Made by a program: the position numbers and the translations under genes | Shown here: positions 1 to 64,000 of the stretch, in pieces | Position numbering within the stretch: position 1 is the first letter of the stretch | Layout: every line of letters begins with the position of its first letter | Assembly: GCF_030499575.1 (NCBI RefSeq) | Contig: NZ_JASTLC010000001.1 | Span: forward strand, 1,798,001 to 1,862,000 | Source: Streptomyces sp. DG2A-72 | Lineage (GTDB): Bacteria; Actinomycetota; Actinomycetes; Streptomycetales; Streptomycetaceae | DNA: 64,000 nt | Direction: 5' to 3' | The notes under the pieces: model-generated | What the model saw: only the letters and a program-made list of their open reading frames with translations | The model's database searches: none | Told to the model about the DNA's origin: nothing

Positions 1-521
1 ACCTGGTCAACTGCGTGCTGTTCGGCGACGGCGCGGGCGCCGCCGTCATCGGCGCCGACGCCGGTGAACGGCCGGTCGCCCTGCGCCGCACCCTCAACCG
101 CTGTACGGGGCTGGGCCGCAGCCCCGGCCAGATCATCGACTGGTTCGGGCTCGCCGACCGGCACGACCAGCGCCAGGTGCTCACCGAGGACTACAAGGCG
201 ATCGAGGGCTCGGTGCCCGCCATGGCCGTGGAGATCCTCTGGGAGCTCCTGGACGACCTGGGCTGGTCGGCCGAGGACCTGGACTTCCTTCTGCCGCCGC
301 AGCTGTCGGGCCGTATGACCCGGCTGATCACCGAGCAGCTGGGGCTGCCGGCCGCGCGCGAGATCTCCTGCGTCGCGGACACCGGCAACAACGGCAACGC
401 ACTGCCCTTCCTCCAGCTTCAGCAGCTGATGAAGGAGATCGCGGGCGGCCAGAAGGCCCTCGCCGTCGCGGTCGAGTCAAGCAAGTGGATCAAGGCGGGG
501 TTCGCCTTGGAAGGACTGTAG
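1..521 (+). CDS. KASIII-like synthase, C-terminal half (tetronate-forming type), partial
   Basis: The reading frame is open from the window edge (first whole codon at base 3); only the last ~173 residues of a ~340-residue KASIII-fold enzyme are visible. FGDGAGAAVI matches the thiolase-fold FGDxAGA motif. DFLLPPQLSGRM aligns without gaps on FabH DWLVPHQANLRI, so the HQAN histidine is a proline here (codon 297-299), while the second asparagine is kept (TGNNGNA for GNTSAA). The active-site cysteine lies outside the window. The gene is followed 21 bp later by a carrier protein and then by an E2-like acyltransferase and a hydrolase, which is the acyltetronate cassette order. Its inferred job is joining a polyketide thioester to glyceryl-ACP and closing the tetronate ring. 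Losing the decarboxylation histidine fits a condensation that needs no malonyl decarboxylation. Fold call is firm; substrate is inferred. Confidence 0.8.
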   Translation, partial: LVNCVLFGDGAGAAVIGADAGERPVALRRTLNRCTGLGRSPGQIIDWFGLADRHDQRQVLTEDYKAIEGSVPAMAVEILWELLDDLGWSAEDLDFLLPPQLSGRMTRLITEQLGLPAAREISCVADTGNNGNALPFLQLQQLMKEIAGGQKALAVAVESSKWIKAGFALEGL

Positions 522-542
522 AGCCGTGGAAGGACGGTAGAG

Positions 543-806
543 ATGCCCACAGAGACCCACCCGCTGCCCCTGGCCGAGTTCGCGCGCCTGGTGCGCGGCG
601 AGACCGGCCTCCCCCTCGGCACGACACCCGCCGAGGAAACGGCCCTGCTCGACGCCGACTTCGACGAACTGCCCGAGTGGGACTCCATGTACCTGCTGAA
701 GCTGGTGACCGCCCTGGAGCACACCCTCGGCCGCCCCGTCCCGGTCGGCCGCCTCCTCGAAGCCCGCAGCCTCCGTCAGATCCACGAGCTGGTGATCACG
801 ACATGA
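543..806 (+). CDS. Acyl carrier protein of the tetronate cassette
   Basis: 87-residue carrier protein with the phosphopantetheine attachment motif EWDSMYLLKL; the serine is residue 48. ATG start 21 bp after the KASIII stop. Its stop overlaps the ATG of the next gene (ATGA), so translation is probably coupled. In abyssomicin-, RK-682- and agglomerin-type systems the equivalent stand-alone ACP carries the glyceryl unit that a FkbH-like enzyme loads from 1,3-bisphosphoglycerate. No FkbH-like gene is visible, so it presumably sits left of the window. A generic PKS or fatty-acid ACP is the alternative; the neighbours favour the tetronate role. Confidence 0.85.
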   Translation: MPTETHPLPLAEFARLVRGETGLPLGTTPAEETALLDADFDELPEWDSMYLLKLVTALEHTLGRPVPVGRLLEARSLRQIHELVITT

Positions 807-1663
807 GCACTTCCTTGACAACCACTCATCCGGTACGCGCCCGCCGCCACACCCTCTACTTCCTGGAGTACGCCGCCCGCCAGCGCCCGGTGTTCCTGGA
901 CACGGACGTCGACATGGGCGCCGTCCACGCCCACCGCGCCGCCGCCGAACGCCGCTACTCGACGGTGACGTACGTCCTGTACGCGGCGGGCCGTGTCCTG
1001 CACCGCCACCCCGAGGCCAACGCCGTCCTGGCGCCGCGCCGCCTGCGCGCCCCGCGCATCGTGCGTTTCCCGTCGGTCACCGGCAAGCTCGCGCTCGACG
1101 CCAAGTCGGCCGGGGGCGAGCGCGTCGTACTGTCCGCGCTGATCCCCGTCCTGGAGTCGGCGACTCTGGACTCCATCCAGGACCAGGTCGACCGCTACCG
1201 CTCGCCCGACGTCGCCACCCTCCCGGAGTTCGGTGGCGTACGGGCCCTCGTGCGGCTCCCGGTGTGGCTGGGCCGCGCCGCCTTCGCGCACGCCCTGCGC
1301 AGTGCCCGGCGACGTCCTTCGGTCCTCGGCACGGTCTCCGTCAGCTCCCTCGGCCACCGCCCGGTGGACGGCTTCCACTCCACGGGCGGTACGGCGGTGA
1401 CCCTCACCTGCGGCCGGACGACCCCCCGTCCGGTGGTCCGCGAGGACGGCACCATCGAGGCCGCCCCCGTCATGCGCCTCGGTCTCGCCTTCGACCACCG
1501 CGTCCTCGACGGCGCCGCCGCGGCGGACGTCCTCGGGGAGCTGACGGATGCGCTGGAGCACGGCAGTTGGGAGGCCACGTCCGATGCACCCCCACGCCTT
1601 GCACCCGTCGCCGAGCTGCGCTCCCCCACCCCCTCCCGTGCCCCTCACCGCCCGGCCGGCTGA
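803..1663 (+). CDS. 2-oxoacid dehydrogenase E2-type acyltransferase (AbyA4/Agg4-like)
   Basis: 286-residue catalytic domain of the lipoamide acyltransferase (E2/chloramphenicol acetyltransferase) superfamily, with no lipoyl or peripheral-subunit-binding domain. The active-site HxxxDG motif is DHRVLDG (H232, D236, G237). A free-standing E2 core next to a KASIII, an ACP and an alpha/beta hydrolase is the arrangement in agglomerin and abyssomicin clusters, where Agg4/AbyA4 acetylates the primary hydroxyl of the tetronate. The start was placed at the ATG overlapping the ACP stop; a longer open frame upstream only shadows the ACP. The low-complexity C-terminus overlaps the next gene by 80 bp. Family is certain; substrate is by analogy. 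Confidence 0.85.
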   Translation: MSTSLTTTHPVRARRHTLYFLEYAARQRPVFLDTDVDMGAVHAHRAAAERRYSTVTYVLYAAGRVLHRHPEANAVLAPRRLRAPRIVRFPSVTGKLALDAKSAGGERVVLSALIPVLESATLDSIQDQVDRYRSPDVATLPEFGGVRALVRLPVWLGRAAFAHALRSARRRPSVLGTVSVSSLGHRPVDGFHSTGGTAVTLTCGRTTPRPVVREDGTIEAAPVMRLGLAFDHRVLDGAAAADVLGELTDALEHGSWEATSDAPPRLAPVAELRSPTPSRAPHRPAG

Positions 1664-2288
1664 GGCCGCTCGGCTGCTCGCGCAGGGGGCGGTCGTGGCG
1701 TACGGCTCCGTGTCCGACTGGGCCGACCGGGCGCCGTCGCTGCGGGGCGCGGACGCGGCCAGGCTCCGCGGGCCGGCGCATCCCGAGGTCCGGGCGCGCT
1801 TCCTGGCGGCACGGGCCCTGCTCCACCACATCCTCGGGGCCACGGACCTCGCCTACGACCCCGGGGGCCGCCCCCGCCTCTGCGGACCCGCGTCCCGTTA
1901 CGCCGTCAGCCTCAGCCACACCGACGGCCTGGTCCTCGTGGGCCTGTGCGAGCGCACCGCCGCCCGCCTCACCATCGGCGTCGACCTGGAACGCACCGAC
2001 CGGCACCTGGACGGCCCCCGCTTCCCGAGCCACATGTGCACCCCGCGCGAACTGGCCCGGCTCGCCCGCACGCCGGCCACCGACCGCAACGCGCTGCTGG
2101 TGCGCTGGTGGACGTCGAAGGAGGCGTACAGCAAGGCGGTCGGCCGTGGACTGGCCCTGGACTTCAGGACGTTCGACACCCGTCCCCCGCCGGGCTGGAC
2201 CCTGCGCACCCACACCCTGACCACCTCGGAGACCACCTACACGGCGGCCGTCGCGATCGGCCCCGAATCCACGAAGGACACCCCATGA
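1584..2288 (+). CDS. Sfp-type 4'-phosphopantetheinyl transferase
   Basis: 234-residue PPTase that would convert apo carrier proteins to holo form using CoA. Signature motifs are present: GVDLER (Mg-binding D134, E136) and WWTSKEAYSKAVG (W..KEA, K179-E180). The ATG at 1584 was chosen because GGGAGG (1569-1574) lies 9 bp upstream; an in-frame GTG at 1638 is the alternative and would shorten the 80-bp overlap with the acyltransferase gene to 26 bp. The stop overlaps the hydrolase ATG. The likely target is the ACP two genes upstream and any PKS modules of the cluster. A PPTase lying between the acyltransferase and hydrolase genes is not something I recall from described tetronate clusters. Confidence 0.88.
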   Translation: MHPHALHPSPSCAPPPPPVPLTARPAEAARLLAQGAVVAYGSVSDWADRAPSLRGADAARLRGPAHPEVRARFLAARALLHHILGATDLAYDPGGRPRLCGPASRYAVSLSHTDGLVLVGLCERTAARLTIGVDLERTDRHLDGPRFPSHMCTPRELARLARTPATDRNALLVRWWTSKEAYSKAVGRGLALDFRTFDTRPPPGWTLRTHTLTTSETTYTAAVAIGPESTKDTP

Positions 2289-3343
2289 GCCTGGACCCGA
2301 ACCCCCTCACCCTCCCCGGCCCCCTGGCCGAACTCAAGGAGTACGCCCGTCTGCACGCCCGCAACCAGGGCCTGTCCGCCCGCGACACCGCCCGCATCCT
2401 GGATCGCATCGGCAACGACACCCCGGACTCCCCCGACTCCTGGACCCACGTCTGGGCCACCCGCGCCGACGAACTCGCCGCCCGCAACCACCTCCTGGAC
2501 GCCTGCCGCCACTACACGCTGGCCCGCTTCCCGTACCCGTACGACGAACCCCGCCGCCGAGCCCAGCAGGCGGCAGTGGCGACCTTCGACCGCTGGCGGG
2601 GCACCCAGTCCGGCATCGAACGCCTCGAACTGCCGCATCCGGAGGGCCCGTTGACCTGCTGGGCGACCGGACTCGACCGGGACCGCCCCCTGCTGGTCGT
2701 CATGGGCGGCATCATCAGCGTCAAGGAGCAGTGGGCGCCCCTGCTGCCCCGGCTCAGCCGCATGGGTTTCGCGGCGGTCGTGGCGGAGCTGCCCGGCGTG
2801 GGCGAGAACTCCCAGCGCTACACGCCGGATTCCTGGCGCCTGCTCCCGCACCTCCTCGACACCCTGGCCCCCCGCGCCCGCACGGACGCCACCTCTCTAC
2901 TCTTCCTCAGCTTCAGCGGCCACCTCGCCCTGCGCGCTGCCGCCGCCGACGCCCGCATCCGGCGCATCCTGACGGTGGGCGCCCCGGTCTCGGCGTTCTT
3001 CACCGACGCGGACTGGTGGCAGCGCCTGCCCCGGCTGACCCGGGACACGCTGCGCCGCCTGACGGCCACCGCCGACGACACCGAACTACGCGCCGTACTG
3101 AAGGACTTCGCCCTCACGCCGACCGTCCTGCAGGACGTCGACGCGTCCGTGCGCTACGTCGCCAGCACCCGCGACGAGATCATCCCGCCCGCCGATCCCG
3201 CGCTCCTGCGCTCCGCGCTCGCCGACGTCCGGGTCAAGCAGATCGACGACGTGCACGGATCACCCGGTCATCCGGGGGCGGTACGACGCTGGCTCGCCTG
3301 GAATCTGCGGGGAAAGCCGTCCGCTGCCGCACCGGCCGGCTGA
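2285..3343 (+). CDS. Alpha/beta hydrolase (AbyA5/Agg5-like eliminase)
   Basis: 352-residue alpha/beta-hydrolase with an N-terminal helical cap (~1-110), as in FrsA/DUF1100 relatives. The nucleophile elbow reads LSFSGH (S211 likely), an altered GxSxG. Acid and base candidates are the D of STRDEII and the H of DDVHGSPGHP. GGIISVKEQW is a plausible oxyanion-hole region. In agglomerin and abyssomicin biosynthesis the matching protein (Agg5/AbyA5) eliminates acetate from the acetylated tetronate to give the exocyclic methylene; this is inferred here from cassette order. The start overlaps the PPTase stop (ATGA). The last 110 bp overlap the convergent SARP gene. Confidence 0.82.
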   Translation: MSLDPNPLTLPGPLAELKEYARLHARNQGLSARDTARILDRIGNDTPDSPDSWTHVWATRADELAARNHLLDACRHYTLARFPYPYDEPRRRAQQAAVATFDRWRGTQSGIERLELPHPEGPLTCWATGLDRDRPLLVVMGGIISVKEQWAPLLPRLSRMGFAAVVAELPGVGENSQRYTPDSWRLLPHLLDTLAPRARTDATSLLFLSFSGHLALRAAAADARIRRILTVGAPVSAFFTDADWWQRLPRLTRDTLRRLTATADDTELRAVLKDFALTPTVLQDVDASVRYVASTRDEIIPPADPALLRSALADVRVKQIDDVHGSPGHPGAVRRWLAWNLRGKPSAAAPAG

Positions 3344-4073
3344 CCGGCGCCGGCCCGCCGAGGACCCGCGAGTGCACGCGGGCGAGGGCGGGCCCCGGCG
3401 GCACGCCCAACTCGTCATGGAGCGACCGCCGTACGGTCCGATAGGCGCGCAGCGCGTCCGCGGTCCGCCCCGCCCGCCGCAGCGCCTCCATCAGATGACA
3501 GTGCAGCTGCTCGCGCAGCGGATGCGCATGAGCCAGCTCCGTCAGCTCACCGGTCAGCTCCTCGTGCCGCCCGAGCCGCAGATCGGCCTCGATACGCAAC
3601 TCCAGGGCCTCCAGCCGCAATTCCTCCAGCCGGGCGGCAGCGGCGGCCAGCGCGGGCCCGTGCTCCACCCCCGCCACGGCGGGCCCCTGCCAGAGGCCCA
3701 GCGCCTCACCGAGGACCCGCGAAACGGCCGCGAAGTCGCCGCGGCGCGCGGCGCCCCGCCCCTCCCGGTGCAGTTCCTCGAACCGCTGCAGATCGAACTC
3801 ACCGGGCCGAACCCGCAGCAGATATCCAGGAGCCCGCGTCACCAGCGGCGCGTCCCCGCCCTCCGCGATCGCCTTACGCAGATGCGAGACATACACCTGC
3901 AGGGTCGTCGCCGCGGTACGCGGCGGCCCCTGCGGCCACAACTCGTCGAACAACGCGGACGCGGACACCACACTCCCCGCCCTGAGCAGCAGCGCCGCAA
4001 GCACGGCCCGCTGCTTGGCCGCCGAGGGCGTACGGGGTTCGAGCCGAACAGGACCGAGGACACGGAAGCGCAT
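3234..4073 (-). CDS. SARP-family transcriptional activator (AfsR/DnrI type)
   Basis: 279-residue regulator: winged-helix OmpR-like DNA-binding domain (from MRFRVLGPVRLEP through ~95, with TLQVYVSHLRKAI as recognition region) followed by a bacterial transcriptional activation domain (~100-245, RAYRTVRRSLHDELG). Size and layout are those of small cluster-situated SARPs, which bind heptameric direct repeats upstream of biosynthetic operons. The ATG at 4073 was chosen because it starts the conserved domain; a longer frame upstream is low complexity. The C-terminal ~35 residues are encoded antisense to the end of the hydrolase gene and look unstructured. It is the natural candidate activator of the tetronate operon. 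Confidence 0.88.
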   Translation of the reverse strand: MRFRVLGPVRLEPRTPSAAKQRAVLAALLLRAGSVVSASALFDELWPQGPPRTAATTLQVYVSHLRKAIAEGGDAPLVTRAPGYLLRVRPGEFDLQRFEELHREGRGAARRGDFAAVSRVLGEALGLWQGPAVAGVEHGPALAAAAARLEELRLEALELRIEADLRLGRHEELTGELTELAHAHPLREQLHCHLMEALRRAGRTADALRAYRTVRRSLHDELGVPPGPALARVHSRVLGGPAPVSRPVRQRTAFPADSRRASVVPPPDDRVIRARRRSA

Positions 4074-4172
4074 GACGACAGCAGCTCCTCTCAACTCCGG
4101 GGGACCAGCGTCCCGCGGAGCCCGGGAGCGGAAAGGGTAAGGACACGGGACATCCACTGGAGCCGAGCTGAA

Positions 4173-4262
4173 GGCGCCCCGAAGGGGCGCGGGGCTGTGC
4201 TCGATTTGCGGCTCCGCCGCGTGGGCGCGACCAGCCCCCACCGGCCCGCAGTCAGCAACCCC
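4173..4262. repeat. Dispersed Streptomyces-type intergenic repeat
   Basis: Lies in the 213-bp gap between the helY stop and the SARP start. It opens with GCGCCCC-GAA-GGGGCGC (stem 4174-4180/4184-4190), runs into GCGGGGCTGTG, then GCGGCTCCGCCGC and GGGCGCGACCAGCCCCCA. I recall this consensus as a frequent intergenic element of Streptomyces genomes; that is memory, not a search. The opening hairpin could end helY transcription. The rest of the gap shows nothing else. Confidence 0.6.
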
Positions 4263-4286
4263 CATCAACCCCTACGGCGCCCCCCG

Positions 4287-7097
4287 CTACCCGACCGACG
4301 AGTAAGCCACAACCCCCCGCAGCAACCCATCAACCGCCTTACGCGCACTCTTGGCCACCGTCGAGCCCTCCACAGGAGATGACGCCGCCGAGATCTGCCC
4401 CAGCACATCAATCACCTGCTTGCACCACCGCACAAAGTCACCCGCCGGCATCTCCGCCTCACGCAGCACCTCATCGAGGCCCTTCCCGGACGCCCACATA
4501 TACGCGGCCCAGGCAAAGCCGAGATCCGGCTCACGCTGCCCGACACCCTCGGACTGAGTGATCCGGAACTCCTCCTCCAGCCCGTCCAGCCGCCCCCAGA
4601 TCCGCACCATCTCACCGAGCGCGGCCTTCGCCTTCCCGGACGGCAGCTTGGGCGCCATCGCATCGTCCCCGACCCGCGCCTCGTACACCAACGCCGAGAC
4701 ACAGGCCGCGAGTTCGGCGGGACCGAGCCCCTCCCACACCCCGGCGCGCAGGCATTCACTCGCGAGCAGATCCAGCTCGCCGTACAGCCGGGCGAGCCGC
4801 TTGCCGTGCTCGGTGACCTCGTCACCGCGCAGATAGTCCAGCTCGGTCAGCAACGCGACGATCCGGTCAAACGTACGGGCGATCGTGTTGGTACGGCCCT
4901 CGATACGCCGCTCCAGCTGCGAGGTGTCCCGCACCAGCCGGTGATATCGCTCGGCCCAACGCGCGTGATCCTCACGGTCGTTGCATCCATGGCACGGATG
5001 CGCCCGGATCGCCGTCCGCAGCCGGGCGATCTCCCGGTCGTCGGCGGCCTGCGACCGCTTCTTGCGATGCCGCTCCGGCGGAATGTGCCCGGCCTTGGTC
5101 CGCAGCGCGGAGGCGAGGTCGCGACGCGACTGGGGTGAGCGCGGATTGAAGGACTTCGGGATCCGCATCCGCTCCAACGCCTCGACGGGCACCGGGAAGT
5201 CCATCGACGCCAGCCGCTTGACCTGCCGCTCGGCGGTCAGCACCAGCGGGCGCGGCCCGTCGTGGTGCTCGAAGCCACGATGGCCGTTCGACCGCCCGGC
5301 CGGCAGTCCCGGATCCAGCACCAGCGCCAGCCCCGCGTACTTGCCGGTCGGCACATGGATGACGTCACCCGGCTTGAGCCTCTCCAGCGCGACGGCGGCC
5401 TCGGCGCGCCGCTCCGCCGCGCCCTGCTTGGCCAGTTCGGTCTCCCGGTCCTTCAGCTCACGCCGCAGCCGCGCATACTCCTCGAAGTCCCCGAGGTGGC
5501 AGGTCATGGACTCCTTGTAGCCCGCGAGCCCCTCCTCGTTGCGCTGTACCTGCCGCGAGATCCCCACGACCGACTTGTCGGCCTGGAACTGCGCGAAGGA
5601 CGTCTCCAGCAGCTCCCGCGAGCGGTGCCGCCCGAACTGCTCGACGAGGTTGACCGCCATGTTGTACGACGGCTTGAAGCTGGACCGCAGCGGATACGTG
5701 CGCGTACCGGCCAGTCCCGCCAGGTGCTCCGGGCTCATCCCGCGCTGCCACAGCACCACGGCATGTCCTTCGACATCGATGCCGCGGCGCCCGGCACGAC
5801 CGGTCAACTGGGTGTACTCACCGGGGGTGATGTCGGCGTGCTGCTCGCCGTTCCACTTGACGAGCTTCTCCAGCACCACGGACCGGGCGGGCATGTTGAT
5901 GCCCAGCGCCAGCGTCTCGGTGGCGAACACGGCCTTGACGAGGCCGCGCACGAACAGCTCCTCGACGACCTCCTTGAACGTCGGCAGCATGCCCGCGTGG
6001 TGGGCCGCGATCCCGCGCTCCAGCCCCTCCAGCCACTCGTAGTACCCCAGCACATGCAGGTCTTCGGTGGGAATGGAGGCCGTGCGCTCCTCGACCAGCG
6101 AGCGGACCCGCTCCCGTGCCTCGTCGTCGTTGAGCCGCAGCCCGGCGTACAGGCACTGCTGAACGGCGGACTCACAGGCGGCGCGGCTGAAGATGAAGGT
6201 GATGGCGGGCAGCAGCCCCTCGGCGTCGAGCCGCTCGATGACCTCGGGCCGTCCGGGCGTCCACACCCGCGACCTGGATCTGCGCTCCCGCTCCCGATCG
6301 GCCTCCCGCATGGCCCGCCCGCGTCTGCGGTCCTGGAACGACGGCTTCGTCGCCTCCATGCGCGCGAGCCGGGTGAGGTCCGGGTTGACGGCCTTCTTGT
6401 GGCCCTCGCCCTCCTCGAACAGGTCGTACATCCGGCGTCCGGCGAGCACATGCTGGAACAGCGGCACGGGCCGGTGCTCGGAGACGATCACCTCGGTGTC
6501 ACCGCGGACGGTGTCGAGCCAGTCGCCGAACTCCTCGGCGTTCGACACGGTGGCCGACAGCGACACCAGGGTCACCGACTCCGGAAGGTGAATGATCACC
6601 TCTTCCCACACAGCGCCCCGGAACCGGTCGGAGAGGTAGTGCACCTCGTCCATGACCACATATCCGAGTCCGAGGAGGGTCTGCGACCCGGCGTACAGCA
6701 TGTTCCGCAGCACCTCGGTGGTCATCACGACCACCGGGGCGTCGGAGTTGACGCTGTTGTCACCGGTGAGGAGTCCGACCATGGCCGTGCCGTAACGGCG
6801 GCACAGGTCGGCGTACTTCTGGTTCGACAGCGCCTTGATGGGGGTCGTGTAGAAGCACTTCTTGCCCTGCATCAGAGCGAGGTGGACGGCGAACTCGCCC
6901 ACGATCGTCTTGCCGGAGCCGGTGGGCGCGGCCACCAGCACGCCCTTCCCCGATTCGAGCGCCTCGCAGGCCTCGATCTGGAAAGGGTCGAGGCCGAAGT
7001 CGTACATCTCGCGGAAGGAGGCGAGCGCGGTGGCCTGCTCGACAGCGCGCTTACGCGCTGCCGCATACCGCTCGGCCGGTGAGAGGTCCTCTGTCAT
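4287..7097 (-). CDS. helY: Ski2/Mtr4-like DExH-box RNA helicase HelY
   Basis: 936-residue superfamily-2 helicase. Motif I is APTGSGKT (residues 57-64), motif II DEVH (150-153), motif III SAT, motif VI QLTGRAGRRG; the C-terminal half is the Ski2-like helical region with DSHCT-type sequence at the end. Actinobacterial HelY is an ATP-dependent RNA helicase related to exosome partners Mtr4 and Ski2 and lies next to tat genes. The ATG at 7097 (MTEDLSPAERY) was preferred to an upstream start because it begins the conserved sequence. Between helY and tatC is a strong hairpin, so helY likely has its own promoter in the 145-bp gap. Confidence 0.93.
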   Translation of the reverse strand: MTEDLSPAERYAAARKRAVEQATALASFREMYDFGLDPFQIEACEALESGKGVLVAAPTGSGKTIVGEFAVHLALMQGKKCFYTTPIKALSNQKYADLCRRYGTAMVGLLTGDNSVNSDAPVVVMTTEVLRNMLYAGSQTLLGLGYVVMDEVHYLSDRFRGAVWEEVIIHLPESVTLVSLSATVSNAEEFGDWLDTVRGDTEVIVSEHRPVPLFQHVLAGRRMYDLFEEGEGHKKAVNPDLTRLARMEATKPSFQDRRRGRAMREADRERERRSRSRVWTPGRPEVIERLDAEGLLPAITFIFSRAACESAVQQCLYAGLRLNDDEARERVRSLVEERTASIPTEDLHVLGYYEWLEGLERGIAAHHAGMLPTFKEVVEELFVRGLVKAVFATETLALGINMPARSVVLEKLVKWNGEQHADITPGEYTQLTGRAGRRGIDVEGHAVVLWQRGMSPEHLAGLAGTRTYPLRSSFKPSYNMAVNLVEQFGRHRSRELLETSFAQFQADKSVVGISRQVQRNEEGLAGYKESMTCHLGDFEEYARLRRELKDRETELAKQGAAERRAEAAVALERLKPGDVIHVPTGKYAGLALVLDPGLPAGRSNGHRGFEHHDGPRPLVLTAERQVKRLASMDFPVPVEALERMRIPKSFNPRSPQSRRDLASALRTKAGHIPPERHRKKRSQAADDREIARLRTAIRAHPCHGCNDREDHARWAERYHRLVRDTSQLERRIEGRTNTIARTFDRIVALLTELDYLRGDEVTEHGKRLARLYGELDLLASECLRAGVWEGLGPAELAACVSALVYEARVGDDAMAPKLPSGKAKAALGEMVRIWGRLDGLEEEFRITQSEGVGQREPDLGFAWAAYMWASGKGLDEVLREAEMPAGDFVRWCKQVIDVLGQISAASSPVEGSTVAKSARKAVDGLLRGVVAYSSVG

Positions 7098-7188
7098 CGT
7101 GCTTTCGAGCGTACCGGGCCCCACTGACAACAGGACGATCAATATCCGGATCTGCGCGGTCCTGCCCCCGGGGCCCGCCGCAAACGCC

Positions 7189-7223
7189 GGGCGCCCCCAC
7201 CACGCGTAGTGATGGGGGCGCCC
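7189..7223 (-). terminator. Intrinsic terminator after tatC
   Basis: Perfect 11-bp GC-rich stem, GGGCGCCCCCA (7189-7199) with TGGGGGCGCCC (7213-7223), 13-nt loop. It lies 20 bp beyond the tatC stop and before helY. Confidence 0.8.
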
Positions 7224-7242
7224 TACGTGTTCGCGCAGTCGG

Positions 7243-8193
7243 CTACGTCACGTCGTCGTATCCGTTGACCCGGTCCGTGCCCGCCTGCTCGGGCAGCGCC
7301 CGGCTGGCGGAGACCGTCTCGACCTCGCCGACATCCTCGGGCGTGAGGTCCAGGTCGGAGGCCTCGTCGTCGGCGGGGCCCATGGCCTCGCGGCGACGCC
7401 GACGCCTGTCGTTGATCAGCGAGAAGGCGGTCGCGGCGAAGTACAGGATCCAGATCGGTCCGGCGAGCGCGAGCATGGTCAGCGGGTCGGTGCTGGGCGT
7501 CGCGACCGCCGCGAAGACCGTGATACCCATGATCATCGCTCGCCACCAGCCGAGCATCCGCTTGCCGGTGATCGCCCCGGTGAGGTTCAGGAAGATCAGC
7601 AACAGGGGCAGCTCGAAGGAGAGGCCGAAGACGATCACCATGCGGGTGACCAGATCGAGCAGGTCGTCCAGCGGCAGGAGGTTGTCCGTGTTCTCCGGGC
7701 TGAACTGGAGCAGCACCTCCGCCGTGGTGGGCAGCACCGAGTAGGCGAAGTAGGCGCCGGCGAGGAAGAGCGGAGCGCCCATGCCGACGAACGCGTAGGC
7801 GTACTTCTTCTCGTGCCGGTGCAGACCGGGCGCGACGAAGGCCCACAGCTGGAACAGCCAGACCGGCGAGGCCAGAACGACACCGGCCATCAACGACACC
7901 TTCAGCGCGAGCGTGAAGGGAGTGAGCAGGCCGTTGATGGTGATCTGCGCGCACGGCTCGGTGGACTTGGACGTGTTCGCCAGTTGCTCGAACGTCTTGC
8001 CACAGCCGACCGAGTCGAGGATCGGCTTGGTGAGGATGTTGATGATGTCGTTGTAGAAGAAGGCGGCGACCACCGTGATGGCGACGATGGCCAACAGCGC
8101 CTTCGCGAGCCGGTTGCGCAGTTCACGTAGGTGCTCCGCGAGGGGCATCCGCCCCTCGGGATCCCTCTCCTGCTTGCGGGCAGACTTCAGCAA
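7243..8193 (-). CDS. tatC: Sec-independent protein translocase TatC
   Basis: 316-residue integral membrane protein, the twin-arginine signal receptor of the Tat translocase. Six membrane segments can be traced from AKALLAIVAITVVAAFF to the last near LALAGPIWILYFAATA; the N-terminal cytoplasmic signature is MPLAEHLRELRNRL. A charged cytoplasmic tail of ~60 residues (RRRRRREAMGPADDE onwards) is typical of actinobacterial TatC. It lies 47 bp downstream of tatA on the same strand, so the two form an operon. A Tat-signal-bearing protein occurs later in the window (46054-47022). Confidence 0.97.
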   Translation of the reverse strand: MLKSARKQERDPEGRMPLAEHLRELRNRLAKALLAIVAITVVAAFFYNDIINILTKPILDSVGCGKTFEQLANTSKSTEPCAQITINGLLTPFTLALKVSLMAGVVLASPVWLFQLWAFVAPGLHRHEKKYAYAFVGMGAPLFLAGAYFAYSVLPTTAEVLLQFSPENTDNLLPLDDLLDLVTRMVIVFGLSFELPLLLIFLNLTGAITGKRMLGWWRAMIMGITVFAAVATPSTDPLTMLALAGPIWILYFAATAFSLINDRRRRRREAMGPADDEASDLDLTPEDVGEVETVSASRALPEQAGTDRVNGYDDVT

Positions 8194-8240
8194 CCCACAT
8201 TCCCATCTCGTGCAGCGGGCCGGTGGTCACCGGCCCTGCG

Positions 8241-8531
8241 TCAGCGCTTGGTCGTGTCCGTCGGCTCGGTGACCGGGCGCGAGCTGGTCACATCGCCGGG
8301 GGCGGCCTGGATGGTGCGCTGAGCCGGGGGCTGCTCTTCGGTGTTCGGCGGGGCCGCCGGGGCGGAGGCGTTGTCCTGGCCCTCGGTCTTCATCGCCTTG
8401 GCCTCGCTCTTGAGGATGCGCGCGGACTTGCCGAGCGAGCGCGCCATGTCCGGAAGCTTCTTCGCGCCGAACAGCAGGATGATGACGACGAGGATGAGAA
8501 TGATCTCGGGGGCTCCGAGCCTTCCGAACAT
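8241..8531 (-). CDS. tatA: Twin-arginine translocase subunit TatA
   Basis: 96 residues: short N-terminus, one membrane span (IILILVVIILLFGAKKLP, with the conserved FGxxKLP hinge), amphipathic helix (DMARSLGKSARILKSEA) and a disordered acidic/proline tail. This is the pore-forming Tat subunit. Upstream is a 262-bp gap (8532-8793) that should hold the tat promoter; no other element was recognised in it. Confidence 0.96.
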   Translation of the reverse strand: MFGRLGAPEIILILVVIILLFGAKKLPDMARSLGKSARILKSEAKAMKTEGQDNASAPAAPPNTEEQPPAQRTIQAAPGDVTSSRPVTEPTDTTKR

Positions 8532-8793
8532 AAGTCTTTACCTTCTCACCGAGGCGGCTGGGGTGGGGTGCTGTCCGATCGGCCGAACACTCATCCGATC
8601 GATCGTGCTTGACAGCGATCGTAACGCTCAGGGGTAAACGGGTGGCAATCCCTGTGCGTACTCCCGGTCAGCGACCCGAGCCTCGTTTTCCGGGCCGCGA
8701 CCAGCAGCGTACCTGCCGGAACCACCTGGGTGACAGGGCGAAGCAGCCCAAAGCGCATCAGACGCAGGACTCACAAGACATTCTCAACCGGAT

Positions 8794-8988
8794 TCAGAGC
8801 GAGTCCACAGTGCGCGCCGCGCTCAAAGACGCACGCTCCAGATCCTCCGCGGCCCGGTTGATACGAGCCGCCGAGTCCGAAACCTGCCTGCCCAGGCGCT
8901 GTGCCTCAAGGAAGACCCGTACCGCGAGCACACCGAGGACGGCGAGACCGGCAAAACCCACAGCAACCGCGAACATCGGCCAGAACAT
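8794..8988 (-). CDS. Small single-span membrane protein, function unknown
   Basis: 64-residue protein: a membrane helix at the N-terminus (FAVAVGFAGLAVLGVLAVRVF) followed by a charged helical tail (RQVSDSAARINRAAEDLE). The ATG at 8988 gives a product that begins at the membrane helix. It sits 10 bp after the zinc-ribbon gene's stop on the same strand and upstream of tatA, as part of the tat-paf neighbourhood. Size and topology resemble TatA-like or DUF948-like proteins, but no signature was recognised. Confidence 0.6.
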   Translation of the reverse strand: MFWPMFAVAVGFAGLAVLGVLAVRVFLEAQRLGRQVSDSAARINRAAEDLERASLSAARTVDSL

Positions 8989-8998
8989 GACGCCGAGC

Positions 8999-9259
8999 CT
9001 AGAGGGTCGAGTGCAGCCGCAGTGTCCTGACCCCGCCACCCGTCAGCAGCTCGACGATGCGCTCCCCCGCCGGCTTGCGCACGGACGCGCCGCAGTCGGG
9101 GCAGGTGAAGGAGTAGAAGGTGGTGCGGCTGGAGGCGCCGATGGCCAGGCGCAGGGCGCTCGCGGTGAGTTCGAAGCGGCCCCGGCAGTCCGGGCAGCCC
9201 GCCTTGAACACCACGGGAGTCACGCTTCTCATGCCGGCGAACGCCGACGCCACCGACAT
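8999..9259 (-). CDS. Small zinc-ribbon protein
   Basis: 86 residues (77 if the ATG at 9232 is used). Two CPDC pairs about 36 residues apart (KAGCPDCRGRFEL and FTCPDCGASVR) form a zinc ribbon. No catalytic domain is visible. It lies between pafC and the small membrane protein gene on the same strand, so it is probably co-transcribed with pafBC. Start choice is uncertain: neither ATG has a clear ribosome binding site. A nucleic-acid or protein interaction role is guesswork. Confidence 0.65.
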   Translation of the reverse strand: MSVASAFAGMRSVTPVVFKAGCPDCRGRFELTASALRLAIGASSRTTFYSFTCPDCGASVRKPAGERIVELLTGGGVRTLRLHSTL

Positions 9260-9341
9260 TCCCGGCACCCCGGACGCCGACTCGCTCAAAGCCCCTGCTC
9301 CTCTTCTCCTGGTCGTTCGCCTCCGGCGCGCCCCGTGCGGC

Positions 9342-10394
9342 TCACTCCGGCCTGTCGTGCTGCCCGTCGTCCCGCCTGCCCCGCACCCCGTACTCCGCGG
9401 GAGCCTGCGCCTCGATGCCGTCGTACGCCGCCAGCGCCTCACGGGCCGCGTGCCGGGCGCTGTCGGCCAGCTCGCGCGGTGACACGATCCGGCCCTCGCG
9501 CCCGAGCCGGAGCGCCAGGCGGCGCAGCGACGCCGGGTCGGGGGTGCGCAGAGTGATACGCAGCCCGCCGTCGGGAAGCTCATCCGCGCTGTCGTGCGGG
9601 TAGTACTCGGCGACCCAGCGTCCGCCCGGGCCGACCTCGACGACGACCTCCGGGTCCTCGGCGGCGGGCTGCACCAGCCCCTCCGACAGGTCCCGCAGCT
9701 CCACCTCGGGGGGCGCGGACGGCTCGTCCAGGATCCTGATCTCGGCGACCCGGTCGAGACGGAAGGTGCGGCGCGCCTCGGAGCGGCGGCACCAGGCCTC
9801 CACATAGGTGTGGCCGACGCTGACGAGGCGGATGGGGTCGATCTCGCGCTCGGTGACCTCGTCCCGGGCGGGCGAGTAGTAGCGGATCCACAGGCGGCGG
9901 CGCTCGGAGATCGCCCGGTCGACGTCCGCGAAGACGCCGCCCTCCGATTCGAAGGTCACCGACAGCCGGGCGCTGGCGCCGGCGGCCTCACCGGCCGCGG
10001 CCTCCACCTTGGCGGTGGCCCGCAGCAGCGCCTGCCGGTCGCTCTCCCGCAGACCGGGCAGCGTGGCGACGGCACGGGCCGCCACCAGCAGTGCGGTCGC
10101 CTCGTCGGCGGCAAGCCTCAGCGGCTCCGCTGTCTCCGCCCCGAGGGCGGCAGGGTTGTGCCACCAGATCCGCTCGCCGTCGGTGTCGATGTCGAGCAGG
10201 TCGCCGCCGCGGAAGCTGGTGCCGCACATGGGCAGCACATCGAGGTCGGAGACCAGCTCGTCCTCGGTGATCCCGAAAGCACGGGCGACGTCCTCGAGCC
10301 GGGCGCCGGGGCGCTCCCTCAGATACGTCACCAGGGAGAGCATCCGGCGGGTCTGGTCGATGGCGTTCACAGGCCTGATCGGTTTGCCGGCCAC
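9342..10394 (-). CDS. pafC: WYL-domain regulator PafC
   Basis: 350-residue protein: N-terminal winged helix-turn-helix (AIDQTRRMLSLVTYL to ~80), then a WYL domain with the sensor-fold region around WIRYYSPARDEVTEREIDP and YVEAWCRRSEARRTFRLDR, and a C-terminal WCX extension. In mycobacteria PafB and PafC act as a heterodimeric transcriptional activator of RecA-independent DNA-damage genes and are encoded with the proteasome accessory genes. The GTG at 10394 has a GGAG 7-8 bp upstream. It follows pafB by 19 bp. Confidence 0.92.
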   Translation of the reverse strand: MAGKPIRPVNAIDQTRRMLSLVTYLRERPGARLEDVARAFGITEDELVSDLDVLPMCGTSFRGGDLLDIDTDGERIWWHNPAALGAETAEPLRLAADEATALLVAARAVATLPGLRESDRQALLRATAKVEAAAGEAAGASARLSVTFESEGGVFADVDRAISERRRLWIRYYSPARDEVTEREIDPIRLVSVGHTYVEAWCRRSEARRTFRLDRVAEIRILDEPSAPPEVELRDLSEGLVQPAAEDPEVVVEVGPGGRWVAEYYPHDSADELPDGGLRITLRTPDPASLRRLALRLGREGRIVSPRELADSARHAAREALAAYDGIEAQAPAEYGVRGRRDDGQHDRPE

Positions 10395-10413
10395 TGTCTT
10401 TCTCCGCTCCCCC

Positions 10414-11367
10414 TCAGCCCTTGGCCACGGCACGCAGCCGGTCCACCACGTCGGCGCGCAGCTCGGCCGGCTCCAGTACCACCACGTCCGGCCCGAACTC
10501 CACCAGCCAGGCGTCCAGCCCGTGCCCGTACGGGATCTCCAACTCGTCCCAGCCGTCGCCCAGTTCCCGCACCGACGCGGCCCTCGCCCGCAAGGGGTAC
10601 CCCGCGTCCGTGCGCAGCCGGATCAGCGCACTGCGGTCGGCGGTCTCCCCCGCCCAGCTCGCGACGGTCTCCCGGACGGTGACGACATCGGGGACCTCCA
10701 CGGTGAACCGGCCGCTGCGGGTACGCACCCGGCCGGTGATCCGGGACAGCCGGAACACCCGCTCGGCACCGCGGTCACGGTCCCAGCCCGCCAGATACCA
10801 GTGGCCGCGCCAGCACTCCAGCGCCCACGGCTCCACATGCCGGGGTTCGGGATGCGCGGCGGTGGCCTTGCGGTAGTCGAAAGCGACCGGCCGGCGGTCG
10901 CGGCAGGCCAGCATCAACGGCTCGAACGCCGCCTCGTGCACCGGAATCCGCGGCTCCAGCGCGCCGTGCGCCTCGTACGGGTCGATGTCCTCGAGCAGCC
11001 CGGCCGCGCGCAGCTTCTGCAGCGCGCCACTGGCCGCGCCCGCGAGCCGCGCCTGCTGCCACACCTTGGCGGCCAGCCCCAGAGCGGCGGCCTCCTCGGC
11101 GTCGAGGGTGACGGGCGGGAGGCGGTTGCTGTCGCGGCGGGCCAGATAGCCGACCTCACCGTCGAGATTCTCCACCGTCTCGATGACCAGGCCGAGTTCG
11201 CGCAGATCGTCCTTGTCCCGCTCGAACATCCGGTTGAAGGAATCGTCCGAGCCGGCTTCCAGATAGGCCTCGATGGACTCACGCAGCTCGCGCTTGCTGA
11301 GCGGCCGCCGCGTCCCCAGCAGACACAGCGCCAGGTTCATCAGCCGCTCGGCCTTGGCAATGGCCAT
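10414..11367 (-). CDS. pafB: WYL-domain regulator PafB
   Basis: 317 residues with the same layout as PafC: N-terminal helix-turn-helix (KAERLMNLALCLLGTRRPLSK), WYL domain (VAFDYRKATAAHPEPRHVEPW, then LAGWDRDRGAERVFRLSRI) and C-terminal extension. The start at 11367 (MAIAKAERLMN) is where conserved sequence begins. First gene of the pafBC pair, with the promoter expected in the gap to 11440. Partner of PafC in DNA-damage-responsive activation in mycobacteria; the Streptomyces role is inferred. Confidence 0.92.
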   Translation of the reverse strand: MAIAKAERLMNLALCLLGTRRPLSKRELRESIEAYLEAGSDDSFNRMFERDKDDLRELGLVIETVENLDGEVGYLARRDSNRLPPVTLDAEEAAALGLAAKVWQQARLAGAASGALQKLRAAGLLEDIDPYEAHGALEPRIPVHEAAFEPLMLACRDRRPVAFDYRKATAAHPEPRHVEPWALECWRGHWYLAGWDRDRGAERVFRLSRITGRVRTRSGRFTVEVPDVVTVRETVASWAGETADRSALIRLRTDAGYPLRARAASVRELGDGWDELEIPYGHGLDAWLVEFGPDVVVLEPAELRADVVDRLRAVAKG

Positions 11368-11440
11368 CGACGCCCTTCGCCTCCCTATGGTGCTTACGAA
11401 CGACGACCGTACCGCCCAGCGGTGGCGCGGCAAAAGCCGA

Positions 11441-11468
11441 GGGCCCATGCCCGCGCAGGCATGGACCC
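11441..11468 (-). terminator. Hairpin after the small FKBP gene
   Basis: Stem 11441-11451 with 11458-11468, ten of eleven pairs matched, loop CGCGCA. It is 28 bp past the FKBP stop and before the pafB start. Confidence 0.6.
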
Positions 11469-11496
11469 CAGGTGATCGGGTGTGGTCGTACGTCGA

Positions 11497-11868
11497 TCAG
11501 ACCCCGAGCAGGTCGACCACGAAGATCAGCGTCTCACCGGGCTTGATCGCCGGGGTGGGGCTCTGGTTGCCGTAGGCGAGGTGGGCCGGGATGGTCAGCT
11601 GACGCCGGCCGCCGACCTTCATGCCCTGCACGCCCTGGTCCCAGCCCTTGATGACCCGGCCGCCGCCCAGCGGGAAACGGAAGGGCGTGCCACGGTTCCA
11701 GCTGGCGTCGAACTCCTCGCCGGTGCTGAAGGCGACACCCACATAGTGGACGGTGACGGTCTGACCCGCCTGCGCCACCGCGCCGTCGCCCTCCCAGATG
11801 TCCTTGATCTCCAGGTCCGCCGGGGGCTCGCCGCCCGGGAAGTCGATCTCGGGCTTGTCGATGCTCAC
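11497..11868 (-). CDS. Cytoplasmic FKBP-type peptidyl-prolyl isomerase
   Basis: 123-residue single-domain FKBP without a signal peptide. Pocket residues are intact: HYVGVAFSTGEEFDASW, VIKGWDQGV (pocket-floor tryptophan), LAYGNQ and IFVVDLLGV. Catalyses cis-trans isomerisation of X-Pro bonds. The GTG at 11868 has AGGAG 8 bp upstream, so a longer frame was rejected. It follows the two-domain lipoprotein FKBP by about 60 bp on the same strand, so a small isomerase operon lies between pafB and pafA. Confidence 0.93.
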   Translation of the reverse strand: MSIDKPEIDFPGGEPPADLEIKDIWEGDGAVAQAGQTVTVHYVGVAFSTGEEFDASWNRGTPFRFPLGGGRVIKGWDQGVQGMKVGGRRQLTIPAHLAYGNQSPTPAIKPGETLIFVVDLLGV

Positions 11869-11929
11869 TGCAGTGACTCCTATTGGTACGTATGTCATGC
11901 GCGATGACTGATGGGCAACCTGCCCAGTC

Positions 11930-12871
11930 TTACATCACGGCCAGGATGTCGACGGCGAAGACCAGCGTGGAGTTCTTCGGAATGCCCTGCTGCTCCTGGC
12001 CACCGAGGGCCTGGTCGGGCGGCAGCACGAGCAGCACCCGGCTGCCGGCCTTCTTGCCCACGAGACCGTTCTTCAGGCCCTTGATCGACAACTGGTCCAG
12101 CGGAAACGTCGCCGTCTTGCCCGTCTGGTACGTGCTGTCGAACTGCTTGCCGCCGTCCCAGAGCAGGGCCACGTAGTTCACGACCACAGTGTCCGTGCCC
12201 TTCACGACAGCGCCGTCGCTCTCCAGCACGTAGTTGGAGACGAGCTTCTTCGGCGGTTCGCTGTCCTTCGGCATCGTCACCTTCGGTGCCTTGCCGTCGG
12301 TGTTCGTGCCGACCTTCGGCAGGTCGATGCTGTCCTGCGCGACCTCCGTGCCCTTCGCCGACGCGGGGATGGTCGTGCCCTTCACGATGTCCACGACGAA
12401 CACCAGCGTGGCGTTGGCCTTGATGTCACCCTGGCCCTGCGCCCCGTACCCCAGGTCCGGGGGGATCACCAGCTCCACCCGGCTGCCGACCTTCTGGCCC
12501 TCCAGGCCCTTCTCCCAGCCCTGGATGACGCCGCCCGCACCCAGCGTGAGCGAGAACGGCTGACCGCGGTCGAAGCTGTTGTCGAACGGCTTGGACTCGT
12601 CGTACTCCTGACCGAGGTAGTTCACCTCGGCGGCGTCGCCCTTTTTGAGCTTCGCACCGTCCCCCTCCTTGATGACCTCGACCTTCAGCTCCTTCGGCGG
12701 ATCGCCCTCCCCCTTGGCCAGGGTCGGCTTCTGCCCGAACTCGGCACCCTTGGTGACCGCGGGCACTCCGTTCTTGGTGGAGCTGGAGTCGGAGCCCTTG
12801 TCGTCGCTGCCGCAGGCCGCCGCGGAGAGCAGCAGCAGCGGCACGACGAGAAGGCCGGCAATTCGGCGCAC
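11930..12871 (-). CDS. Lipoprotein with two FKBP domains, the second degenerate
   Basis: 313 residues. Signal peptide with lipobox LLSAAAC (lipid anchor at C20), a flexible Ser/Gly linker, FKBP domain 1 (~60-163) and domain 2 (~205-311). Domain 1 keeps pocket residues (HYVG-like NYLGQEY, VIQGW with W119, LGYG). In domain 2 the tryptophan is replaced by leucine (SIKGLKNGL, L266) and the tyrosine loop reads ALGGQ, so it probably has little isomerase activity and may act as a chaperone or substrate-binding module. Extracytoplasmic, membrane-anchored; folding of exported proteins is the inferred role. Confidence 0.92.
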   Translation of the reverse strand: MRRIAGLLVVPLLLLSAAACGSDDKGSDSSSTKNGVPAVTKGAEFGQKPTLAKGEGDPPKELKVEVIKEGDGAKLKKGDAAEVNYLGQEYDESKPFDNSFDRGQPFSLTLGAGGVIQGWEKGLEGQKVGSRVELVIPPDLGYGAQGQGDIKANATLVFVVDIVKGTTIPASAKGTEVAQDSIDLPKVGTNTDGKAPKVTMPKDSEPPKKLVSNYVLESDGAVVKGTDTVVVNYVALLWDGGKQFDSTYQTGKTATFPLDQLSIKGLKNGLVGKKAGSRVLLVLPPDQALGGQEQQGIPKNSTLVFAVDILAVM

Positions 12872-12927
12872 GTGTTCCTCAGATCTCAGACGGCACTGTG
12901 GTCGCCCGCCACTCTAGGGTGTGCGGC

Positions 12928-12955
12928 GGGCCCCGTACGAGAACGTACGGGGCCC
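12928..12955 (-). terminator. Intrinsic terminator after pafA
   Basis: Perfect 12-bp stem GGGCCCCGTACG (12928-12939)/CGTACGGGGCCC (12944-12955) with tetraloop AGAA, 25 bp beyond the pafA stop. Confidence 0.85.
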
Positions 12956-12980
12956 TTGGCACGTTTCCTCAATTCCGGGG

Positions 12981-14342
12981 TCACATTCCCGCGATCAGCT
13001 TCTCCACGCGGTCGTCCACCGAACGGAACGGGTCCTTGCACAACACCGTGCGCTGTGCCTGGTCATTGAGCTTCAGGTGCACCCAGTCGACCGTGAAGTC
13101 ACGGCGCTGTTCCTGAGCCCTGCGGATGAAGTCACCGCGCAGCCGGGCCCGAGTGGTCTGCGGCGGAACCGACTTGCCCTCGAAGATCTTCAAGTCATTG
13201 CAGATCCGGGCGGCTTGACCCTTTTTCTCCAGCAGGTAGTAAAGACCTCGCCTGCGATGGATGTCGTGGTAGGCGAGGTCTATCTGCGCCACGCGCGGAT
13301 GCGACATGGTCATGTTGTGCTTGGCGCGGTACCGCTCGATGAGCTTGTACTTCATCACCCAGTCGATCTCGGTGCCGATCCGGTCGAGGTCCTCGGCCTC
13401 GATCGCGTCCAGGGTGCGGCCCCACAGCTCCAGGACCTGCTCCACGGTGCCGGTACGGATCCCGCGGCGCTCGCAGAAGTCCACGGCCTTCTCGTAGTAC
13501 TCGCGCTGCACTTCCAGCGCCGAGGCCTCGCGCCCGCTGGCCAGACGCACCTTGCGCCGGCCCGTGATGTCATGGCTGACCTCGCGGATCGCCCGGATCG
13601 GGTTCTCCAGGGTCAGGTCCCGCATCACCGTGCCCGCCTCGATCATGCGCAGCACCAGGTCGGTCGCGCCGACCTTCAGCAGCATGGTCGTCTCGGACAT
13701 GTTCGAGTCGCCCACGATGACATGCAGGCGGCGGTAGCGCTCGGCGTCCGCGTGCGGTTCGTCGCGGGTGTTGATGATGGGCCGGGAACGCGTCGTCGCC
13801 GAGGACACGCCCTCCCAGATGTGCTCGGCCCGCTGGCTGACGCAGTACACGGCGCCACGCGGGGTCTGCAACACCTTGCCCGCACCGCACAGCAGCTGGC
13901 GGGTGACAAGGAACGGAATGAGAATGTCCGCGAGCCGGGAGAACTCCCCGTGCCGCGCCACCAGATAGTTCTCGTGGCAGCCGTAGGAGTTGCCTGCCGA
14001 GTCGGTGTTGTTCTTGAAGAGGTAGACGTCGCCCGCGATTCCTTCCTCGTGCAGGCGTCGTTCGGCGTCCACCAGGAGTCCCTCGAGAATGCGCTCGCCG
14101 GCCTTGTCGTGGGTGACCAGCTCGGTCACGTTGTCACATTCGGGTGTCGCGTATTCCGGATGTGAGCCCACGTCGAGATAGAGGCGGGCGCCGTTTCGCA
14201 GAAAGACATTGCTGCTGCGGCCCCATGACACGACACGGCGGAAGAGGTACCGCGCCACCTCGTCGGGAGACAGGCGCCGCTGTCCCCTGAACGTACACGT
14301 GACGCCGTACTCGTTCTCCAGCCCGAAAATGCGGCGGTCCAT
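12981..14342 (-). CDS. pafA: Pup-protein ligase PafA
   Basis: 453-residue carboxylate-amine/ammonia ligase of the glutamine synthetase fold that uses ATP to join the C-terminal glutamate of Pup to substrate lysines. Diagnostic stretches: [10 protein letters not shown] at the N-terminus (Mg-binding glutamate E9), [49 protein letters not shown] and [13 protein letters not shown]. Length is typical. Paralogue of dop later in the window; it lacks the N-terminal Dop insertion. It is separated from the proteasome core genes by an MFS/LacI pair. Confidence 0.97.
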
Positions 14343-14351
14343 GAGTGAACA

Positions 14352-15605
14352 TTACGCCCGATCCCCTGAGCTGAAACGGGGTTCGACCGCACGGTTGCGA
14401 TCATTTTCCGATGCGGCCGCCACCACGGCCCGCCCACCGGGCGCCGCCAGCACCCGCACGGTGACCAGCACAACCAGCAGCGACACCCCACCAGCGGCAC
14501 CCGGCACGGCGAAGCCCCACAGCGTCCCACCGCCCTCGACGACGGGACCCGTGAGGCCAGTTCCGACCGACGCCCCGACCGTGAACGTCGTCACCAGCCA
14601 CGAGAACGCCTCCGTGACCGTCCCCCTCGGCGCATGCCGGTCCACGAGCACGAACGCACACGCGATGCACGGCGCGAGGAACACCCCGGACAGCACACTG
14701 AGCAACGTCATGGCGACCGCACCCGGCATGAACATCAGCGGCAGATAACACACCGCCAGAAGAGCCACCAGCCCACACAGTCGCCGCGCCGGCTCACCGG
14801 TCCACTGCCGCGCCCCGTACACGGTGCCGCCGACCAGCGCACCCAGCCCCAGCCCCGCCATCAGCCAGCCGTACACCGCGTCACCGCCGTTGTCGTCCGC
14901 GTACGACACGGCCGCCACCGTGATGGAACCCAGCGCGATACCGACGAACAGAAACGCACCCAGCAACGCCAGCAGCCCGGGCGAACGCAACGCACCCAGC
15001 CAGTGCGCCTCACGCGGCGCCGAACGCCACGCGCGCGAAGGCGGCGACACGACCACGGACAGCGCGCCGAGAACCCCGATGACGTTCAGCACCAGCAGCG
15101 CGGTCTGCGCCGACCACAGCGACACACACACGGTCACCAGCAACGGCCCCACGGTGAACATGACTTCCTGCGCGACCGCGTCCATCGCGTACGCCGTGTG
15201 CACCTGGCCCTCCTTACGGAGGACACTCGGCCACAGCGCCCGCAGACCGCCCTCCAGAGGCGGCGTGAAGAGCCCGGCAGCCGCCACGGCCGCATGGGCG
15301 AGCGGCAACGGGTCGGTGCCCGAGAAGGCGAACACCGCCATCGCCAGCCCCGACAGCACGGCGGCCGGCAGCTGTATGCGCGGCTGCCCGTACAGGTCAA
15401 CCAGCCGCCCCAGCACCGGCTGGCCCACGGCGTTCGCGACCCCGTACACGGCCGCCAGCGCCCCCGCGAGGCTGTACGTGCCGCCCTCCGCCCGCACGAA
15501 CAGCACGATCGCGATCGCGCAGGTCGCGTTCGGCAGCCGGCCCACGAGCGTGCCGACGAGCAGCCGGGTGGCATGCCTCGCCCTGAGGATCTCCAGGTAT
15601 CCCAC
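14352..15605 (-). CDS. MFS transporter
   Basis: 417-residue major facilitator with ~12 hydrophobic segments and a loop 2-3 motif GRLVDLYGQPR resembling the MFS A motif. No substrate signature was recognised; drug or sugar efflux are both possible. It ends 9 bp from the pafA start on the same strand, so pafA may be read partly from its promoter. Divergent from a LacI-type regulator with a 114-bp shared intergenic region containing an inverted repeat, which suggests local control by that repressor. Confidence 0.88.
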   Translation of the reverse strand: MGYLEILRARHATRLLVGTLVGRLPNATCAIAIVLFVRAEGGTYSLAGALAAVYGVANAVGQPVLGRLVDLYGQPRIQLPAAVLSGLAMAVFAFSGTDPLPLAHAAVAAAGLFTPPLEGGLRALWPSVLRKEGQVHTAYAMDAVAQEVMFTVGPLLVTVCVSLWSAQTALLVLNVIGVLGALSVVVSPPSRAWRSAPREAHWLGALRSPGLLALLGAFLFVGIALGSITVAAVSYADDNGGDAVYGWLMAGLGLGALVGGTVYGARQWTGEPARRLCGLVALLAVCYLPLMFMPGAVAMTLLSVLSGVFLAPCIACAFVLVDRHAPRGTVTEAFSWLVTTFTVGASVGTGLTGPVVEGGGTLWGFAVPGAAGGVSLLVVLVTVRVLAAPGGRAVVAAASENDRNRAVEPRFSSGDRA

Positions 15606-15648
15606 GGCCGTGTCCCGCCCTTCCGCTCGCCGACCCCATTGAGGTGTT

Positions 15649-15673
15649 ACGTATAACGCCCTTCGTCATACGT
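15649..15673. promoter_or_regulatory. Inverted repeat in the MFS/LacI divergent promoter
   Basis: ACGTAT (15649-15654) and ATACGT (15668-15673) separated by 13 bp, inside the 114-bp region shared by the divergent MFS and lacI-family genes. Its position suggests an operator for the neighbouring regulator. The half-site spacing is wider than most LacI operators, so this is tentative. Confidence 0.35.
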
Positions 15674-15719
15674 ACCATGTGCGCTGTCCACCAGTCCAGA
15701 CGAAAGAGCAGGTCGCACG

Positions 15720-16739
15720 GTGGCACCAGGCAGCACCCGCCCCACCAGCCGTGACGTCGCCCAGGCCGCCGGGGTCTCCCAGGCCGCGGTCTCCCTCGTC
15801 CTCGGCGACAAATGGCGCGGCCGGGTCTCGGAAACCACCGCCGAACGCGTACGACAAGCCGCACGCGACCTCGGCTACCGCCCCAACCTCGCCGCCCGCA
15901 ACCTCCGCCTCGGCCACACCCGCACCGTCCTGCTCGTGGTCCCCGCACTGACGACCGAATTCTTCGCCGGCGTCTACACCGGAGCGGCCCGCATCGCCGC
16001 CAAACACGGCTTCGGCGTCGTCCTCTACCCCTCCCCCGAAGGCATCGGTCCCGCCCGCGACCCCTTCGCCTCCGCCCAGGCAGCCCTCGACGGCATCATC
16101 GCCTCCTCCATGGCCGCCGACGCCCTCACCGCCATCCGTGGCGACCAACTCCCCCTCGTCATGCTCGACAGCGACCCGGACGGCAGCCTCGGCGCCGCCA
16201 CCGTCAACCTCGACATCACCGACGGCGTCCGCCAGGTTGCCGAACACCTCCTCGGCCTCGGCCACCGCCACTTCCTCCACCTCGCGGCAGACATCCCCTC
16301 CTGGACCTTCGAAGTACGCGCACGTGAACTGGCCGCACGAGTCGGCACGGTCCCCGGCACGTCCGTACGCACGGCCCACGCACCCATCTCCATCGACGGC
16401 GCCCGCATCGCCGCCGAGACCGCGCTCTCCGCCCCCGCAGGCCCCCGGCCCACCGCACTGGTCTGCGACGACGACAAACTCGCCGCCGGCGCCTACAAGG
16501 CCGTACGCCGCCTCGGCCTGCGCATCCCCGACGACATCTCCGTCACCGGCCTCGACGACCTCGCCCTCGCCACCGCCATCGACCCCGAGCTGACGACCGT
16601 ACGCCTGGACGCGGAACTGTTCGGCGAACGCGGCATGCAGGCGCTACTGGCGGTCCTGGACGGCCGTACACCGGAACCGGGCGACATTCCCGTCGAACTC
16701 GTCGTACGAGGCTCCACAGCGCCGCCCAGCGCCCGCTGA
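15720..16739 (+). CDS. LacI-family transcriptional regulator
   Basis: 339 residues: N-terminal LacI helix-turn-helix (SRDVAQAAGVSQAAVSLVLG) with hinge helix (NLAARNLRLG), then a periplasmic-binding-protein-like effector domain (TRTVLLVVPALTTEFFAG to the end). The effector is likely a sugar or small metabolite; it cannot be named. GTG start at 15720. Divergent from the MFS gene, its most probable target. It ends convergently against prcA across a terminator hairpin. Confidence 0.93.
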   Translation: MAPGSTRPTSRDVAQAAGVSQAAVSLVLGDKWRGRVSETTAERVRQAARDLGYRPNLAARNLRLGHTRTVLLVVPALTTEFFAGVYTGAARIAAKHGFGVVLYPSPEGIGPARDPFASAQAALDGIIASSMAADALTAIRGDQLPLVMLDSDPDGSLGAATVNLDITDGVRQVAEHLLGLGHRHFLHLAADIPSWTFEVRARELAARVGTVPGTSVRTAHAPISIDGARIAAETALSAPAGPRPTALVCDDDKLAAGAYKAVRRLGLRIPDDISVTGLDDLALATAIDPELTTVRLDAELFGERGMQALLAVLDGRTPEPGDIPVELVVRGSTAPPSAR

Positions 16740-16746
16740 CACGCCT

Positions 16747-16777
16747 GTGCCCCGTCCGCACAAGGCGGCCGGGGCAC
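16747..16777. terminator. Terminator between lacI-family gene and prcA
   Basis: GTGCCCCG (16747-16754) pairs with CGGGGCAC (16770-16777), with further pairing of CCGC and GCGG inside. It lies between convergent stops and may serve both strands. Confidence 0.7.
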
Positions 16778-16810
16778 ACAAGGCAAAGCAAGACAGGGCG
16801 ATCGGCGGAC

Positions 16811-17557
16811 CTACTCCTCGTCCTCGGAACCCTCGGCCTCCGCCGCGGTCTCCGCACCGCCCGCCTCCAGCAACCGGGCCAGCTGCGGACCCGTGATCCG
16901 CTTGAACTTCCGCGCCTGCGGACGCGTACGGTCCAGCACCGCGACCTCCAGCCCCTCCGCGGGAATCTCCCGCTGCGTGCCGTTGGTGTCCCGGGACAAC
17001 GCCTGCACGGCCAGCTTCAGCGCCTCCGCCAGAGTCATACCGTCCTGGTGACGCTGATCGAGATAACTACTGATCTGCTCCGCATTGCCACCGACCGCGA
17101 CCGAACCATGCTCGTCGACGATCGAACCGTCATGCGGCAACCGGTAAATCTGATCACCCTCCGGCGTCTCCCCCACCTCGGCGACGACCAGCTCCACCTC
17201 GTACGGCTTCTCCGCCGCACTGGAGAAGATCGTGCCCAGCGTCTGGGCATACACATTCGCCAGGCCACGAGCGGTCACGTCATCACGGTCATAGGTGTAA
17301 CCACGCAGGTCGGCATACCGGACGCCACCGATCCTGAGGTTCTCGTACTCGTTGTACTTACCGGCCGCCGCAAAACCGATCCGGTCATAGATCTCGCTGA
17401 ACTTGTGCAGCGCGCGGGACGGATTCTCCCCGATGAACACGATGCCATCGGCATACTGCAACACGACCAGGCTGCGGCCACGCGCGATGCCCTTCCGGGC
17501 GAACTCCGCACGGTCGGTCATCGCCTGCTGAGGTGAGACATAGAACGGCGTCGACAC
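16811..17557 (-). CDS. prcA: 20S proteasome alpha subunit
   Basis: 248 residues. Alpha-subunit N-terminus [18 protein letters not shown], then [40 protein letters not shown] and VELVVAEVG. It lacks the catalytic N-terminal threonine; alpha rings gate the chamber. A variable acidic tail ([13 protein letters not shown]) ends the protein. GTG start. 59 bp downstream of prcB on the same strand. Partner of the ARC ATPase encoded upstream. Confidence 0.97.
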
Positions 17558-17616
17558 CGGCTACCCATCCCTTTCTGTCGAAGTCACTGGATCACCTTGC
17601 AACAAGAGGCCGCCGC

Positions 17617-18462
17617 CTACAGCAGCGCGGCCCGCGGGCCGTCCGGCTGCTCCAGACGCCGCTCCAGAATCGAGCGGGCGATCTCGGAGGACTCCTCCTC
17701 CGTCAGCCGACGGAAACCGTCCTCGGTGATCACGGTGACGATCGGGTAGATCCGGCGCGCTACATCGGGACCACCGGTCGCCGAGTCGTCGTCTGCCGCG
17801 TCGTACAGGGCCTGCACCACCAGGGTCGTGGCCTCGTCCTCGGTCAGATCGCTCCGGAAGAGCTTCTTCATCGCGCCACGCGCAAAGATCGAACCCGAAC
17901 CGGTGGCAGCGAAGCCGTGCTCCTCGGAACGGCCGCCAGTGACGTCGTACGAGAAAATCCGCCCCTTGCCGCGATCCACGTCGAACCCAGCGAAGAGCGG
18001 CACCACAGCGAGCCCCTGCATGGCCATACCGAGGTTCGACCGGATCATGGTCGACAGGCGGTTCGCCTTGCCCTCCAGCGAGAGCTGCGCGCCCTCGACC
18101 TTCTCGAAGTGCTCCAGCTCCAGCTGGAACAGCTTGACCATCTCGACGGCGAGGCCCGCGGTGCCGGCAATCCCGACGGCGGAGTACTCATCCGCCGGGA
18201 ACACCTTCTCGATGTCCCGCTGCGCGATGACGTTACCCATCGTGGCCCGACGGTCACCGGCGAGCACGACGCCCCCCGGGAAGGACGCCGCCACGATCGT
18301 CGTGCCGTGCGGCGCCTCGATCACGCCCTGCGTGGGGGGCAGTTGCCGGTTGCCGGGCAGGATGTCCGGCTGATGCTCGGACAAAAAGTCCATGAAGGAC
18401 GACGACCCAGGCGTCAGGAAGGCAGCCGGTAGACGCCCGGTGCTACGAGTGTTGGCTTCCAC
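17617..18462 (-). CDS. prcB: 20S proteasome beta subunit (catalytic)
   Basis: 281-residue precursor. The propeptide runs to G53 and autocleavage at HG|TTIVAAS exposes T54 as the nucleophile; GDRRATMGN and [12 protein letters not shown] follow as in active beta subunits. The GTG at 18462 has AAGG 8 bp upstream, making a 49-bp overlap with the HNH gene; an in-frame ATG at 18393 would avoid the overlap but remove most of the usual propeptide. Degrades pupylated proteins with PrcA and ARC. Confidence 0.97.
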
Positions 18463-19007
18463 GAGGATCCTTCCAAGTAAGCGGCAGCCCGACGAACTGC
18501 GTCGGGATCATCTCCCAACTTGCCGATGGCCGAATTGCAGTTGAAGCACAGTACGCCACGGACCCTACCCGTCTCGTGGCAGTGATCCACATGTACGGCC
18601 GGAGCTTTCAGGCAGATCACACAGAGCCCCATTTGAGAGGCGATCATCTCGTCGCGTTCGGCTTCGGTGATGCCGTAGTGGCGCTTGAGGTGGTGCGCCC
18701 TCCCCTGAATCGCCTTGCACGACTTACAGAGCGTCGCGAAGCCATCCGACGCGCTGCGATTCCGCGTCCACTCACTGTGCGGCTTGATCTTCCCGCATGT
18801 GCGGCAGTACTTGTGGCCCGCGGGTACTTCCACTCGCGGCCGCACGTTGCGCCCCTTCGCCACCTGCCGCGCCTGGTGGTACGCCGACGCGCACTCCCGG
18901 CAGTAGACGTGCAGCCCATCACGCATCGCCTTGTTCTTCGCGAAGGCTGTCCGCGGCTTGTTCTCCCCACAGCGCGGACAGCGCTTCACATCTTGCTCTT
19001 CTTGCAC
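18414..19007 (-). CDS. HNH endonuclease of the endonuclease VII family
   Basis: 197 residues with three zinc-binding modules. Two zinc-ribbon-like pairs come first ([10 protein letters not shown] with CREC, then CRTCGKIKP with CKSC). The C-terminal T4-endonuclease-VII-type domain has [21 protein letters not shown] and LCFNCN, the metal and catalytic residues of this ββα-metal nuclease. Such enzymes cut branched or flap DNA in phage; the chromosomal role is unknown. It overlaps prcB by 49 bp and lies 38 bp after pup, so it is translated from the proteasome operon. The GTG at 19007 was used; a GTG at 18989 is possible. Confidence 0.85.
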
Positions 19008-19045
19008 TCGAAGCCCCCGTCAGCCACCAGCCTTCGTTTCGAAGG

Positions 19046-19264
19046 CTACTCGCCGCCTTTTTGAACGAAACTACGAACGAAGTCCTCTGCGTTCTCCTCG
19101 AGCACATCATCGATTTCGTCCAGCACGGAGTCCACGTCATCACTCAGCTTCTCTTGCCGCTCCTTGAGATCTTCCGAAGCCTGCGACTCCGCCGCCTGCT
19201 CCTCGACCTCCTCGGTGGAGCGCGTCGCCTTCTGCTGGCCGCCGCCGGTGTCCTTGGTCGCCAT
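19046..19264 (-). CDS. pup: Prokaryotic ubiquitin-like protein Pup
   Basis: 72 residues, mostly disordered and acidic, with the coiled-coil-forming ARC-binding segment (DLKERQEKLSDDVDSVLDEI) and C-terminus VQKGGE. Because it ends in GGE rather than GGQ, it can be ligated by PafA without prior deamidation. The ATG at 19264 (MATKDTGGGQQ) was chosen over an upstream one. It lies between dop and the HNH gene on the same strand. The 155-bp gap to dop shows no other gene. Confidence 0.97.
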   Translation of the reverse strand: MATKDTGGGQQKATRSTEEVEEQAAESQASEDLKERQEKLSDDVDSVLDEIDDVLEENAEDFVRSFVQKGGE

Positions 19265-19419
19265 AACCCTCACCCCGCTCGGTTCGACGTTCTTGATCAG
19301 ACCCTACAAGCAGGGTCCGACATCGGCCCCGCAGTTCCCTCAACGTCCGGGGACCACCTCGATGATTCCCGGACGCCGGGATTTCCACTCTGCCGGGCCG
19401 TTTCTGCCCGGGTGTTCGT

Positions 19420-20931
19420 TCAGCCGCCGGAGAGGACCCTGACCAGGTCTTCTGCCGTGCGGCAACGGTCCAGGAGTTCCTTGACGTGATTACGCGTTCC
19501 GCGAAGTGGTTCCAGGGTTGGGACGCGTTGCAACGAGTCCCGCCCGGGAAGGTCGAAGATCACGGAATCCCAGGAGGCCGCGGCGACGTCGTCCGCGTAC
19601 TGCTCCAGGCATCGGCCGCGGAAGTACGCCCGGGTGTCCTCCGGCGGCTTGGTGCGGGCCCGCTCGATGTCCGGCTCGTCCAGGAGGCGCTTCATGCGGC
19701 CACGGGCGACGAGGCGGTTGTAGAGGCCCTTTTCCTCTCGTACGTCGGCGTACTGGAGGTCGACCAAATGCAGCCTCGCGGCGTCCCAGTCCAGGTCGTC
19801 CCGGCGTCGGTAGCCTTCCATCAGCTCCCTCTTGGCGACCCAGTCGAGTTCGCCGGCGAGGCTCATGGGGTCGTTCTCGAGCCGGTTGAGGGTGTCTTCC
19901 CAGCGGGCGAGGACGTCCTTGGTCTGGTCGTCGGCGTCGGCGCCGTAGCGCTCCTCCACGTATTTGCGGGAGAGCTCGTAGTACTCCATTTGGAGCTGGA
20001 CCGCGGTGAGTGTGCGGCCGCTGCGGAGTGTGACCAGGCGCTTGAGGGTGGGGTCGTGGGAGACCTGGTGGAGGGTGCGGACGGGCTGGTCGACGGCGAG
20101 GTCGACCGCGATGAAGCCGTCCTCGATCATCGACAGCACCAGGGATGTGGTGCCGAGTTTCAGGTACGTGGAGATCTCGGCGAGGTTCGCGTCGCCGATG
20201 ATCACGTGGAGTCGGCGGTATTTTTCGGCGTCCGCGTGGGGCTCGTCGCGGGTGTTGATGATCGGGCGCTTCAGGGTCGTCTCCAGGCCCACCTCGACCT
20301 CGAAGTAGTCCGCGCGCTGGCTGAGCTGGAAGCCGTGTTCGTGTCCGTCCTGGCCGATGCCGACGCGGCCCGCTCCGGTGAAGACCTGGCGGGAGACGAA
20401 GAAGGGCGTGAGGTGGCGCACGATGTCCGAGAAGGGGGTTTCCCGCTTCATCAGGTAGTTCTCGTGGGTGCCGTAGGAGGCGCCTTTGTTGTCGGTGTTG
20501 TTCTTGTACAGGTGGATGGGCTGGGCGCCGGGGAGCTGGGCGGCTCGTTCTGCGGCTTCGGCCATGATGCGTTCGCCGGCCTTGTCCCAGAGGACGGCGT
20601 CCCGGGGGTTGGTGACCTCGGGGGCGCTGTATTCGGGGTGTGCGTGGTCGACGTAGAGGCGTGCGCCGTTGGTGAGGATGACGTTGGCCAGGCCGATGTC
20701 CTCGTCGGTGAGCTGGCTGGCGTCGGCGGCCTCGCGGGCGAGGTCGAAGCCTCGCGCGTCCCGCAGCGGGTTCTCCTCCTCGAAGTCCCATCGGGCCCGC
20801 CGGGCCCGGTGCATCGCCGCCGCGTAGGCGTTGACGATCTGGGACGAGGTGAGCATGGCATTGGCGTTGGGGTGGCCGGGGACGGAGATCCCGTACTCCG
20901 TCTCGATGCCCATTACTCGCCGTACGGTCAT
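19420..20931 (-). CDS. dop: Deamidase/depupylase of Pup (Dop)
   Basis: 503-residue PafA paralogue. Starts [16 protein letters not shown] and carries the longer N-terminal region with the Dop-specific segment (~40-75); it shares [34 protein letters not shown] and [13 protein letters not shown] with PafA. Dop hydrolyses the isopeptide bond to release Pup, and in GGQ organisms also deamidates Pup. Since this Pup already ends in glutamate, depupylation is the expected main role here. Same strand as arc, pup, prcB and prcA. Confidence 0.96.
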
Positions 20932-21121
20932 GCGGCCCTCCTTGCCCGGCGGCGTCCTCGGTCGGGGACGCTGCTCAAGTACCGCTGGCGCTCCGGTGCG
21001 TGTGCGGTGCCCGTCCCCGCACTGCGCGACTCGGCGGTACCGAAGAGCCTAGAACGCCTTTGCGCTGGTGGGGAGATCATTTGCGTCATTGCCTTGCTCC
21101 AGCCGTGGCCTGAAAAGCAGT

Positions 21122-21156
21122 CGGCTGCGGGTACCCGGTGAGGGCACCCGCAGCCG
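21122..21156 (-). terminator. Intrinsic terminator after arc
   Basis: 11-bp stem CGGCTGCGGGT (21122-21132)/ACCCGCAGCCG (21146-21156), 13-nt loop, 10 bp beyond the arc stop. It would separate arc from dop-pup-prcBA. Confidence 0.75.
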
Positions 21157-21165
21157 CCCTGTCTT

Positions 21166-22932
21166 TTACAGGTACTGACCGGTGTTCGCCACCGTGTCGA
21201 TGGAGCGTCCGGTGTCGGCGCCCTGCTTTCCGGTGATGAGGGTACGGATGTAGACGATCCGTTCGCCCTTCTTTCCGGAGATTCGGGCCCAGTCGTCCGG
21301 GTTGGTGGTGTTGGGCAGGTCTTCGTTCTCCTTGAACTCGTCCACGCAGGCCTGGAGGAGGTGGGCGACGCGGAGGCCCTTCTGCTTGTGCTCGAGGAAG
21401 TCCTTGATCGCCATCTTCTTGGCGCGTCCGACGATGTTTTCGATCATGGCGCCGGAGTTGAAGTCCTTGAAGTAGAGGACTTCCTTGTCGCCGTTGGCGT
21501 AGGTGACTTCCAGGAAGCGGTTCTCTTCAGTTTCGGCGTACATCTGCTCGACCGCGGTCTGGATCATGCCCTGGACCGTGGCGCCCTTGTCGCCGCCGTG
21601 CTCGCCGACGTCTTCGGGGTGCAGCGGGAGCCGCTCCGTGAGGTACTTCTGGAAGATGTCCTTGGCTGCTTCTGCGTCCGGGCGCTCGATCTTGATCTTC
21701 ACATCGAGTCGGCCGGGGCGCAGGATCGCGGGGTCGATCATGTCCTCGCGGTTGGAGGCACCGATGACCACGACGTTCTGCAAGCCTTCCACGCCGTCGA
21801 TCTCGGCGAGCAGCTGGGGGACGATGGTGTTCTCCACGTCCGAGCTGACGCCGGAGCCGCGGGTGCGGAAGAGGGATTCCATCTCGTCGAAGAAGACGAT
21901 GACGGGGGTGCCCTCGCTGGCCTTCTCACGGGCACGCTGGAAGACGAGGCGGATCTGCCGCTCGGTCTCGCCGACGTACTTGTTGAGGAGCTCGGGGCCC
22001 TTGATGTTGAGGAAGAAGCTCTTGCCGGTGGCCTGGCCGGTGACTTCGGCGACCTTTTTGGCCAGCGAGTTGGCGACGGCCTTGGCGATGAGTGTCTTGC
22101 CGCATCCGGGGGGGCCGTAGAGCAGGACGCCCTTGGGCGGCCGCAGTTCGTGCTCCTTGAACAGGTCGGGGTAGAGGTAGGGGAGCTCGACCGCGTCGCG
22201 GATCATTTCGATCTGGCCGCCCAGACCGCCGATCTGCTCGTAGCCGATGTCGGGAACCTCTTCGAGGACGAGTTCCTCGACCTCGCTCTTCGGAACGATC
22301 TCGTAGACATAGCCGGAACGGGGTTCGAGGAGCAGGGCGTCGCCGGGTCGGATGTTGACGTCCAGCAGCGGCTCGGCGAGCCGTACCACTCGTTCCTCAT
22401 CTGTGTGCCCGAGTACGAGGGCGCGTTCGCCGTCCTCGAGGATTTCCTTGAGGGTGACGATGTCCCCGACGCGCTCGTATTCCATGGCTTCGACCACGTT
22501 GAGCGCTTCGTTGAGCATGACTTCCTGGCCGCGCCGGAGCTCTTCGAGTTCGACGCTCGGGCTGACGTTCACGCGGAGTTTGCGGCCGCCGGTGAAGATG
22601 TCGGCGGTGCCGTCCTCGTTCGCCATGAGGAAGACTCCGAAGCCGGCCGGGGGCTGTGCGAGCCGGTCGACCTCTTCCTTGAGGGCCACGATCTGGTCGC
22701 GGGCCTCACGAAGCGTGTTGGCGAGCCGCTCGTTCTGTGCGGACACGCCGGCCAGGTTTGTCTGCAGCTCGACGATCCGCTCTTCGAGAATCCTCGTGTG
22801 CCGCGGAGAGTCGGCGAGCTTGCGTCGCAGGACGGCGATCTCCTGCTCAAGGTAGGCAATCTGCCCGGCCGGGTCGTCGGACCCTCGTCCCGGGCGGATG
22901 CCGCGGTTCATGTCGTCGTCGTGGGCTGCCAC
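21166..22932 (-). CDS. arc: Proteasome-associated ATPase ARC (Mpa)
   Basis: 588 residues. N-terminal coiled coil (~24-92) that binds Pup, tandem OB domains (~95-245), then a AAA+ domain with Walker A GPPGCGKT (K279) and Walker [11 protein letters not shown]. It ends in GQYL, with the penultimate tyrosine used to dock on the 20S alpha ring. Hexameric unfoldase that feeds pupylated proteins to PrcAB. The GTG at 22932 sits behind a GGAGG-rich ribosome binding site; an upstream ATG was rejected. Confidence 0.96.
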
Positions 22933-23435
22933 GGTCCTCACCTCCTCCAAGGGGAGCTGGACGCTTCCAGACCCTACCTGGGTGGGTGTCGATTGAAACC
23001 CCTAGATCACAAAGACTGTCAAGGTGTGTCGTCGGTCACCCTGCGCTCTCCCTCACGCCGTGTGGATACCCAGTCAACGTGATTCAGAAGCGGCCTGTTC
23101 CAAGGGTGGAGTGGTCAAAATCCTTCGCGCCGGGCGCGAGTTGCCGGTGTCGTCGGTCGTCGGAGGGCTTGCGGCGCTTGGGCGGTGAGGCGCTGCGGCT
23201 GTCGCGGAGGGTCTGGATGCGCGTGGGGAGCGGTGTCGCGGGCGTTGACTCAGCGTGGCGGTGACGGGTGGCTGGAGTCACAGGGGAAGCGGCTCGGGGA
23301 GATCGTGTTCGCCGTGAGAGATCGGGGTCTGGGGCGGCTGTCGAGCGGGGCTGGACCTCGTCTCGACCGTGGTCGTACTTCGGGCGGAGGTAGGGTCGAA
23401 GGGTCCAACACCGGGTGCGGGAGACGGCGGGAGAG
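22933..23435. other. Intergenic region between arc and ferredoxin gene
   Basis: 503 bp between divergent genes. It must hold both promoters. I saw no convincing gene, hairpin or repeat; open frames here are low complexity and lack start signals. Confidence 0.5.
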
Positions 23436-23741
23436 ATGAGCGTGCAGCAGGAGGCCGGGGTCGACAGTGAGGCTCTGGAGGTCTGGATCGACCAGGATCT
23501 CTGTACCGGCGACGGCATCTGCGCCCAGTATGCGCCTGAGGTGTTCGAGCTGGACATCGACGGTCTGGCCTATGTGAAGGGCTCGGGCGACGAGCTGCTG
23601 CAGGCCAAGGGCGCCACAACACCCGTACCGCTGCCGCTTCTCACGGATGTGGTCGACTCGGCACGGGAGTGTCCGGGCGAGTGCATCCATGTGCGTCGGG
23701 TGACGGACCGGGTGGAGGTCTTCGGTCCCGACGCGGAGTGA
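23436..23741 (+). CDS. Ferredoxin, probably [3Fe-4S]
   Basis: 101-residue ferredoxin. Cluster ligands are the two cysteines of DLCTGDGICAQYAPEVFE (C-x5-C) and a CP pair near the end (ARECPGECIHV). This spacing is that of single-cluster [3Fe-4S] ferredoxins that serve cytochromes P450. ATG with GGGAG just upstream. No P450 or reductase gene is adjacent, so the partner is unknown. Confidence 0.88.
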   Translation: MSVQQEAGVDSEALEVWIDQDLCTGDGICAQYAPEVFELDIDGLAYVKGSGDELLQAKGATTPVPLPLLTDVVDSARECPGECIHVRRVTDRVEVFGPDAE

Positions 23742-23794
23742 TGACACGGGTGCGCTGCGTCACCGGCGTGTGATGTTCCGGGGTTCCGCGAGGT

Positions 23795-24373
23795 TCAGAC
23801 GTTGCGGGCTTCGGAGGGCTTGGAGCGCTCGAACGTCCCGTTCTTCCACTGCCATTTCGCGCTGTCCTTGACGTCGGGGCAGCAACGGGGCACGTCGGTC
23901 GACGAGTAGCCGAGCACGGTGCCGAGGACGGCGCCTCCCTGTACGGCGATGTCGCTGACGACGCTGCGGTCCTTGGGGTCGACGAGCGTGGCCACGACGC
24001 GCGGCTTGCCGGTGTCGGCGGCGGTGGTGAGGACGTACAGGCCGTCGGGCGGGGTGCCCATGGGGGCGTCGCAGTGCACGACCGCGACGGTTTCGGGGCT
24101 GCCGTCGCCGTCGAGGTCTCCGGAGGCCTTCTTCACCACGATGGCCTTCACGGGGCCGCATTCGATCGGGAATTCGGCGTCGGCGGGGTCGGGCGCGGGG
24201 GCGGTCGCCCGGGCGGTCTTGGGGTCCGGGCCGGCGGCCTGGGCGGCGGTGGCCGCGTCGGGCTGGAGGATCGAGGAGAGGGCGACGACGCCGGCGAGGG
24301 CGGTCGCGGTGGCGAGCCAGTGGATCGGGCGGGTGTGCGTGTGCGCGAGTTCCGGAACGGCGGATTGCTGCAC
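23795..24373 (-). CDS. Secreted protein, function unknown
   Basis: 192 residues. A hydrophobic segment (WLATATALAGVVALSSIL, ~20-37) after a short N-terminus acts as signal or anchor; an Ala/Pro linker precedes a domain of ~120 residues with FPIECGPVKAIVVKK, DLDGDGSPETVAVVHC (a DxDxDG-like, possibly calcium-binding loop) and CCPDVKDSAKWQW. The GTG at 24373 has GGAG 9 bp upstream. Convergent with the ferredoxin gene. The DGDG loop recalls FG-GAP/VCBS repeats, but only one copy is visible. Confidence 0.75.
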   Translation of the reverse strand: MQQSAVPELAHTHTRPIHWLATATALAGVVALSSILQPDAATAAQAAGPDPKTARATAPAPDPADAEFPIECGPVKAIVVKKASGDLDGDGSPETVAVVHCDAPMGTPPDGLYVLTTAADTGKPRVVATLVDPKDRSVVSDIAVQGGAVLGTVLGYSSTDVPRCCPDVKDSAKWQWKNGTFERSKPSEARNV

Positions 24374-24532
24374 TAGGAGTGTCTCCTGTGAGGGCTGTGC
24401 CGGTGGGGGTGGCCAGCATGGTGCCACACGTCACAGTGCGGTGGAACGGCGGGGGTGGGCGGATGTTGTGCCGTTGGCCGCCTGTTGTGCTCTTGGCCGC
24501 CGCGTCCTGTCCCGACGTCAACGGAAAGGCGT

Positions 24533-24572
24533 CGTGGCCGAGTTCCGGGGTGTTTCCGGGAACTCGGCCACG
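24533..24572 (-). terminator. Intrinsic terminator after trmI
   Basis: Perfect 14-bp stem CGTGGCCGAGTTCC (24533-24546)/GGAACTCGGCCACG (24559-24572), 12-nt loop, 33 bp past the trmI stop. Confidence 0.85.
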
Positions 24573-24605
24573 TTGTTCGTACGTTGATCGCGGCACAGGG
24601 CCGCC

Positions 24606-25508
24606 CTAGCGCGCGGCGCCTCCGTCGGCGTTGGGGCCGGCGTAGTCCTCGCCGTAGGCGCCCTTGGCGGGGCGGCGGCGGCGCATGGGGGGCTCGACGC
24701 CGTCGGCGAGGCGGCGGGCCGTGAGCAGGAAGCCGGTGTGGCCGATCATGCGGTGGTCGGGGCGGACGGCGAGGCCTTCGACGTGCCAGTTGCGGATCAT
24801 CGTCTCCCAGGATGTCGGCTCGTTGAAGCAGCCGATCTCGCGGATGGACTCGACGGTCCGGGCGAGCTGGGTGGTGGTGGCGACGTAGCAGCAGAGGATG
24901 CCGCCGGGGACGAGGGCCTTGGCGACGGCTTCCAGGCATTCCCAGGGGGCGAGCATGTCGAGGATGACGCGGTCGACGTCGGTGTCGCTGAGGTTGTCCT
25001 GGAGGTCGCCGACGGTGAGCTGCCAGGCGGGGTGGGGGCCGCCGAAGTAGCGCTCCACGTTCTGCCGGGCGATGTCGGCGAAGTCCTCGCGGCGCTCGTA
25101 GCTGTGCAGCATGCCCTGGTCGCCGATGGCGCGCAGCAGGAAGCTGCTGAGGGAGCCGGAGCCCACGCCCGCTTCCACGACGCGCGCGCCGGGGAAGATG
25201 TCGGCGAAGGACAGGATCTGCCCCGCGTCCTTGGGGTAGACCACGGCGGCGCCGCGGGGCATGGACAGGACGTAGTCGGGGAGCAGGGGGCGCAGCGCGA
25301 GGTAGGCGACGTTCCCGGTGGTGCGGACGACGCTGCCCTCGGGAGCACCGATCAGTTCGTCGTGCGGGAAGGAACCCTTGTGGGTGTGGAAGTTCTTCCC
25401 GGCTTCGAGCGTGAACGTGTAGTGACGGCCCTTGGGATCGGTCAGCTGTACCTGGTCCCCGACCTTGAAGGGCCCGCGTCGGCGGGCGGCACCGGTCGGT
25501 TCGGACAT
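24606..25508 (-). CDS. trmI: tRNA (adenine-58-N1)-methyltransferase TrmI
   Basis: 300 residues. N-terminal beta domain (FKVGDQVQLTDPKGRHYTF) followed by a class I SAM methyltransferase fold with motif I VVEAGVGSGSLSSFLLRA and motif IV VILDMLAPWECLEAV. Makes m1A58 in the T-loop of tRNA as a homotetramer. Actinobacterial TrmI genes commonly lie near the proteasome locus. The C-terminus has a basic/variable tail. Ends upstream of a strong terminator; the M50 protease gene lies just upstream on the same strand (38-bp gap). Confidence 0.93.
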   Translation of the reverse strand: MSEPTGAARRRGPFKVGDQVQLTDPKGRHYTFTLEAGKNFHTHKGSFPHDELIGAPEGSVVRTTGNVAYLALRPLLPDYVLSMPRGAAVVYPKDAGQILSFADIFPGARVVEAGVGSGSLSSFLLRAIGDQGMLHSYERREDFADIARQNVERYFGGPHPAWQLTVGDLQDNLSDTDVDRVILDMLAPWECLEAVAKALVPGGILCCYVATTTQLARTVESIREIGCFNEPTSWETMIRNWHVEGLAVRPDHRMIGHTGFLLTARRLADGVEPPMRRRRPAKGAYGEDYAGPNADGGAAR

Positions 25509-25546
25509 GTGACCAGCCTACCGGCGTTTATCTGCGTCGCCGACCA

Positions 25547-27073
25547 CTAGGAGGGGCGGGCCATGGCCTTCACGAACGCGCGCTCCACGTCGGCGGCGGA
25601 CAGGACGCCGTAGATCTCGCCGGTCTCCTCGACGACGAGGTATTCGGTGGCGGGGGTGGCGCGCAGGGCGTCCAGGAGGTCTTCGCCGGCCAGTTCGGCG
25701 GAGACGCGCATGCCGTCGGTGAGGTCCTGGGCGAGGCCGCTGACGGCGACCCAGGGGCGGCGGTGTTCGGGGACGCCGACGATGGCGGCCTCGCGGACGA
25801 GGGAGAGAGGCTGGCCGTCGGCGTCGACGACGACGAGAGCGCGGGCGCCGGCCTCGTTGGCGCGGCGCAGGGCCTCGGAGAGGGGGGTGTCCGTCTCGAC
25901 GGGGACGGCGCGGCGGGTGAGGTTGCGGGCGCGCAGCTCGGGGAGGTGTTCGCGCAGGCGGGCCATGCGCAGGCTGTTGCCGGCGCCGGTCCAGATGATC
26001 GCGGCGAGGATCGCGGCGAGCAGGGCGTCCATGACGGTGTCCATGCCGACGTTGTCCACGGCGTTGCGGCCGAGTGCGCCGGTCTGGGTGAGCAGGGGCA
26101 GGCCGATCAGGACGGAGACGGCGAGGGCGCGGCCGACCCAGGCGGCGGCGATGGTGCCGCTCATGGGTTTGCCGGTGATCTTCCAGATGACGGCGCGGAG
26201 CATGCGGCCGCCGTCGAGGGGCAGGCCGGGGAGCAGGTTGAAGGCGGCGACGATGAGGTTGGAGATCATCAGGCCGGCCAGCAGGACGCCGGGGACGGTG
26301 CCGGGCTCGACGGGTTGCAGGGCCAGGTAGAAGAGGCCGGCGAGGACGAGGGAGAGCAGCGGGCCGACGAAGGCGAGGACGAATTCGCGGCCGGGGGTCT
26401 CGGCCTCCTTCTCGATCTCGGAGACGCCGCCGAAGAACTGGAGCTGGATGCGGCGGACCGGGAGCTTGAAGCGGAGGGCGGCGACGGTGTGGGCGAGTTC
26501 GTGGACGAGTACGGAGGCGTAGAAGGCGACCGCGAAGAAGAGGGAGACGAGGTAGCGGGCGGCGCCGAGTTCGGGGAGCACGCGGTCGAGCTGGCCGCCG
26601 AACACCCAGGTGATCAGCGCGGCGACGAGGAACCAGCTGGGCGCGACGTACACGGGCACACCGAAGGGGCGTCCCATCAGCAGCCCGCCCCTGGGGTCGC
26701 GGGGGCGCGGGGGCTGGGGGCCTTTGGTGGCGTCGGCGTGCGCGAGGGGACGGTCGGCGTGGTCCTGGCCTGTGTCCGCGGGGGTGTGCGAGGGGTTGTG
26801 CGCGGGGCTTGGGGCCGGGTGCTCGCCGCTGGAGGGCGGGGTTCCGGGTTGCGCGTCGCCGCCGGGAGCCGCATCCGCGGACTGGCTGTCCTGGTCGTCC
26901 GTGGCGGCGCTGTCCGAGGGTGTTGTGGCGTCCAAGTGCTGTGCCTCCGTGGCCCGTTCGTCGGCCGGGTCGGGGCGTGCGGGGTCCGTGGCCGGGGTCG
27001 TACGACCCCGGTGGCGCTCGGTCGGCTCCTCGTTGCCGGACCGCGGCTGCCCGCTCCCGCCGCTCTCGTCCAC
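25547..27073 (-). CDS. M50 (site-2) intramembrane protease with CBS domains
   Basis: 508 residues. A ~125-residue disordered N-terminus rich in Pro/Asp/Ala, then six or so membrane segments carrying the zinc motif HELAH (H191, E192, H195) and the second-ligand motif NLLPGLPLDGGR, followed by two CBS repeats (~385-505, RALVVVDADGQPLSLV and EYLVVEETGEIYGVL). This is the Rip3-like/SpoIVFB group that cleaves membrane-bound regulators; the CBS pair probably senses adenine nucleotides. GTG start. Probably co-transcribed with trmI. Confidence 0.92.
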   Translation of the reverse strand: MDESGGSGQPRSGNEEPTERHRGRTTPATDPARPDPADERATEAQHLDATTPSDSAATDDQDSQSADAAPGGDAQPGTPPSSGEHPAPSPAHNPSHTPADTGQDHADRPLAHADATKGPQPPRPRDPRGGLLMGRPFGVPVYVAPSWFLVAALITWVFGGQLDRVLPELGAARYLVSLFFAVAFYASVLVHELAHTVAALRFKLPVRRIQLQFFGGVSEIEKEAETPGREFVLAFVGPLLSLVLAGLFYLALQPVEPGTVPGVLLAGLMISNLIVAAFNLLPGLPLDGGRMLRAVIWKITGKPMSGTIAAAWVGRALAVSVLIGLPLLTQTGALGRNAVDNVGMDTVMDALLAAILAAIIWTGAGNSLRMARLREHLPELRARNLTRRAVPVETDTPLSEALRRANEAGARALVVVDADGQPLSLVREAAIVGVPEHRRPWVAVSGLAQDLTDGMRVSAELAGEDLLDALRATPATEYLVVEETGEIYGVLSAADVERAFVKAMARPS

Positions 27074-27247
27074 GGTGTCCCCTCGTTCGCAGCTTCTCCC
27101 GCGCCTGGCGGGCGGAAGGTCTCGGGTCGATGGTATGCGGCCGTCGGGACGCGTTCCGCCCCGGCACCCCCTGTGTTTGCACTGCCGTCGCGGCGGTCAC
27201 GACCGTGACGGGGTCACTGTCAGTGGCGGGCCGTATGGTCTGTGGTC

Positions 27248-28288
27248 ATGGAGACGAGCACCGAGGGCGCGGCGGAGGCCCACAGCGGCGGTAGGACGGC
27301 GGCGGCCGAGGCGGCGGTCGCGGCCATACCGCATGCGCGACCGCAGGCCGAGCCACCCGTCTCCGCGCCTGCCGAGCCCGCGGCGCAGCCGGCCGGGTCG
27401 CCCTCGGGGGCGCCCGCCTCCCCGCCGCTGCGCCAGGCCGCGCCCCCGGCCTCCCTCTCCCCTTCGCGCGCCAGTGACTTCATGCAGTGCCCGCTGCTGT
27501 ACCGGCTGCGGGTGATCGACCGGCTGCCCGAGAAGCCGAGTGCGGCGGCGACGCGGGGCACCTTGGTGCATGCGGTGCTGGAGCGGCTGTTCGACGCCCC
27601 GGCCGCGGAGCGTACGGCGCCGCGGGCGAAGTCGCTGGTGCCGGGGCAGTGGGAGCGGCTGCGGGAGAGCCGGCCGGAGGTGGTGGAGCTGTTCGCGGAC
27701 GATCCGGAGGGCGAGCGGCTGGCGCGCTGGCTGGGTGAGGCGGAGCAGTTGGTGGAGCGCTGGTTCACGCTGGAGGATCCGACGCGGCTGGAGCCGGCCG
27801 AGCGGGAGCTGTTCGTCGAGGCGGAGCTGGATTCGGGGCTCAGGCTGCGCGGGATCATCGACCGGGTGGATGTGGCGCCGACGGGTGAGGTGCGGATCGT
27901 CGACTACAAGACGGGCAAGGCGCCCCGGCCCGAGTACGCCGAGGGTGCGCTGTTCCAGATGAAGTTCTACGCGCTGGTGGTGTGGCGGCTGAAGAAGGTC
28001 GTGCCGCGGCGGCTGCAGCTGGTCTATCTCGGCAGCGGTGATGTGCTGACGTACGACCCGGTCCTCGCCGATCTGGAGCGGGTGGAGCGCAAGCTGCTGG
28101 CGCTGTGGGAGGCGATCCGGCTGGCGACGGAGACGGGTGACTGGCGGCCGCGGCCGACGAAGCTGTGCGGCTGGTGCGACCACCAGGCGGTATGCCCGGA
28201 ATTCGGTGGTACTCCCCCGCCCTATCCGCTGCCGGTCAGGGCGGTCGAGTCGGGCGGTAGCGAGCAGGGCAGAATGGGGCCGGACTAG
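27248..28288 (+). CDS. RecB-family PD-(D/E)XK nuclease with Fe-S cluster motif
   Basis: 346 residues. Ala/Pro-rich N-terminus (~70), then LSPSRASDFMQCPLLYRLR and the nuclease core GIIDRVD...VRIVDYKTGK (D, D-x-K catalytic residues). A lone cysteine in MQCP plus CGWCDHQAVC near the C-terminus match the four ligands of the AddB/Cas4-type 4Fe-4S cluster. Stand-alone exonuclease of the AddB-C-terminal/Cas4 kind; no helicase or CRISPR genes adjoin. Divergent from the M50 gene; 14 bp before the response regulator, so the two are co-transcribed. Confidence 0.9.
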   Translation: METSTEGAAEAHSGGRTAAAEAAVAAIPHARPQAEPPVSAPAEPAAQPAGSPSGAPASPPLRQAAPPASLSPSRASDFMQCPLLYRLRVIDRLPEKPSAAATRGTLVHAVLERLFDAPAAERTAPRAKSLVPGQWERLRESRPEVVELFADDPEGERLARWLGEAEQLVERWFTLEDPTRLEPAERELFVEAELDSGLRLRGIIDRVDVAPTGEVRIVDYKTGKAPRPEYAEGALFQMKFYALVVWRLKKVVPRRLQLVYLGSGDVLTYDPVLADLERVERKLLALWEAIRLATETGDWRPRPTKLCGWCDHQAVCPEFGGTPPPYPLPVRAVESGGSEQGRMGPD

Positions 28289-28302
28289 CGAAGGAGACTT
28301 AC

Positions 28303-28974
28303 GTGGCCATCCGCGTCCTACTGGTCGACGACCAGCCGCTGCTGCGTACCGGCTTCCGGATGATTCTGGAGGCCGAGCAGGACATCGCGGTCGTCGGCGA
28401 GGCCGGAGACGGCCTCCAGGCTCTCGACCAGGTGCGGGCCCTGCAGCCCGATGTGGTTCTGATGGACATCCGTATGCCGCGGATGGACGGTGTGGAGGCG
28501 ACCCGGCAGATCACCGGGCCGGGGCGGGACGGACCGGCCAAGGTGCTGGTGCTGACCACCTTCGACCTCGACGAGTATGTGGTGGAGGCGCTGAAGGCGG
28601 GGGCCAGCGGGTTTCTGCTGAAGGACGCCCCGGCCAATGAGCTGGTGCAGGCGATCCGGGTGGTTGCGGCGGGCGAGGCGATGCTGGCGCCGAGCATCAC
28701 GCGCCGGCTGCTCGACAAGTACGCCACGCATCTGCCCTCCGGCGAAGAGCCCGTGCCGGACACGCTGCACACGCTCACCGAGCGTGAGGTGGAGGTGCTG
28801 AAGCTGGTGGCGCGCGGGCTGTCGAACGCGGAGATCGCGGCGGACCTGTTCGTCAGCGAGACCACGGTCAAGACGCATGTCGGGCACGTCCTGACCAAGC
28901 TGGGGCTGCGTGACCGGGTGCAGGCCGCGGTGTATGCGTACGAGAGCGGACTGGTGCGCCCGGGAGCGCAGTAG
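28303..28974 (+). CDS. NarL/FixJ-family response regulator (orphan)
   Basis: 223 residues. Receiver domain with acidic pocket DD (9-10), phospho-acceptor D55 in VVLMDIRMP, switch T in LVLTTFD and K in FLLKDAP; C-terminal LuxR-type helix-turn-helix (LTEREVEVLKLVARGLSNAEIA). GTG start with AAGGAG upstream. No histidine kinase is encoded nearby, so its kinase is elsewhere. Downstream is a very strong bidirectional terminator. Confidence 0.94.
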   Translation: MAIRVLLVDDQPLLRTGFRMILEAEQDIAVVGEAGDGLQALDQVRALQPDVVLMDIRMPRMDGVEATRQITGPGRDGPAKVLVLTTFDLDEYVVEALKAGASGFLLKDAPANELVQAIRVVAAGEAMLAPSITRRLLDKYATHLPSGEEPVPDTLHTLTEREVEVLKLVARGLSNAEIAADLFVSETTVKTHVGHVLTKLGLRDRVQAAVYAYESGLVRPGAQ

Positions 28975-28989
28975 CCGAGTGTCCTACGA

Positions 28990-29029
28990 CGCCGAGGGCG
29001 CCCCTTCACCGGAAGGGGCGCCCTCGGCG
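28990..29029. terminator. Bidirectional terminator
   Basis: 18-bp perfect stem (28990-29007 with 29012-29029), loop ACCG, between convergent response regulator and solute-binding protein genes. Confidence 0.9.
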
Positions 29030-29045
29030 TTCGTGCCGCCTTGGG

Positions 29046-30626
29046 TCAGTCCTTGCTGAGTTCCCAGAACCGGAACACGGTCGAGGCATCGAGGCAGTAC
29101 TCGAGGCCGTAGACGTTGTCGCGGGTGACGGCGTACTGCTTGCCCTGCCACAGCGGCAGCACGGGCACGTCGTCGGCGACGATGTCCTGGAGCCGGCCGT
29201 AGTCGGAGTCGGTCGCGGCACGGTCGCTCTCGGACGCGGTGCGCGGGATGAGCGTGCCGGTGATCGTGCTGTTGGTGTAGTTGTTGCTCAGCACGTTGCC
29301 CTCGCCGAAGAAGGGGCCGGTGAAGTTGTCGGCGTCCGGGTAGTCCGGGACCCAGCCCTTCACGTAAACGCCGTACTTGCCGTCGGCTATGTCCTGCTCG
29401 TACTGGTCGAACGCCACGGACCGGACGTCGGCGTCGAACAGGCCGCTGGCGTTGAGCTGGTCGGCGATCGCCTTGAGCTCGTCGTCGGTGGCGGGGCCGT
29501 AGCGGGACGGGGTCGACCAGAGGGTCAGCTTGACCTTGTCGGTGATGCCGTCGGCGCTCAGGGCTGCGGCTGCCTTGGCCTTGGAGGGCTTGGCGCCGTA
29601 GGTGTCGAAGAAGGCCGTGTTGTGGCCGGCGATACCGGCCGGGATGATCGAGTACAGCGGGGTCGCGGTGCCCTTGTAGACGTCCTTCATCAGGGCGTCA
29701 CGGTCGAGCAGGTAAGCGATGGCCTTGCGGACACCGAGCTTTCCGGTGACCGGGTCGTCCATGTTGAAGACCAGGTGCTGGACCTCGGCGCTGTTGCCGT
29801 CGACGATCTCGACGCCCGAGCCGGGGTCGGCCTTCTCGATGTCGGCGATGTCGCTCGCGGCGAGGCCTCGGTAGGCGATGTCGACCTTCTTGTCGAGCAG
29901 GGCCGTCTTCAGCGCGGTCTGGTCGCCGTGGAAGAACTTGAGGGTGACCCCGGAGTTCTGTACCTCGGCGGTGCCCTTGTAGTGCTCGTTGACCGAGAAG
30001 ACGGCTTCGTCCTCGCTGAAGGAGTCGAGCTTGTACGGGCCGGAGCCGACCGCCTCGCCGTCCTTGCGCAGGCCGCTCGCCTCGTACGACTTGTGGTCGA
30101 CGATGGAGCCGGCGCCGGAGGCGATCTTGCTCGGGAAGGTGGCGTCCGCGGTGTTGAGGCGGAAGACGACCGTCTTCTCGTCCGGCGTCTCGACCTTCTC
30201 GAGCATGGGGAACATGATCGCGGGGCCGGCCTCGTCGTTGATCTTCAGCATGCGGTCGAAGGAGAACTTCACGTCCTCCGAGGTGAGCGCGTCACCGTTG
30301 CTGAACTTCAGACCGTCCTTCAGCGTGCACTGGTAGACCCTGGTCGAGGTGTCCGTGAAGGCACACTCCTCGGCGGCCTCCGGCTGCGGTTCGGTGGCTC
30401 CCTTGGGGAAGCTCAGCAGCGACTGGAAGACGTTGTTGAACAACAGCCAGGATCCTGGGTCGTAGCCGGAGGCGGGGTCGGTGGCCAGGACGTCGTCGGA
30501 CATCCCCATGACCACGGAGGAGCCTTCGCTCCCCGAGTCCCCGTTCTCTGTTCCGCATCCGGTCAGCAGTCCGGAGGCCAGTCCCGCCACGATCGGCAGG
30601 ACCGGCCACTGGTTACGCATATTCAC
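29046..30626 (-). CDS. ABC solute-binding lipoprotein, peptide/nickel family (SBP_bac_5)
   Basis: 526 residues. Lipobox LLTGC (C24), then a family-5 binding fold: YQCTLKDGLKFSNGDALTSEDVKFSFDR is the characteristic N-lobe stretch, and VPVLPLWQGKQYAV the C-lobe one. It would capture oligopeptides or similar ligands outside the membrane. No permease or ATPase gene is adjacent. It is a close paralogue of the next gene upstream (67-bp gap), sharing the WQGKQY and CTLxxGLKF segments. GTG at 30626 used; ATG at 30620 is equally plausible. Confidence 0.9.
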   Translation of the reverse strand: MNMRNQWPVLPIVAGLASGLLTGCGTENGDSGSEGSSVVMGMSDDVLATDPASGYDPGSWLLFNNVFQSLLSFPKGATEPQPEAAEECAFTDTSTRVYQCTLKDGLKFSNGDALTSEDVKFSFDRMLKINDEAGPAIMFPMLEKVETPDEKTVVFRLNTADATFPSKIASGAGSIVDHKSYEASGLRKDGEAVGSGPYKLDSFSEDEAVFSVNEHYKGTAEVQNSGVTLKFFHGDQTALKTALLDKKVDIAYRGLAASDIADIEKADPGSGVEIVDGNSAEVQHLVFNMDDPVTGKLGVRKAIAYLLDRDALMKDVYKGTATPLYSIIPAGIAGHNTAFFDTYGAKPSKAKAAAALSADGITDKVKLTLWSTPSRYGPATDDELKAIADQLNASGLFDADVRSVAFDQYEQDIADGKYGVYVKGWVPDYPDADNFTGPFFGEGNVLSNNYTNSTITGTLIPRTASESDRAATDSDYGRLQDIVADDVPVLPLWQGKQYAVTRDNVYGLEYCLDASTVFRFWELSKD

Positions 30627-30693
30627 GTGCAGGTGCCTTGTCGTCGGTTCCGAATTGCGGGGCCGTCGTCCGAGGCCCCGGGCACGGGAGTGG

Positions 30694-32301
30694 TCAGCCG
30701 CTGACTCCGCGGCCGAGCTCCCACAGCTGAAGCGTGGAGGAGGAGTTGAGGGCGTAGGCGGTGCCCGTGATGTCGCTGCGGGCGGCGACGTACTGCTTGC
30801 CCTGCCACAGCGGCAGCAGGGGTACGTCGTCGGCGACGACGGACTGGATTTCCGTCAGGCTCTTGACGGCGGAGAGCCGGTCGGCCTCGCGGCGCGACTC
30901 CGGGATCAGCGTGCTGCGGATCTCGCCGTTGGCGTACGGCGAGCCGAGGGTGTTGTCCTTGTCGAGGAACGGCGCGAGGTAGTTGTCGGCGTCCGGGAAG
31001 TCCGGGAACCAGCCCATGCCGTAGACGTCGTACTCGCCCTTCTGCTCGGCGGGGCGGAAGGTCTCCCAGGGGGTGCCTTCGATCTGGACGTCGAACAGGC
31101 CGCTGTCGTTGAGCTGCTTCTGGAGCAGCTCGAACTCCTCCTTGGTGGCCGGGCCGTAGTGGTCGGTCGTGTAGTGGAGGGTCAGCTTCACCGGGGTGGT
31201 GATGTCGGCCTTGGTCAGCATGGCCTTGGCCTTGGCCACGCTGGGGTCGCCGTACTTGTTGAAGAACGAGTTGGAGTGGCCGGTGATGCTGGCCGGGACC
31301 ATCGAGTACAGGGGCTCCGCCTGGTCGCCGTACACCTTGGAGACCAGCGCGGCGCGATCGATGACCTGGGCCATCGCCTGGCGTACGGCCTTGGTCTTCA
31401 CGGTCGGGGCGTCGGTGTTGAAGCCGAGATAGCGGATTTCCAGGCCTGGCATCTCGACCAGGTCCTCGTCGGTGCCCGCGGCGGCGTTGGAGAGCTTGTC
31501 GATCTGCTTCGGCGACATGGTGCGCGTCATCACGTCGATGTCACCGTCGTCGAGCGCGGTGCCCATCTTGCCGGCGTCGGCGAAGGAGCGCAGTTCGACC
31601 TTGTCGTTGTTCACCTTCAACGTCCCCTTGTAGTTGGGGTTCTTGGTGAACACGGCCTTGACCAGCTCGTCGTTCTTGACCTCGGACTCGAAGGTGTACG
31701 GGCCGGAGCCGTCGACCGCGAAGCCGTCGCGCAGCTTGTTCTTCTCGTAGTCGTCGGGGTTGACGATGCCGGCGACCGGCGTCGACAGCTTGAACGGGAA
31801 GGTGGCGTCGGCGGTCTTGAGGTGGAAGATCACCTCGCGGTCGCCCTGCGTCTCGACGGTGTCGATGGTGGACAGCAGCGCGAACACACCGCTGTCGGCC
31901 TTGATCGACAGGGCGCGGTCGATGGAGTACTTCACGTCGGCCGCCGTGACGGGAGCACCGTTGGCAAACTTGAGGCCTTCGCGGAGTGTGCAGACGTAGC
32001 GCTCGTTGCCGGTGTCGGTGAAGCCGCACTTCTCGGCGGCCTCGGGCACCGGTTCGCCCCCGCCGCGGGGCTGGATCATCAGCGTCTGCACGGTCTGACG
32101 CAGGACGTTCCAGGTGCCGATGTCGTAGGCGTACGCCGGGTCGAGGGGCGCGGGGGTTTCCGTCGAGGCACTGAACCGGTCGGTGGTACCGACGACGATC
32201 GCGTCACCGCCGCCGCTGCCGCTGCCCGACCCGCCGCAGGCTGCGAGCACCGGCGCGAGCAGGCCGATGACGGCCGGTAGCACCAAAGTCTTGCGGTTCA
32301 T
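30694..32301 (-). CDS. ABC solute-binding lipoprotein, peptide/nickel family (SBP_bac_5)
   Basis: 535 residues. Lipobox VLAAC (C22) after MNRKTLVLPAVIGLLAP; SBP_bac_5 signatures YVCTLREGLKFANGAPVTAAD and VPLLPLWQGKQYVAA. Paralogue of the downstream gene, from a tandem duplication with divergence; both lack cognate permeases here. The ATG at 32301 has GGAG ~10 bp upstream; the longer frame was rejected because it would precede the signal peptide. Ligand unknown. Confidence 0.9.
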   Translation of the reverse strand: MNRKTLVLPAVIGLLAPVLAACGGSGSGSGGGDAIVVGTTDRFSASTETPAPLDPAYAYDIGTWNVLRQTVQTLMIQPRGGGEPVPEAAEKCGFTDTGNERYVCTLREGLKFANGAPVTAADVKYSIDRALSIKADSGVFALLSTIDTVETQGDREVIFHLKTADATFPFKLSTPVAGIVNPDDYEKNKLRDGFAVDGSGPYTFESEVKNDELVKAVFTKNPNYKGTLKVNNDKVELRSFADAGKMGTALDDGDIDVMTRTMSPKQIDKLSNAAAGTDEDLVEMPGLEIRYLGFNTDAPTVKTKAVRQAMAQVIDRAALVSKVYGDQAEPLYSMVPASITGHSNSFFNKYGDPSVAKAKAMLTKADITTPVKLTLHYTTDHYGPATKEEFELLQKQLNDSGLFDVQIEGTPWETFRPAEQKGEYDVYGMGWFPDFPDADNYLAPFLDKDNTLGSPYANGEIRSTLIPESRREADRLSAVKSLTEIQSVVADDVPLLPLWQGKQYVAARSDITGTAYALNSSSTLQLWELGRGVSG

Positions 32302-32723
32302 GCTCGAGTTTCTCCAGAGCTGTGAGTCCGTGTACCCGGCATGCAGGGGTGTAGCAGCGGGGCACGGGGGTAGTGGCGATGTTCTCGCGACGACATTAGT
32401 CCGCACCTGCACAAGGCTTGGCCGCACCCGGAGTTGAGAGCCCATCACGCAGTGAAACCGGCTGTCGACGCACCGAAAACCCGACAGCGGAAGGATTCGT
32501 GCAGCATCCCCCCAATCGGGACACAAGGCCCCGGCCCCAGCCGTCGAATTGGGGACGAGCCGCACACGTTGACGCCTCTGTCGACCCCCCGAGGAGTGGG
32601 GAACGTCACATTCTCAATGGCCTGCGCGAGGGCCGGAATTCGACCATCCAGCGCCGTGTGAATTCTTTTACCAGTGCCCGCATGGAATTCCCGCGCTATC
32701 GGTGCCGCACGCTCGGTGAACGC
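32302..32723. other. Intergenic region upstream of the second binding-protein gene
   Basis: 422 bp between the leftward lipoprotein gene start and the end of the leftward HAD gene. It should contain the lipoprotein promoter. Somewhat lower GC in places; no gene, hairpin or repeat recognised. Confidence 0.5.
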
Positions 32724-33425
32724 CTAGCCCATTTCCGTCATCAGCCCGTGCAGAAATGCCAGGTCGACCTCTTCCAGCGAGGTCACGACGGTGCGCCGGG
32801 CGGCCGGGGCGATGGGCGCCACCGAGGGCACGGCCACCACCTGGCAGCCGGCGGCCTCGGCCGCCGCCACACCGGTCGCGGTGTCCTCGATGACCGCGCA
32901 TCTGGCCGGATCCACGCCGAGCCCGGCCGCCGCGGACAAGTACGGCTCCGGATCCGGCTTGGTGCGCCGCACCTCGTCCCCGGCGACCGTCAGGGCGAAG
33001 TGGTGGGCGCCGAGCGAGGAGAGCACCCGGTCGATGATGCGCCGGTGCGAGGCGGAGACCAGGGCGGTCGGGATCTCGTACGCCGACAACTCGCCCAGCA
33101 GCCGGGCGGCACCCGGCATCAGCGGCAGGGCGCGGTCGATACGGTCCTCGAAGCCCTGGTTGAGCAGGACGGTGAGCTCGGCGAGGGTGATGTCGGCGCC
33201 GGTGGCCTCGATCAGGAACCCCGCGCTGCGGCTCATCGGGCCGCCGACCACGACATGGCGCCAGGAGTCGTCGAGGGCATGGCCGAGACCGGCGAAGATC
33301 TCGACCTCGACGTCCCACCAGAAGCCCTCGGTGTCCACCAAGGTGCCGTCCATGTCGAGGAGCACGGCCTGAAGTGCCGACCCTTCGGCCGTTCGGGTTC
33401 CGAGCGCGGGGACCGTGCTGGTCAT
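32724..33425 (-). CDS. HAD-superfamily phosphatase
   Basis: 233 residues. Motif I LLDMDGTLVDTE (nucleophile and acid/base Asp), motif II ALVSASH, motif III K in RRTKPDPEPY and motif IV VIEDTATG; a helical cap of ~70 residues (subfamily I). Beta-phosphoglucomutase/phosphoglycolate-phosphatase-like; substrate not predictable. It follows metH on the same strand beyond a terminator, so some readthrough is possible. Confidence 0.9.
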   Translation of the reverse strand: MTSTVPALGTRTAEGSALQAVLLDMDGTLVDTEGFWWDVEVEIFAGLGHALDDSWRHVVVGGPMSRSAGFLIEATGADITLAELTVLLNQGFEDRIDRALPLMPGAARLLGELSAYEIPTALVSASHRRIIDRVLSSLGAHHFALTVAGDEVRRTKPDPEPYLSAAAGLGVDPARCAVIEDTATGVAAAEAAGCQVVAVPSVAPIAPAARRTVVTSLEEVDLAFLHGLMTEMG

Positions 33426-33450
33426 CCGGCCTACCTCCTTGAGGGACGAT

Positions 33451-33481
33451 CAGGCCGGTTCCCGAAAAGGGAACCGGCCTG
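33451..33481 (-). terminator. Intrinsic terminator after metH
   Basis: 13-bp perfect stem CAGGCCGGTTCCC (33451-33463)/GGGAACCGGCCTG (33469-33481), loop GAAAA, between the metH stop and the HAD start. Confidence 0.85.
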
Positions 33482-33577
33482 CGGTGGACCGACTAGTGTA
33501 CGACGTCTTCGATCAGCGTGCTCGATGGTCCTAGAGGACGTCTGAACCCGCAGGTCAGCGGGTACGGCGCCGCCTGG

Positions 33578-36500
33578 TCACCGGGCGTTGAAGTACTTCG
33601 CCTCCGGGTGGTGGATCACGATGGCGTCCGTGGACTGCTCCGGGTGCAGCTGGAACTCCTCGGAGAGCTGGACGCCGATGCGCTCCGGCTCCAGCAGCTC
33701 GGCGATCTTGGCGCGGTCCTCCAGGTCGGGGCAGGCGCCGTAGCCCAGCGAGAAGCGGGCGCCGCGGTACTTCAGCGCGAACATGTCCTCGACGTCGGCC
33801 GGGTCCTCACCGGCGAAGCCCAGCTCGGACCGCACGCGCGCGTGCCAGTACTCCGCCAGCGCCTCGGCCAACTGCACGGACAGCCCGTGCAGTTCGAGGT
33901 AGTCGCGGTAGGAGTCGGACGCGAACAGCTTCGCGGTCTCCTCACCGATCCGCGAGCCCACGGTGACGACCTGGAGGCCTACGACGTCGGTCTCGCCGGA
34001 CTCCTCCGGGCGGAAGAAGTCCGCCAGGCACAGATGCCGGCCGCGGCGCTGGCGCGGGAAGGTGAAGCGGGTGCGCTCGTTGCCGTCGTCGTCCAGGAGG
34101 ATCAGGTCGTCGTCCTTGGACACGCACGGGAAGTAGCCGTAGACGACGGCCGCTTCCAGCAGGTTCTCGGTCTGCAGCTTGTCCAGCAGGCCACGCAGCC
34201 GCGGGCGGCCCTCGGTCTCGACGAGTTCCTGGTACGACGGCCCGTCCCCGGTGCGGGCTTCCTTCAGGCCCCACTGCCCCTTGAAGAGAGCGCCCTCGTC
34301 GAGCCAGGAGGCGTACTCCTTGAGCTGGATGCCCTTGATGACGCGGGTGCCCCAGAACGGCGGCGTGGGCACGGGGTTGTCGGTGGCGACGTCGGAGCGG
34401 ACGTGCCCCTCCTCCGGGCGCTCCTCGACCTGGACGGTGGCCGCCCGCACCCGGCGCTGCTTCAGCTCGGGCAGCTTCGCGCCGGGCACGCCCCGCTTGA
34501 CGCCGATGAGGGCGTCCATGAGGCGCAGGCCCTCGAACGCGTCGCGGGCGTAGCGGACTTCGCCCTCGTAGATCTCGTGCAGATCCTGCTCGACGTAGGC
34601 GCGGGTGAGCGCGGCGCCGCCGAGAATGACCGGGTAATCGGCCGCCAGCTTGCGCTGGTTGAGCTCCTCCAGGTTCTCCTTCATGATCACCGTGGACTTG
34701 ACCAGGAGGCCGGACATGCCGATGACATCGGCCCGGTGTTCCTCGGCGGCCTCCAGGATCGCGGAGACGGGCTGCTTGATGCCCAGATTGACCACGGTGT
34801 AGCCGTTGTTGGACAGGATGATGTCGACGAGGTTCTTGCCGATGTCGTGTACGTCGCCGCGCACGGTCGCCAGCACGATGGTGCCCTTGCCCTCGTCGTC
34901 CGTCTTCTCCATGTGCGGCTCGAGGTAGGCCACCGCCGTCTTCATGACCTCGGCGGACTGCAGCACGAACGGCAGCTGCATCTGTCCGGAGCCGAACAGT
35001 TCACCGACGACCTTCATGCCGTCCAGCAGCGTCTCGTTGACGATGTCCAGGGCGGGGCGCTCCTGGAGAGCGTCGTCCAGGTCCTGTTCGAGGCCGTTCT
35101 TCTCGCCGTCGATGATGCGGCGCTTGAGGCGCTCGTTCAGCGGCAGGGCGGCCAGTTCCTCGGCACGGCCCGCCTTCAGGGACTTGGTGGTGGCGCCCTC
35201 GAACAGGGCCATGAGCTTCTGCAGCGGGTCGTAGCCCTCGGCGCGGCGGTCGTAGATCAGGTCGAGGGCCGTGGTGACCTCTTCCTCGGTGAAGCGGGCG
35301 ATCGGCAGGATCTTCGACGCGTGCACGATCGCCGAGTCCAGGCCCGCCTTCACGCACTCGTCCAGGAAGACGGAGTTGAGCAGCATGCGGGCGGCCGGGT
35401 TCAGGCCGAAGGAGATGTTCGACAGGCCCAGCGTGGTCTGCACGTCCGGGTGGCGGCGCTTGAGCCCGCGGATCGCCTCGATGGTGGCGATGCCGTCCCT
35501 GCGGGACTCCTCCTGACCGGTGCAGATGGTGAAGGTCAGGGTGTCGATGAGGATGTCCGACTCGTGGATGCCCCAGTTGCCGGTCAGGTCGGCGATCAGC
35601 CGCTCGGCGATCGCGACCTTGTGCTCCGGCGTACGGGCCTGCCCCTCCTCGTCGATGGTCAGCGCGATCAGCGCGGCGCCGTGCTCCTGGGCCAGCTTGG
35701 TGACCTTGGCGAAGCGGGACTCGGGGCCGTCGCCGTCCTCGTAGTTCACCGAGTTGATCACCGCGCGCCCGCCGAGCTTCTCCAGCCCGGCCCGGATCAC
35801 GTCCACCTCGGTGGAGTCCAGCACGATCGGCAGTGTGGAGGCGGTGGCGAAGCGGCCCGCCAGCTCCTCCATGTCGGCGACGCCATCACGGCCGACGTAG
35901 TCCACGCACAGGTCCAGCATGTGCGCGCCCTCGCGGATCTGCTCACGGGCCATCTCCACGCAGTCGTCCCAGCGGGCGTCCAGCATCGCCTCGCGGAACT
36001 TCTTCGACCCGTTGGCGTTCGTCCGCTCGCCGATCGCCATGTACGCGGTGTCCTGCCGGAACGGCACCGTCTGGTACAGGGAGGCGGCACCCGGCTCCGG
36101 GCGCGGGTTCCGCTCGGTGGGGGTGACCTCGCGGACGCGTTCGACGACCTGGCGCAGATGCTCGGGGGTGGTGCCGCAGCAGCCGCCGATCAGGGAGAGA
36201 CCGTATTCGCGTACGAAGGTCGCCTGGGCGTCGGCGAGCTCCGGGGCCGTCAGCGGGTAGTGGGCGCCGTCCTTGCCCAGCACCGGCAGGCCGGCGTTCG
36301 GCATGCACGACAGCGGGATGCGGGAGTGGCGGGCCAGGTAGCGCAGGTGCTCACTCATCTCGGCCGGGCCGGTGGCGCAGTTCAGGCCGATCATGTCGAT
36401 GCCGAGCGGCTCGAGGGCCGTCAGCGCGGCGCCGATTTCGGAGCCGAGCAGCATGGTGCCGGTGGTCTCGACGGTCACCGAGACGATCACGGGCACGTTC

Positions 36501-37090
36501 AGGCCGAGGGCGTCGAGGCCGCGGCGGGCACCGAGTACGGCGGCCTTGGTCTGCAGCAGGTCCTGGGTGGTCTCGACGAGCAGCGCGTCGGCGCCTCCCG
36601 CGACCAGGCCCTCGGCGTTCCGCTGGTAGGCGTCGCGCAGGGTGGTGTACGGGGCGTGGCCCAGGGTGGGCAGCTTGGTGCCGGGGCCCATGGAGCCCAG
36701 CACCCAGCGCTGCCGGCCGTCTTTGGCGGCGTACTCGTCGGCCACCTCGCGGGCCACCCGGGCCCCGGCCTCGGACAGCTCGTGGACGCGTTCGGGGATG
36801 TCGTACTCGCCGAGCGCCGAGTGGTTGGCGCCGAACGTGTTCGTCTCGACGCAGTCGACACCCACCGCGAAGTACGCCTCGTGGACGGAGCGGACAATGT
36901 CCGGGCGGGTGACGTTCAGGATCTCGTTACAGCCCTCGAGGTTCTCGAAGTCCTCGAGGGTCGGGTCCTGCGCCTGCAGCATGGTGCCCATCGCACCGTC
37001 GGCGACCACCACACGGGTGGCGAGCGCCTCACGGAGCGCGGACACGCGGGTCCGGCTGTCGGCGGAAGGGGTCAGCGGCGACGAGGCCAT
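33578..37090 (-). CDS. metH: Cobalamin-dependent methionine synthase
   Basis: 1170 residues with the four MetH modules. Homocysteine domain with zinc cysteines GGCCGT (C304, C305) and an earlier cysteine in LNCATG; pterin (methyl-THF) domain (AYMAIGERTNANGSKKF onward); cobalamin domain with DVHDIGKN (axial-ligand H748); C-terminal AdoMet reactivation domain (LAEALAEYWHARVR). Transfers methyl from 5-methyl-THF to homocysteine. ATG at 37090 with GGGAG 8 bp upstream. Divergent from gylR; no cobalamin-riboswitch B12 box was seen in the 309-bp gap. Confidence 0.97.
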   Translation of the reverse strand: MASSPLTPSADSRTRVSALREALATRVVVADGAMGTMLQAQDPTLEDFENLEGCNEILNVTRPDIVRSVHEAYFAVGVDCVETNTFGANHSALGEYDIPERVHELSEAGARVAREVADEYAAKDGRQRWVLGSMGPGTKLPTLGHAPYTTLRDAYQRNAEGLVAGGADALLVETTQDLLQTKAAVLGARRGLDALGLNVPVIVSVTVETTGTMLLGSEIGAALTALEPLGIDMIGLNCATGPAEMSEHLRYLARHSRIPLSCMPNAGLPVLGKDGAHYPLTAPELADAQATFVREYGLSLIGGCCGTTPEHLRQVVERVREVTPTERNPRPEPGAASLYQTVPFRQDTAYMAIGERTNANGSKKFREAMLDARWDDCVEMAREQIREGAHMLDLCVDYVGRDGVADMEELAGRFATASTLPIVLDSTEVDVIRAGLEKLGGRAVINSVNYEDGDGPESRFAKVTKLAQEHGAALIALTIDEEGQARTPEHKVAIAERLIADLTGNWGIHESDILIDTLTFTICTGQEESRRDGIATIEAIRGLKRRHPDVQTTLGLSNISFGLNPAARMLLNSVFLDECVKAGLDSAIVHASKILPIARFTEEEVTTALDLIYDRRAEGYDPLQKLMALFEGATTKSLKAGRAEELAALPLNERLKRRIIDGEKNGLEQDLDDALQERPALDIVNETLLDGMKVVGELFGSGQMQLPFVLQSAEVMKTAVAYLEPHMEKTDDEGKGTIVLATVRGDVHDIGKNLVDIILSNNGYTVVNLGIKQPVSAILEAAEEHRADVIGMSGLLVKSTVIMKENLEELNQRKLAADYPVILGGAALTRAYVEQDLHEIYEGEVRYARDAFEGLRLMDALIGVKRGVPGAKLPELKQRRVRAATVQVEERPEEGHVRSDVATDNPVPTPPFWGTRVIKGIQLKEYASWLDEGALFKGQWGLKEARTGDGPSYQELVETEGRPRLRGLLDKLQTENLLEAAVVYGYFPCVSKDDDLILLDDDGNERTRFTFPRQRRGRHLCLADFFRPEESGETDVVGLQVVTVGSRIGEETAKLFASDSYRDYLELHGLSVQLAEALAEYWHARVRSELGFAGEDPADVEDMFALKYRGARFSLGYGACPDLEDRAKIAELLEPERIGVQLSEEFQLHPEQSTDAIVIHHPEAKYFNAR

Positions 37091-37328
37091 GAAAGGGGCT
37101 CCCTTTGGTGCGACGGCTGTCGGCTTTGCGCAACCCGTGGGACGTTCCACAGTAGGCGCACGGCAGCCAGCGTAACCGGGTCCATGGCGGGATGGTCAGA
37201 CGGTCCACGGGACGGACGGGGATGACGAGCAGCTCGCCGACTGGATACGAGTGCGGGATGCGGCGTGGAACGACTGCCGCGACAGCTTCTCGCGGACCAT
37301 TGGCGGCGGGTCGGCATGGACCGGTAGT

Positions 37329-37345
37329 GTTCGGCATTGCCGAAC
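37329..37345. promoter_or_regulatory. Putative GylR operator upstream of gylR
   Basis: Perfect 17-bp palindrome GTTCGGCA-T-TGCCGAAC, 54 bp before the gylR start. A near-identical 17-mer lies upstream of glpF (38424-38440). IclR-family repressors bind such palindromes and GylR is autoregulatory in Streptomyces. The rest of the 309-bp metH/gylR gap shows nothing else. Confidence 0.7.
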
Positions 37346-37399
37346 GGCGGCAGCGGACGTCGCGGGTCGACGGTCGAAGGGGACGGAGGCAGGACGGCG

Positions 37400-38164
37400 A
37401 TGGCACGGAACATCCAGTCGCTCGAACGGGCGGCCGCGATGCTGCGGCTGCTCGCGGGCGGCGAGCGACGGCTCGGCCTGTCGGACATCGCCTCATCCCT
37501 GGGCCTCGCCAAGGGCACCGCCCACGGCATCCTGCGCACCCTCCAGCAGGAGGGCTTCGTCGAGCAGGACGACAACTCCGGGCGCTACCAGCTGGGCGCC
37601 GAGCTGCTGCGCCTGGGCACCACCTACCTGGACGTGCACGAACTGCGGGCCCGCGCCCTGGTGTGGGCGGACGACCTGGCCCGCTCCAGCGGCGAGAGCG
37701 TCTATCTGGGCGTGCTGCACCAGCAGGGCGTGCTGATCGTGCACCACGTCTTCCGGCCCGACGACAGCCGCCAGGTCCTGGAGATCGGCGCGATGCAGCC
37801 CTTGCACTCCACGGCCCTGGGCAAGGTCCTGTCGGCCTACGACCCGGTCGCGCACAGCGAGGCGCTGGAGGCCGACCGCAAGGCGTTCACGGACCGGACG
37901 GTGTGCGAGCTCGACGCCTTCGAGCAGATCCTCGACGTGACCCGCGCGCGTGGCTATGCGGCGGACGTCGAGGAGACCTGGGAGGGCGTCGCTTCCATCG
38001 CCGCCCCCATCCACGACCGGCGGCGCATGCCGGTCGGCGCGGTCGGTGTCACCGGCGCCGTGGAACGGCTGTGCCGGGACGGCGAGGTGCGGCCCGAGCT
38101 GATCGCGGCGGTGCGGGACTGCGCCCGCGCGGTCTCCCGGGATCTGGGCGCCGGGCGGTTCTGA
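37400..38164 (+). CDS. gylR: IclR-family glycerol regulator GylR
   Basis: 254 residues. N-terminal winged helix-turn-helix (IASSLGLAKGTAHGILRTLQ) and C-terminal IclR effector domain (LEIGAMQPLHSTALGKVL, ADVEETWEGVASIAAPI). GylR represses the glycerol catabolic operon in Streptomyces, with glycerol-3-phosphate as inducer. ATG 37400 chosen as the start of conserved sequence. Upstream of glpFKD on the same strand, with a shared palindrome in front of both transcription units. Confidence 0.94.
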   Translation: MARNIQSLERAAAMLRLLAGGERRLGLSDIASSLGLAKGTAHGILRTLQQEGFVEQDDNSGRYQLGAELLRLGTTYLDVHELRARALVWADDLARSSGESVYLGVLHQQGVLIVHHVFRPDDSRQVLEIGAMQPLHSTALGKVLSAYDPVAHSEALEADRKAFTDRTVCELDAFEQILDVTRARGYAADVEETWEGVASIAAPIHDRRRMPVGAVGVTGAVERLCRDGEVRPELIAAVRDCARAVSRDLGAGRF

Positions 38165-38177
38165 GCGCCGTACGCCA

Positions 38178-38255
38178 ACAAGTACGTGCCACAAGTACGT
38201 GCCGCAAGTACGTGCCGCAAGTACGTGCCGCAAGTACGTCCCACAAGTACATCGA
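38178..38255. repeat. Tandem repeat, six copies of a 13-bp unit
   Basis: Six head-to-tail units of RCAAGTACGTGCC begin at 38178, 38191, 38204, 38217, 38230 and 38243. Units 1-2 are identical, units 3-4 are identical and differ from those only at the first base, unit 5 has one more change, unit 6 is degraded. It starts 14 bp after the gylR stop, in the 358-bp gap before glpF. No gene is coded. Confidence 0.9.
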
Positions 38256-38423
38256 GCAAACCGGGGCACCGTCGAGCGCTCCGGTTGTTGTCATGCCTTG
38301 TAAGGCGTTGTCATGGTTTGGCGAGACGCTTGATCGATAGCTCGCCGCGATCAATAACGATCGTGTTTTCGATAACAGAACTCTTGACGCACTCGTAACG
38401 CCAGGGCAAGACTCCCGTCCATC

Positions 38424-38440
38424 GGTCGACATTGTCGAAC
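38424..38440. promoter_or_regulatory. Putative GylR operator upstream of glpF
   Basis: GGTCGACATTGTCGAAC: 17 bp with the same centre and 14 of 17 bases identical to the palindrome before gylR (37329-37345). 83 bp before the glpF start. Shared consensus GKTCGRCATTGYCGAAC. Confidence 0.65.
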
Positions 38441-38522
38441 ACCGACCGGCAATAGGCGTTACAGTGTGACGACGCCAAGGGCCGGCAGCTCTCCCCCTGG
38501 ACGAAGGACAAAGGAGTCGCGG

Positions 38523-39317
38523 GTGTCCAGCTCCGACATCTTCATCGGCGAGACCATCGGTACCGCCATACTCATCCTGCTGGGCGGTGGCGTCTGCGCC
38601 GCCGTCACGCTCAAGGCCTCCAAGGCCCGTAACGCCGGCTGGCTCGCCATCACCTTCGGGTGGGGTTTCGCCGTACTGACCGCCGTGTACACCTCCGCGC
38701 CGCTCTCCGGCGCCCACCTCAACCCGGCCGTGACCCTGGCGCTCGCGATCAAGGATGACGACTGGAGCAACGTTCCGACCTATTGGGGCGGACAGCTGCT
38801 CGGCGCGATGATCGGCGCGGCGCTGGTATGGGTCGCCTACTACGGCCAGTTCCACGCGCACCTCACCGACAAGGAGATCGTCGGCGGTCCGGGCGCGCAG
38901 GCCACCACCGCCAAGGCCGTCGAGGCCCGTGAGAAGGGCGCCGGACCGGTCCTGGGCATCTTCTCCACCGGCCCGGAGATCCGGGTCGTGTGGCAGAACC
39001 TCGCGACGGAGATCATCGGCACCGTCGTGCTGGTGCTGGCCATCCTCACTCAGGGCCTGAACGCCGATGGTGACGGCCTCGGCACGCTGGGCGCCCTGAT
39101 CACCGCGCTGGTGGTCGTCGCGATCGGTCTGTCCCTCGGCGGCCCGACCGGCTACGCGATCAACCCGGCCCGTGACCTCGGCCCGCGTATCACGCACGCC
39201 CTCCTCCCCCTGCCCAACAAGGGCGGCTCCGACTGGGGTTACGCCTGGATCCCGGTGGTCGGTCCGCTGATCGGCGGCGCCATCGCGGCAGGCATCTACA
39301 ACGTCGCTTTCGCTTAG
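38523..39317 (+). CDS. glpF: Glycerol uptake facilitator GlpF
   Basis: 264-residue aquaglyceroporin with six membrane segments and two half-helices: NPA boxes in GAHLNPAVT and AINPARDLG (Asp after the second box is the GLP-type signature). GTG at 38523 with AAGGAG 7 bp upstream; the longer frame was rejected. First gene of the glpFKD operon. Lets glycerol diffuse in, to be trapped by GlpK. Confidence 0.95.
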
Positions 39318-39379
39318 AGCACGATTCAGCCATCGCGCCGTACAGACAGCCCCCACCTACGGAACCCCAGGAGCACACA

Positions 39380-40921
<1,542 letters not shown>

Positions 40922-40967
40922 CGACAGCCGCCAGCTCTCGAACTCTGATGAGGAGTAAGAACCCGAA

Positions 40968-42584
40968 ATGACCAGTCAGTCCACCCTGCAGTCCGTGCCT
41001 GCCCTCGGTACGCGCCCGGCCTCCGGCTTCAACCCGAGCCGCGCCGAGACCCGGGAGCAGCTCGCCAAGGCGTCGTACGACCTTCTCGTGATCGGCGGCG
41101 GCATCCTGGGCATCTCCACCGCCTGGCACGCCGCGCAGTCCGGGCTCAGGGTGGCGCTGGTCGACGCCGGCGACTTCGCCGGCGCCACCTCCTCCGCCTC
41201 CTCCAAGCTGCTCCACGGCGGTCTGCGTTATCTGCAGACCGGCGCGGTGAGGCTGGTGGCGGAGAACCACTTCGAGCGCCGTGCGGTCTCCCGCCAGGTG
41301 GCCCCCCACCTGGCGAACCCGCTCACCTTCTACCTCCCCGTGTACAAGGGGGGCCCGCACGGCGCGGCCAAGCTGGGCGCGGGCGTGTTCGCGTACTCGG
41401 CGCTCTCCGCGTTCGGCGACGGCGTCGGCCATCTGCTCTCCCCCGCCAAGGCCCAGCAGGACGTGCCGGAGCTGCGCACCGAGAACCTCAAGGCCGTGGC
41501 CGTGTACGGCGACGACCAGATGAACGACGCCCGCATGGCGCTGATGACGGTCCGCGCGGCCACCGAGGCGGGCGCGGTCGTCCTCAACCACGCCGAGGTG
41601 ACCGGGCTGCGTTTCACCAAGGGCCGGGTGACGGGCGCGGAGCTGAAGGACCGCACGACCGGCGACGAGTTCGGGGTCGACGCCCGTCTCGTGCTGAACG
41701 CGACCGGTCCCTGGGTCGACCACCTGCGCAAGATGGAGGACCCGAACGCGGCTCCGTCCATCCGGCTGTCGAAGGGCGCGCACCTGGTCCTGAAGCGGAC
41801 CTCGCCCTGGAAGGCCGCGCTCGCTACCCCGATCGACAAGTACCGGATCACCTTCGCCCTCCCCTGGGAGGACATGCTGCTGCTCGGTACGACGGACGAG
41901 GAGTTCGAGGGCGACCCGGCGGATGTGTCCGTCAACGACAAGGACATAGCCCAGATCCTCGACGAGGCCGCGTTCTCGATCCGCGACCAGCAGCTCGACC
42001 GTGACCTGATCACCTACGCCTTCGCGGGTCTGCGGGTGCTGCCGGGCGGCCCCGGCGACACGGCCAAGGCCAAGCGCGAGACCGTCGTGACCGAGGGCCG
42101 GGGCGGCATGCTGTCCATCGCGGGCGGCAAGTGGACGACGTTCCGGCACATCGGCCGTACGGTCATGAAGAAGCTGGAGGCGCTTCCGGGGCACCCGCTG
42201 GGCGACGACTTCGAGCCGATCGCCTCCCTGCCGAAGAAGCTGCCGCTGCCCGGCGTTGCCAACCCGCGTGCGATCGCGCACCGGCTGCTGGTGGACCGGC
42301 CGGCTCCGGGCCCGCGCATGGGTGCGGACACCGCGAAGCACCTGGCGACGCACTACGGTTCCCTGGCCTTCGACATCGCCCGACTGGCGAACGAGAACCC
42401 CGAGCTGGGCGAGCGGGTGCACCCGGACGCCCCGGAGATCTGGGCGCAGGTCGTGTACGCGCGGGACAACGAGTGGGCTCAGACGACGGACGATGTGCTG
42501 CGGCGCCGTACGACGTTGACGATCCGAGGGCTGGCCACGGACGACGTCCGGGCGAAGGTTCAGGACCTGCTCGACAAGAAGTAG
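40968..42584 (+). CDS. glpD: Aerobic glycerol-3-phosphate dehydrogenase (FAD)
   Basis: 538 residues. FAD Rossmann motif VIGGGILGISTAWHAAQSG, followed by SSASSKLLHGGLRYL typical of GlpD, and C-terminal alpha-helical domain. Oxidises glycerol-3-phosphate to dihydroxyacetone phosphate and passes electrons to quinone at the membrane. ATG with GAGG upstream, 46 bp after glpK; operon end marked by a terminator. Confidence 0.96.
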   Translation: MTSQSTLQSVPALGTRPASGFNPSRAETREQLAKASYDLLVIGGGILGISTAWHAAQSGLRVALVDAGDFAGATSSASSKLLHGGLRYLQTGAVRLVAENHFERRAVSRQVAPHLANPLTFYLPVYKGGPHGAAKLGAGVFAYSALSAFGDGVGHLLSPAKAQQDVPELRTENLKAVAVYGDDQMNDARMALMTVRAATEAGAVVLNHAEVTGLRFTKGRVTGAELKDRTTGDEFGVDARLVLNATGPWVDHLRKMEDPNAAPSIRLSKGAHLVLKRTSPWKAALATPIDKYRITFALPWEDMLLLGTTDEEFEGDPADVSVNDKDIAQILDEAAFSIRDQQLDRDLITYAFAGLRVLPGGPGDTAKAKRETVVTEGRGGMLSIAGGKWTTFRHIGRTVMKKLEALPGHPLGDDFEPIASLPKKLPLPGVANPRAIAHRLLVDRPAPGPRMGADTAKHLATHYGSLAFDIARLANENPELGERVHPDAPEIWAQVVYARDNEWAQTTDDVLRRRTTLTIRGLATDDVRAKVQDLLDKK

Positions 42585-42598
42585 GCGTTACGACACGC

Positions 42599-42632
42599 AA
42601 GGGGCGGCTCCTCGCCGACGGAGCCGCCCCTT
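42599..42632 (+). terminator. Intrinsic terminator after glpFKD
   Basis: 13-bp stem AAGGGGCGGCTCC/GGAGCCGCCCCTT with 8-nt loop, followed by TC; 15 bp past the glpD stop. Confidence 0.88.
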
Positions 42633-42808
42633 TCGCATGCCGTCAAGTCCGGTGCCGTCAAGTCCGGTTCATGCTCTGATCTCCTGGCATGTCCGAGAGT
42701 TAACGGACCATTAGGACACATGAGGTGTGAAGGGCCTGATGGTGGATCAATCATCTTGTCATGAACCTGCGATCCGACGGACGGATCGCGGCCTCATGGA
42801 GGTGTGGG

Positions 42809-43261
42809 ATGCACCGCAGACTCGCCACCGGTCTCGCCGCTTCGGCCCTTGCCCTGATCACCGTCACCGCAACTGCCGCCACCGCCACCGCGGTTCCCGC
42901 CGACAAGCCCCAGGTCCTCTCGAACTGGACCCAGACCAGCGCGTCGAGCTACAACGCGTGGGCCGCCGCCCGCGCCAACCAGTCCGCCTGGGCCGCCTAC
43001 GAGTTCAACTGGTCCACCGACTACTGCTCCTCCTCGCCGGACAACCCCTTCGGCTTCCCCTTCGCCACGTCCTGCGCCCGGCACGACTTCGGCTACCGCA
43101 ACTACAAGGCCGCGGGCGCGTTCGACGCCAACAAGGCCCGCCTCGACAGCGCCTTCTACGAGGATCTCAAGCGCGTCTGCAACAGCTACAGCGGCGGCAC
43201 GAAGAACGCCTGCACCAGCACGGCCTGGACGTACTACCAGGCCGTGAAGGCCTTCGGCTGA
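42809..43261 (+). CDS. Secreted phospholipase A2
   Basis: 150 residues. Signal peptide (MHRRLATGLAASALALITV, cleavage near residue 28-30), then the compact prokaryotic PLA2 fold: catalytic pair H92-D93 in CARHDFGYRNYK and four cysteines (73, 89, 124, 135) for two disulfides. Calcium-dependent hydrolysis of sn-2 ester bonds, as in the S. violaceoruber enzyme. ATG chosen with GGAGG 8 bp upstream. A stand-alone gene between two terminators. Confidence 0.92.
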   Translation: MHRRLATGLAASALALITVTATAATATAVPADKPQVLSNWTQTSASSYNAWAAARANQSAWAAYEFNWSTDYCSSSPDNPFGFPFATSCARHDFGYRNYKAAGAFDANKARLDSAFYEDLKRVCNSYSGGTKNACTSTAWTYYQAVKAFG

Positions 43262-43279
43262 CAGCGGTCACTTTCCTGG

Positions 43280-43307
43280 GGCCGGGTGCGGTACGCCGCA
43301 CCCGGCC
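43280..43307 (+). terminator. Intrinsic terminator after phospholipase gene
   Basis: 11-bp perfect stem GGCCGGGTGCG/CGCACCCGGCC, loop GTACGC, 19 bp beyond the stop. Confidence 0.8.
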
Positions 43308-43369
43308 TCGCCCGCATCGCGGACCCGGGGGCTCGCGGGTGCGCGGCTCGCCCTCGGTAACGTCGTCTC

Positions 43370-44119
43370 ATGCCCCAGGATCTGCTGCCCGTCACCCGAA
43401 TACCCCGCACCGGGCTCCCGGCGCACGCGATCGTCGTCGGCGACCCGGCGCGCGCGGCGGTCGTCGCCGCTCTGCTCGACGGCGCCGAGGAGGTCTCGTA
43501 CCACCGCGAATACCGTGTGTTCAGCGGGGGTTGGAAGGGCCTGCCGGTCACCGTCGCGTCGCACGGGGTGGGCGCTCCGGGCGCGATCCTGCTGTTCCAG
43601 GAGCTGGCCGACGCGGGCGTACACACCTTTCTGCGGTTCGGTACGGCGGGCGCGATGAAGCCGGGCATCGGCGACGGCGAACTGGTCATCGCCGAGGCGG
43701 CCGTTCGGGACGACGGGGTCACCCACCAGCTGCTGCCGCCCGAGTACCCGGCGGTCTCCTCCCCCGAGGCGGTGTTCGCCCTCCAGCGCGCGGCACGCGA
43801 GGCGGGCGCCCCGCACCACCGGGGCATCGTGTGGACGCGGGCCGCGTTCCAGCCGGGGCTGCTGCCCTTCTTCCCGTACGGCGGCGCAGGGCTCGCGGCG
43901 ATCGAGATGGAGCTGTCCGCGCTGCTGGTGACGGCCTCGCTGCGCGGGCTGGTGGCCGGAGGTGTGCTGGTCGTGGACGGCGCCAACGCCGACGAACTCG
44001 TCGACGAACAGGGCACCGGCGGATACGACCCCCACCGGGACGTCGTGGCGGCGGGCGTCGAAAGAGGTGCCGTCGTATCCCTGGAGGCGCTGCGGCTGCT
44101 GGTGGAGCAGTCGCCCTGA
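43370..44119 (+). CDS. Nucleoside phosphorylase family protein (uridine phosphorylase-like)
   Basis: 249 residues of the PNP/UDP fold. Phosphate-binding VVGDPARA near the N-terminus, RFGTAGAMKPGIGDGELVI and the ribose-site IEMELSALL. Phosphorolysis of purine or uridine nucleosides in salvage; uridine phosphorylase is the best guess from IEMELSAL. It is 85 bp ahead of a GntR regulator on the same strand, which may control a different target. Confidence 0.85.
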   Translation: MPQDLLPVTRIPRTGLPAHAIVVGDPARAAVVAALLDGAEEVSYHREYRVFSGGWKGLPVTVASHGVGAPGAILLFQELADAGVHTFLRFGTAGAMKPGIGDGELVIAEAAVRDDGVTHQLLPPEYPAVSSPEAVFALQRAAREAGAPHHRGIVWTRAAFQPGLLPFFPYGGAGLAAIEMELSALLVTASLRGLVAGGVLVVDGANADELVDEQGTGGYDPHRDVVAAGVERGAVVSLEALRLLVEQSP

Positions 44120-44169
44120 TCTGCGCATTCGGCGTCCCGTTCAGCCTGGTGAACCCCCATAATGGCGTG

Positions 44170-44184
44170 AGACATCGGATGTCT
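44170..44184. promoter_or_regulatory. Putative GntR/FCD operator
   Basis: AGACAT-CGG-ATGTCT, a perfect 6-bp inverted repeat with 3-bp spacer, 20 bp before the start of the GntR-family gene. Size and position fit autoregulation by an FCD-type regulator. Confidence 0.55.
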
Positions 44185-44204
44185 GAACGACAGGGAGGCC
44201 GGCC

Positions 44205-44876
44205 ATGGCAGTCACCGACGAGGCGATCGAAAAGATCAAGGGCATGATCGTCTCCGGCGCGCTGCGCCCGGGCGACCGGCTGCCCAAGGAGAGCGAGCTC
44301 GCCTCCGAACTGGGGCTGTCCCGCAACTCCCTGCGGGAGGCCGTGCGCGCCCTGTCCCTGATCCGCATCCTGGATGTACGCCAGGGCGACGGCACGTACG
44401 TCACCAGCCTCGATCCGCAACTCCTCCTGGAGGCGCTGAGCTTCGTCGTCGACTTCCACCGCGACGACACGGTCCTGGAGTTCCTGGCCGTACGCCGCAT
44501 GCTGGAGCCGGCCGCGACGGCGATGGCGGCCTCGCGGGTCAGCGAGCAGCAACTGGACGCGCTGTCGGCCCAGTTGGACAAGCTCGGCGACGCACCGTCG
44601 GTCGAGGAACTGGTCGCGTGTGACCTGGACTTCCACCGGGGCATCGTGCAGAGCTCAGGCAACTCGGTGCTCTGCTCGCTCCTCGACGGCCTCTCGGGTC
44701 CCACCACCCGCGCCCGTATCTGGCGCGGCCTGACCCAGGAGGACGCGGTCAGCCGCACCCTGCACGAGCACCGCATGATCCTCGCCGCCCTGCGCGACCG
44801 GGACGCGGAGGCGGCCAGGTCGTGGGCGACGGTGCACATCGCGAGCGTGGAGCAGTGGCTTCGGTCCACTCTGTGA
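44205..44876 (+). CDS. GntR-family regulator with FCD domain
   Basis: 223 residues. N-terminal winged helix (RLPKESELASELGLSRNSLREAVRAL) and C-terminal FCD helical domain (FLAVRRMLEPAATAMAA; metal/ligand residues D and H in LACDLDFHRGIV-like segment and HEHRMILAAL). FadR subgroup; effector probably a small organic acid. ATG with GGGAGG upstream. A short palindrome in its leader suggests autoregulation. Confidence 0.92.
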   Translation: MAVTDEAIEKIKGMIVSGALRPGDRLPKESELASELGLSRNSLREAVRALSLIRILDVRQGDGTYVTSLDPQLLLEALSFVVDFHRDDTVLEFLAVRRMLEPAATAMAASRVSEQQLDALSAQLDKLGDAPSVEELVACDLDFHRGIVQSSGNSVLCSLLDGLSGPTTRARIWRGLTQEDAVSRTLHEHRMILAALRDRDAEAARSWATVHIASVEQWLRSTL

Positions 44877-45033
44877 CGACTCCCCCTCCGACAAGCGCGG
44901 CACAGAGGGAGTGTTTCGAGGTGGCGATGTGGGCAGTGATGCGTGCATTCCCCCTCCGGGGGGCTGCGGACGCCCCGCCCGCACGCCGTAAGGTTGGGAC
45001 GTCAGGCGAGGGCACGTCGGAAGGAGGCACTGG

Positions 45034-46008
45034 GTGATCGAGCTCGAGGGGGTTCCCGAGCTGATCGACCCGGTCATGGTGGCCGCGTTCGAGGGCTGGA
45101 ACGATGCCGGCGACGCCGCCTCCACCGCGGTCGCGCATCTGGACAGGGAGTGGAAGGGCGAGGTGTTCGCGGCGCTGGACGCCGAGGACTACTACGACTT
45201 CCAGGTGAACCGCCCCACCGTGTGGATGGACGCCGGAGTGCGCAAGATCACATGGCCGACGACAAGGTTGTCGGTGGTGCGGATCGGCGGTGAAAAGCCC
45301 CGCGATCTCGTCCTCGTCCGCGGTATCGAACCGTCCATGCGATGGCGCTCGTTCTGCAACGAACTGCTCGGCTTCGCCCACGAACTGGGCGTGGAGCTGG
45401 TGGTCATCCTGGGCGCCCTGCTCGGTGACACCCCGCACACGCGTCCGGTCCCGATCAGCGGGACCACGTCCGACGCCGACCTGGCCCAGCGGATGGACCT
45501 GGAGGAGACGAAGTACGAGGGCCCCACGGGCATCGTCGGCGTCCTCCAGGAGGCGTGCACCCACGCCGGCGTGCCGGCCGTGTCGCTGTGGGCGGCCGTA
45601 CCGCACTACGTGTCGCAGCCGCCCAACCCGAAGGCGACGCTGGCCCTCCTCAACCGCCTGGAGGACCTGATCGACGTACGCATCCCGCTGGGCGAGCTGG
45701 CCGAGGACGCGCGCGCCTGGCAGGTGGGCGTGGACCAGTTGGCCGCCGAGGACACCGAGGTCGCCGAGTACGTGCAGACGCTGGAGGAGGCCCGGGACAC
45801 CGCCGAGCTGCCGGAGGCGTCGGGCGAGGCGATCGCCCGCGAGTTCGAGCGGTATCTGCGGCGCCGGGACACCCCGGGCGGCCACGCCACGGAGGGCGGA
45901 GAGGGCACGCCGTTCCTCAAGGACTGGGGCGACAGCCCCGGCGGTCGTGCCAAGCCGCCGAAGCCACCGAAGCCGGACACGGATGACGAGGATTCGTCCG
46001 AGGACTGA
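45034..46008 (+). CDS. PAC2-family protein
   Basis: 324 residues. PAC2 domain (~10-240): VMVAAFEGWNDAGDAAS, VRGIEPSMRWRSF and VVILGALLGDTPHTRPVP are typical of the actinobacterial family, which is related in fold to eukaryotic proteasome assembly chaperone 2 but of unknown function in bacteria. C-terminal charged/proline-rich tail. GTG start with GGAGG upstream. Monocistronic, ending at a terminator shared with the next, convergent gene. Confidence 0.9.
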   Translation: MIELEGVPELIDPVMVAAFEGWNDAGDAASTAVAHLDREWKGEVFAALDAEDYYDFQVNRPTVWMDAGVRKITWPTTRLSVVRIGGEKPRDLVLVRGIEPSMRWRSFCNELLGFAHELGVELVVILGALLGDTPHTRPVPISGTTSDADLAQRMDLEETKYEGPTGIVGVLQEACTHAGVPAVSLWAAVPHYVSQPPNPKATLALLNRLEDLIDVRIPLGELAEDARAWQVGVDQLAAEDTEVAEYVQTLEEARDTAELPEASGEAIAREFERYLRRRDTPGGHATEGGEGTPFLKDWGDSPGGRAKPPKPPKPDTDDEDSSED

Positions 46009-46017
46009 AACACAGAA

Positions 46018-46046
46018 GGGGCGGTACGGCTCTCCTGTACCGCCCC
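46018..46046. terminator. Terminator between PAC2 gene and convergent gene
   Basis: 10-bp stem GGGGCGGTAC (46018-46027)/GTACCGCCCC (46037-46046), 9-nt loop, between convergent stops. Confidence 0.8.
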
Positions 46047-46053
46047 CGATTTC

Positions 46054-47022
46054 TCAGCGCGCCACAGCGATCACGTCATACGTGGTCGTCGGCGTCGGAG
46101 TCGTCGTGAACCGTGCGTTGGGCAGGTAGAGCCGGTCCCGGTACGCGGCGACCGTGGTCGGCACGTCGAAGTCCGGGTCGGTGATGCGGCGCCGGAAGAT
46201 TCCGCTGGTGCCGTCGGGCGCGAGCGTGAACACGTCGATCGCGTTCTGCCGGTTCTGGACGACGTACAGCGTCCGTCCGAGCAGCAGCAGACCGTCGCCG
46301 TTGGTGAGCGGGGCCGCGTCCCCGAGGTCGACGATCTTGGTGACGCCGGTCTTCGGGTCCACCCGGTGCAGGGCGCCGACCCCGGACTGCACGACCAGCA
46401 GGGCCGAGCCGTCGGGTGTGCGGGTGATGCCGTTGGCGTTGACGACCTCGCCTGGGACCTGGCTCCAGTCGCCGCTCAGGGTGATCGTCACGATGTCGTC
46501 CGCGTCCGGCAGCGCGCCGCGCCGACCGAGCGGCAGGGCGTAGAGCGCAGGCTGGTAGGAGTCGGTGAACCAGGCCGTGCGGGGGGTCAGGAACACATCG
46601 TTGGCGAAGGTCGGGGTCGCCGAGGTGAGGACGTACGACGCGATGATCGCGCCGTTGCGGGCGTCGACGACACGGGCGCCCTCGCCGCGTCCGGCGACGA
46701 ACAGCCGTCCCCGGTCGTCGAGCTTGAGGCCGACCGAGGGCGTGCCGGGCCCGGTCGAGATGATGCCGCCCTTGCCGGTGCGCAGGTCGGCCCGGTAGAT
46801 CGAGCCGTCGCCGAGCGAGCCGAGGTAGGCGTAGGGCCCGCCGCCGATGGTGATGCCCTCCGGGCGGAAGCCGTCGGGCAGCGGGATCACGGTCGGCCAG
46901 GACTTCCCGGAGGCCGAGGCCGTCGTGGCCCCGGCGAGAACGGCACCGGCGGTCGCGGCACCGGCCGTGAGGAGTCTCCGGCGGGTGAGGCCATGTGCGA
47001 AGGAGCGATGCGTGGGTGCCAC
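46054..47022 (-). CDS. Tat-exported beta-propeller protein (SMP-30/gluconolactonase-like)
   Basis: 322 residues. Twin-arginine signal LTRRRLLTAGAATAG followed by ATTASA cleavage region, then repeated ~45-residue blades with GITIGGGPYAYLGSLGDGSIY, SVGLKLDDRGRLFVAG, NANGITRTPDGSALLVV and GDGLLLLGRTLYVVQN. This is the SMP-30/NHL-type propeller; lactonase activity is unproven. GTG at 47022 with AAGG 7 bp upstream; longer frame rejected. A likely client of the TatAC system encoded near 8 kb. Confidence 0.85.
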   Translation of the reverse strand: MAPTHRSFAHGLTRRRLLTAGAATAGAVLAGATTASASGKSWPTVIPLPDGFRPEGITIGGGPYAYLGSLGDGSIYRADLRTGKGGIISTGPGTPSVGLKLDDRGRLFVAGRGEGARVVDARNGAIIASYVLTSATPTFANDVFLTPRTAWFTDSYQPALYALPLGRRGALPDADDIVTITLSGDWSQVPGEVVNANGITRTPDGSALLVVQSGVGALHRVDPKTGVTKIVDLGDAAPLTNGDGLLLLGRTLYVVQNRQNAIDVFTLAPDGTSGIFRRRITDPDFDVPTTVAAYRDRLYLPNARFTTTPTPTTTYDVIAVAR

Positions 47023-47216
47023 TGTGCGTCCTTCCGCGAAGAGACCAGCCGACTGGCTGGTCCAACGGTCAACTGACGCGTCCACCCCATCACATGCCAG
47101 GGGGCTCCGCAGCTCTCCCCGGTCCCTCGACAGCCAGTAGACAGCTTCTGGCCGGATTGTTGCACTGGACCAAGTGCGTTGCGAGAACCAAGCGCGCGCT
47201 GTCTCATCGACGTTCA

Positions 47217-48070
47217 CGTCAACCGGGATGGTTCCAACCCAGCTGGGCCTCGGGCGTCCGCTCGGCGGCCGGCGCCGATGTGACGGCCCTCAACATGTTC
47301 CTCAGCGACGAACAGCTCGCTCTGGAACCGCTGTTCGGCAGCGAGGAACGGCTCCAGCAGCGCCGAGAAGAACCAGCGGCAGGCAGGGCTACTTGCGCCC
47401 GGCGCCCGAGGGCATCGACGCGCACTGGGCCTGGCAGCTGGGCCATGAGGACCTCGCCGCCAAGCTCGCCGGGCTTGTCGTCGGTACCCCGCTGACCGAC
47501 GTCGCCCGGCGCGACCACGGCACCGCCGTGATCGGCGTGATCGGCGGCGACATCGTGCTGGTCGAGCTCCACCGCCCGGGCCCGCGGCTGGACTTCGCCG
47601 AGCGCGACGACCAGAACGGCTACGTCGCGATCGAGTGGTGGCCGGACGACTACGCGGCCATCCGCTACGCCACCGCCAAGGGCGTCCTCGTCGTGAAGGC
47701 CGCCGGAAACGGCGGCGAGTCCCTCGACGACGCCGTCTACGAGCGCCGCCCGGACGAGTTCCCGGAGACCTGGCGCACCCCCTTCTACCCCTCCAACCAG
47801 TCCTCCGGCGCCGTCCTGGTCGGTGCGGGCGCACCGCCGCCCGGCACGCACGGCCGCGATCACGGCCCGGACCGGTCACGGCTCGCGTTCTCCAACTACG
47901 GCGCCCGGTTGGACGCCCAGGGCTGGGGCCGCGAGGTCACGACCACCGGCGGCTTCTGGGACCGGCTCGGCGATCTGCAAGGCGGGCCCGAGGAGATCGC
48001 CTGGTACACGGACACGTTCTCCAGTACGTCCGCCGCCTCCCCAGTGAAGGCATACTTTAGGCGGCCGTGA
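47217..48070 (+). pseudogene. Decayed S8 (subtilisin-type) protease
   Basis: Fragments of a subtilase in two frames. The first frame (about 47225-47394) reads WASGVRSAAGADVTALNMFL; after a shift, the second frame reads RQGYLRPAPEGIDAHWAW, then the catalytic-His block RRDHGTAVIGVIGGD, VLVVKAAGNGGE (oxyanion Asn), and STSAASPV where GTSxASP should be. The usual Asp block between APEGIDA and the His block is missing and the Ser motif starts S instead of G, and the protein stops just after it. Frameshift, internal deletion and truncation together indicate a dead gene. No start or ribosome binding site is evident. Confidence 0.75.
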
Positions 48071-48092
48071 CCCAGCTGCTGCCACCCCGCAG

Positions 48093-48284
48093 ATGAGTCA
48101 CATGGGACTACAGCAAGGCCAGCAGTTCCCCAGCACGTCGCCGTACCAGCAGCAGTTCGGCCCCCAGCAGGACCAACAGGACCAGCAGGACCAGCAGGCC
48201 TTCGCGTTCGGCCACCAGGTCATCGGCATCTGGGACACCCTGTCACCGAACGTGCTGCGCAGCGTACGGATCCAGCGGATCTGA
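48093..48284 (+). CDS. Short glutamine-rich open frame, doubtful gene
   Basis: 63 codons from ATG 48093: a Gln-rich stretch (QQQFGPQQDQQDQQDQQAF) then FGHQVIGIWDTLSPNVL. No ribosome binding site, right behind the decayed protease. It may be a remnant of the protease C-terminal region or of a neighbouring lost gene. Reported because Q-rich coding bias is unusual for random antisense frames here. Confidence 0.25.
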   Translation: MSHMGLQQGQQFPSTSPYQQQFGPQQDQQDQQDQQAFAFGHQVIGIWDTLSPNVLRSVRIQRI

Positions 48285-48303
48285 CGCGCATGTGAGCAAG
48301 AAC

Positions 48304-48338
48304 AAGGGCGCCTCCTCCGGCAAGGAGGGGGCGCCCTT
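48304..48338 (-). terminator. Intrinsic terminator after mshC
   Basis: 15-bp stem with one G-T pair (48304-48318 with 48324-48338), 5-nt loop, 10 bp past the mshC stop. Confidence 0.85.
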
Positions 48339-48348
48339 CCCTACGTGA

Positions 48349-49578
48349 TTACAGGGCCACGCCCAGCAGAGCGTCCACCGCGCGCGACACGACGCCGGGG
48401 GCGCCCTCGTCCGTGCCGCCCCGCTCCTGCTGGAGCGCCGCCCAGCGATCGACGGCGACGAGGGCGGCCGGGGCGTCCAGGTCGTTCGCCAGGGCCTCGC
48501 GGATCTCCGTCACCAGCGTCTCGGCGGGCGGTCCGTCGGGGCGGGAGACGGCGGCACGCCAACGGTCGAGGCGCGCGACGGCGTCCTGGAGGACCTGGTC
48601 GGTCCACTCCCAGTCGGCCCGGTAGTGGTGGGCGAGCAGGGCCAGCCTGATCGCGGCCGGGTCGACGCCCTCGCGGCGCAGCGTGGAGACGAAGACCAGG
48701 TTGCCCTTGGACTTCGACATCTTCTCGCCGTGCAGCGCGACCATGCCGGCGTGGACGTACGCCTTGGCCATGGGGAACTCGCCGGTCAGCGCCTGGGCGT
48801 GCGAGGCGCCCATCTCGTGGTGCGGGAAGGCGAGGTTGGAGCCGCCGCCCTGGATGTCGAAGCCCATGCCGAGGTGGTCCAGGGCGATGGCGACACACTC
48901 GATGTGCCAGCCGGGCCGTCCGCGGCCGAGGGAACCGCCGTCCCAGCTGGGCTCGCCCTCGCGGGCGGCCATCCACAGCATCGGGTCCAGCGGGTTCTTC
49001 TTGCCCGGCCGGTCGGGGTCGCCGCCGCGCTCGGCGGACAGCAGTCGCATGGCGGCGGCGTCGAGGCGGGAGACCTTGCCGAAGTTCGGGTCGGACTCGA
49101 CGGAGAAGTAGATGTCCCCTTCGAGTTCGTAGGCGGCGCCCGCGTCGCGCAGCCGCTCGACGAGCGGCACGATGCCGGGTATCGCCTCGACCGCGCCGAT
49201 GTACTGCTGGGGGGGCAGCATCCGCAGGGCGGTCATGTCCTCGCGGAAGAGGGCCGTCTCCTGCTCGGCGAGGGCGACCCAGTCGACGTTGTCCCGCTGG
49301 GCGCGCTCCAGCAGTGGATCGTCGACGTCGGTCACGTTCTGGACGTAGTGAACCTGCCGCTTGGTGTCGAGCCACACGCGCTGCACGAGGTCGAACGCGT
49401 TGTAGGTCGCCGCGTGACCGATGTGGGTCGCGTCGTACGGGGTGATGCCGCAGACGTAGATACGGGCGACGGGACCGGGGTCGAGGGTGACGAGCCCATC
49501 GGTCGCTGTGTCGTGGATCCTCAGGTCGCGGCCCTTGTCAGGCAGGGCGGGGACCTCGGAAGCGGGCCAGGCATGCAT
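48349..49578 (-). CDS. mshC: Cysteine:glucosaminyl-inositol ligase MshC (mycothiol)
   Basis: 409-residue class I aminoacyl-tRNA-synthetase-like enzyme that joins cysteine to GlcN-Ins using ATP, the third committed step of mycothiol synthesis. Zinc/cysteine site starts at C43 ([15 protein letters not shown] with HIGH at 52-55) and continues at [15 protein letters not shown] is at 286-290. It lacks the C-terminal tRNA-binding domain expected of CysRS. It ends an operon with an SCO1664-family protein, DUF3090 and a histidine phosphatase upstream, a combination conserved in actinobacteria. Confidence 0.94.
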
Positions 49579-49680
49579 GTCATGAGCCTAACCGGACGGG
49601 AGTTCCGTATTCGAACCGGACCAGGCCGGATGGCCGGTGGCGCACTCTTGCGGAACGTCGCCGGCCGTGCCGGTTGTTCC

Positions 49681-50502
49681 CTACACCGGCGGCCACGGAA
49701 TGGCAGGCCACTCGCCGCTCGGCGCCGGATGGACCCCCGCGGTGAGCAGCGCGTCGACACGCGCGCGCGTGGCGTCGAGTTCGGCGCCGGTGATCAGCCC
49801 GGCCAGGCGCTCCGCCAGGGCTCCGCCGTCCCCCAAGGCGTCCTTGAGGCCCTTGAGGACGTCGACGGCCTCACCCGTGAGCGGCTCGCCCGCCCACCCC
49901 CACAGCAGCGTGCGCAGCTTGTTCTCGGTGTTGAAGGTCACGCCGTGATCGATGCCGTACAGCCGGCCGTCGGAGGCCGGCAGCAGATGGCCGCCCTTGC
50001 GGTCCGCGTTGTTGATCACGGCGTCGAGGACGGCGAGGCGGCGCAGCCGTGCGTCGTCGGCGTGCACGAGCAGCGCCGTCTTTCCGTCGCCGACCTCGGC
50101 GAAGCCGATCGCCTTCCAGCCCTCCTCCGGCTCCTGGCCGTCGACGAGGGCGAGCAGTTCACTCTCCTCCGGCTGCGCCTCGATCCACAGCTGGACCATG
50201 CCCTCGCCGTACGGCCCGTCGCGCAGCACGGTGGTGGGCACCAGGCCCCATCCGGTGGTCTCGGAGACCTCGTACGCGGCGACCTCGCGCCGGGCGAGGT
50301 TGCCGTCGGGGAAGTCCCAGAGGGGGCGCTCGCCGCGGACGGGCTTGTAGACGCAGAGGGCCTCTTCCCCCTCGTGGGAGACGGAGCAGTACAGCACCGC
50401 GTTCGAGGCGTCCCGGATCTGCCCGCGGACCGTGAGCTCACCTCGGGTGAGCAGCTGGGCCGTGGTCACGCTCCGCGGCGGTATCCGTTCTGGCGCGGAC
50501 AT
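49681..50502 (-). CDS. SCO1664-family protein, phosphatidylinositol-kinase-like fold
   Basis: 273 residues. Recognisable blocks: RGQIRDASNAVLYCSV, LCVYKPVRGERPLWDFPDG (Lys and Pro-rich lid), VLDAVINNADRKGGHLL (DxxxxNxDRKxGH, catalytic-loop like) and YGIDHGVTFN (D-H like DFG). This matches the PI3/4-kinase-like family found with mshC in actinobacteria; substrate unknown. The ATG at 50502 overlaps the end of the DUF3090 gene by 37 bp, so the two are coupled. Confidence 0.85.
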   Translation of the reverse strand: MSAPERIPPRSVTTAQLLTRGELTVRGQIRDASNAVLYCSVSHEGEEALCVYKPVRGERPLWDFPDGNLARREVAAYEVSETTGWGLVPTTVLRDGPYGEGMVQLWIEAQPEESELLALVDGQEPEEGWKAIGFAEVGDGKTALLVHADDARLRRLAVLDAVINNADRKGGHLLPASDGRLYGIDHGVTFNTENKLRTLLWGWAGEPLTGEAVDVLKGLKDALGDGGALAERLAGLITGAELDATRARVDALLTAGVHPAPSGEWPAIPWPPV

Positions 50503-51056
50503 ACGTGTCCTTCCGGGTCGAGCGGGAGGCTGCACAGCGGGCACGGCGGCCGCCCGGCGTTGACGACGTCCAGGGCGCGTTTGGCGAAAGCGCGGGCCTG
50601 GGCGCCGGTGAGCCGGACCCGCAGCATCGGGGGCCCGTTCTCCTCGTCCTGGAGCAGCCGCTCCTCGGCCTCGGCGAGGTCCTCCTCGGAGTCGGCGTCC
50701 AGCTCCACGAGGGCCTGCGCCTCGACGATCATGCGCTGTTCCTCGCCGTCCCAGGCGAGGGCCATGGTGCCGACGCGGAACTCCTCCTCGATGGGGGCTT
50801 CCAGCGGGGCCGTGTCGGCGACCTCGGTGGGTGCCACGGCAGGGACGGCGGCGCTGCCGCCACTGCGTCGTACCACCTCGTCGAGCAGTTCGTCCATGCG
50901 TTCGGCGAGCGCGGCGACCTGGGTCTTCTCCAGAGCCACGCTGGTCACCCGGGATCCTGCGATGGCCTGGAGGAAGAACGTACGGCGCCCGGGCAGTCCG
51001 ACCGTGCCGGCCACGAAGCGGTCCGGCGGATCGTAGAGGAACACCTGACGGGACAC
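50466..51056 (-). CDS. DUF3090 family protein
   Basis: 196 residues beginning MSRQVFLYDPPDRFVAGTVG. A C-terminal zinc-type pattern CPLCSLPLDPEGHVCP. Function unknown; always seen beside the SCO1664-type protein and MSMEG_4193-like phosphatase in actinobacteria. GTG start. Middle gene of the mshC operon. Confidence 0.88.
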   Translation of the reverse strand: MSRQVFLYDPPDRFVAGTVGLPGRRTFFLQAIAGSRVTSVALEKTQVAALAERMDELLDEVVRRSGGSAAVPAVAPTEVADTAPLEAPIEEEFRVGTMALAWDGEEQRMIVEAQALVELDADSEEDLAEAEERLLQDEENGPPMLRVRLTGAQARAFAKRALDVVNAGRPPCPLCSLPLDPEGHVCPRQNGYRRGA

Positions 51057-51155
51057 GTCCTGTCTCCATTGGAATCGACATCGGGACCGGCCGCTGCGGC
51101 CACCGGAACTTCAGTCAGGGCCGCCTCGACCGCTTCACCCTACTGCGGTTGACGA

Positions 51156-51842
51156 TCACGGTGCGCCCGCATCGCCCCCGACCCGGGCGTCTCCTGACGG
51201 GGGTTCCGCGCGCGGCGCAAGGGAGGCGAAATCCCCGGTGTCACCGAGGCGAACGAGAAACGGCCTGAGACGGGTGTAACGGATCGCGGTGATGGAACAC
51301 GGCTCTACGGAGATCCGCTGGAAGAGGTCGAGATGGAGTCCGAGCGCGTCCGCCACGAGGGACTTGATGATGTCGCCGTGCGAGCACATGACATAGACGG
51401 CGTCGGCGCCGTGGTCGCGCTCCACGCGCGCGTTCCACTCGCGCACCGCCTCGGCGGCACGGGTCGCCATCGCCCGCATCGACTCACCGCCGGGGAACCG
51501 CGCCGCCGACGGATGCGCCTGCACGACCTCCATCAGCGGCTCGTCCATCAACTCGGCGAGCTTGCGCCCGGACCAGTCGCCGTAGTGGCACTCCCCGATC
51601 CGCTCGTCGGTGTGCGCGGTCAGTTCCGGCCGGGCGTCCAGCAGCGGCCGTATCGTCTCCTGGCAGCGCTGCAGCGGGCTGGTGACGACCTCGGAGATCG
51701 GCAGCGCGGTGAGCCTCCCGGGCAGCGCCGCGGCCTGCGCGGCGCCACGTTCGTCGAGGGCGACCCCGGGCGTCCACCCGGCGAGCAGTCCCTCGGTATT
51801 GGCGGTGGATCGTCCGTGCCGGACGAGGATCAGCGTGGGCAT
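51156..51842 (-). CDS. Histidine phosphatase family protein (MSMEG_4193-like)
   Basis: 228 residues of the phosphoglycerate-mutase branch: N-terminal catalytic LILVRHGRSTAN (His 9), second arginine in SPLQRCQET, and C-terminal CSHGDIIKSL. Substrate unknown. First gene of the four-gene mshC operon (gap 99 bp to DUF3090). Confidence 0.9.
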   Translation of the reverse strand: MPTLILVRHGRSTANTEGLLAGWTPGVALDERGAAQAAALPGRLTALPISEVVTSPLQRCQETIRPLLDARPELTAHTDERIGECHYGDWSGRKLAELMDEPLMEVVQAHPSAARFPGGESMRAMATRAAEAVREWNARVERDHGADAVYVMCSHGDIIKSLVADALGLHLDLFQRISVEPCSITAIRYTRLRPFLVRLGDTGDFASLAPRAEPPSGDARVGGDAGAP

Positions 51843-51882
51843 GCGGCCAAGCGTAAGCGTCCATCACCCGCCGAAGGGCCGC

Positions 51883-51986
51883 GCCGGTGTCGAGAGCCCA
51901 TGGGGGTCCCCCCGCTCGAGCGAAGCCGAGAGTGGGGGAGCGCGGAGGCCCGGAGGGTCGAGCACGGTCGGGCTCTCGACACCGGC
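51883..51986. repeat. Streptomyces intergenic repeat inside a 17-bp inverted repeat
   Basis: GCCGGTGTCGAGAGCCC (51883-51899) and its exact reverse complement (51970-51986) flank 70 bp. The inner part starts with TGGGGGTCCCCCCGCTCGAG and CGAAGCCGAGAGTGGGGGAG (51900-51940), a sequence I recall as one of the commonest intergenic repeats in Streptomyces. Lies in the 209-bp gap between the phosphatase and corA starts, so in both promoters. Confidence 0.75.
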
Positions 51987-52051
51987 TTGGGCGGCCCGGA
52001 GGCGAAAAAGTCAGCGCGCGTTCCGGGGCGTGAGGCGGGAGAATACGCTCC

Positions 52052-53050
52052 GTGATCGTCGACTGCGCCGTCTACCGGGACGGGATGCGCACGGAGGGGC
52101 CGCGGGACTTCTCCGACGCCCTGGCGCAGTGCCGGGTGGGCGGGGACGCGTTCGTGTGGATCGGGCTGTACGAGCCGACGGAGCGCGAGTTCGACCAGGT
52201 GGCGGAGGAGTTCGGACTGCACCCGCTGGCCGTCGAGGACGCCCTGACCGCCCACCAGCGCCCCAAGCTCGAGGTGTACGACGACTCGCTGTTCATGGTC
52301 CTCAAACCGGTCGCGTACGAGCCCAAGAGCGACAACGTCACCTCCGGCGAGGTCATGATCTTCATCGGCGACTCGTTCGTGGTGACCGTGCGGCACGGCG
52401 AGGAGGCCCCGCTCACGGCGGTTCGGAAGCGGCTGGAGGCGGAGCCCGAGATGCTGCGGTACGGCCCCACGGGGGTGCTGTACGCGATCTCGGACGCGAT
52501 CGTCGACCACTACGTGGACGTGGCGGGCGAGCTGAGCACCGACCTGGAGGAGCTGGAGGCGGAGGTGTTCTCGCCGACCGGCGGCGGCACCCGGCACACC
52601 GCGTCCCGCATCTACAACTTCAAGCGGCAGATCCTGGAGTTCCGCCGGGCCACCGGTCCGCTGGCCCAGCCGCTGGACCGGCTCGCGGGCACCGGCCTGT
52701 TCGGTCTGCGGGTGCCCTTCGTGCCGGAGAAGGCGCAGCCGTTCTTCCGCGACATCAACGACCATCTGATGCGCGTGAACGAGTCGGTCGAGGGCCTGGA
52801 CCGGCTGGTGTCGGACATCCTGTCGGCGCATCTGGCCCAGATGAGCGTCCGGCAGAACGACGACATGCGGAAGATCTCCGCGTGGGCGGCCATGGCCGCG
52901 GTCCCCACGATGATCGCGGGGGTCTACGGCATGAACTTCGACCACATGCCGGAGCTGCGCTGGGTGTGGTCGTATCCGGCGCTGATCCTGGCCATGGCCG
53001 CCCTGGAGGTCTCGCTGTACCGGCTGTTCAAGAGCCGGGGCTGGTTGTAA
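52052..53050 (+). CDS. corA: CorA-family magnesium/cobalt transporter
   Basis: 332 residues. Large cytoplasmic N-domain (~1-265) with helical stalk, then two C-terminal membrane segments with the signature YGMN in GVYGMNFDHMPELRW, and basic tail YRLFKSRGWL. Homopentameric divalent-cation channel. GTG start. The promoter lies in the repeat-bearing gap upstream. Confidence 0.93.
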   Translation: MIVDCAVYRDGMRTEGPRDFSDALAQCRVGGDAFVWIGLYEPTEREFDQVAEEFGLHPLAVEDALTAHQRPKLEVYDDSLFMVLKPVAYEPKSDNVTSGEVMIFIGDSFVVTVRHGEEAPLTAVRKRLEAEPEMLRYGPTGVLYAISDAIVDHYVDVAGELSTDLEELEAEVFSPTGGGTRHTASRIYNFKRQILEFRRATGPLAQPLDRLAGTGLFGLRVPFVPEKAQPFFRDINDHLMRVNESVEGLDRLVSDILSAHLAQMSVRQNDDMRKISAWAAMAAVPTMIAGVYGMNFDHMPELRWVWSYPALILAMAALEVSLYRLFKSRGWL

Positions 53051-53066
53051 GCGCTTTTCCCGGGCT

Positions 53067-53855
53067 TCAGGCGAACTCGGGGGCCGAGGTGGCCGGTCCG
53101 CCGAGGGCGTCGCGGCGTTCCGGCATCTTCAGGCTGACCATGCGGCGCCAGCCCGCGATCCGCTCGTAGGCGTACATCGCGTGGATGCCCGCCGCGAGCA
53201 GCGCGGCCTTCGGCTTCGGCCAGCCGAGGATGCGCCCCATGTGGGACATGACGGCGAGGCTGACATCCCGATAGATCCGGATCTCGGCGAGCGCGCACTC
53301 CCGCAGCGTCCGCTGGATGGCCCGGCCGTGCCCGGCGTGGGCGAAGCGCAGCAGTTCCTCGTGGCAGTAGGCGAGATGGTTGTCCTCGTCATTGGAGATC
53401 ATCTTCACCGCCCGGCCGAGGTCGGGGTGGTCGGCGAAGTGCTTGCGGAGCAGCTCCATCTCCTCGGAGGCGCGCTGCTCGGTGACCCGGCTGTGCGAGA
53501 GATAGGTGACGATGTCCTGGACGGTGAGCGGCTCGTCGCGCTTGAGCTTGTCGTGCGCGAGGCCGATGCCGTTCTTCTCTAGGAGCATGGTGTAGTCGGT
53601 CTCGGGCGGTACGGGGACGGGACCGAGGCCGCGCTTCTTCATCAGGGCGTTGAAGATCCGCCCGTGCTTGTCCTCGTCCGCGCCATGCCGGGTGATCTTG
53701 GGGGCGAGTGCGCGCTCGCTGTCCGGAACGAGCGCGGCGATACGGGCGTTCTCCCAGCCGCCCTGTGACTCCCCGCTGGCGGCGATGGAGCAGAACAGGC
53801 GGAAGGACTCGTCGTTGTCGAGGATCTCCTGGAACAGACTCTTGGCCGAAAGCAT
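53067..53855 (-). CDS. Ferritin-like domain protein
   Basis: 262 residues. Four-helix carboxylate-diiron type protein: metal-ligand style E-x-x-H pairs are visible in HGADEDKHGRIFNALM, VTEQRASEEMELL and ISNDEDNHLAYCHEELL. Activity unknown; neither a stress nor a hydroxylase role can be decided. ATG at 53855 with AGAGG ~9 bp upstream. It converges with corA (16-bp gap). Confidence 0.82.
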   Translation of the reverse strand: MLSAKSLFQEILDNDESFRLFCSIAASGESQGGWENARIAALVPDSERALAPKITRHGADEDKHGRIFNALMKKRGLGPVPVPPETDYTMLLEKNGIGLAHDKLKRDEPLTVQDIVTYLSHSRVTEQRASEEMELLRKHFADHPDLGRAVKMISNDEDNHLAYCHEELLRFAHAGHGRAIQRTLRECALAEIRIYRDVSLAVMSHMGRILGWPKPKAALLAAGIHAMYAYERIAGWRRMVSLKMPERRDALGGPATSAPEFA

Positions 53856-54007
53856 CGTGCGCACCTCTCTGCAGGATTCCGCAAAGAACGAGTCAAATGC
53901 GCTGCGAGGGACGCTGCAACAGCTGTGTCGGACAACTCCGCCAAAAGAATGACCCCGGGCTCCGCCGAGGGCGTAACCGCGCGCGCTCCGGCGCGTTGTG
54001 CTGCGTG

Positions 54008-54050
54008 ACGGCCGTGGCGGGGAAGACCCCCGAGCCCCCACCACGGCCGT
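54008..54050 (-). terminator. Hairpin after the LLM oxidoreductase gene
   Basis: 10-bp stem ACGGCCGTGG/CCACGGCCGT (54008-54017, 54041-54050) with 23-nt loop that itself pairs GGGG with CCCC; 25 bp past the LLM stop. Confidence 0.65.
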
Positions 54051-54074
54051 AGAACTTCCCTCCGTGGTACGCCG

Positions 54075-55130
54075 TTACGCCAGCCCGGCCCGTTCCAGGG
54101 CCTCGGTGCCGGCCCGCAGCGAGGCGAGCCGCTCGTCCAGCGTGAAGCCCGCCGGGTTGAGGGACAGGGTGGTGACCCCGGCGGCGGCGTAGGCCTTCAT
54201 CCGGTCCGCGATGCGATCGACGGAGCCGAGCAGCGTGGTCCGGTCGATCAGCTCGTGCGGTACGGCGGCCGCGGCGCCCTGCTTGTCGCCGGAGAGGTAC
54301 TTCTCCTGGATCTCGGCGGCGGCCTGCTCGTAGCCCATGCGCCGGGCGAGCTGGTTGTAGAAGTTCTGCTTGGCGCTGCCCATGCCACCGACGTACAGCG
54401 CGGTGTACGGGCGGAAGGCGTCGGCCAGCGCGGTCACGTCCTTGTCGGCACCGACCGCGAGCGGCAGCGTCGGGCAGACGTCGAACCCGTCCATGGTCTT
54501 CCCGGCCTTCTCGCGCCCGGCCCGCAGATATGTGATCGCGGTGTCCTCGAGGTGGTCGGCGGAGGGGAAGATGAGCAGCGCCCCGTCGGCGATCTCGCCG
54601 GTCTGCTCCAGGTTCTTGGGGCCGATCGCGGCGATGTACAGCGGGATGTGCTCGCGCTCCGGGTGCACGGTCAGCTTGATCGGCTTGCCGGGTCCGCCGG
54701 GCAGCGGCAGCGTCCAGTGCTCGCCGTCGTACGACAGCCGCTCCCGCGTCATCGCCTTCCGTACGATCTCCACGTACTCGCGGGTCCGGGAGAGCGGCTT
54801 GTCGAACTTGACGCCGTACCAGCCCTCGGAGACCTGCGGCCCGGAGACGCCGAGGCCGAGCCGGAAGCGGCCGCCGGAGAGCGAGTCGAGCGTGGCGGCG
54901 GTCATGGCGGTCATCGCCGGCTGCCGGGCCGGGATCTGGAAGATGGCCGAGCCCACGTCGATGCGCTCGGTCTGGGCGGCGACCCAGGTCAGCACGGTGG
55001 CCGCGTCCGAGCCGTACGCCTCGGCGGCCCAGCAGACGGCATACCCGAGCCGGTCGGCCTCCTTCGCCACGGCGAGATTGTCCGCGTCCATTCCGGCGCC
55101 CCAGTAGCCGAGGTTGATCCCGAGCTGCAT
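54075..55130 (-). CDS. LLM-class F420-dependent oxidoreductase
   Basis: 351-residue luciferase-like TIM barrel. Starts MQLGINLGYWGAGMDADN; contains CWAAEAYGSDA, LDSLSGGRFRLGLGVSGPQV and PLYIAAIGPKNLEQTGEIADG, typical of actinobacterial F420 enzymes. Substrate unknown. Divergent from an aldo/keto reductase gene (119-bp gap). Confidence 0.9.
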   Translation of the reverse strand: MQLGINLGYWGAGMDADNLAVAKEADRLGYAVCWAAEAYGSDAATVLTWVAAQTERIDVGSAIFQIPARQPAMTAMTAATLDSLSGGRFRLGLGVSGPQVSEGWYGVKFDKPLSRTREYVEIVRKAMTRERLSYDGEHWTLPLPGGPGKPIKLTVHPEREHIPLYIAAIGPKNLEQTGEIADGALLIFPSADHLEDTAITYLRAGREKAGKTMDGFDVCPTLPLAVGADKDVTALADAFRPYTALYVGGMGSAKQNFYNQLARRMGYEQAAAEIQEKYLSGDKQGAAAAVPHELIDRTTLLGSVDRIADRMKAYAAAGVTTLSLNPAGFTLDERLASLRAGTEALERAGLA

Positions 55131-55249
55131 GGCGGATTCCCCTTACCGATCAGTAACGTCCCTTGTCCGGAGACCTTAGCGTGGGGGTGGGGAAACTGGT
55201 CATCCACAGGCCCCCACTTCACAGGTCGTGGCCAGTAATCTCGGCGTCC

Positions 55250-56233
55250 ATGGAGCAGAGGCATCTCGGCCGCACCGGCCTGCGCGTGTCCCGCATCGGG
55301 CTCGGCACCCTCACCTGGGGCAGGGACACCGACGAGCACGACGCCGCGGACCTCTTGAAGACGTTCTGGGAAGCGGGCGGGACGCTCATCGACACGGCCG
55401 ACGTGTACGGCGACGGGGAGGCCGAGTATCTGCTCGGACGACTCATAGAAGGCCTGGTCCCGCGCCGGGATCTGGTCATCTCCACGAAGGCGGGCAGCGT
55501 GCCCGATCCGGACGTCCGCGTCGACGGCTCTCGCGGCCATCTGCTCGCCGCGCTGGACGCCTCGCTGGCCCGGCTCGGCACGGACTACGTCGACCTGTGG
55601 CACATCCACGCCTACGACCCGTTCACCCCGCTGGAAGAGACCTTGCAGGCCCTCGACATGGCGGTCAGCAGCGGCCGGGCGCGCTATGCGGGCGTCTCCA
55701 ACTTCTGCGGCTGGCAGCTCGCCAAGGCGGCCACCTGGCAGCTGACGGCGCCGGGGACACGGACCCGGCTGGCCGGCACGCAGCTGGAGTACTCGCTGCT
55801 CCAGCGCGGCGTCGAACGCGAGGTGCTGCCCGCCGCCCTCGACCTCGGCATCGGCCTGCTGCCCTCCTCCCCGCTCGGCCGCGGAGTCCTGACCGGCAAG
55901 TACCGCAACGCGACGCCGCCCGACTCGCGGGGCGCGTCCGAGCATCTGGCGCCGTTCGTCGCGCCGTACCTCGACGACACCGCCGGCCGGATCGTGGACG
56001 CCGTGGCGACGGCGGCGGACGGGCTCGCGGTGACCCCGCTCCAGGTGGCCCTCGCCTGGGTCCGCGACCGGCCCGGGGTGGCCGCGCCCATCGTCGGCGC
56101 GCGCAACGCGCAGCAGCTCACGGCGGCATTGTCAGTGGAGGCCCTTAGTCTTCCAGACGAGATCTGCCGGGCGCTCGACGATGTGTCAGCGCCCGTGCAC
56201 CGCTATCCCGATCACGACTGGAGCATGCTGTGA
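55250..56233 (+). CDS. Aldo/keto reductase
   Basis: 327 residues, (beta/alpha)8 NADPH-dependent reductase. Catalytic tetrad visible: D48 and Y53 (TLIDTADVYGDGE), K80 (VISTKAG) and H120 (LWHIHAYDP). Cofactor-binding VAAPIVGARNAQQL near the C-terminus. The ATG at 55250 was chosen as the start of conserved sequence. Its stop overlaps the start of the next gene (ATGCTGTGAG), so the two are translationally coupled. Confidence 0.92.
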   Translation: MEQRHLGRTGLRVSRIGLGTLTWGRDTDEHDAADLLKTFWEAGGTLIDTADVYGDGEAEYLLGRLIEGLVPRRDLVISTKAGSVPDPDVRVDGSRGHLLAALDASLARLGTDYVDLWHIHAYDPFTPLEETLQALDMAVSSGRARYAGVSNFCGWQLAKAATWQLTAPGTRTRLAGTQLEYSLLQRGVEREVLPAALDLGIGLLPSSPLGRGVLTGKYRNATPPDSRGASEHLAPFVAPYLDDTAGRIVDAVATAADGLAVTPLQVALAWVRDRPGVAAPIVGARNAQQLTAALSVEALSLPDEICRALDDVSAPVHRYPDHDWSML

Positions 56234-58851
56234 GCACGGAGCCCGAGCCCACCGAGGACGCTGCGCACGCCGAGCCGGGGACCCCGGGCGCCGCGCCGGA
56301 GGGCGACACCCGGGAGACGGGGACCACGGAGGGCGAGCCGGCCCGGGACGGCGGAGAAGCCGGGGGCAAGTCGGCCCGGGACGGCGCAGACGCCGGGGGC
56401 AAGTCGGCCCGGGACGGCGCAGACGCCGGGGGCAAGTCGGCCCGGGACGGCGCAGACGCCGGGGACGAGTCGGCCCGGGACGGCGCAGACGCCGGGGGCA
56501 AGTCGGCCCGGGACGGCGCAGACAAGACCGGGGCCGACACGGACGCCGACCAAGGCGCAGCCGACACGGGTGAGACGCAGAGCCAGGGCGCAGCCGACGC
56601 AGGCGAGACCCAGAACCAGGGCGCAGCCGACGCAGGCGAGACCCAGAACCAGGGCGCAGCCGACGCAGGCGAGACCCAGAACCAGGGCGCAGCCGACGCA
56701 GGCGAGACCCAGAACCAGGGCGCAGCCGACGCAGGCGAGACCCAGAACCAGGGCGCAGCCGACACGGGGGGAGCCCCGAGCGAGGCCTCAGCCGACGCAG
56801 GCGGGACCCAGAGCCCGGCCGATGAAGCCGCTGCCGCCGCCAAGTTGTCCGAGGCTGAGGCCGAGCTTGCCGCTCAGCGGATCGAGCGGGAGCGGATCGA
56901 GCGCCGGAAGGCCGAGAAGGCGGCGCCCATCACGGCCGGGGCGAAGCTCAGCGGAACGGCCGCCGACCTGCTCGCGGCCGTGCGTGCCGTGGAGAGCGGT
57001 GAGAAGCCCGCGGCCACCGTGTTCAGCGAGCCGGAGCCGACGCCCCGCCGCCCCGCCCCCGAGCCGGTGCGCCGCCCGCAGACCGAGGCGGTCCAGACGG
57101 CCGACGCGGTCACGGCCACGGCCCCCGCGCCCGAGGCCGTCGACGCCGTGCGCGGTGTGCTGGCCGGCGGCGGTGCCCCGGAGACGCTCGCCCCGCACGT
57201 CGCCGCAGCCCTCGGCGAGAGCGCGGGCGACCTGCTGCGGGCGGACCCCTGGCAGTTGCTGCGGGTCACCGGGGTGCGCACCGAGCAGGCGGACGGGTTC
57301 GCGCGGGCGCTGCTCGGCGGCGAGTCCGGCCCGGACGACGAGCGGCGCGGCCGTGCGGTCACCGTCTGGCTCCTGGAGCAGGCCGCCCTGGCGGGGCACA
57401 CCGCCCTGGAGCTGCCGGCGCTCACCGCCGCACTGACCCAGCGGGGCGTGCCGGACGCGGACACCGCCGTACAGAACGCCCTCGCGGAGGGCGAGGCCCT
57501 GGCCTTCCAGGACGCGTTGGACGACAAGGGCGGCGGCGCGGCCGACGAGGGCGACGAGGAGCGGCCGGTCCGGGTCCTGGTCGGCCTGGAGCGGTACGCC
57601 CTCGCCGAGGAGAGCCTCGCCGACGGACTGGCCCGGCTGATCAACTCGGTGCCCAAGCAGGACGGTTCGGCCGACGAGTGGGAGCGGGCCGCGTGGGCGG
57701 CGGGCTCCGCGGTCGAGTTGATCCGCGCGGTCGCGTCCCACGGTCTCGTGCTGCACACGGGCGGCGAGGCGTCCTTGACAGAACCGGCGGCACTGTTGCG
57801 CACGGCCTCCGAACTCGGCCTCCGCGCCTGGGCCGCCACCCACAGCCCGCTGGGCCGTACGCGGTTCGCGGCGCTGCTGAGCGAGCCGGACGGCTCCCGG
57901 GTCACCACCGTGTCCGGCCTCCTCTCCGGTGCCGAGGGCCCCGGCCGGGACGCGGACGGTGCTCTCGACCTCGACCTCCTCGTGGTGCTGGACGCTCCGC
58001 AGCTGGACGTGGAGACGGCGGCGCTGCTCTCGGAGTCGTTGCCGGACGGGGCGCGGCTGCTGCTGGCCGGGGATCCGGGGGTGCTGTGGTCGGCGGGTCC
58101 GGGGCGGGTGTTCGCGGATCTGCTGGCGGCGCGGGTCTGCCCGCAGATCGCCTCCCGGCAGCCCGACCCCGGTCCGCTGGGCGAGCTGGTCTCCGGGATC
58201 GGCATCGGCGAGCTGAACCAGGTGGACTCCCCCGGCAAGGAGCTGGTGATCGTGCCGGTGCGGGACGCGGGCGAGGCCGTGCACCGGACCGTGCAGCTCG
58301 TCGCGGACTCGGTGCCGCGGGCGATCGGCGTACCGGCCGAGCAGACCGTGGTCATCACGCCGGGCCACGGCGGCGCGGCCGGTACGCGCGCGCTGAACAC
58401 GGCGCTGAAGGAGCGGCTGAACCCCGGCCCCGGCCGGTTCGGCGGCTTCGACCCCGGCGACCGGATCGCCTACTCCCCCGCGCCGGGCCGTACGCTGCCG
58501 GGCCAGGTGGTGAAGGCCGACGCCGACGGGCTGCACCTGTCGTGTGCGGGCGCCCCGGTCGTCGTACCGAAGGAGCGGGTGGAGCAGTCCGTGCGGCACG
58601 GGTGGGCGCTGACCGCGCACCAGGCGGTGGGTGCCCGGTGGCCCGCGGTGGTCGTGGTGCTGCCCGGCGACGCCGCGCAGGCCCTCAGCCGGCCCTGGGT
58701 CTACACCGCCTTCGGCCGGGCGGAGCGCCATCTGTCGGTGGTCCACGGCGTCGAGCAGGCGCTCCCGCGTGCGGTGGCCGAGGTCCCGCCCAAGCCCAGG
58801 ACGACCCGCCTGTCCGTCCTGCTGGCCCCGCAGATCCCGGCGGCGGGCTGA
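56230..58851 (+). CDS. Helix-hairpin-helix protein, degenerate RecD2-like helicase
   Basis: 873 residues. N-terminus ~1-200 is two arrays of 11-residue repeats and disordered. A charged helix follows (~215-240), then an HhH region (APHVAAALGESAGDLLRADP) like RecD2. The RecD2 frame continues with ruined motifs: Walker A position reads TGGEASLTE (residues 510-518) where TGGPGTGKT is expected; the DEAS box reads VVLDAPQLD (~585); LAGDPGVLWSAGPG matches motif III; WALTAHQAVGARWPAVVVVLP (from T795 region) and YTAFGRAERHL match motifs Va-VI without the KSQG and TRA residues. ATP hydrolysis is unlikely. GTG start overlaps the reductase stop. Confidence 0.8.
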   Translation: MSTEPEPTEDAAHAEPGTPGAAPEGDTRETGTTEGEPARDGGEAGGKSARDGADAGGKSARDGADAGGKSARDGADAGDESARDGADAGGKSARDGADKTGADTDADQGAADTGETQSQGAADAGETQNQGAADAGETQNQGAADAGETQNQGAADAGETQNQGAADAGETQNQGAADTGGAPSEASADAGGTQSPADEAAAAAKLSEAEAELAAQRIERERIERRKAEKAAPITAGAKLSGTAADLLAAVRAVESGEKPAATVFSEPEPTPRRPAPEPVRRPQTEAVQTADAVTATAPAPEAVDAVRGVLAGGGAPETLAPHVAAALGESAGDLLRADPWQLLRVTGVRTEQADGFARALLGGESGPDDERRGRAVTVWLLEQAALAGHTALELPALTAALTQRGVPDADTAVQNALAEGEALAFQDALDDKGGGAADEGDEERPVRVLVGLERYALAEESLADGLARLINSVPKQDGSADEWERAAWAAGSAVELIRAVASHGLVLHTGGEASLTEPAALLRTASELGLRAWAATHSPLGRTRFAALLSEPDGSRVTTVSGLLSGAEGPGRDADGALDLDLLVVLDAPQLDVETAALLSESLPDGARLLLAGDPGVLWSAGPGRVFADLLAARVCPQIASRQPDPGPLGELVSGIGIGELNQVDSPGKELVIVPVRDAGEAVHRTVQLVADSVPRAIGVPAEQTVVITPGHGGAAGTRALNTALKERLNPGPGRFGGFDPGDRIAYSPAPGRTLPGQVVKADADGLHLSCAGAPVVVPKERVEQSVRHGWALTAHQAVGARWPAVVVVLPGDAAQALSRPWVYTAFGRAERHLSVVHGVEQALPRAVAEVPPKPRTTRLSVLLAPQIPAAG
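56341..56523 (+). repeat. 33-bp minisatellite, array 1
   Basis: Five full units and one partial of GCCCGGGACGGCGCAGACGC-type sequence at 33-bp steps from 56341, each coding ARDGADAGGKS-type 11 residues. Units are near identical; unit 4 carries GDES instead of GGKS. Confidence 0.95.
56551..56814 (+). repeat. 33-bp minisatellite, array 2
   Basis: Eight units at 33-bp steps from 56551, five of them identical (56584-56748), coding QGAADAGETQN-type 11 residues; outer units have diverged. Same period and reading frame as array 1, different sequence. Confidence 0.95.
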
Positions 58852-58941
58852 CGCGGGGACGACCGACACGGACGACGGCGGTGGCTTCGGAGGCCGTAAC
58901 CTCCGTGACCACCGCCGTCGTACCGGACGGTGTTCAGCCCG

Positions 58942-59700
58942 TCAGCGGTCCGCGTCCAGCCGCTCCAGGTCCTCTTCCTCCACCTCGTCCTCGGCCTCGT
59001 CGTCCACCTCGTCGTCCGCCTCGTCCTCGGGCTCTTCTTCGTCCTCGTCCGGGTCGAGTTCGTCCTCGAGATCGTCGTCCACGTCGTCCTCGATCTCGTC
59101 GTCGAAGACGGCACTGACATCGAACCGGCAGACCACCTGCTGCGGGTCGATCGCCTCGAACGGTGCCTCCAGCCACTCGCCGGGATCGGCGGGGTCGTCC
59201 GCCGCGGTCACCCAGAGCGTGGAGTCGCCCTCCTCCAGGCCGAACTCCTTGTGCCGTGAGGCGATCTCGTCCGGTTCGAACTCGCCGAACAGGAGGCCCA
59301 GTGCCCCGTGCACGGTGCCGGAGGCCCCCGCCCCGTCCCTCCCCTGGTCGTCCGCCGCCTCGACCCGCTGGGCCTGCGCCAGCAGCCGCTGCGGTTCCAC
59401 CACGGCGTAGTCGCGGCGGATCAGCACGCTCAGCGCGTTCGGCTCCTCGGGCCCCGCGTACGGCGGCAGCGCGTCTTCGGCACCGGGGATCTCGAAGGGT
59501 GTGACCTCGTCGTAGCGGTCGTAGAGCAGCTCGTCGTACGCCTCGGCGGCCCCGGCGAGCTGGTTGAACGCCTCGTAGACGGTCGGGTCGTCCTCCCCCG
59601 ACCGGCGTTCGACCGCGGCCAGGTGGCGGTCGAGCGCGGTCTTGACCGCCTCGGCGGCGGCGCGTACCTCGGCAGCGGTGGGCTGAGCAGCATCAGACAT
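58942..59700 (-). CDS. Acidic protein with poly-Asp/Glu tail, function unknown
   Basis: 252 residues. A helical N-terminal half (KTALDRHLAAVERRSGEDDP, YEAFNQLAGAAEAYDELLYD) and a middle domain (NALSVLIRRDYAVVEPQRLL, LLFGEFEPDEIASRHKEFGL, TLWVTAADD) are followed by a ~50-residue tail that is almost wholly Asp and Glu. No family recognised. The ATG at 59700 starts the conserved part. Divergent from the 62-residue DUF5703 gene. Confidence 0.8.
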   Translation of the reverse strand: MSDAAQPTAAEVRAAAEAVKTALDRHLAAVERRSGEDDPTVYEAFNQLAGAAEAYDELLYDRYDEVTPFEIPGAEDALPPYAGPEEPNALSVLIRRDYAVVEPQRLLAQAQRVEAADDQGRDGAGASGTVHGALGLLFGEFEPDEIASRHKEFGLEEGDSTLWVTAADDPADPGEWLEAPFEAIDPQQVVCRFDVSAVFDDEIEDDVDDDLEDELDPDEDEEEPEDEADDEVDDEAEDEVEEEDLERLDADR

Positions 59701-59747
59701 AGGGCAGACGCTATCCGTACTGGGGCTCTGCCCGCACAATAGATGCG

Positions 59748-59936
59748 ATGCCGGAATACGAATTTGTCGACGTGTACGTGCCGCGCGGGGTCTCTCGCAA
59801 GGACGCCACACGCCTGCTGACGGACCATGCCGAGTACGGACACTGGGAGTTGGACCGCCTGAGTCTGCTGCGGGACGGGAGCCGCAGGGTGCGGTTGCGC
59901 CGACGGATCATCCGCCAGGTGCGCGCCACGTGGTGA
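59748..59936 (+). CDS. DUF5703 family small protein
   Basis: 62 residues, MPEYEFVDVYVPRGVSRKDA through a basic C-terminus RVRLRRRIIRQVRA. Conserved small actinobacterial protein of unknown function. Ends before a very strong terminator shared with chpC. Confidence 0.8.
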   Translation: MPEYEFVDVYVPRGVSRKDATRLLTDHAEYGHWELDRLSLLRDGSRRVRLRRRIIRQVRATW

Positions 59937-59951
59937 GCTGAGGCAGGAGAA

Positions 59952-59991
59952 AAACGGAGCGGGCCCCGCCACGGCGGGGCCCGCTCCGTTT
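59952..59991. terminator. Bidirectional terminator between DUF5703 gene and chpC
   Basis: 17-bp perfect stem (59952-59968 with 59975-59991), 6-nt loop CCACGG, flanked by A and T runs on both sides. Confidence 0.9.
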
Positions 59992-60004
59992 CTGTGCGGT
60001 GTCG

Positions 60005-60802
60005 CTATGCCGAGGCGCGTGCCCTGCGGTAGAGGACCGTGCCCGCCAGCAGTGCTCCCGCGCCGACGGGGAGGACGACACCGAGGGGAAGGTCACCGCC
60101 GGTGTGGGCGAGCTGGGCGCTGCCCTGCGGCTGGGGGATCGACTGGGCGCCGGGCTGGTTGCCCCGCGAGGAGCCGTGGCCGCCGTCCGGCGTCCCGTCG
60201 TCCACGCCCGGGGGCGTACCGGGCTCCACGGGGTTGCCGGGCCGGCCGGGATCGCCCGGATGTCCAGGGTCGCCGGGCTGCCCGGGGTTGCCCGGCTCGT
60301 CCGGATTCCCGGGCGGCGGCGTCTCGTGGTCGCCCCCGCCGGGAGGTGTGCTCGGCTGCCCGCCGCCGGAACCGCCGTTGTTCGCGCAGTCGTTGCCCTT
60401 GGTGCCGCTGCCGATGCCGATGATGTCGACGCTGTTGCCGCAGACGTTCACCGGGACGTGGACCGGCGCCTGGACGTGGTTGCCCGAGCCGATGCCCGGG
60501 GAGTCCTTGGCCTGGCCGTCGGCCCGCGAGTCGCCGGAGCCGCCGTGACCGCTGTACCCGCCCTGGTTGACGCACTTGTTGCCCATCGCCGGGTTGAGGA
60601 TCCCGACGACGTTGACCGTGTTGCCGCAGACGTTGACCGGTACGTCCACCGGCGCCTGCACCGTGTTGCCCGACAGCACGCCGGGCGAGTGCGAACTCGA
60701 GCCGTTCGCGCCCGAGTCGGCGTGCGCGTGGCCGCCGGCGGCGGCGATCACGCCGGTGGCGGCCGCCACGGTCATCAGGCCTTTGCGGGTGACCTGTCTC
60801 AT
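60005..60802 (-). CDS. chpC: Long chaplin, cell-wall anchored (ChpC-type)
   Basis: 265 residues. Signal peptide cleaved after A28 (GGHAHA|DS). Two chaplin domains (~36-79 with C59, C77; ~99-141 with C121, C139), a Pro/Gly spacer (~145-228), then sortase signal LAHTG (231-235), hydrophobic span and basic tail. Sortase E would attach it to peptidoglycan; chaplins form the amyloid-like sheath needed for aerial hyphae. Directly downstream of the short chaplin gene, as chpC-chpH in S. coelicolor. Confidence 0.95.
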   Translation of the reverse strand: MRQVTRKGLMTVAAATGVIAAAGGHAHADSGANGSSSHSPGVLSGNTVQAPVDVPVNVCGNTVNVVGILNPAMGNKCVNQGGYSGHGGSGDSRADGQAKDSPGIGSGNHVQAPVHVPVNVCGNSVDIIGIGSGTKGNDCANNGGSGGGQPSTPPGGGDHETPPPGNPDEPGNPGQPGDPGHPGDPGRPGNPVEPGTPPGVDDGTPDGGHGSSRGNQPGAQSIPQPQGSAQLAHTGGDLPLGVVLPVGAGALLAGTVLYRRARASA

Positions 60803-60917
60803 TGCTGCTTACCTGCCTTGTCCCTGCGTTACCGACGCGGAAAGACCGGACGGTCCCGGAGCGCTTGACATGCGCTCCGGGACCGGCGGTGTGGACGAGA
60901 ACCTCAGAGAGGCAGCG

Positions 60918-61151
60918 TCACTTGTTGACGCAGTAGTTGCCGAAGGCGGGGTTCAGCAGCCCGACGACCGAGATCGTGTTGCCGCAGACGTTCACCGGGA
61001 CGTGAACCGGCGCCTGGACGACGTTGCCCGAAGCGATGCCGGGGGAGTGCACCGCAGCACCCTGGGCACCCGAGTCGGCAACGGCAAGGCCCGCACCCGC
61101 GAGAACCAGACCGCCAGTGGCGGCAGCAGCGGCGACGACCTTCTTGATCAT
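60918..61151 (-). CDS. chpH: Short secreted chaplin ChpH
   Basis: 77 residues. Signal peptide MIKKVVAAAAATGGLVLAGA cleaved near A25, one chaplin domain with paired cysteines C56 and C74 and NAFGNYC-type end (LNPAFGNYCVNK). Secreted, self-assembles into amyloid fibrils at the air-water interface. ATG with AGGAGG 5 bp upstream. 115 bp upstream of chpC on the same strand. The 145-bp gap to the M20 peptidase gene shows no recognisable sigma-BldN site. Confidence 0.95.
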   Translation of the reverse strand: MIKKVVAAAAATGGLVLAGAGLAVADSGAQGAAVHSPGIASGNVVQAPVHVPVNVCGNTISVVGLLNPAFGNYCVNK

Positions 61152-61296
61152 TATTCCTCCTTGTTGGCAATGCGATCCAAAGTCGCGGATCACATCAGCT
61201 GTAACGAGGAGGAACTAATGGAGCTACGAGCTTATGGTCGCATTCACCCTTCCTGGGCGATCTCCGTACGTGCGGGCGAATACCGGCGTCAACACG

Positions 61297-62622
61297 TCAT
61301 GACGCGTCGATGAAGCGGTCGAGCACCCGCGCCCCGAACTTCAGCCCCTCCACCGGCACCCGCTCGTCGACACCGTGGAACATGCCCGCGAAGTCCAGCT
61401 CCGGCGGCAGTTGCAGCGGCGCGAAGCCGAAGCAGCGGATGCCGAGGTCGTCGAAGGACTTGGCGTCGGTACCGCCGGAGAGCATGTAGGGGACGGCCCG
61501 GGCGATCGGGTCCTCGGCGCTCAGGGCGCTCTGCATGGCGTCGACGAGCTTGCCGTCGAAGTCGGTCTCCAGCGCCTTGTCGCCGTGCACGTCCTCCCGC
61601 TTCACCCGCGGGCCGAGGATCCGGTCGAGGTCGGCGAGGAACTCCTCCTCGTACCCGGGCAGGAAGCGCCCGTCGACGTGCGCGGTCGCCTGGCCGGGGA
61701 TGACGTTGACCTTGTAGCCGGCGCCGAGCATGGTGGGCGCCGCCGAGTTCCGCAGCGTCGCACCGACCATCTTGGCGATGCCGCCGAGCTTGGCCAGCGT
61801 CTCGTCCATGTCCTCGGGGTCGAGCTCGGTACCGAGCGCGTCGGACAGCTCGTCGAGGAAGGACCGTACGGTCTTGGTGACCCGTACCGGCCACGTGTGC
61901 CGCCCGAGCCGCCCGACTGCCTCGCACAGCTCGGTGATGGCGTTGTCGTTGTTCGTCATCGAGCCGTGACCGGCCGTGCCGTCCACGGTGAGCCGCATCC
62001 AGTGCATGCCCTTCTGGGCGGTCTCCACGAGATACAGCCGCAGCTTCTCGTTGACGGTGAAGGAGAACCCCCCGACCTCACCGATCGCCTCGGTGACGCC
62101 CTCGAAGAGGTCCGGGTGCTTCTTGACCAGGTGCTTGGCGCCGTACGTCCCGCCCGCCTCCTCGTCCGCGAGGAAGGCGAGGACGATGTCGCGCGGGGGC
62201 TTGCGTCCGCTGCGCAGCCGGTCGCGGACGACCGCGAGGGTCATCGCGTCCATGTCCTTCATGTCGACGGCACCGCGGCCCCACACGCACCCGTCCGCGA
62301 TCTCGCCGGAGAAGGGGTGGTGGGTCCAGTCCTGGGCGTTGGCCGGTACGACGTCGGTGTGTCCGTGGATCAGCAGCGCGGGCCGGGAGGGGTCCTCGCC
62401 CTCGATCCGGGCCACCGTGGACGCGCGTCCCGGGTGGGATTCGAAGATCTGCGGTTCGAGCCCCACCTCGGCGAGCTTCTCGGCGACGTACTCGGCCGCC
62501 TTGCGCTCGCCGGGACCCGAGTGGTCGCCGTAGTTGCTGGTGTCGATCTGGATGAGCTCGCGGCAGAGGTCCACGACCTCGTCCTCGCCGGTGACGCTGC
62601 TGGCCGTGTCCGTCCCGCTCAC
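61297..62622 (-). CDS. M20-family metallopeptidase (ArgE/DapE-like)
   Basis: 441 residues. Di-zinc ligands in LLIHGHTDVVPAN (H, D), GRGAVDMKD (D), FLADEEAGGTYGAK (catalytic EE) and the C-terminal H of FAGMFHGVDERVP. Co-catalytic dimerisation domain in the middle (MRLTVDGTAGHGSM). Acts on an unknown peptide or N-acylated amino acid. GTG at 62622 with GGGAGG 8 bp upstream preferred over a start 21 bp further out. Confidence 0.92.
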   Translation of the reverse strand: MSGTDTASSVTGEDEVVDLCRELIQIDTSNYGDHSGPGERKAAEYVAEKLAEVGLEPQIFESHPGRASTVARIEGEDPSRPALLIHGHTDVVPANAQDWTHHPFSGEIADGCVWGRGAVDMKDMDAMTLAVVRDRLRSGRKPPRDIVLAFLADEEAGGTYGAKHLVKKHPDLFEGVTEAIGEVGGFSFTVNEKLRLYLVETAQKGMHWMRLTVDGTAGHGSMTNNDNAITELCEAVGRLGRHTWPVRVTKTVRSFLDELSDALGTELDPEDMDETLAKLGGIAKMVGATLRNSAAPTMLGAGYKVNVIPGQATAHVDGRFLPGYEEEFLADLDRILGPRVKREDVHGDKALETDFDGKLVDAMQSALSAEDPIARAVPYMLSGGTDAKSFDDLGIRCFGFAPLQLPPELDFAGMFHGVDERVPVEGLKFGARVLDRFIDAS

Positions 62623-62807
62623 GCTGCTTCCTCCCACTGTCACTGCTGGTGGTCCCCCTCATCCTCCCTCCCCCGCCGGTCCGCCCCAAGACCCCGCCCG
62701 TCCCGTCACACGCCGTTCACGCGGCGACAGGGGGTGATCGGCCACCCTCCGGAGCCTGGTAATGTTTCCTTCGTCGCCGCGGGGAACCCCCGCACGACAC
62801 ACACCTT

Positions 62808-62892
62808 GTCCGGGTGGCGGAATGGCAGACGCGCTAGCTTGAGGTGCTAGTGCCCTTTATCGGGCGTGGGGGTTCAAGTCCCCCCTCGGACA
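62808..62892 (+). tRNA. tRNA-Leu (anticodon GAG)
   Basis: 85 nt cloverleaf. Acceptor GTCCGGG/CTCGGAC with one G-T pair, D-arm TGGCGGAATGGCAGACG, anticodon stem CTAGC/GCTAG with loop TTGAGGT (GAG), long class II variable arm (TGCCCTTTATCGGGCG) and T-arm GGGGGTTCAAGTCCCCC. CCA is not encoded. Type II with GAG anticodon identifies leucine (CUC codons). Confidence 0.96.
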
Positions 62893-62899
62893 CACTCTG

Positions 62900-62924
62900 A
62901 AAACCCCACTCCACGTGGGGTTTT
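62900..62924 (+). terminator. Terminator after tRNA-Leu
   Basis: 10-bp stem AAAACCCCAC/GTGGGGTTTT with 5-nt loop and T run, 8 bp past the tRNA. Confidence 0.9.
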
Positions 62925-63186
62925 CTGCTGTCCGCCACCGATGCCGGACACGCTTCGCGATCAAGTGTGGGCCATCTCTCGCCGGGCGGGCAGACACCGA
63001 GGTCACAGCCCCGACGCCCCCTCCCTCAGCGCCCCGGACAACCCACCCAAGTGGCCGCAAGGTAACGCGGAACCTAACGTCGGACTAAAATTTCCGGCTT
63101 GTCGGAGCTGGAGCCGGACAACCCCAGGCAAACCTGCGGGCCCACCAGCGCCCCGGAGGCTTCCGGGATCGAGACGCGAGGACCCG

Positions 63187-64000
63187 ATGGCAGCCATACA
63201 CGAGAGCAGCGCTCTCGGCCTGCTCGATGAAGAGATCCGCGAGCGATTCGGTAGTACCGCACGTTTCTCGGGCGGGGCCGCGGCCTCTCCCCGCACACTT
63301 GTCGACATCTTCGAGGCGTCCGTCCGGTCGTACCCGGACGAGCTCGCCCTGGACGACGGCGCGCGGCGCCTGACCTACCGTGCGCTGGCCGTCGAGGTCG
63401 CGGCGCTGCGGCGCAGGCTCGCCGACGCCGGTGTGGGACTCGGTGACCGGGTGGGCGTGCGGGTGCCGTCCGGGACCAACGATCTGTACGTCGCGATCCT
63501 CGCCGTACTGGCCGCGGGCGCCGCGTATGTGCCGGTGGACGCCGAGGACCCGGACGAGCGGGCCGAGTTGGTGTTCGGCGAGGCCGACGTACGGGCCGTC
63601 ATCGGTGCCGACCATGTCATCAGCGCCCACAGCAGGGCGGACGTTCCCGCCGGCCGGCCCGGTGTCGAGCACGACGCCTGGATCATCTTCACCTCCGGGT
63701 CGACGGGGAAGCCCAAGGGTGTCGCCGTCACCCACGAGAACGCCGCCGCGTTCGTGGACGCCGAGGCCGCGCTGTTCCTCACCGATGACCCCATCGGCCC
63801 GGGTGACAGGGTCATGGCGGGTCTGTCGGTCGCCTTCGACGCGTCCTGCGAGGAGATGTGGCTGGCCTGGCGCTACGGCGCCTGTCTGGTGCCCGTCCCC
63901 CGCTCGCAGGTCCGCAGCGGTGCCGACCTCGGACCCTGGCTGGTGGAGCAGGACATCAGCGTCGTGTCGACGGTGCCCACGCTGGCCGCGCTGTGGGAGC
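63187..64000 (+). CDS. NRPS-like adenylating enzyme, Pls/poly-amino-acid synthetase type, partial
   Basis: Open from ATG 63187 (GCGAGG 6 bp upstream) to the window edge, 271 codons visible. N-terminal adenylation domain: LTYRALAVEVAALRRRLADA (A1-A2 region), AAYVPVDAEDPDERAE and A3 core IIFTSGSTGKPKGVAV. FVDAEAALF and SVAFDASCEEMWLAWRYGAC resemble the same places in S. albulus epsilon-poly-lysine synthetase as I remember it. Such enzymes carry A, T and a C-terminal membrane region making homopoly-amino acids; those parts are outside the window. An ordinary NRPS or acyl-CoA ligase remains possible. Confidence 0.8.
   Translation, partial: MAAIHESSALGLLDEEIRERFGSTARFSGGAAASPRTLVDIFEASVRSYPDELALDDGARRLTYRALAVEVAALRRRLADAGVGLGDRVGVRVPSGTNDLYVAILAVLAAGAAYVPVDAEDPDERAELVFGEADVRAVIGADHVISAHSRADVPAGRPGVEHDAWIIFTSGSTGKPKGVAVTHENAAAFVDAEAALFLTDDPIGPGDRVMAGLSVAFDASCEEMWLAWRYGACLVPVPRSQVRSGADLGPWLVEQDISVVSTVPTLAALWE

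Follow-up and report, generated by a model that had tools for sequence, protein, structure and literature searches.

A putative FAAL-primed acyl tetronate gene cluster with an AbyA4/AbyA5-type cassette in Streptomyces sp. DG2A-72

Results

The left edge of the window (the whole 64,000-nucleotide stretch analysed) is the right half of a gene cluster of ~15–23 kb (Table 1). The KASIII gene starts at position −519 relative to the window, and its full-length product has 346 amino acids. From this gene to the hydrolase gene, neighbors overlap or lie 21 bases apart; the PPTase and lyase genes are among those that overlap. This tight spacing and the broadly similar order recurring in relatives indicate that the run did not arise by chance. 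The initial annotation had listed a KASIII, an ACP, an E2-type acyltransferase and an alpha/beta hydrolase in the abyssomicin order A1, A3, A4, A5. All four products were found in that sequence, but the PPTase gene sits between A4 and A5. The cluster had also been described as abutting helY, with its right border inside the window. The border was located at SARP 2, but this same gene separates the cluster from helY. SARP genes flank the cluster on both sides. Homologues of SARP 2 with 67–94% identity occur at four related loci (L012, L013, L043, and L097), where the SARP gene adjoins helY too.

Table 1. Genes at the left edge of the window, with the evidence for each assignment
Feature	Position	Strand	Evidence
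KASIII-like tetronate synthase (AbyA1/RkD type), C-terminal part	1..521	+	5by7 match, SGC and PPQL motifs, tree
Stand-alone ACP, presumed glyceryl carrier (AbyA3 type)	543..806	+	PP-binding, DSM serine
Free-standing E2-type acyltransferase (AbyA4/Agg4 type)	803..1663	+	PF00198, HxxxDG
Sfp-type 4'-phosphopantetheinyl transferase (PPTase)	1584..2288	+	PF01648, 60.7 bits
AbyA5/Agg5-type acetate lyase (alpha/beta hydrolase fold)	2285..3343	+	5no5 match, DDVHGSP
SARP regulator 2, right cluster border	3234..4073	-	BTAD, 167 bits
helY	4287..7142	-	Name from the initial annotation

The best solved relative of the KASIII was 5by7 (E = 2.1e-120; next structure 1e-31), which we take to be AbyA1. The SGC motif with the catalytic Cys is kept, and the PHQ of FabH is replaced by PPQ, as in 5by7. 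In a tree from which the characterised tetronate enzymes are absent, the KASIII grouped with those of similar clusters, modular-PKS ones included, in agreement with the initial annotation. It was separated from three FabH-type enzymes encoded in the same genome with a support of 100/100, and its starred clade was distinct from the modular clade. The small ACP is a discrete PP-binding protein with its serine within EWDSM, and we infer a role as the glyceryl carrier.

The E2-type acyltransferase carries the motif HRVLDG, and HxxxDG was kept in 36/36 type A rows, its own included. Its match to solved E2 structures was weak (E = 8e-7), and a tree against primary-metabolism E2s depends on a single very long outgroup row, the one recovered of four. 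The hydrolase matched AbyA5 best (5no5, E = 3.4e-90; next non-AbyA5 structure 1e-10), and its DDVHGSP motif was kept in all 30 type A rows, its own included. Similarity to the modular-cluster counterparts was 53–58% for the E2 and 44–50% for the lyase. It is through AbyA5 and 5by7 that the cassette is tied to characterised enzymes, and these matches support the initial reading of a tetronate cassette. With FkbH counted, the tetronate glycerate-utilisation set is complete at the locus (KASIII, FkbH, ACP, E2, and lyase).

Upstream of the window, an FAAL, two ACAD-like genes, a loading ACP, one KS-AT-ACP module, and an FkbH-like gene were found; an FAD monooxygenase gene also belongs to the cluster. 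The FkbH gene scored 298 bits with the NCBIfam FkbH model (cut-off 147). In abyssomicin its counterpart lies between A1 and A3, whereas here the gene ends 8.4 kb upstream of the KASIII gene. The FkbH-like gene and the chain source that had been predicted to the left are thus both present, within 11 kb. With the FAAL models, the candidate FAAL stays under the curated thresholds. Together, this protein, the loading ACP, and the single PKS module would imply a long acyl chain drawn from a fatty acid source. In 44/44 aligned A, A', and B rows, the second ACAD-like protein (ACAD2) has no carboxylate where the catalytic one usually stands, and ACAD2 may not be a dehydrogenase. In ramoplanin-type lipid chains, a diene is made by two dehydrogenases. 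A diene of this origin was the first prediction for the chain here, and it was weakened to "unsaturated" because ACAD2 is without the usual carboxylate.

This chain source bears on the hint in the initial annotation that the product could be a spirotetronate. In a spirotetronate or another large polyketide tetronate, the cassette would feed a modular PKS, and the dienophile would be the exocyclic methylene. At the group D loci, KASIII, E2, and lyase genes of these families do adjoin longer PKS genes, and abyssomicin-type spirotetronates employ A1–A5 homologues (excerpts of PMC5819245). However, the sole Acyl_transf_1 domain within 1.1 Mb is that of the one-module PKS, the next AT domain being 1.17 Mb off. 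The nearest gene of the Pfam AOC_like family, to which AbyU and VstJ presumably belong, is ~3.6 Mb distant; this proxy was used without an AbyU positive control. The separation of the KASIII clade from the modular clade points the same way. Having no modular PKS within 1.1 Mb, the locus does not appear to be a spirotetronate cluster, and we regard such a product as highly improbable.

The distribution of the gene set was followed in 295 Streptomyces species, with 49 KASIII-bearing genomes. Subtype A KASIIIs occurred in 19/295 species, or 24/295 with the diverged subtype added. All 19 A genomes had an AbyA5-type protein, and the E2 adjoined the KASIII in 18 of them. E2 and lyase were both absent from the B-only genomes (8/8), and the E2 was absent from the C-only genomes (5/5). 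The DDVHGSP histidine was found in 0/8 rows of the C-type AbyA5-like protein, as against every A row. We found no named product for this widespread family.

These subtypes lend some weight to a second alternative, a linear acyl tetronate that keeps its 5-hydroxymethyl or 5-acetoxymethyl group, while the E2, the hydrolase, or both act otherwise, for example in chain acylation or thioester hydrolysis. In subtype B, FAAL-type clusters lack both E2 and lyase, and subtype C has an AbyA5-like protein with neither the E2 nor the histidine, so other roles are probably open to AbyA5-like proteins. On the other hand, the motifs of both subtype A enzymes are intact, and both proteins resemble those of the modular clusters. 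This alternative is unlikely in our view.

The gene arrangement varies among relatives. The E2 lies elsewhere in two of the five A' genomes (G088 and G138), and the lyase is on a separate contig in 3/19 A drafts, so the E2–lyase pair does not always show up as one cassette. A close relative (G128, locus L097) has the lyase gene, with ACP, E2, and PPTase not beside it and its only E2 match 7 Mb away; locus L013 is likewise arranged. The PPTase was not found beside the cluster at L024/L064, L042, L043, and L065. Five loci seemingly having an E2 without a lyase (L030, L034, L040, L041, and L062) were considered as natural acetoxymethyl variants, for which there was no evidence. A whole-genome search, which covered these loci except L034 and L041, placed a lyase gene 20–24 kb away in G172 (L062) and G237 (L030, equated by contig and position), and on other contigs in G003 (L040, equated by position), G028, and G266. 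An apparent A type without ACADs (L024/L064, G116) was discarded too, ACAD1 being 30 kb off on the same contig. Between the PPTase and lyase genes, relatives have a small ORF that by eye is hydrophobic and of membrane type. It was rejected as a VstJ-like cyclase on this appearance, and the present cluster has no room for it.

Discussion

A close likeness in gene content is to the RK-682 cluster of Streptomyces, with its RkD-type KASIII, RkE-type FkbH, and two ACPs. RK-682 is a 3-acyl tetronate made with these KASIII and FkbH types (excerpts of PMC5819245); the ACPs are RkC and RkF, and RK-682 is a substrate for Agg4/Agg5 (excerpts of PMC4979870), which means that the hydroxymethyl group is present in it. 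Compared by gene content, the cluster at the window's edge has in addition the E2, the lyase, the two ACAD-like genes, the FAD monooxygenase, and the PPTase. Subtypes B and C share a six-gene core (FAAL, ACP, PKS, KASIII, FkbH, and ACP). From this core, and from the KASIII–FkbH–ACP order, which fits the letters D-E-F, we infer that RK-682 may be of FAAL type too.

In agglomerin biosynthesis, Agg4 acetylates and Agg5 eliminates, which yields the exocyclic methylene of the acyl tetronate, and some tetronates draw intermediates from fatty acid biosynthesis (both from excerpts of PMC4979870). The same acetylation–elimination chemistry is expected here, whereas the chain would come from the FAAL and PKS module. 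Abyssomicin, like chl, kij, mad, and abm, shares its five protein families with this locus and has SARP regulators too. In contrast to abyssomicin, the order here is A1-A3-A4-PPTase-A5 with FkbH far upstream, and a modular PKS and an AOC_like gene were not found nearby.

The regulators raise a third alternative, in which no tetronate is made and the KASIII instead combines the glycerate and beta-ketoacyl units to some other butenolide or furanone, which might act as a signal. The two flanking SARPs would suit this role, as would an AfsA-like protein (18 members) noticed by eye among the unlabelled genes of relatives. However, SARP genes accompany the abyssomicin cluster as well, the tetronate set is complete with its five members, and the KASIII shares the PPQ-for-PHQ exchange with 5by7. 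We consider a non-tetronate product quite improbable. The E-837/E-492/E-975 furanones were considered as the product and dropped on literature grounds: searches of papers did not connect them with a gene set of this kind, and a published abstract reports E-975 and E-492 alongside actinofuranones.

Our preferred reading is that the cluster makes a linear, FAAL-primed 3-acyl-5-methylene tetronate, and we put its probability at about 0.75. Counting against it are the variable gene arrangement among relatives, the weak E2 match, the low FAAL score, and the altered site of ACAD2. More conjecturally, a free fatty acid would be activated by the FAAL and passed to the dedicated loading ACP, the ACP-bound chain desaturated by the ACAD-like pair, and one malonate added by the KS-AT-ACP module to give a beta-ketoacyl thioester. 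The following steps are modeled on characterised homologues. FkbH would load a glyceryl unit from 1,3-bisphosphoglycerate onto the small ACP, and the KASIII would join the two units through C–C and C–O bonds, releasing a 5-hydroxymethyl 3-acyl tetronate. The hydroxymethyl group would then be acetylated by the E2-type acyltransferase, and the AbyA5-type lyase would eliminate acetate to leave the exocyclic methylene. Most conjectural of all, the FAD monooxygenase may oxidise the acyl chain. The analysis itself established which genes are present, with their family assignments and motifs, and the order in which they stand and recur; the biochemistry behind the steps is that of Agg4/Agg5, RkD, and RkE (excerpts of PMC4979870 and PMC5819245).

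Extending this reading to all of subtype A is tentative and, on balance, doubtful. The subtype would then be a large orphan family of linear 5-methylene tetronates (24/295 species with the diverged subtype), whose chains are shaped by an ACAD-fold pair and by the dedicated FAD monooxygenase. In ACAD2, a conserved LGHAG motif would have taken the place of the catalytic carboxylate, and the enzyme would catalyse something other than a classical dehydrogenation. If true, this would be a reactive structural class new to description.

5-Methylene tetronates are reactive groups that occur in antibiotics. Judged by sequence, the parts of the cluster resemble known antibiotic-making enzymes, and their combination is a widespread family. 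The predicted product is clear enough to be usable in genome mining. Subtypes A (E2 and lyase), B (neither), and C (only a histidine-less lyase homologue) offer a natural comparison for the acetylation–elimination chemistry. If our reading is right, a widespread non-spirotetronate tetronate gene family of Streptomyces awaits its product.

Gene content and borders of the cluster

Its sequence suggests that the locus is probably a linear 5-methylene tetronate cluster primed by a fatty-acyl-AMP ligase (FAAL), in a genome of 10.58 Mb, of which the window covers C1:1798001-1862000. The initial annotation had placed a cassette of KASIII, ACP, acyltransferase and hydrolase genes at 1–3343, which is present as claimed, and the FkbH-like gene anticipated upstream was found. 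The right border was only partly as described: helY is the neighbour there, but a SARP gene intervenes. The window past 12 kb was surveyed as an ORF listing.

Predicted features of the locus (window coordinate = position in the fetched stretch L009 − 20000; negative values lie left of the window)
Feature	Position	Strand	Remarks
MMPL transporter	-18932..-16728	+	cluster membership unsure
LuxR-type response regulator	-16589..-15981	+	homologues in 10/79 loci, ≤68% identical
Histidine kinase	-15952..-14672	-	homologues in 4/79 loci
SARP1	-14669..-13650	+	
27-base element in SARP1 frame	-14296..-14270 (L009:5704-5730)		
Type II thioesterase	-13653..-12814	+	
FAD monooxygenase-like	-12205..-10871	-	FAD_binding_3
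FkbH	-10833..-8935	+	NCBIfam FkbH 298 bits, cut-off 147
FAAL	-8938..-7181	+	AMP-binding
ACAD1	-7184..-5442	+	
ACAD2	-5442..-3682 (L009:14558-16318)	+	
27-base element in ACAD2 N-terminus	-5387..-5361 (L009:14613-14639)		
Loading ACP	-3652..-3386	+	PP-binding 61.9 bits
KS-AT-ACP PKS	-3389..-516	+	
KASIII	-519..521	+	346 aa full gene; cut by window edge
PPTase	1584-2288		between acyltransferase and hydrolase genes
SARP gene	3234-4073	-	between cluster and helY

The MMPL transporter had no match in the relatives' loci, which seldom extend that far. In NCBIfam, an NRPS/PKS model ranked first for the FAAL, followed by FAAL models, every score being below its own cut-off. The PKS carries all KS and AT motifs checked, including HAFH, an acetate-type AT motif according to a passage of PMC7489565, and Pfam revealed no reductive domain in it. 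A spirotetronate product, hinted at initially, is excluded within the reach of the AT and AOC_like searches, because the closest AT domain other than that of this PKS lies at a distance of 1.17 Mb and the nearest gene of AOC_like, the proxy for AbyU/VstJ-type cyclases, lies about 3.6 Mb off.

The best PDB match of the hydrolase (a predicted lyase, and named so below) was AbyA5 (5no5, E 3.4e-90; also 4ywf), followed by FrsA protein at 9.6e-11. KASIII matched 5by7 best (E 2.1e-120; next 1e-31), which is entered as 3-oxoacyl-ACP synthase III and which we take to be AbyA1. Our KASIII and 5by7 both keep the SGC cysteine and share PPQLSGR, in contrast to PHQANRR in a FabH. The free-standing E2-type acyltransferase (E2) contains HRVLDG; its PDB matches were weak.

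The 27-base dispersed element occurs in 210 copies in this genome (111 + 99, at most one mismatch), compared with 0 for the reversed control. The open frames of SARP1 and ACAD2 read through their copies, and the ACAD2 of a related locus (L012) likewise holds one.

Relatives and subtypes

A GTDB genome scan yielded 40 loci with a related KASIII, including a distant one (L051, 28%). A second sample covered 295 Streptomyces species, 49 of which carried KASIII relatives (E ≤ 1e-40), with 56 matches in total; loci were fetched for 39 matches plus our own (L099). Leaving out L051, 79 loci (L012–L050, L060–L099), with three strains represented twice (L014/L060, L024/L064, L047/L093), were sorted by gene content into A (37), A' (7), B (9), C (8), D/other (12), A-truncated (4) and A without nearby ACADs (2).

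Subtype A, our cluster included, has the order FAAL–ACAD1–ACAD2–ACP–PKS–KASIII–ACP–E2–(PPTase)–(lyase); L097 was scored as A despite missing ACP, E2 and PPTase. A' is of the same kind, diverged. B reads FAAL–one ACAD–ACP–PKS–KASIII–FkbH–ACP–PPTase, without E2 or lyase, and C reads FAAL–ACP–PKS–KASIII–FkbH–ACP–AbyA5-like, without E2 or ACAD. D/other mostly has longer PKS genes, along with one short contig and two outliers. The loading ACP between ACAD2 and the PKS was found in 37/37 A, 7/7 A' and 9/9 B loci, with a match also in 8/8 C loci. In the KASIII tree (66 rows), the 28 A rows group with L097 and L024 in a single starred clade (97/90), separate from C (100/99) and from the modular clade (99/99), into which L082 falls; branching among A' and B was not firm.

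Some individual loci deserve mention. At the same helY-side site, L013 and L097 (genome G128) carry the lyase gene directly after KASIII, ACP, E2 and PPTase being missing from the locus. L096 (G268) is a distant cluster (KASIII 43–45% identical), in which homologues of ACAD2, PPTase, FkbH, E2 and the FAD monooxygenase adjoin a PKS gene. Genome G226 holds two copies of a subtype B KASIII (C1:53151-54161 and 9751152-9752162) in opposite orientation, ~53 kb from each chromosome end, as expected for terminal inverted repeats.

Genome-wide co-occurrence

The AbyA5-type protein, E2, ACAD1 and the FAD monooxygenase were searched for in the 49 KASIII-bearing genomes, which are related, so that the counts are not independent events. 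Nineteen were taken as A (KASIII at least 71% identical), several confirmed by locus and the others by identity and co-occurrence searches alone. The AbyA5-type protein was present in 19/19 A genomes (16 on KASIII's contig, three on other contigs of drafts), 5/5 A', 0/8 B-only and 5/5 C-only genomes. E2 adjoined KASIII in 18/19 A genomes and was unlinked in G128; it occurred in 5/5 A' genomes (three beside KASIII, two elsewhere), and the genome-wide search found it in 0/8 B-only and 0/5 C-only genomes. ACAD1 (E ≤ 1e-100) was found in 19/19 A and 5/5 A' genomes, and away from KASIII in three others. The FAD monooxygenase (E ≤ 1e-60) was detected in 18/19 A, 5/5 A' and 1/25 other genomes (G268, outlier cluster); the A genome lacking a match, G028, is an assembly of 1300 contigs, and the match in G266 reads through a stop. 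In A, 14/18 lie on KASIII's contig, at most 42 kb away, and 4/18 on other draft contigs. The enzyme looks like a core member of subtype A, though it is on the opposite strand in our cluster.

Active-site motifs

ACAD1 has FDGNT in 29/29 A and 6/6 A' rows, at the site of YEGT in solved acyl-CoA dehydrogenases, the Glu of which is presumably their catalytic base. At the corresponding site of ACAD2, placed by alignment with ACAD1 since the PDB alignments shown end ahead of it, LGHAG appears in 44/44 A, A' and B rows, and FGHVS in the single X row (L096). Between them, ACAD1 and ACAD2 may introduce anything from none to two double bonds.

The lyase has DDVHGSP in 30/30 A rows and DDxHGAP in 7/7 A' rows; this histidine, which we infer to be catalytic, is kept in 9/10 D/other rows and lost in 8/8 C loci (L044, L045, L068–L070, L073, L074, L098). 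HxxxDG is kept in all 36 A rows having E2. These lyase and E2 counts include our own and duplicate rows. The joint absence of E2 and of the lyase-homologue histidine in C fits a two-step acetylation–elimination unit, although L097 and L013 retain the histidine without a nearby E2. Lacking both the histidine and an E2 partner encoded nearby, the C-type AbyA5-like protein may have acquired a new role.

Relation to known tetronate chemistry

Excerpts of PMC4979870 describe tetronate formation by FkbH, ACP and FabH-like enzymes and acetylation–elimination by Agg4/Agg5; where relevant, parts of PMC3625739, PMC7489565, PMC5819245, PMC10107801, PMC7176366, PMC11162802, PMC7333363, PMC6066502, PMC6522549 and PMC6490886 concern the same topics. 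A search of open-licence PMC papers gave no match for tetronates together with a fatty acyl-AMP ligase, and no title or abstract start among the matches listed described our gene set; the family may be published elsewhere. The ring chemistry is already known, and the gene combination is new as far as seen in the open-licence PMC literature.
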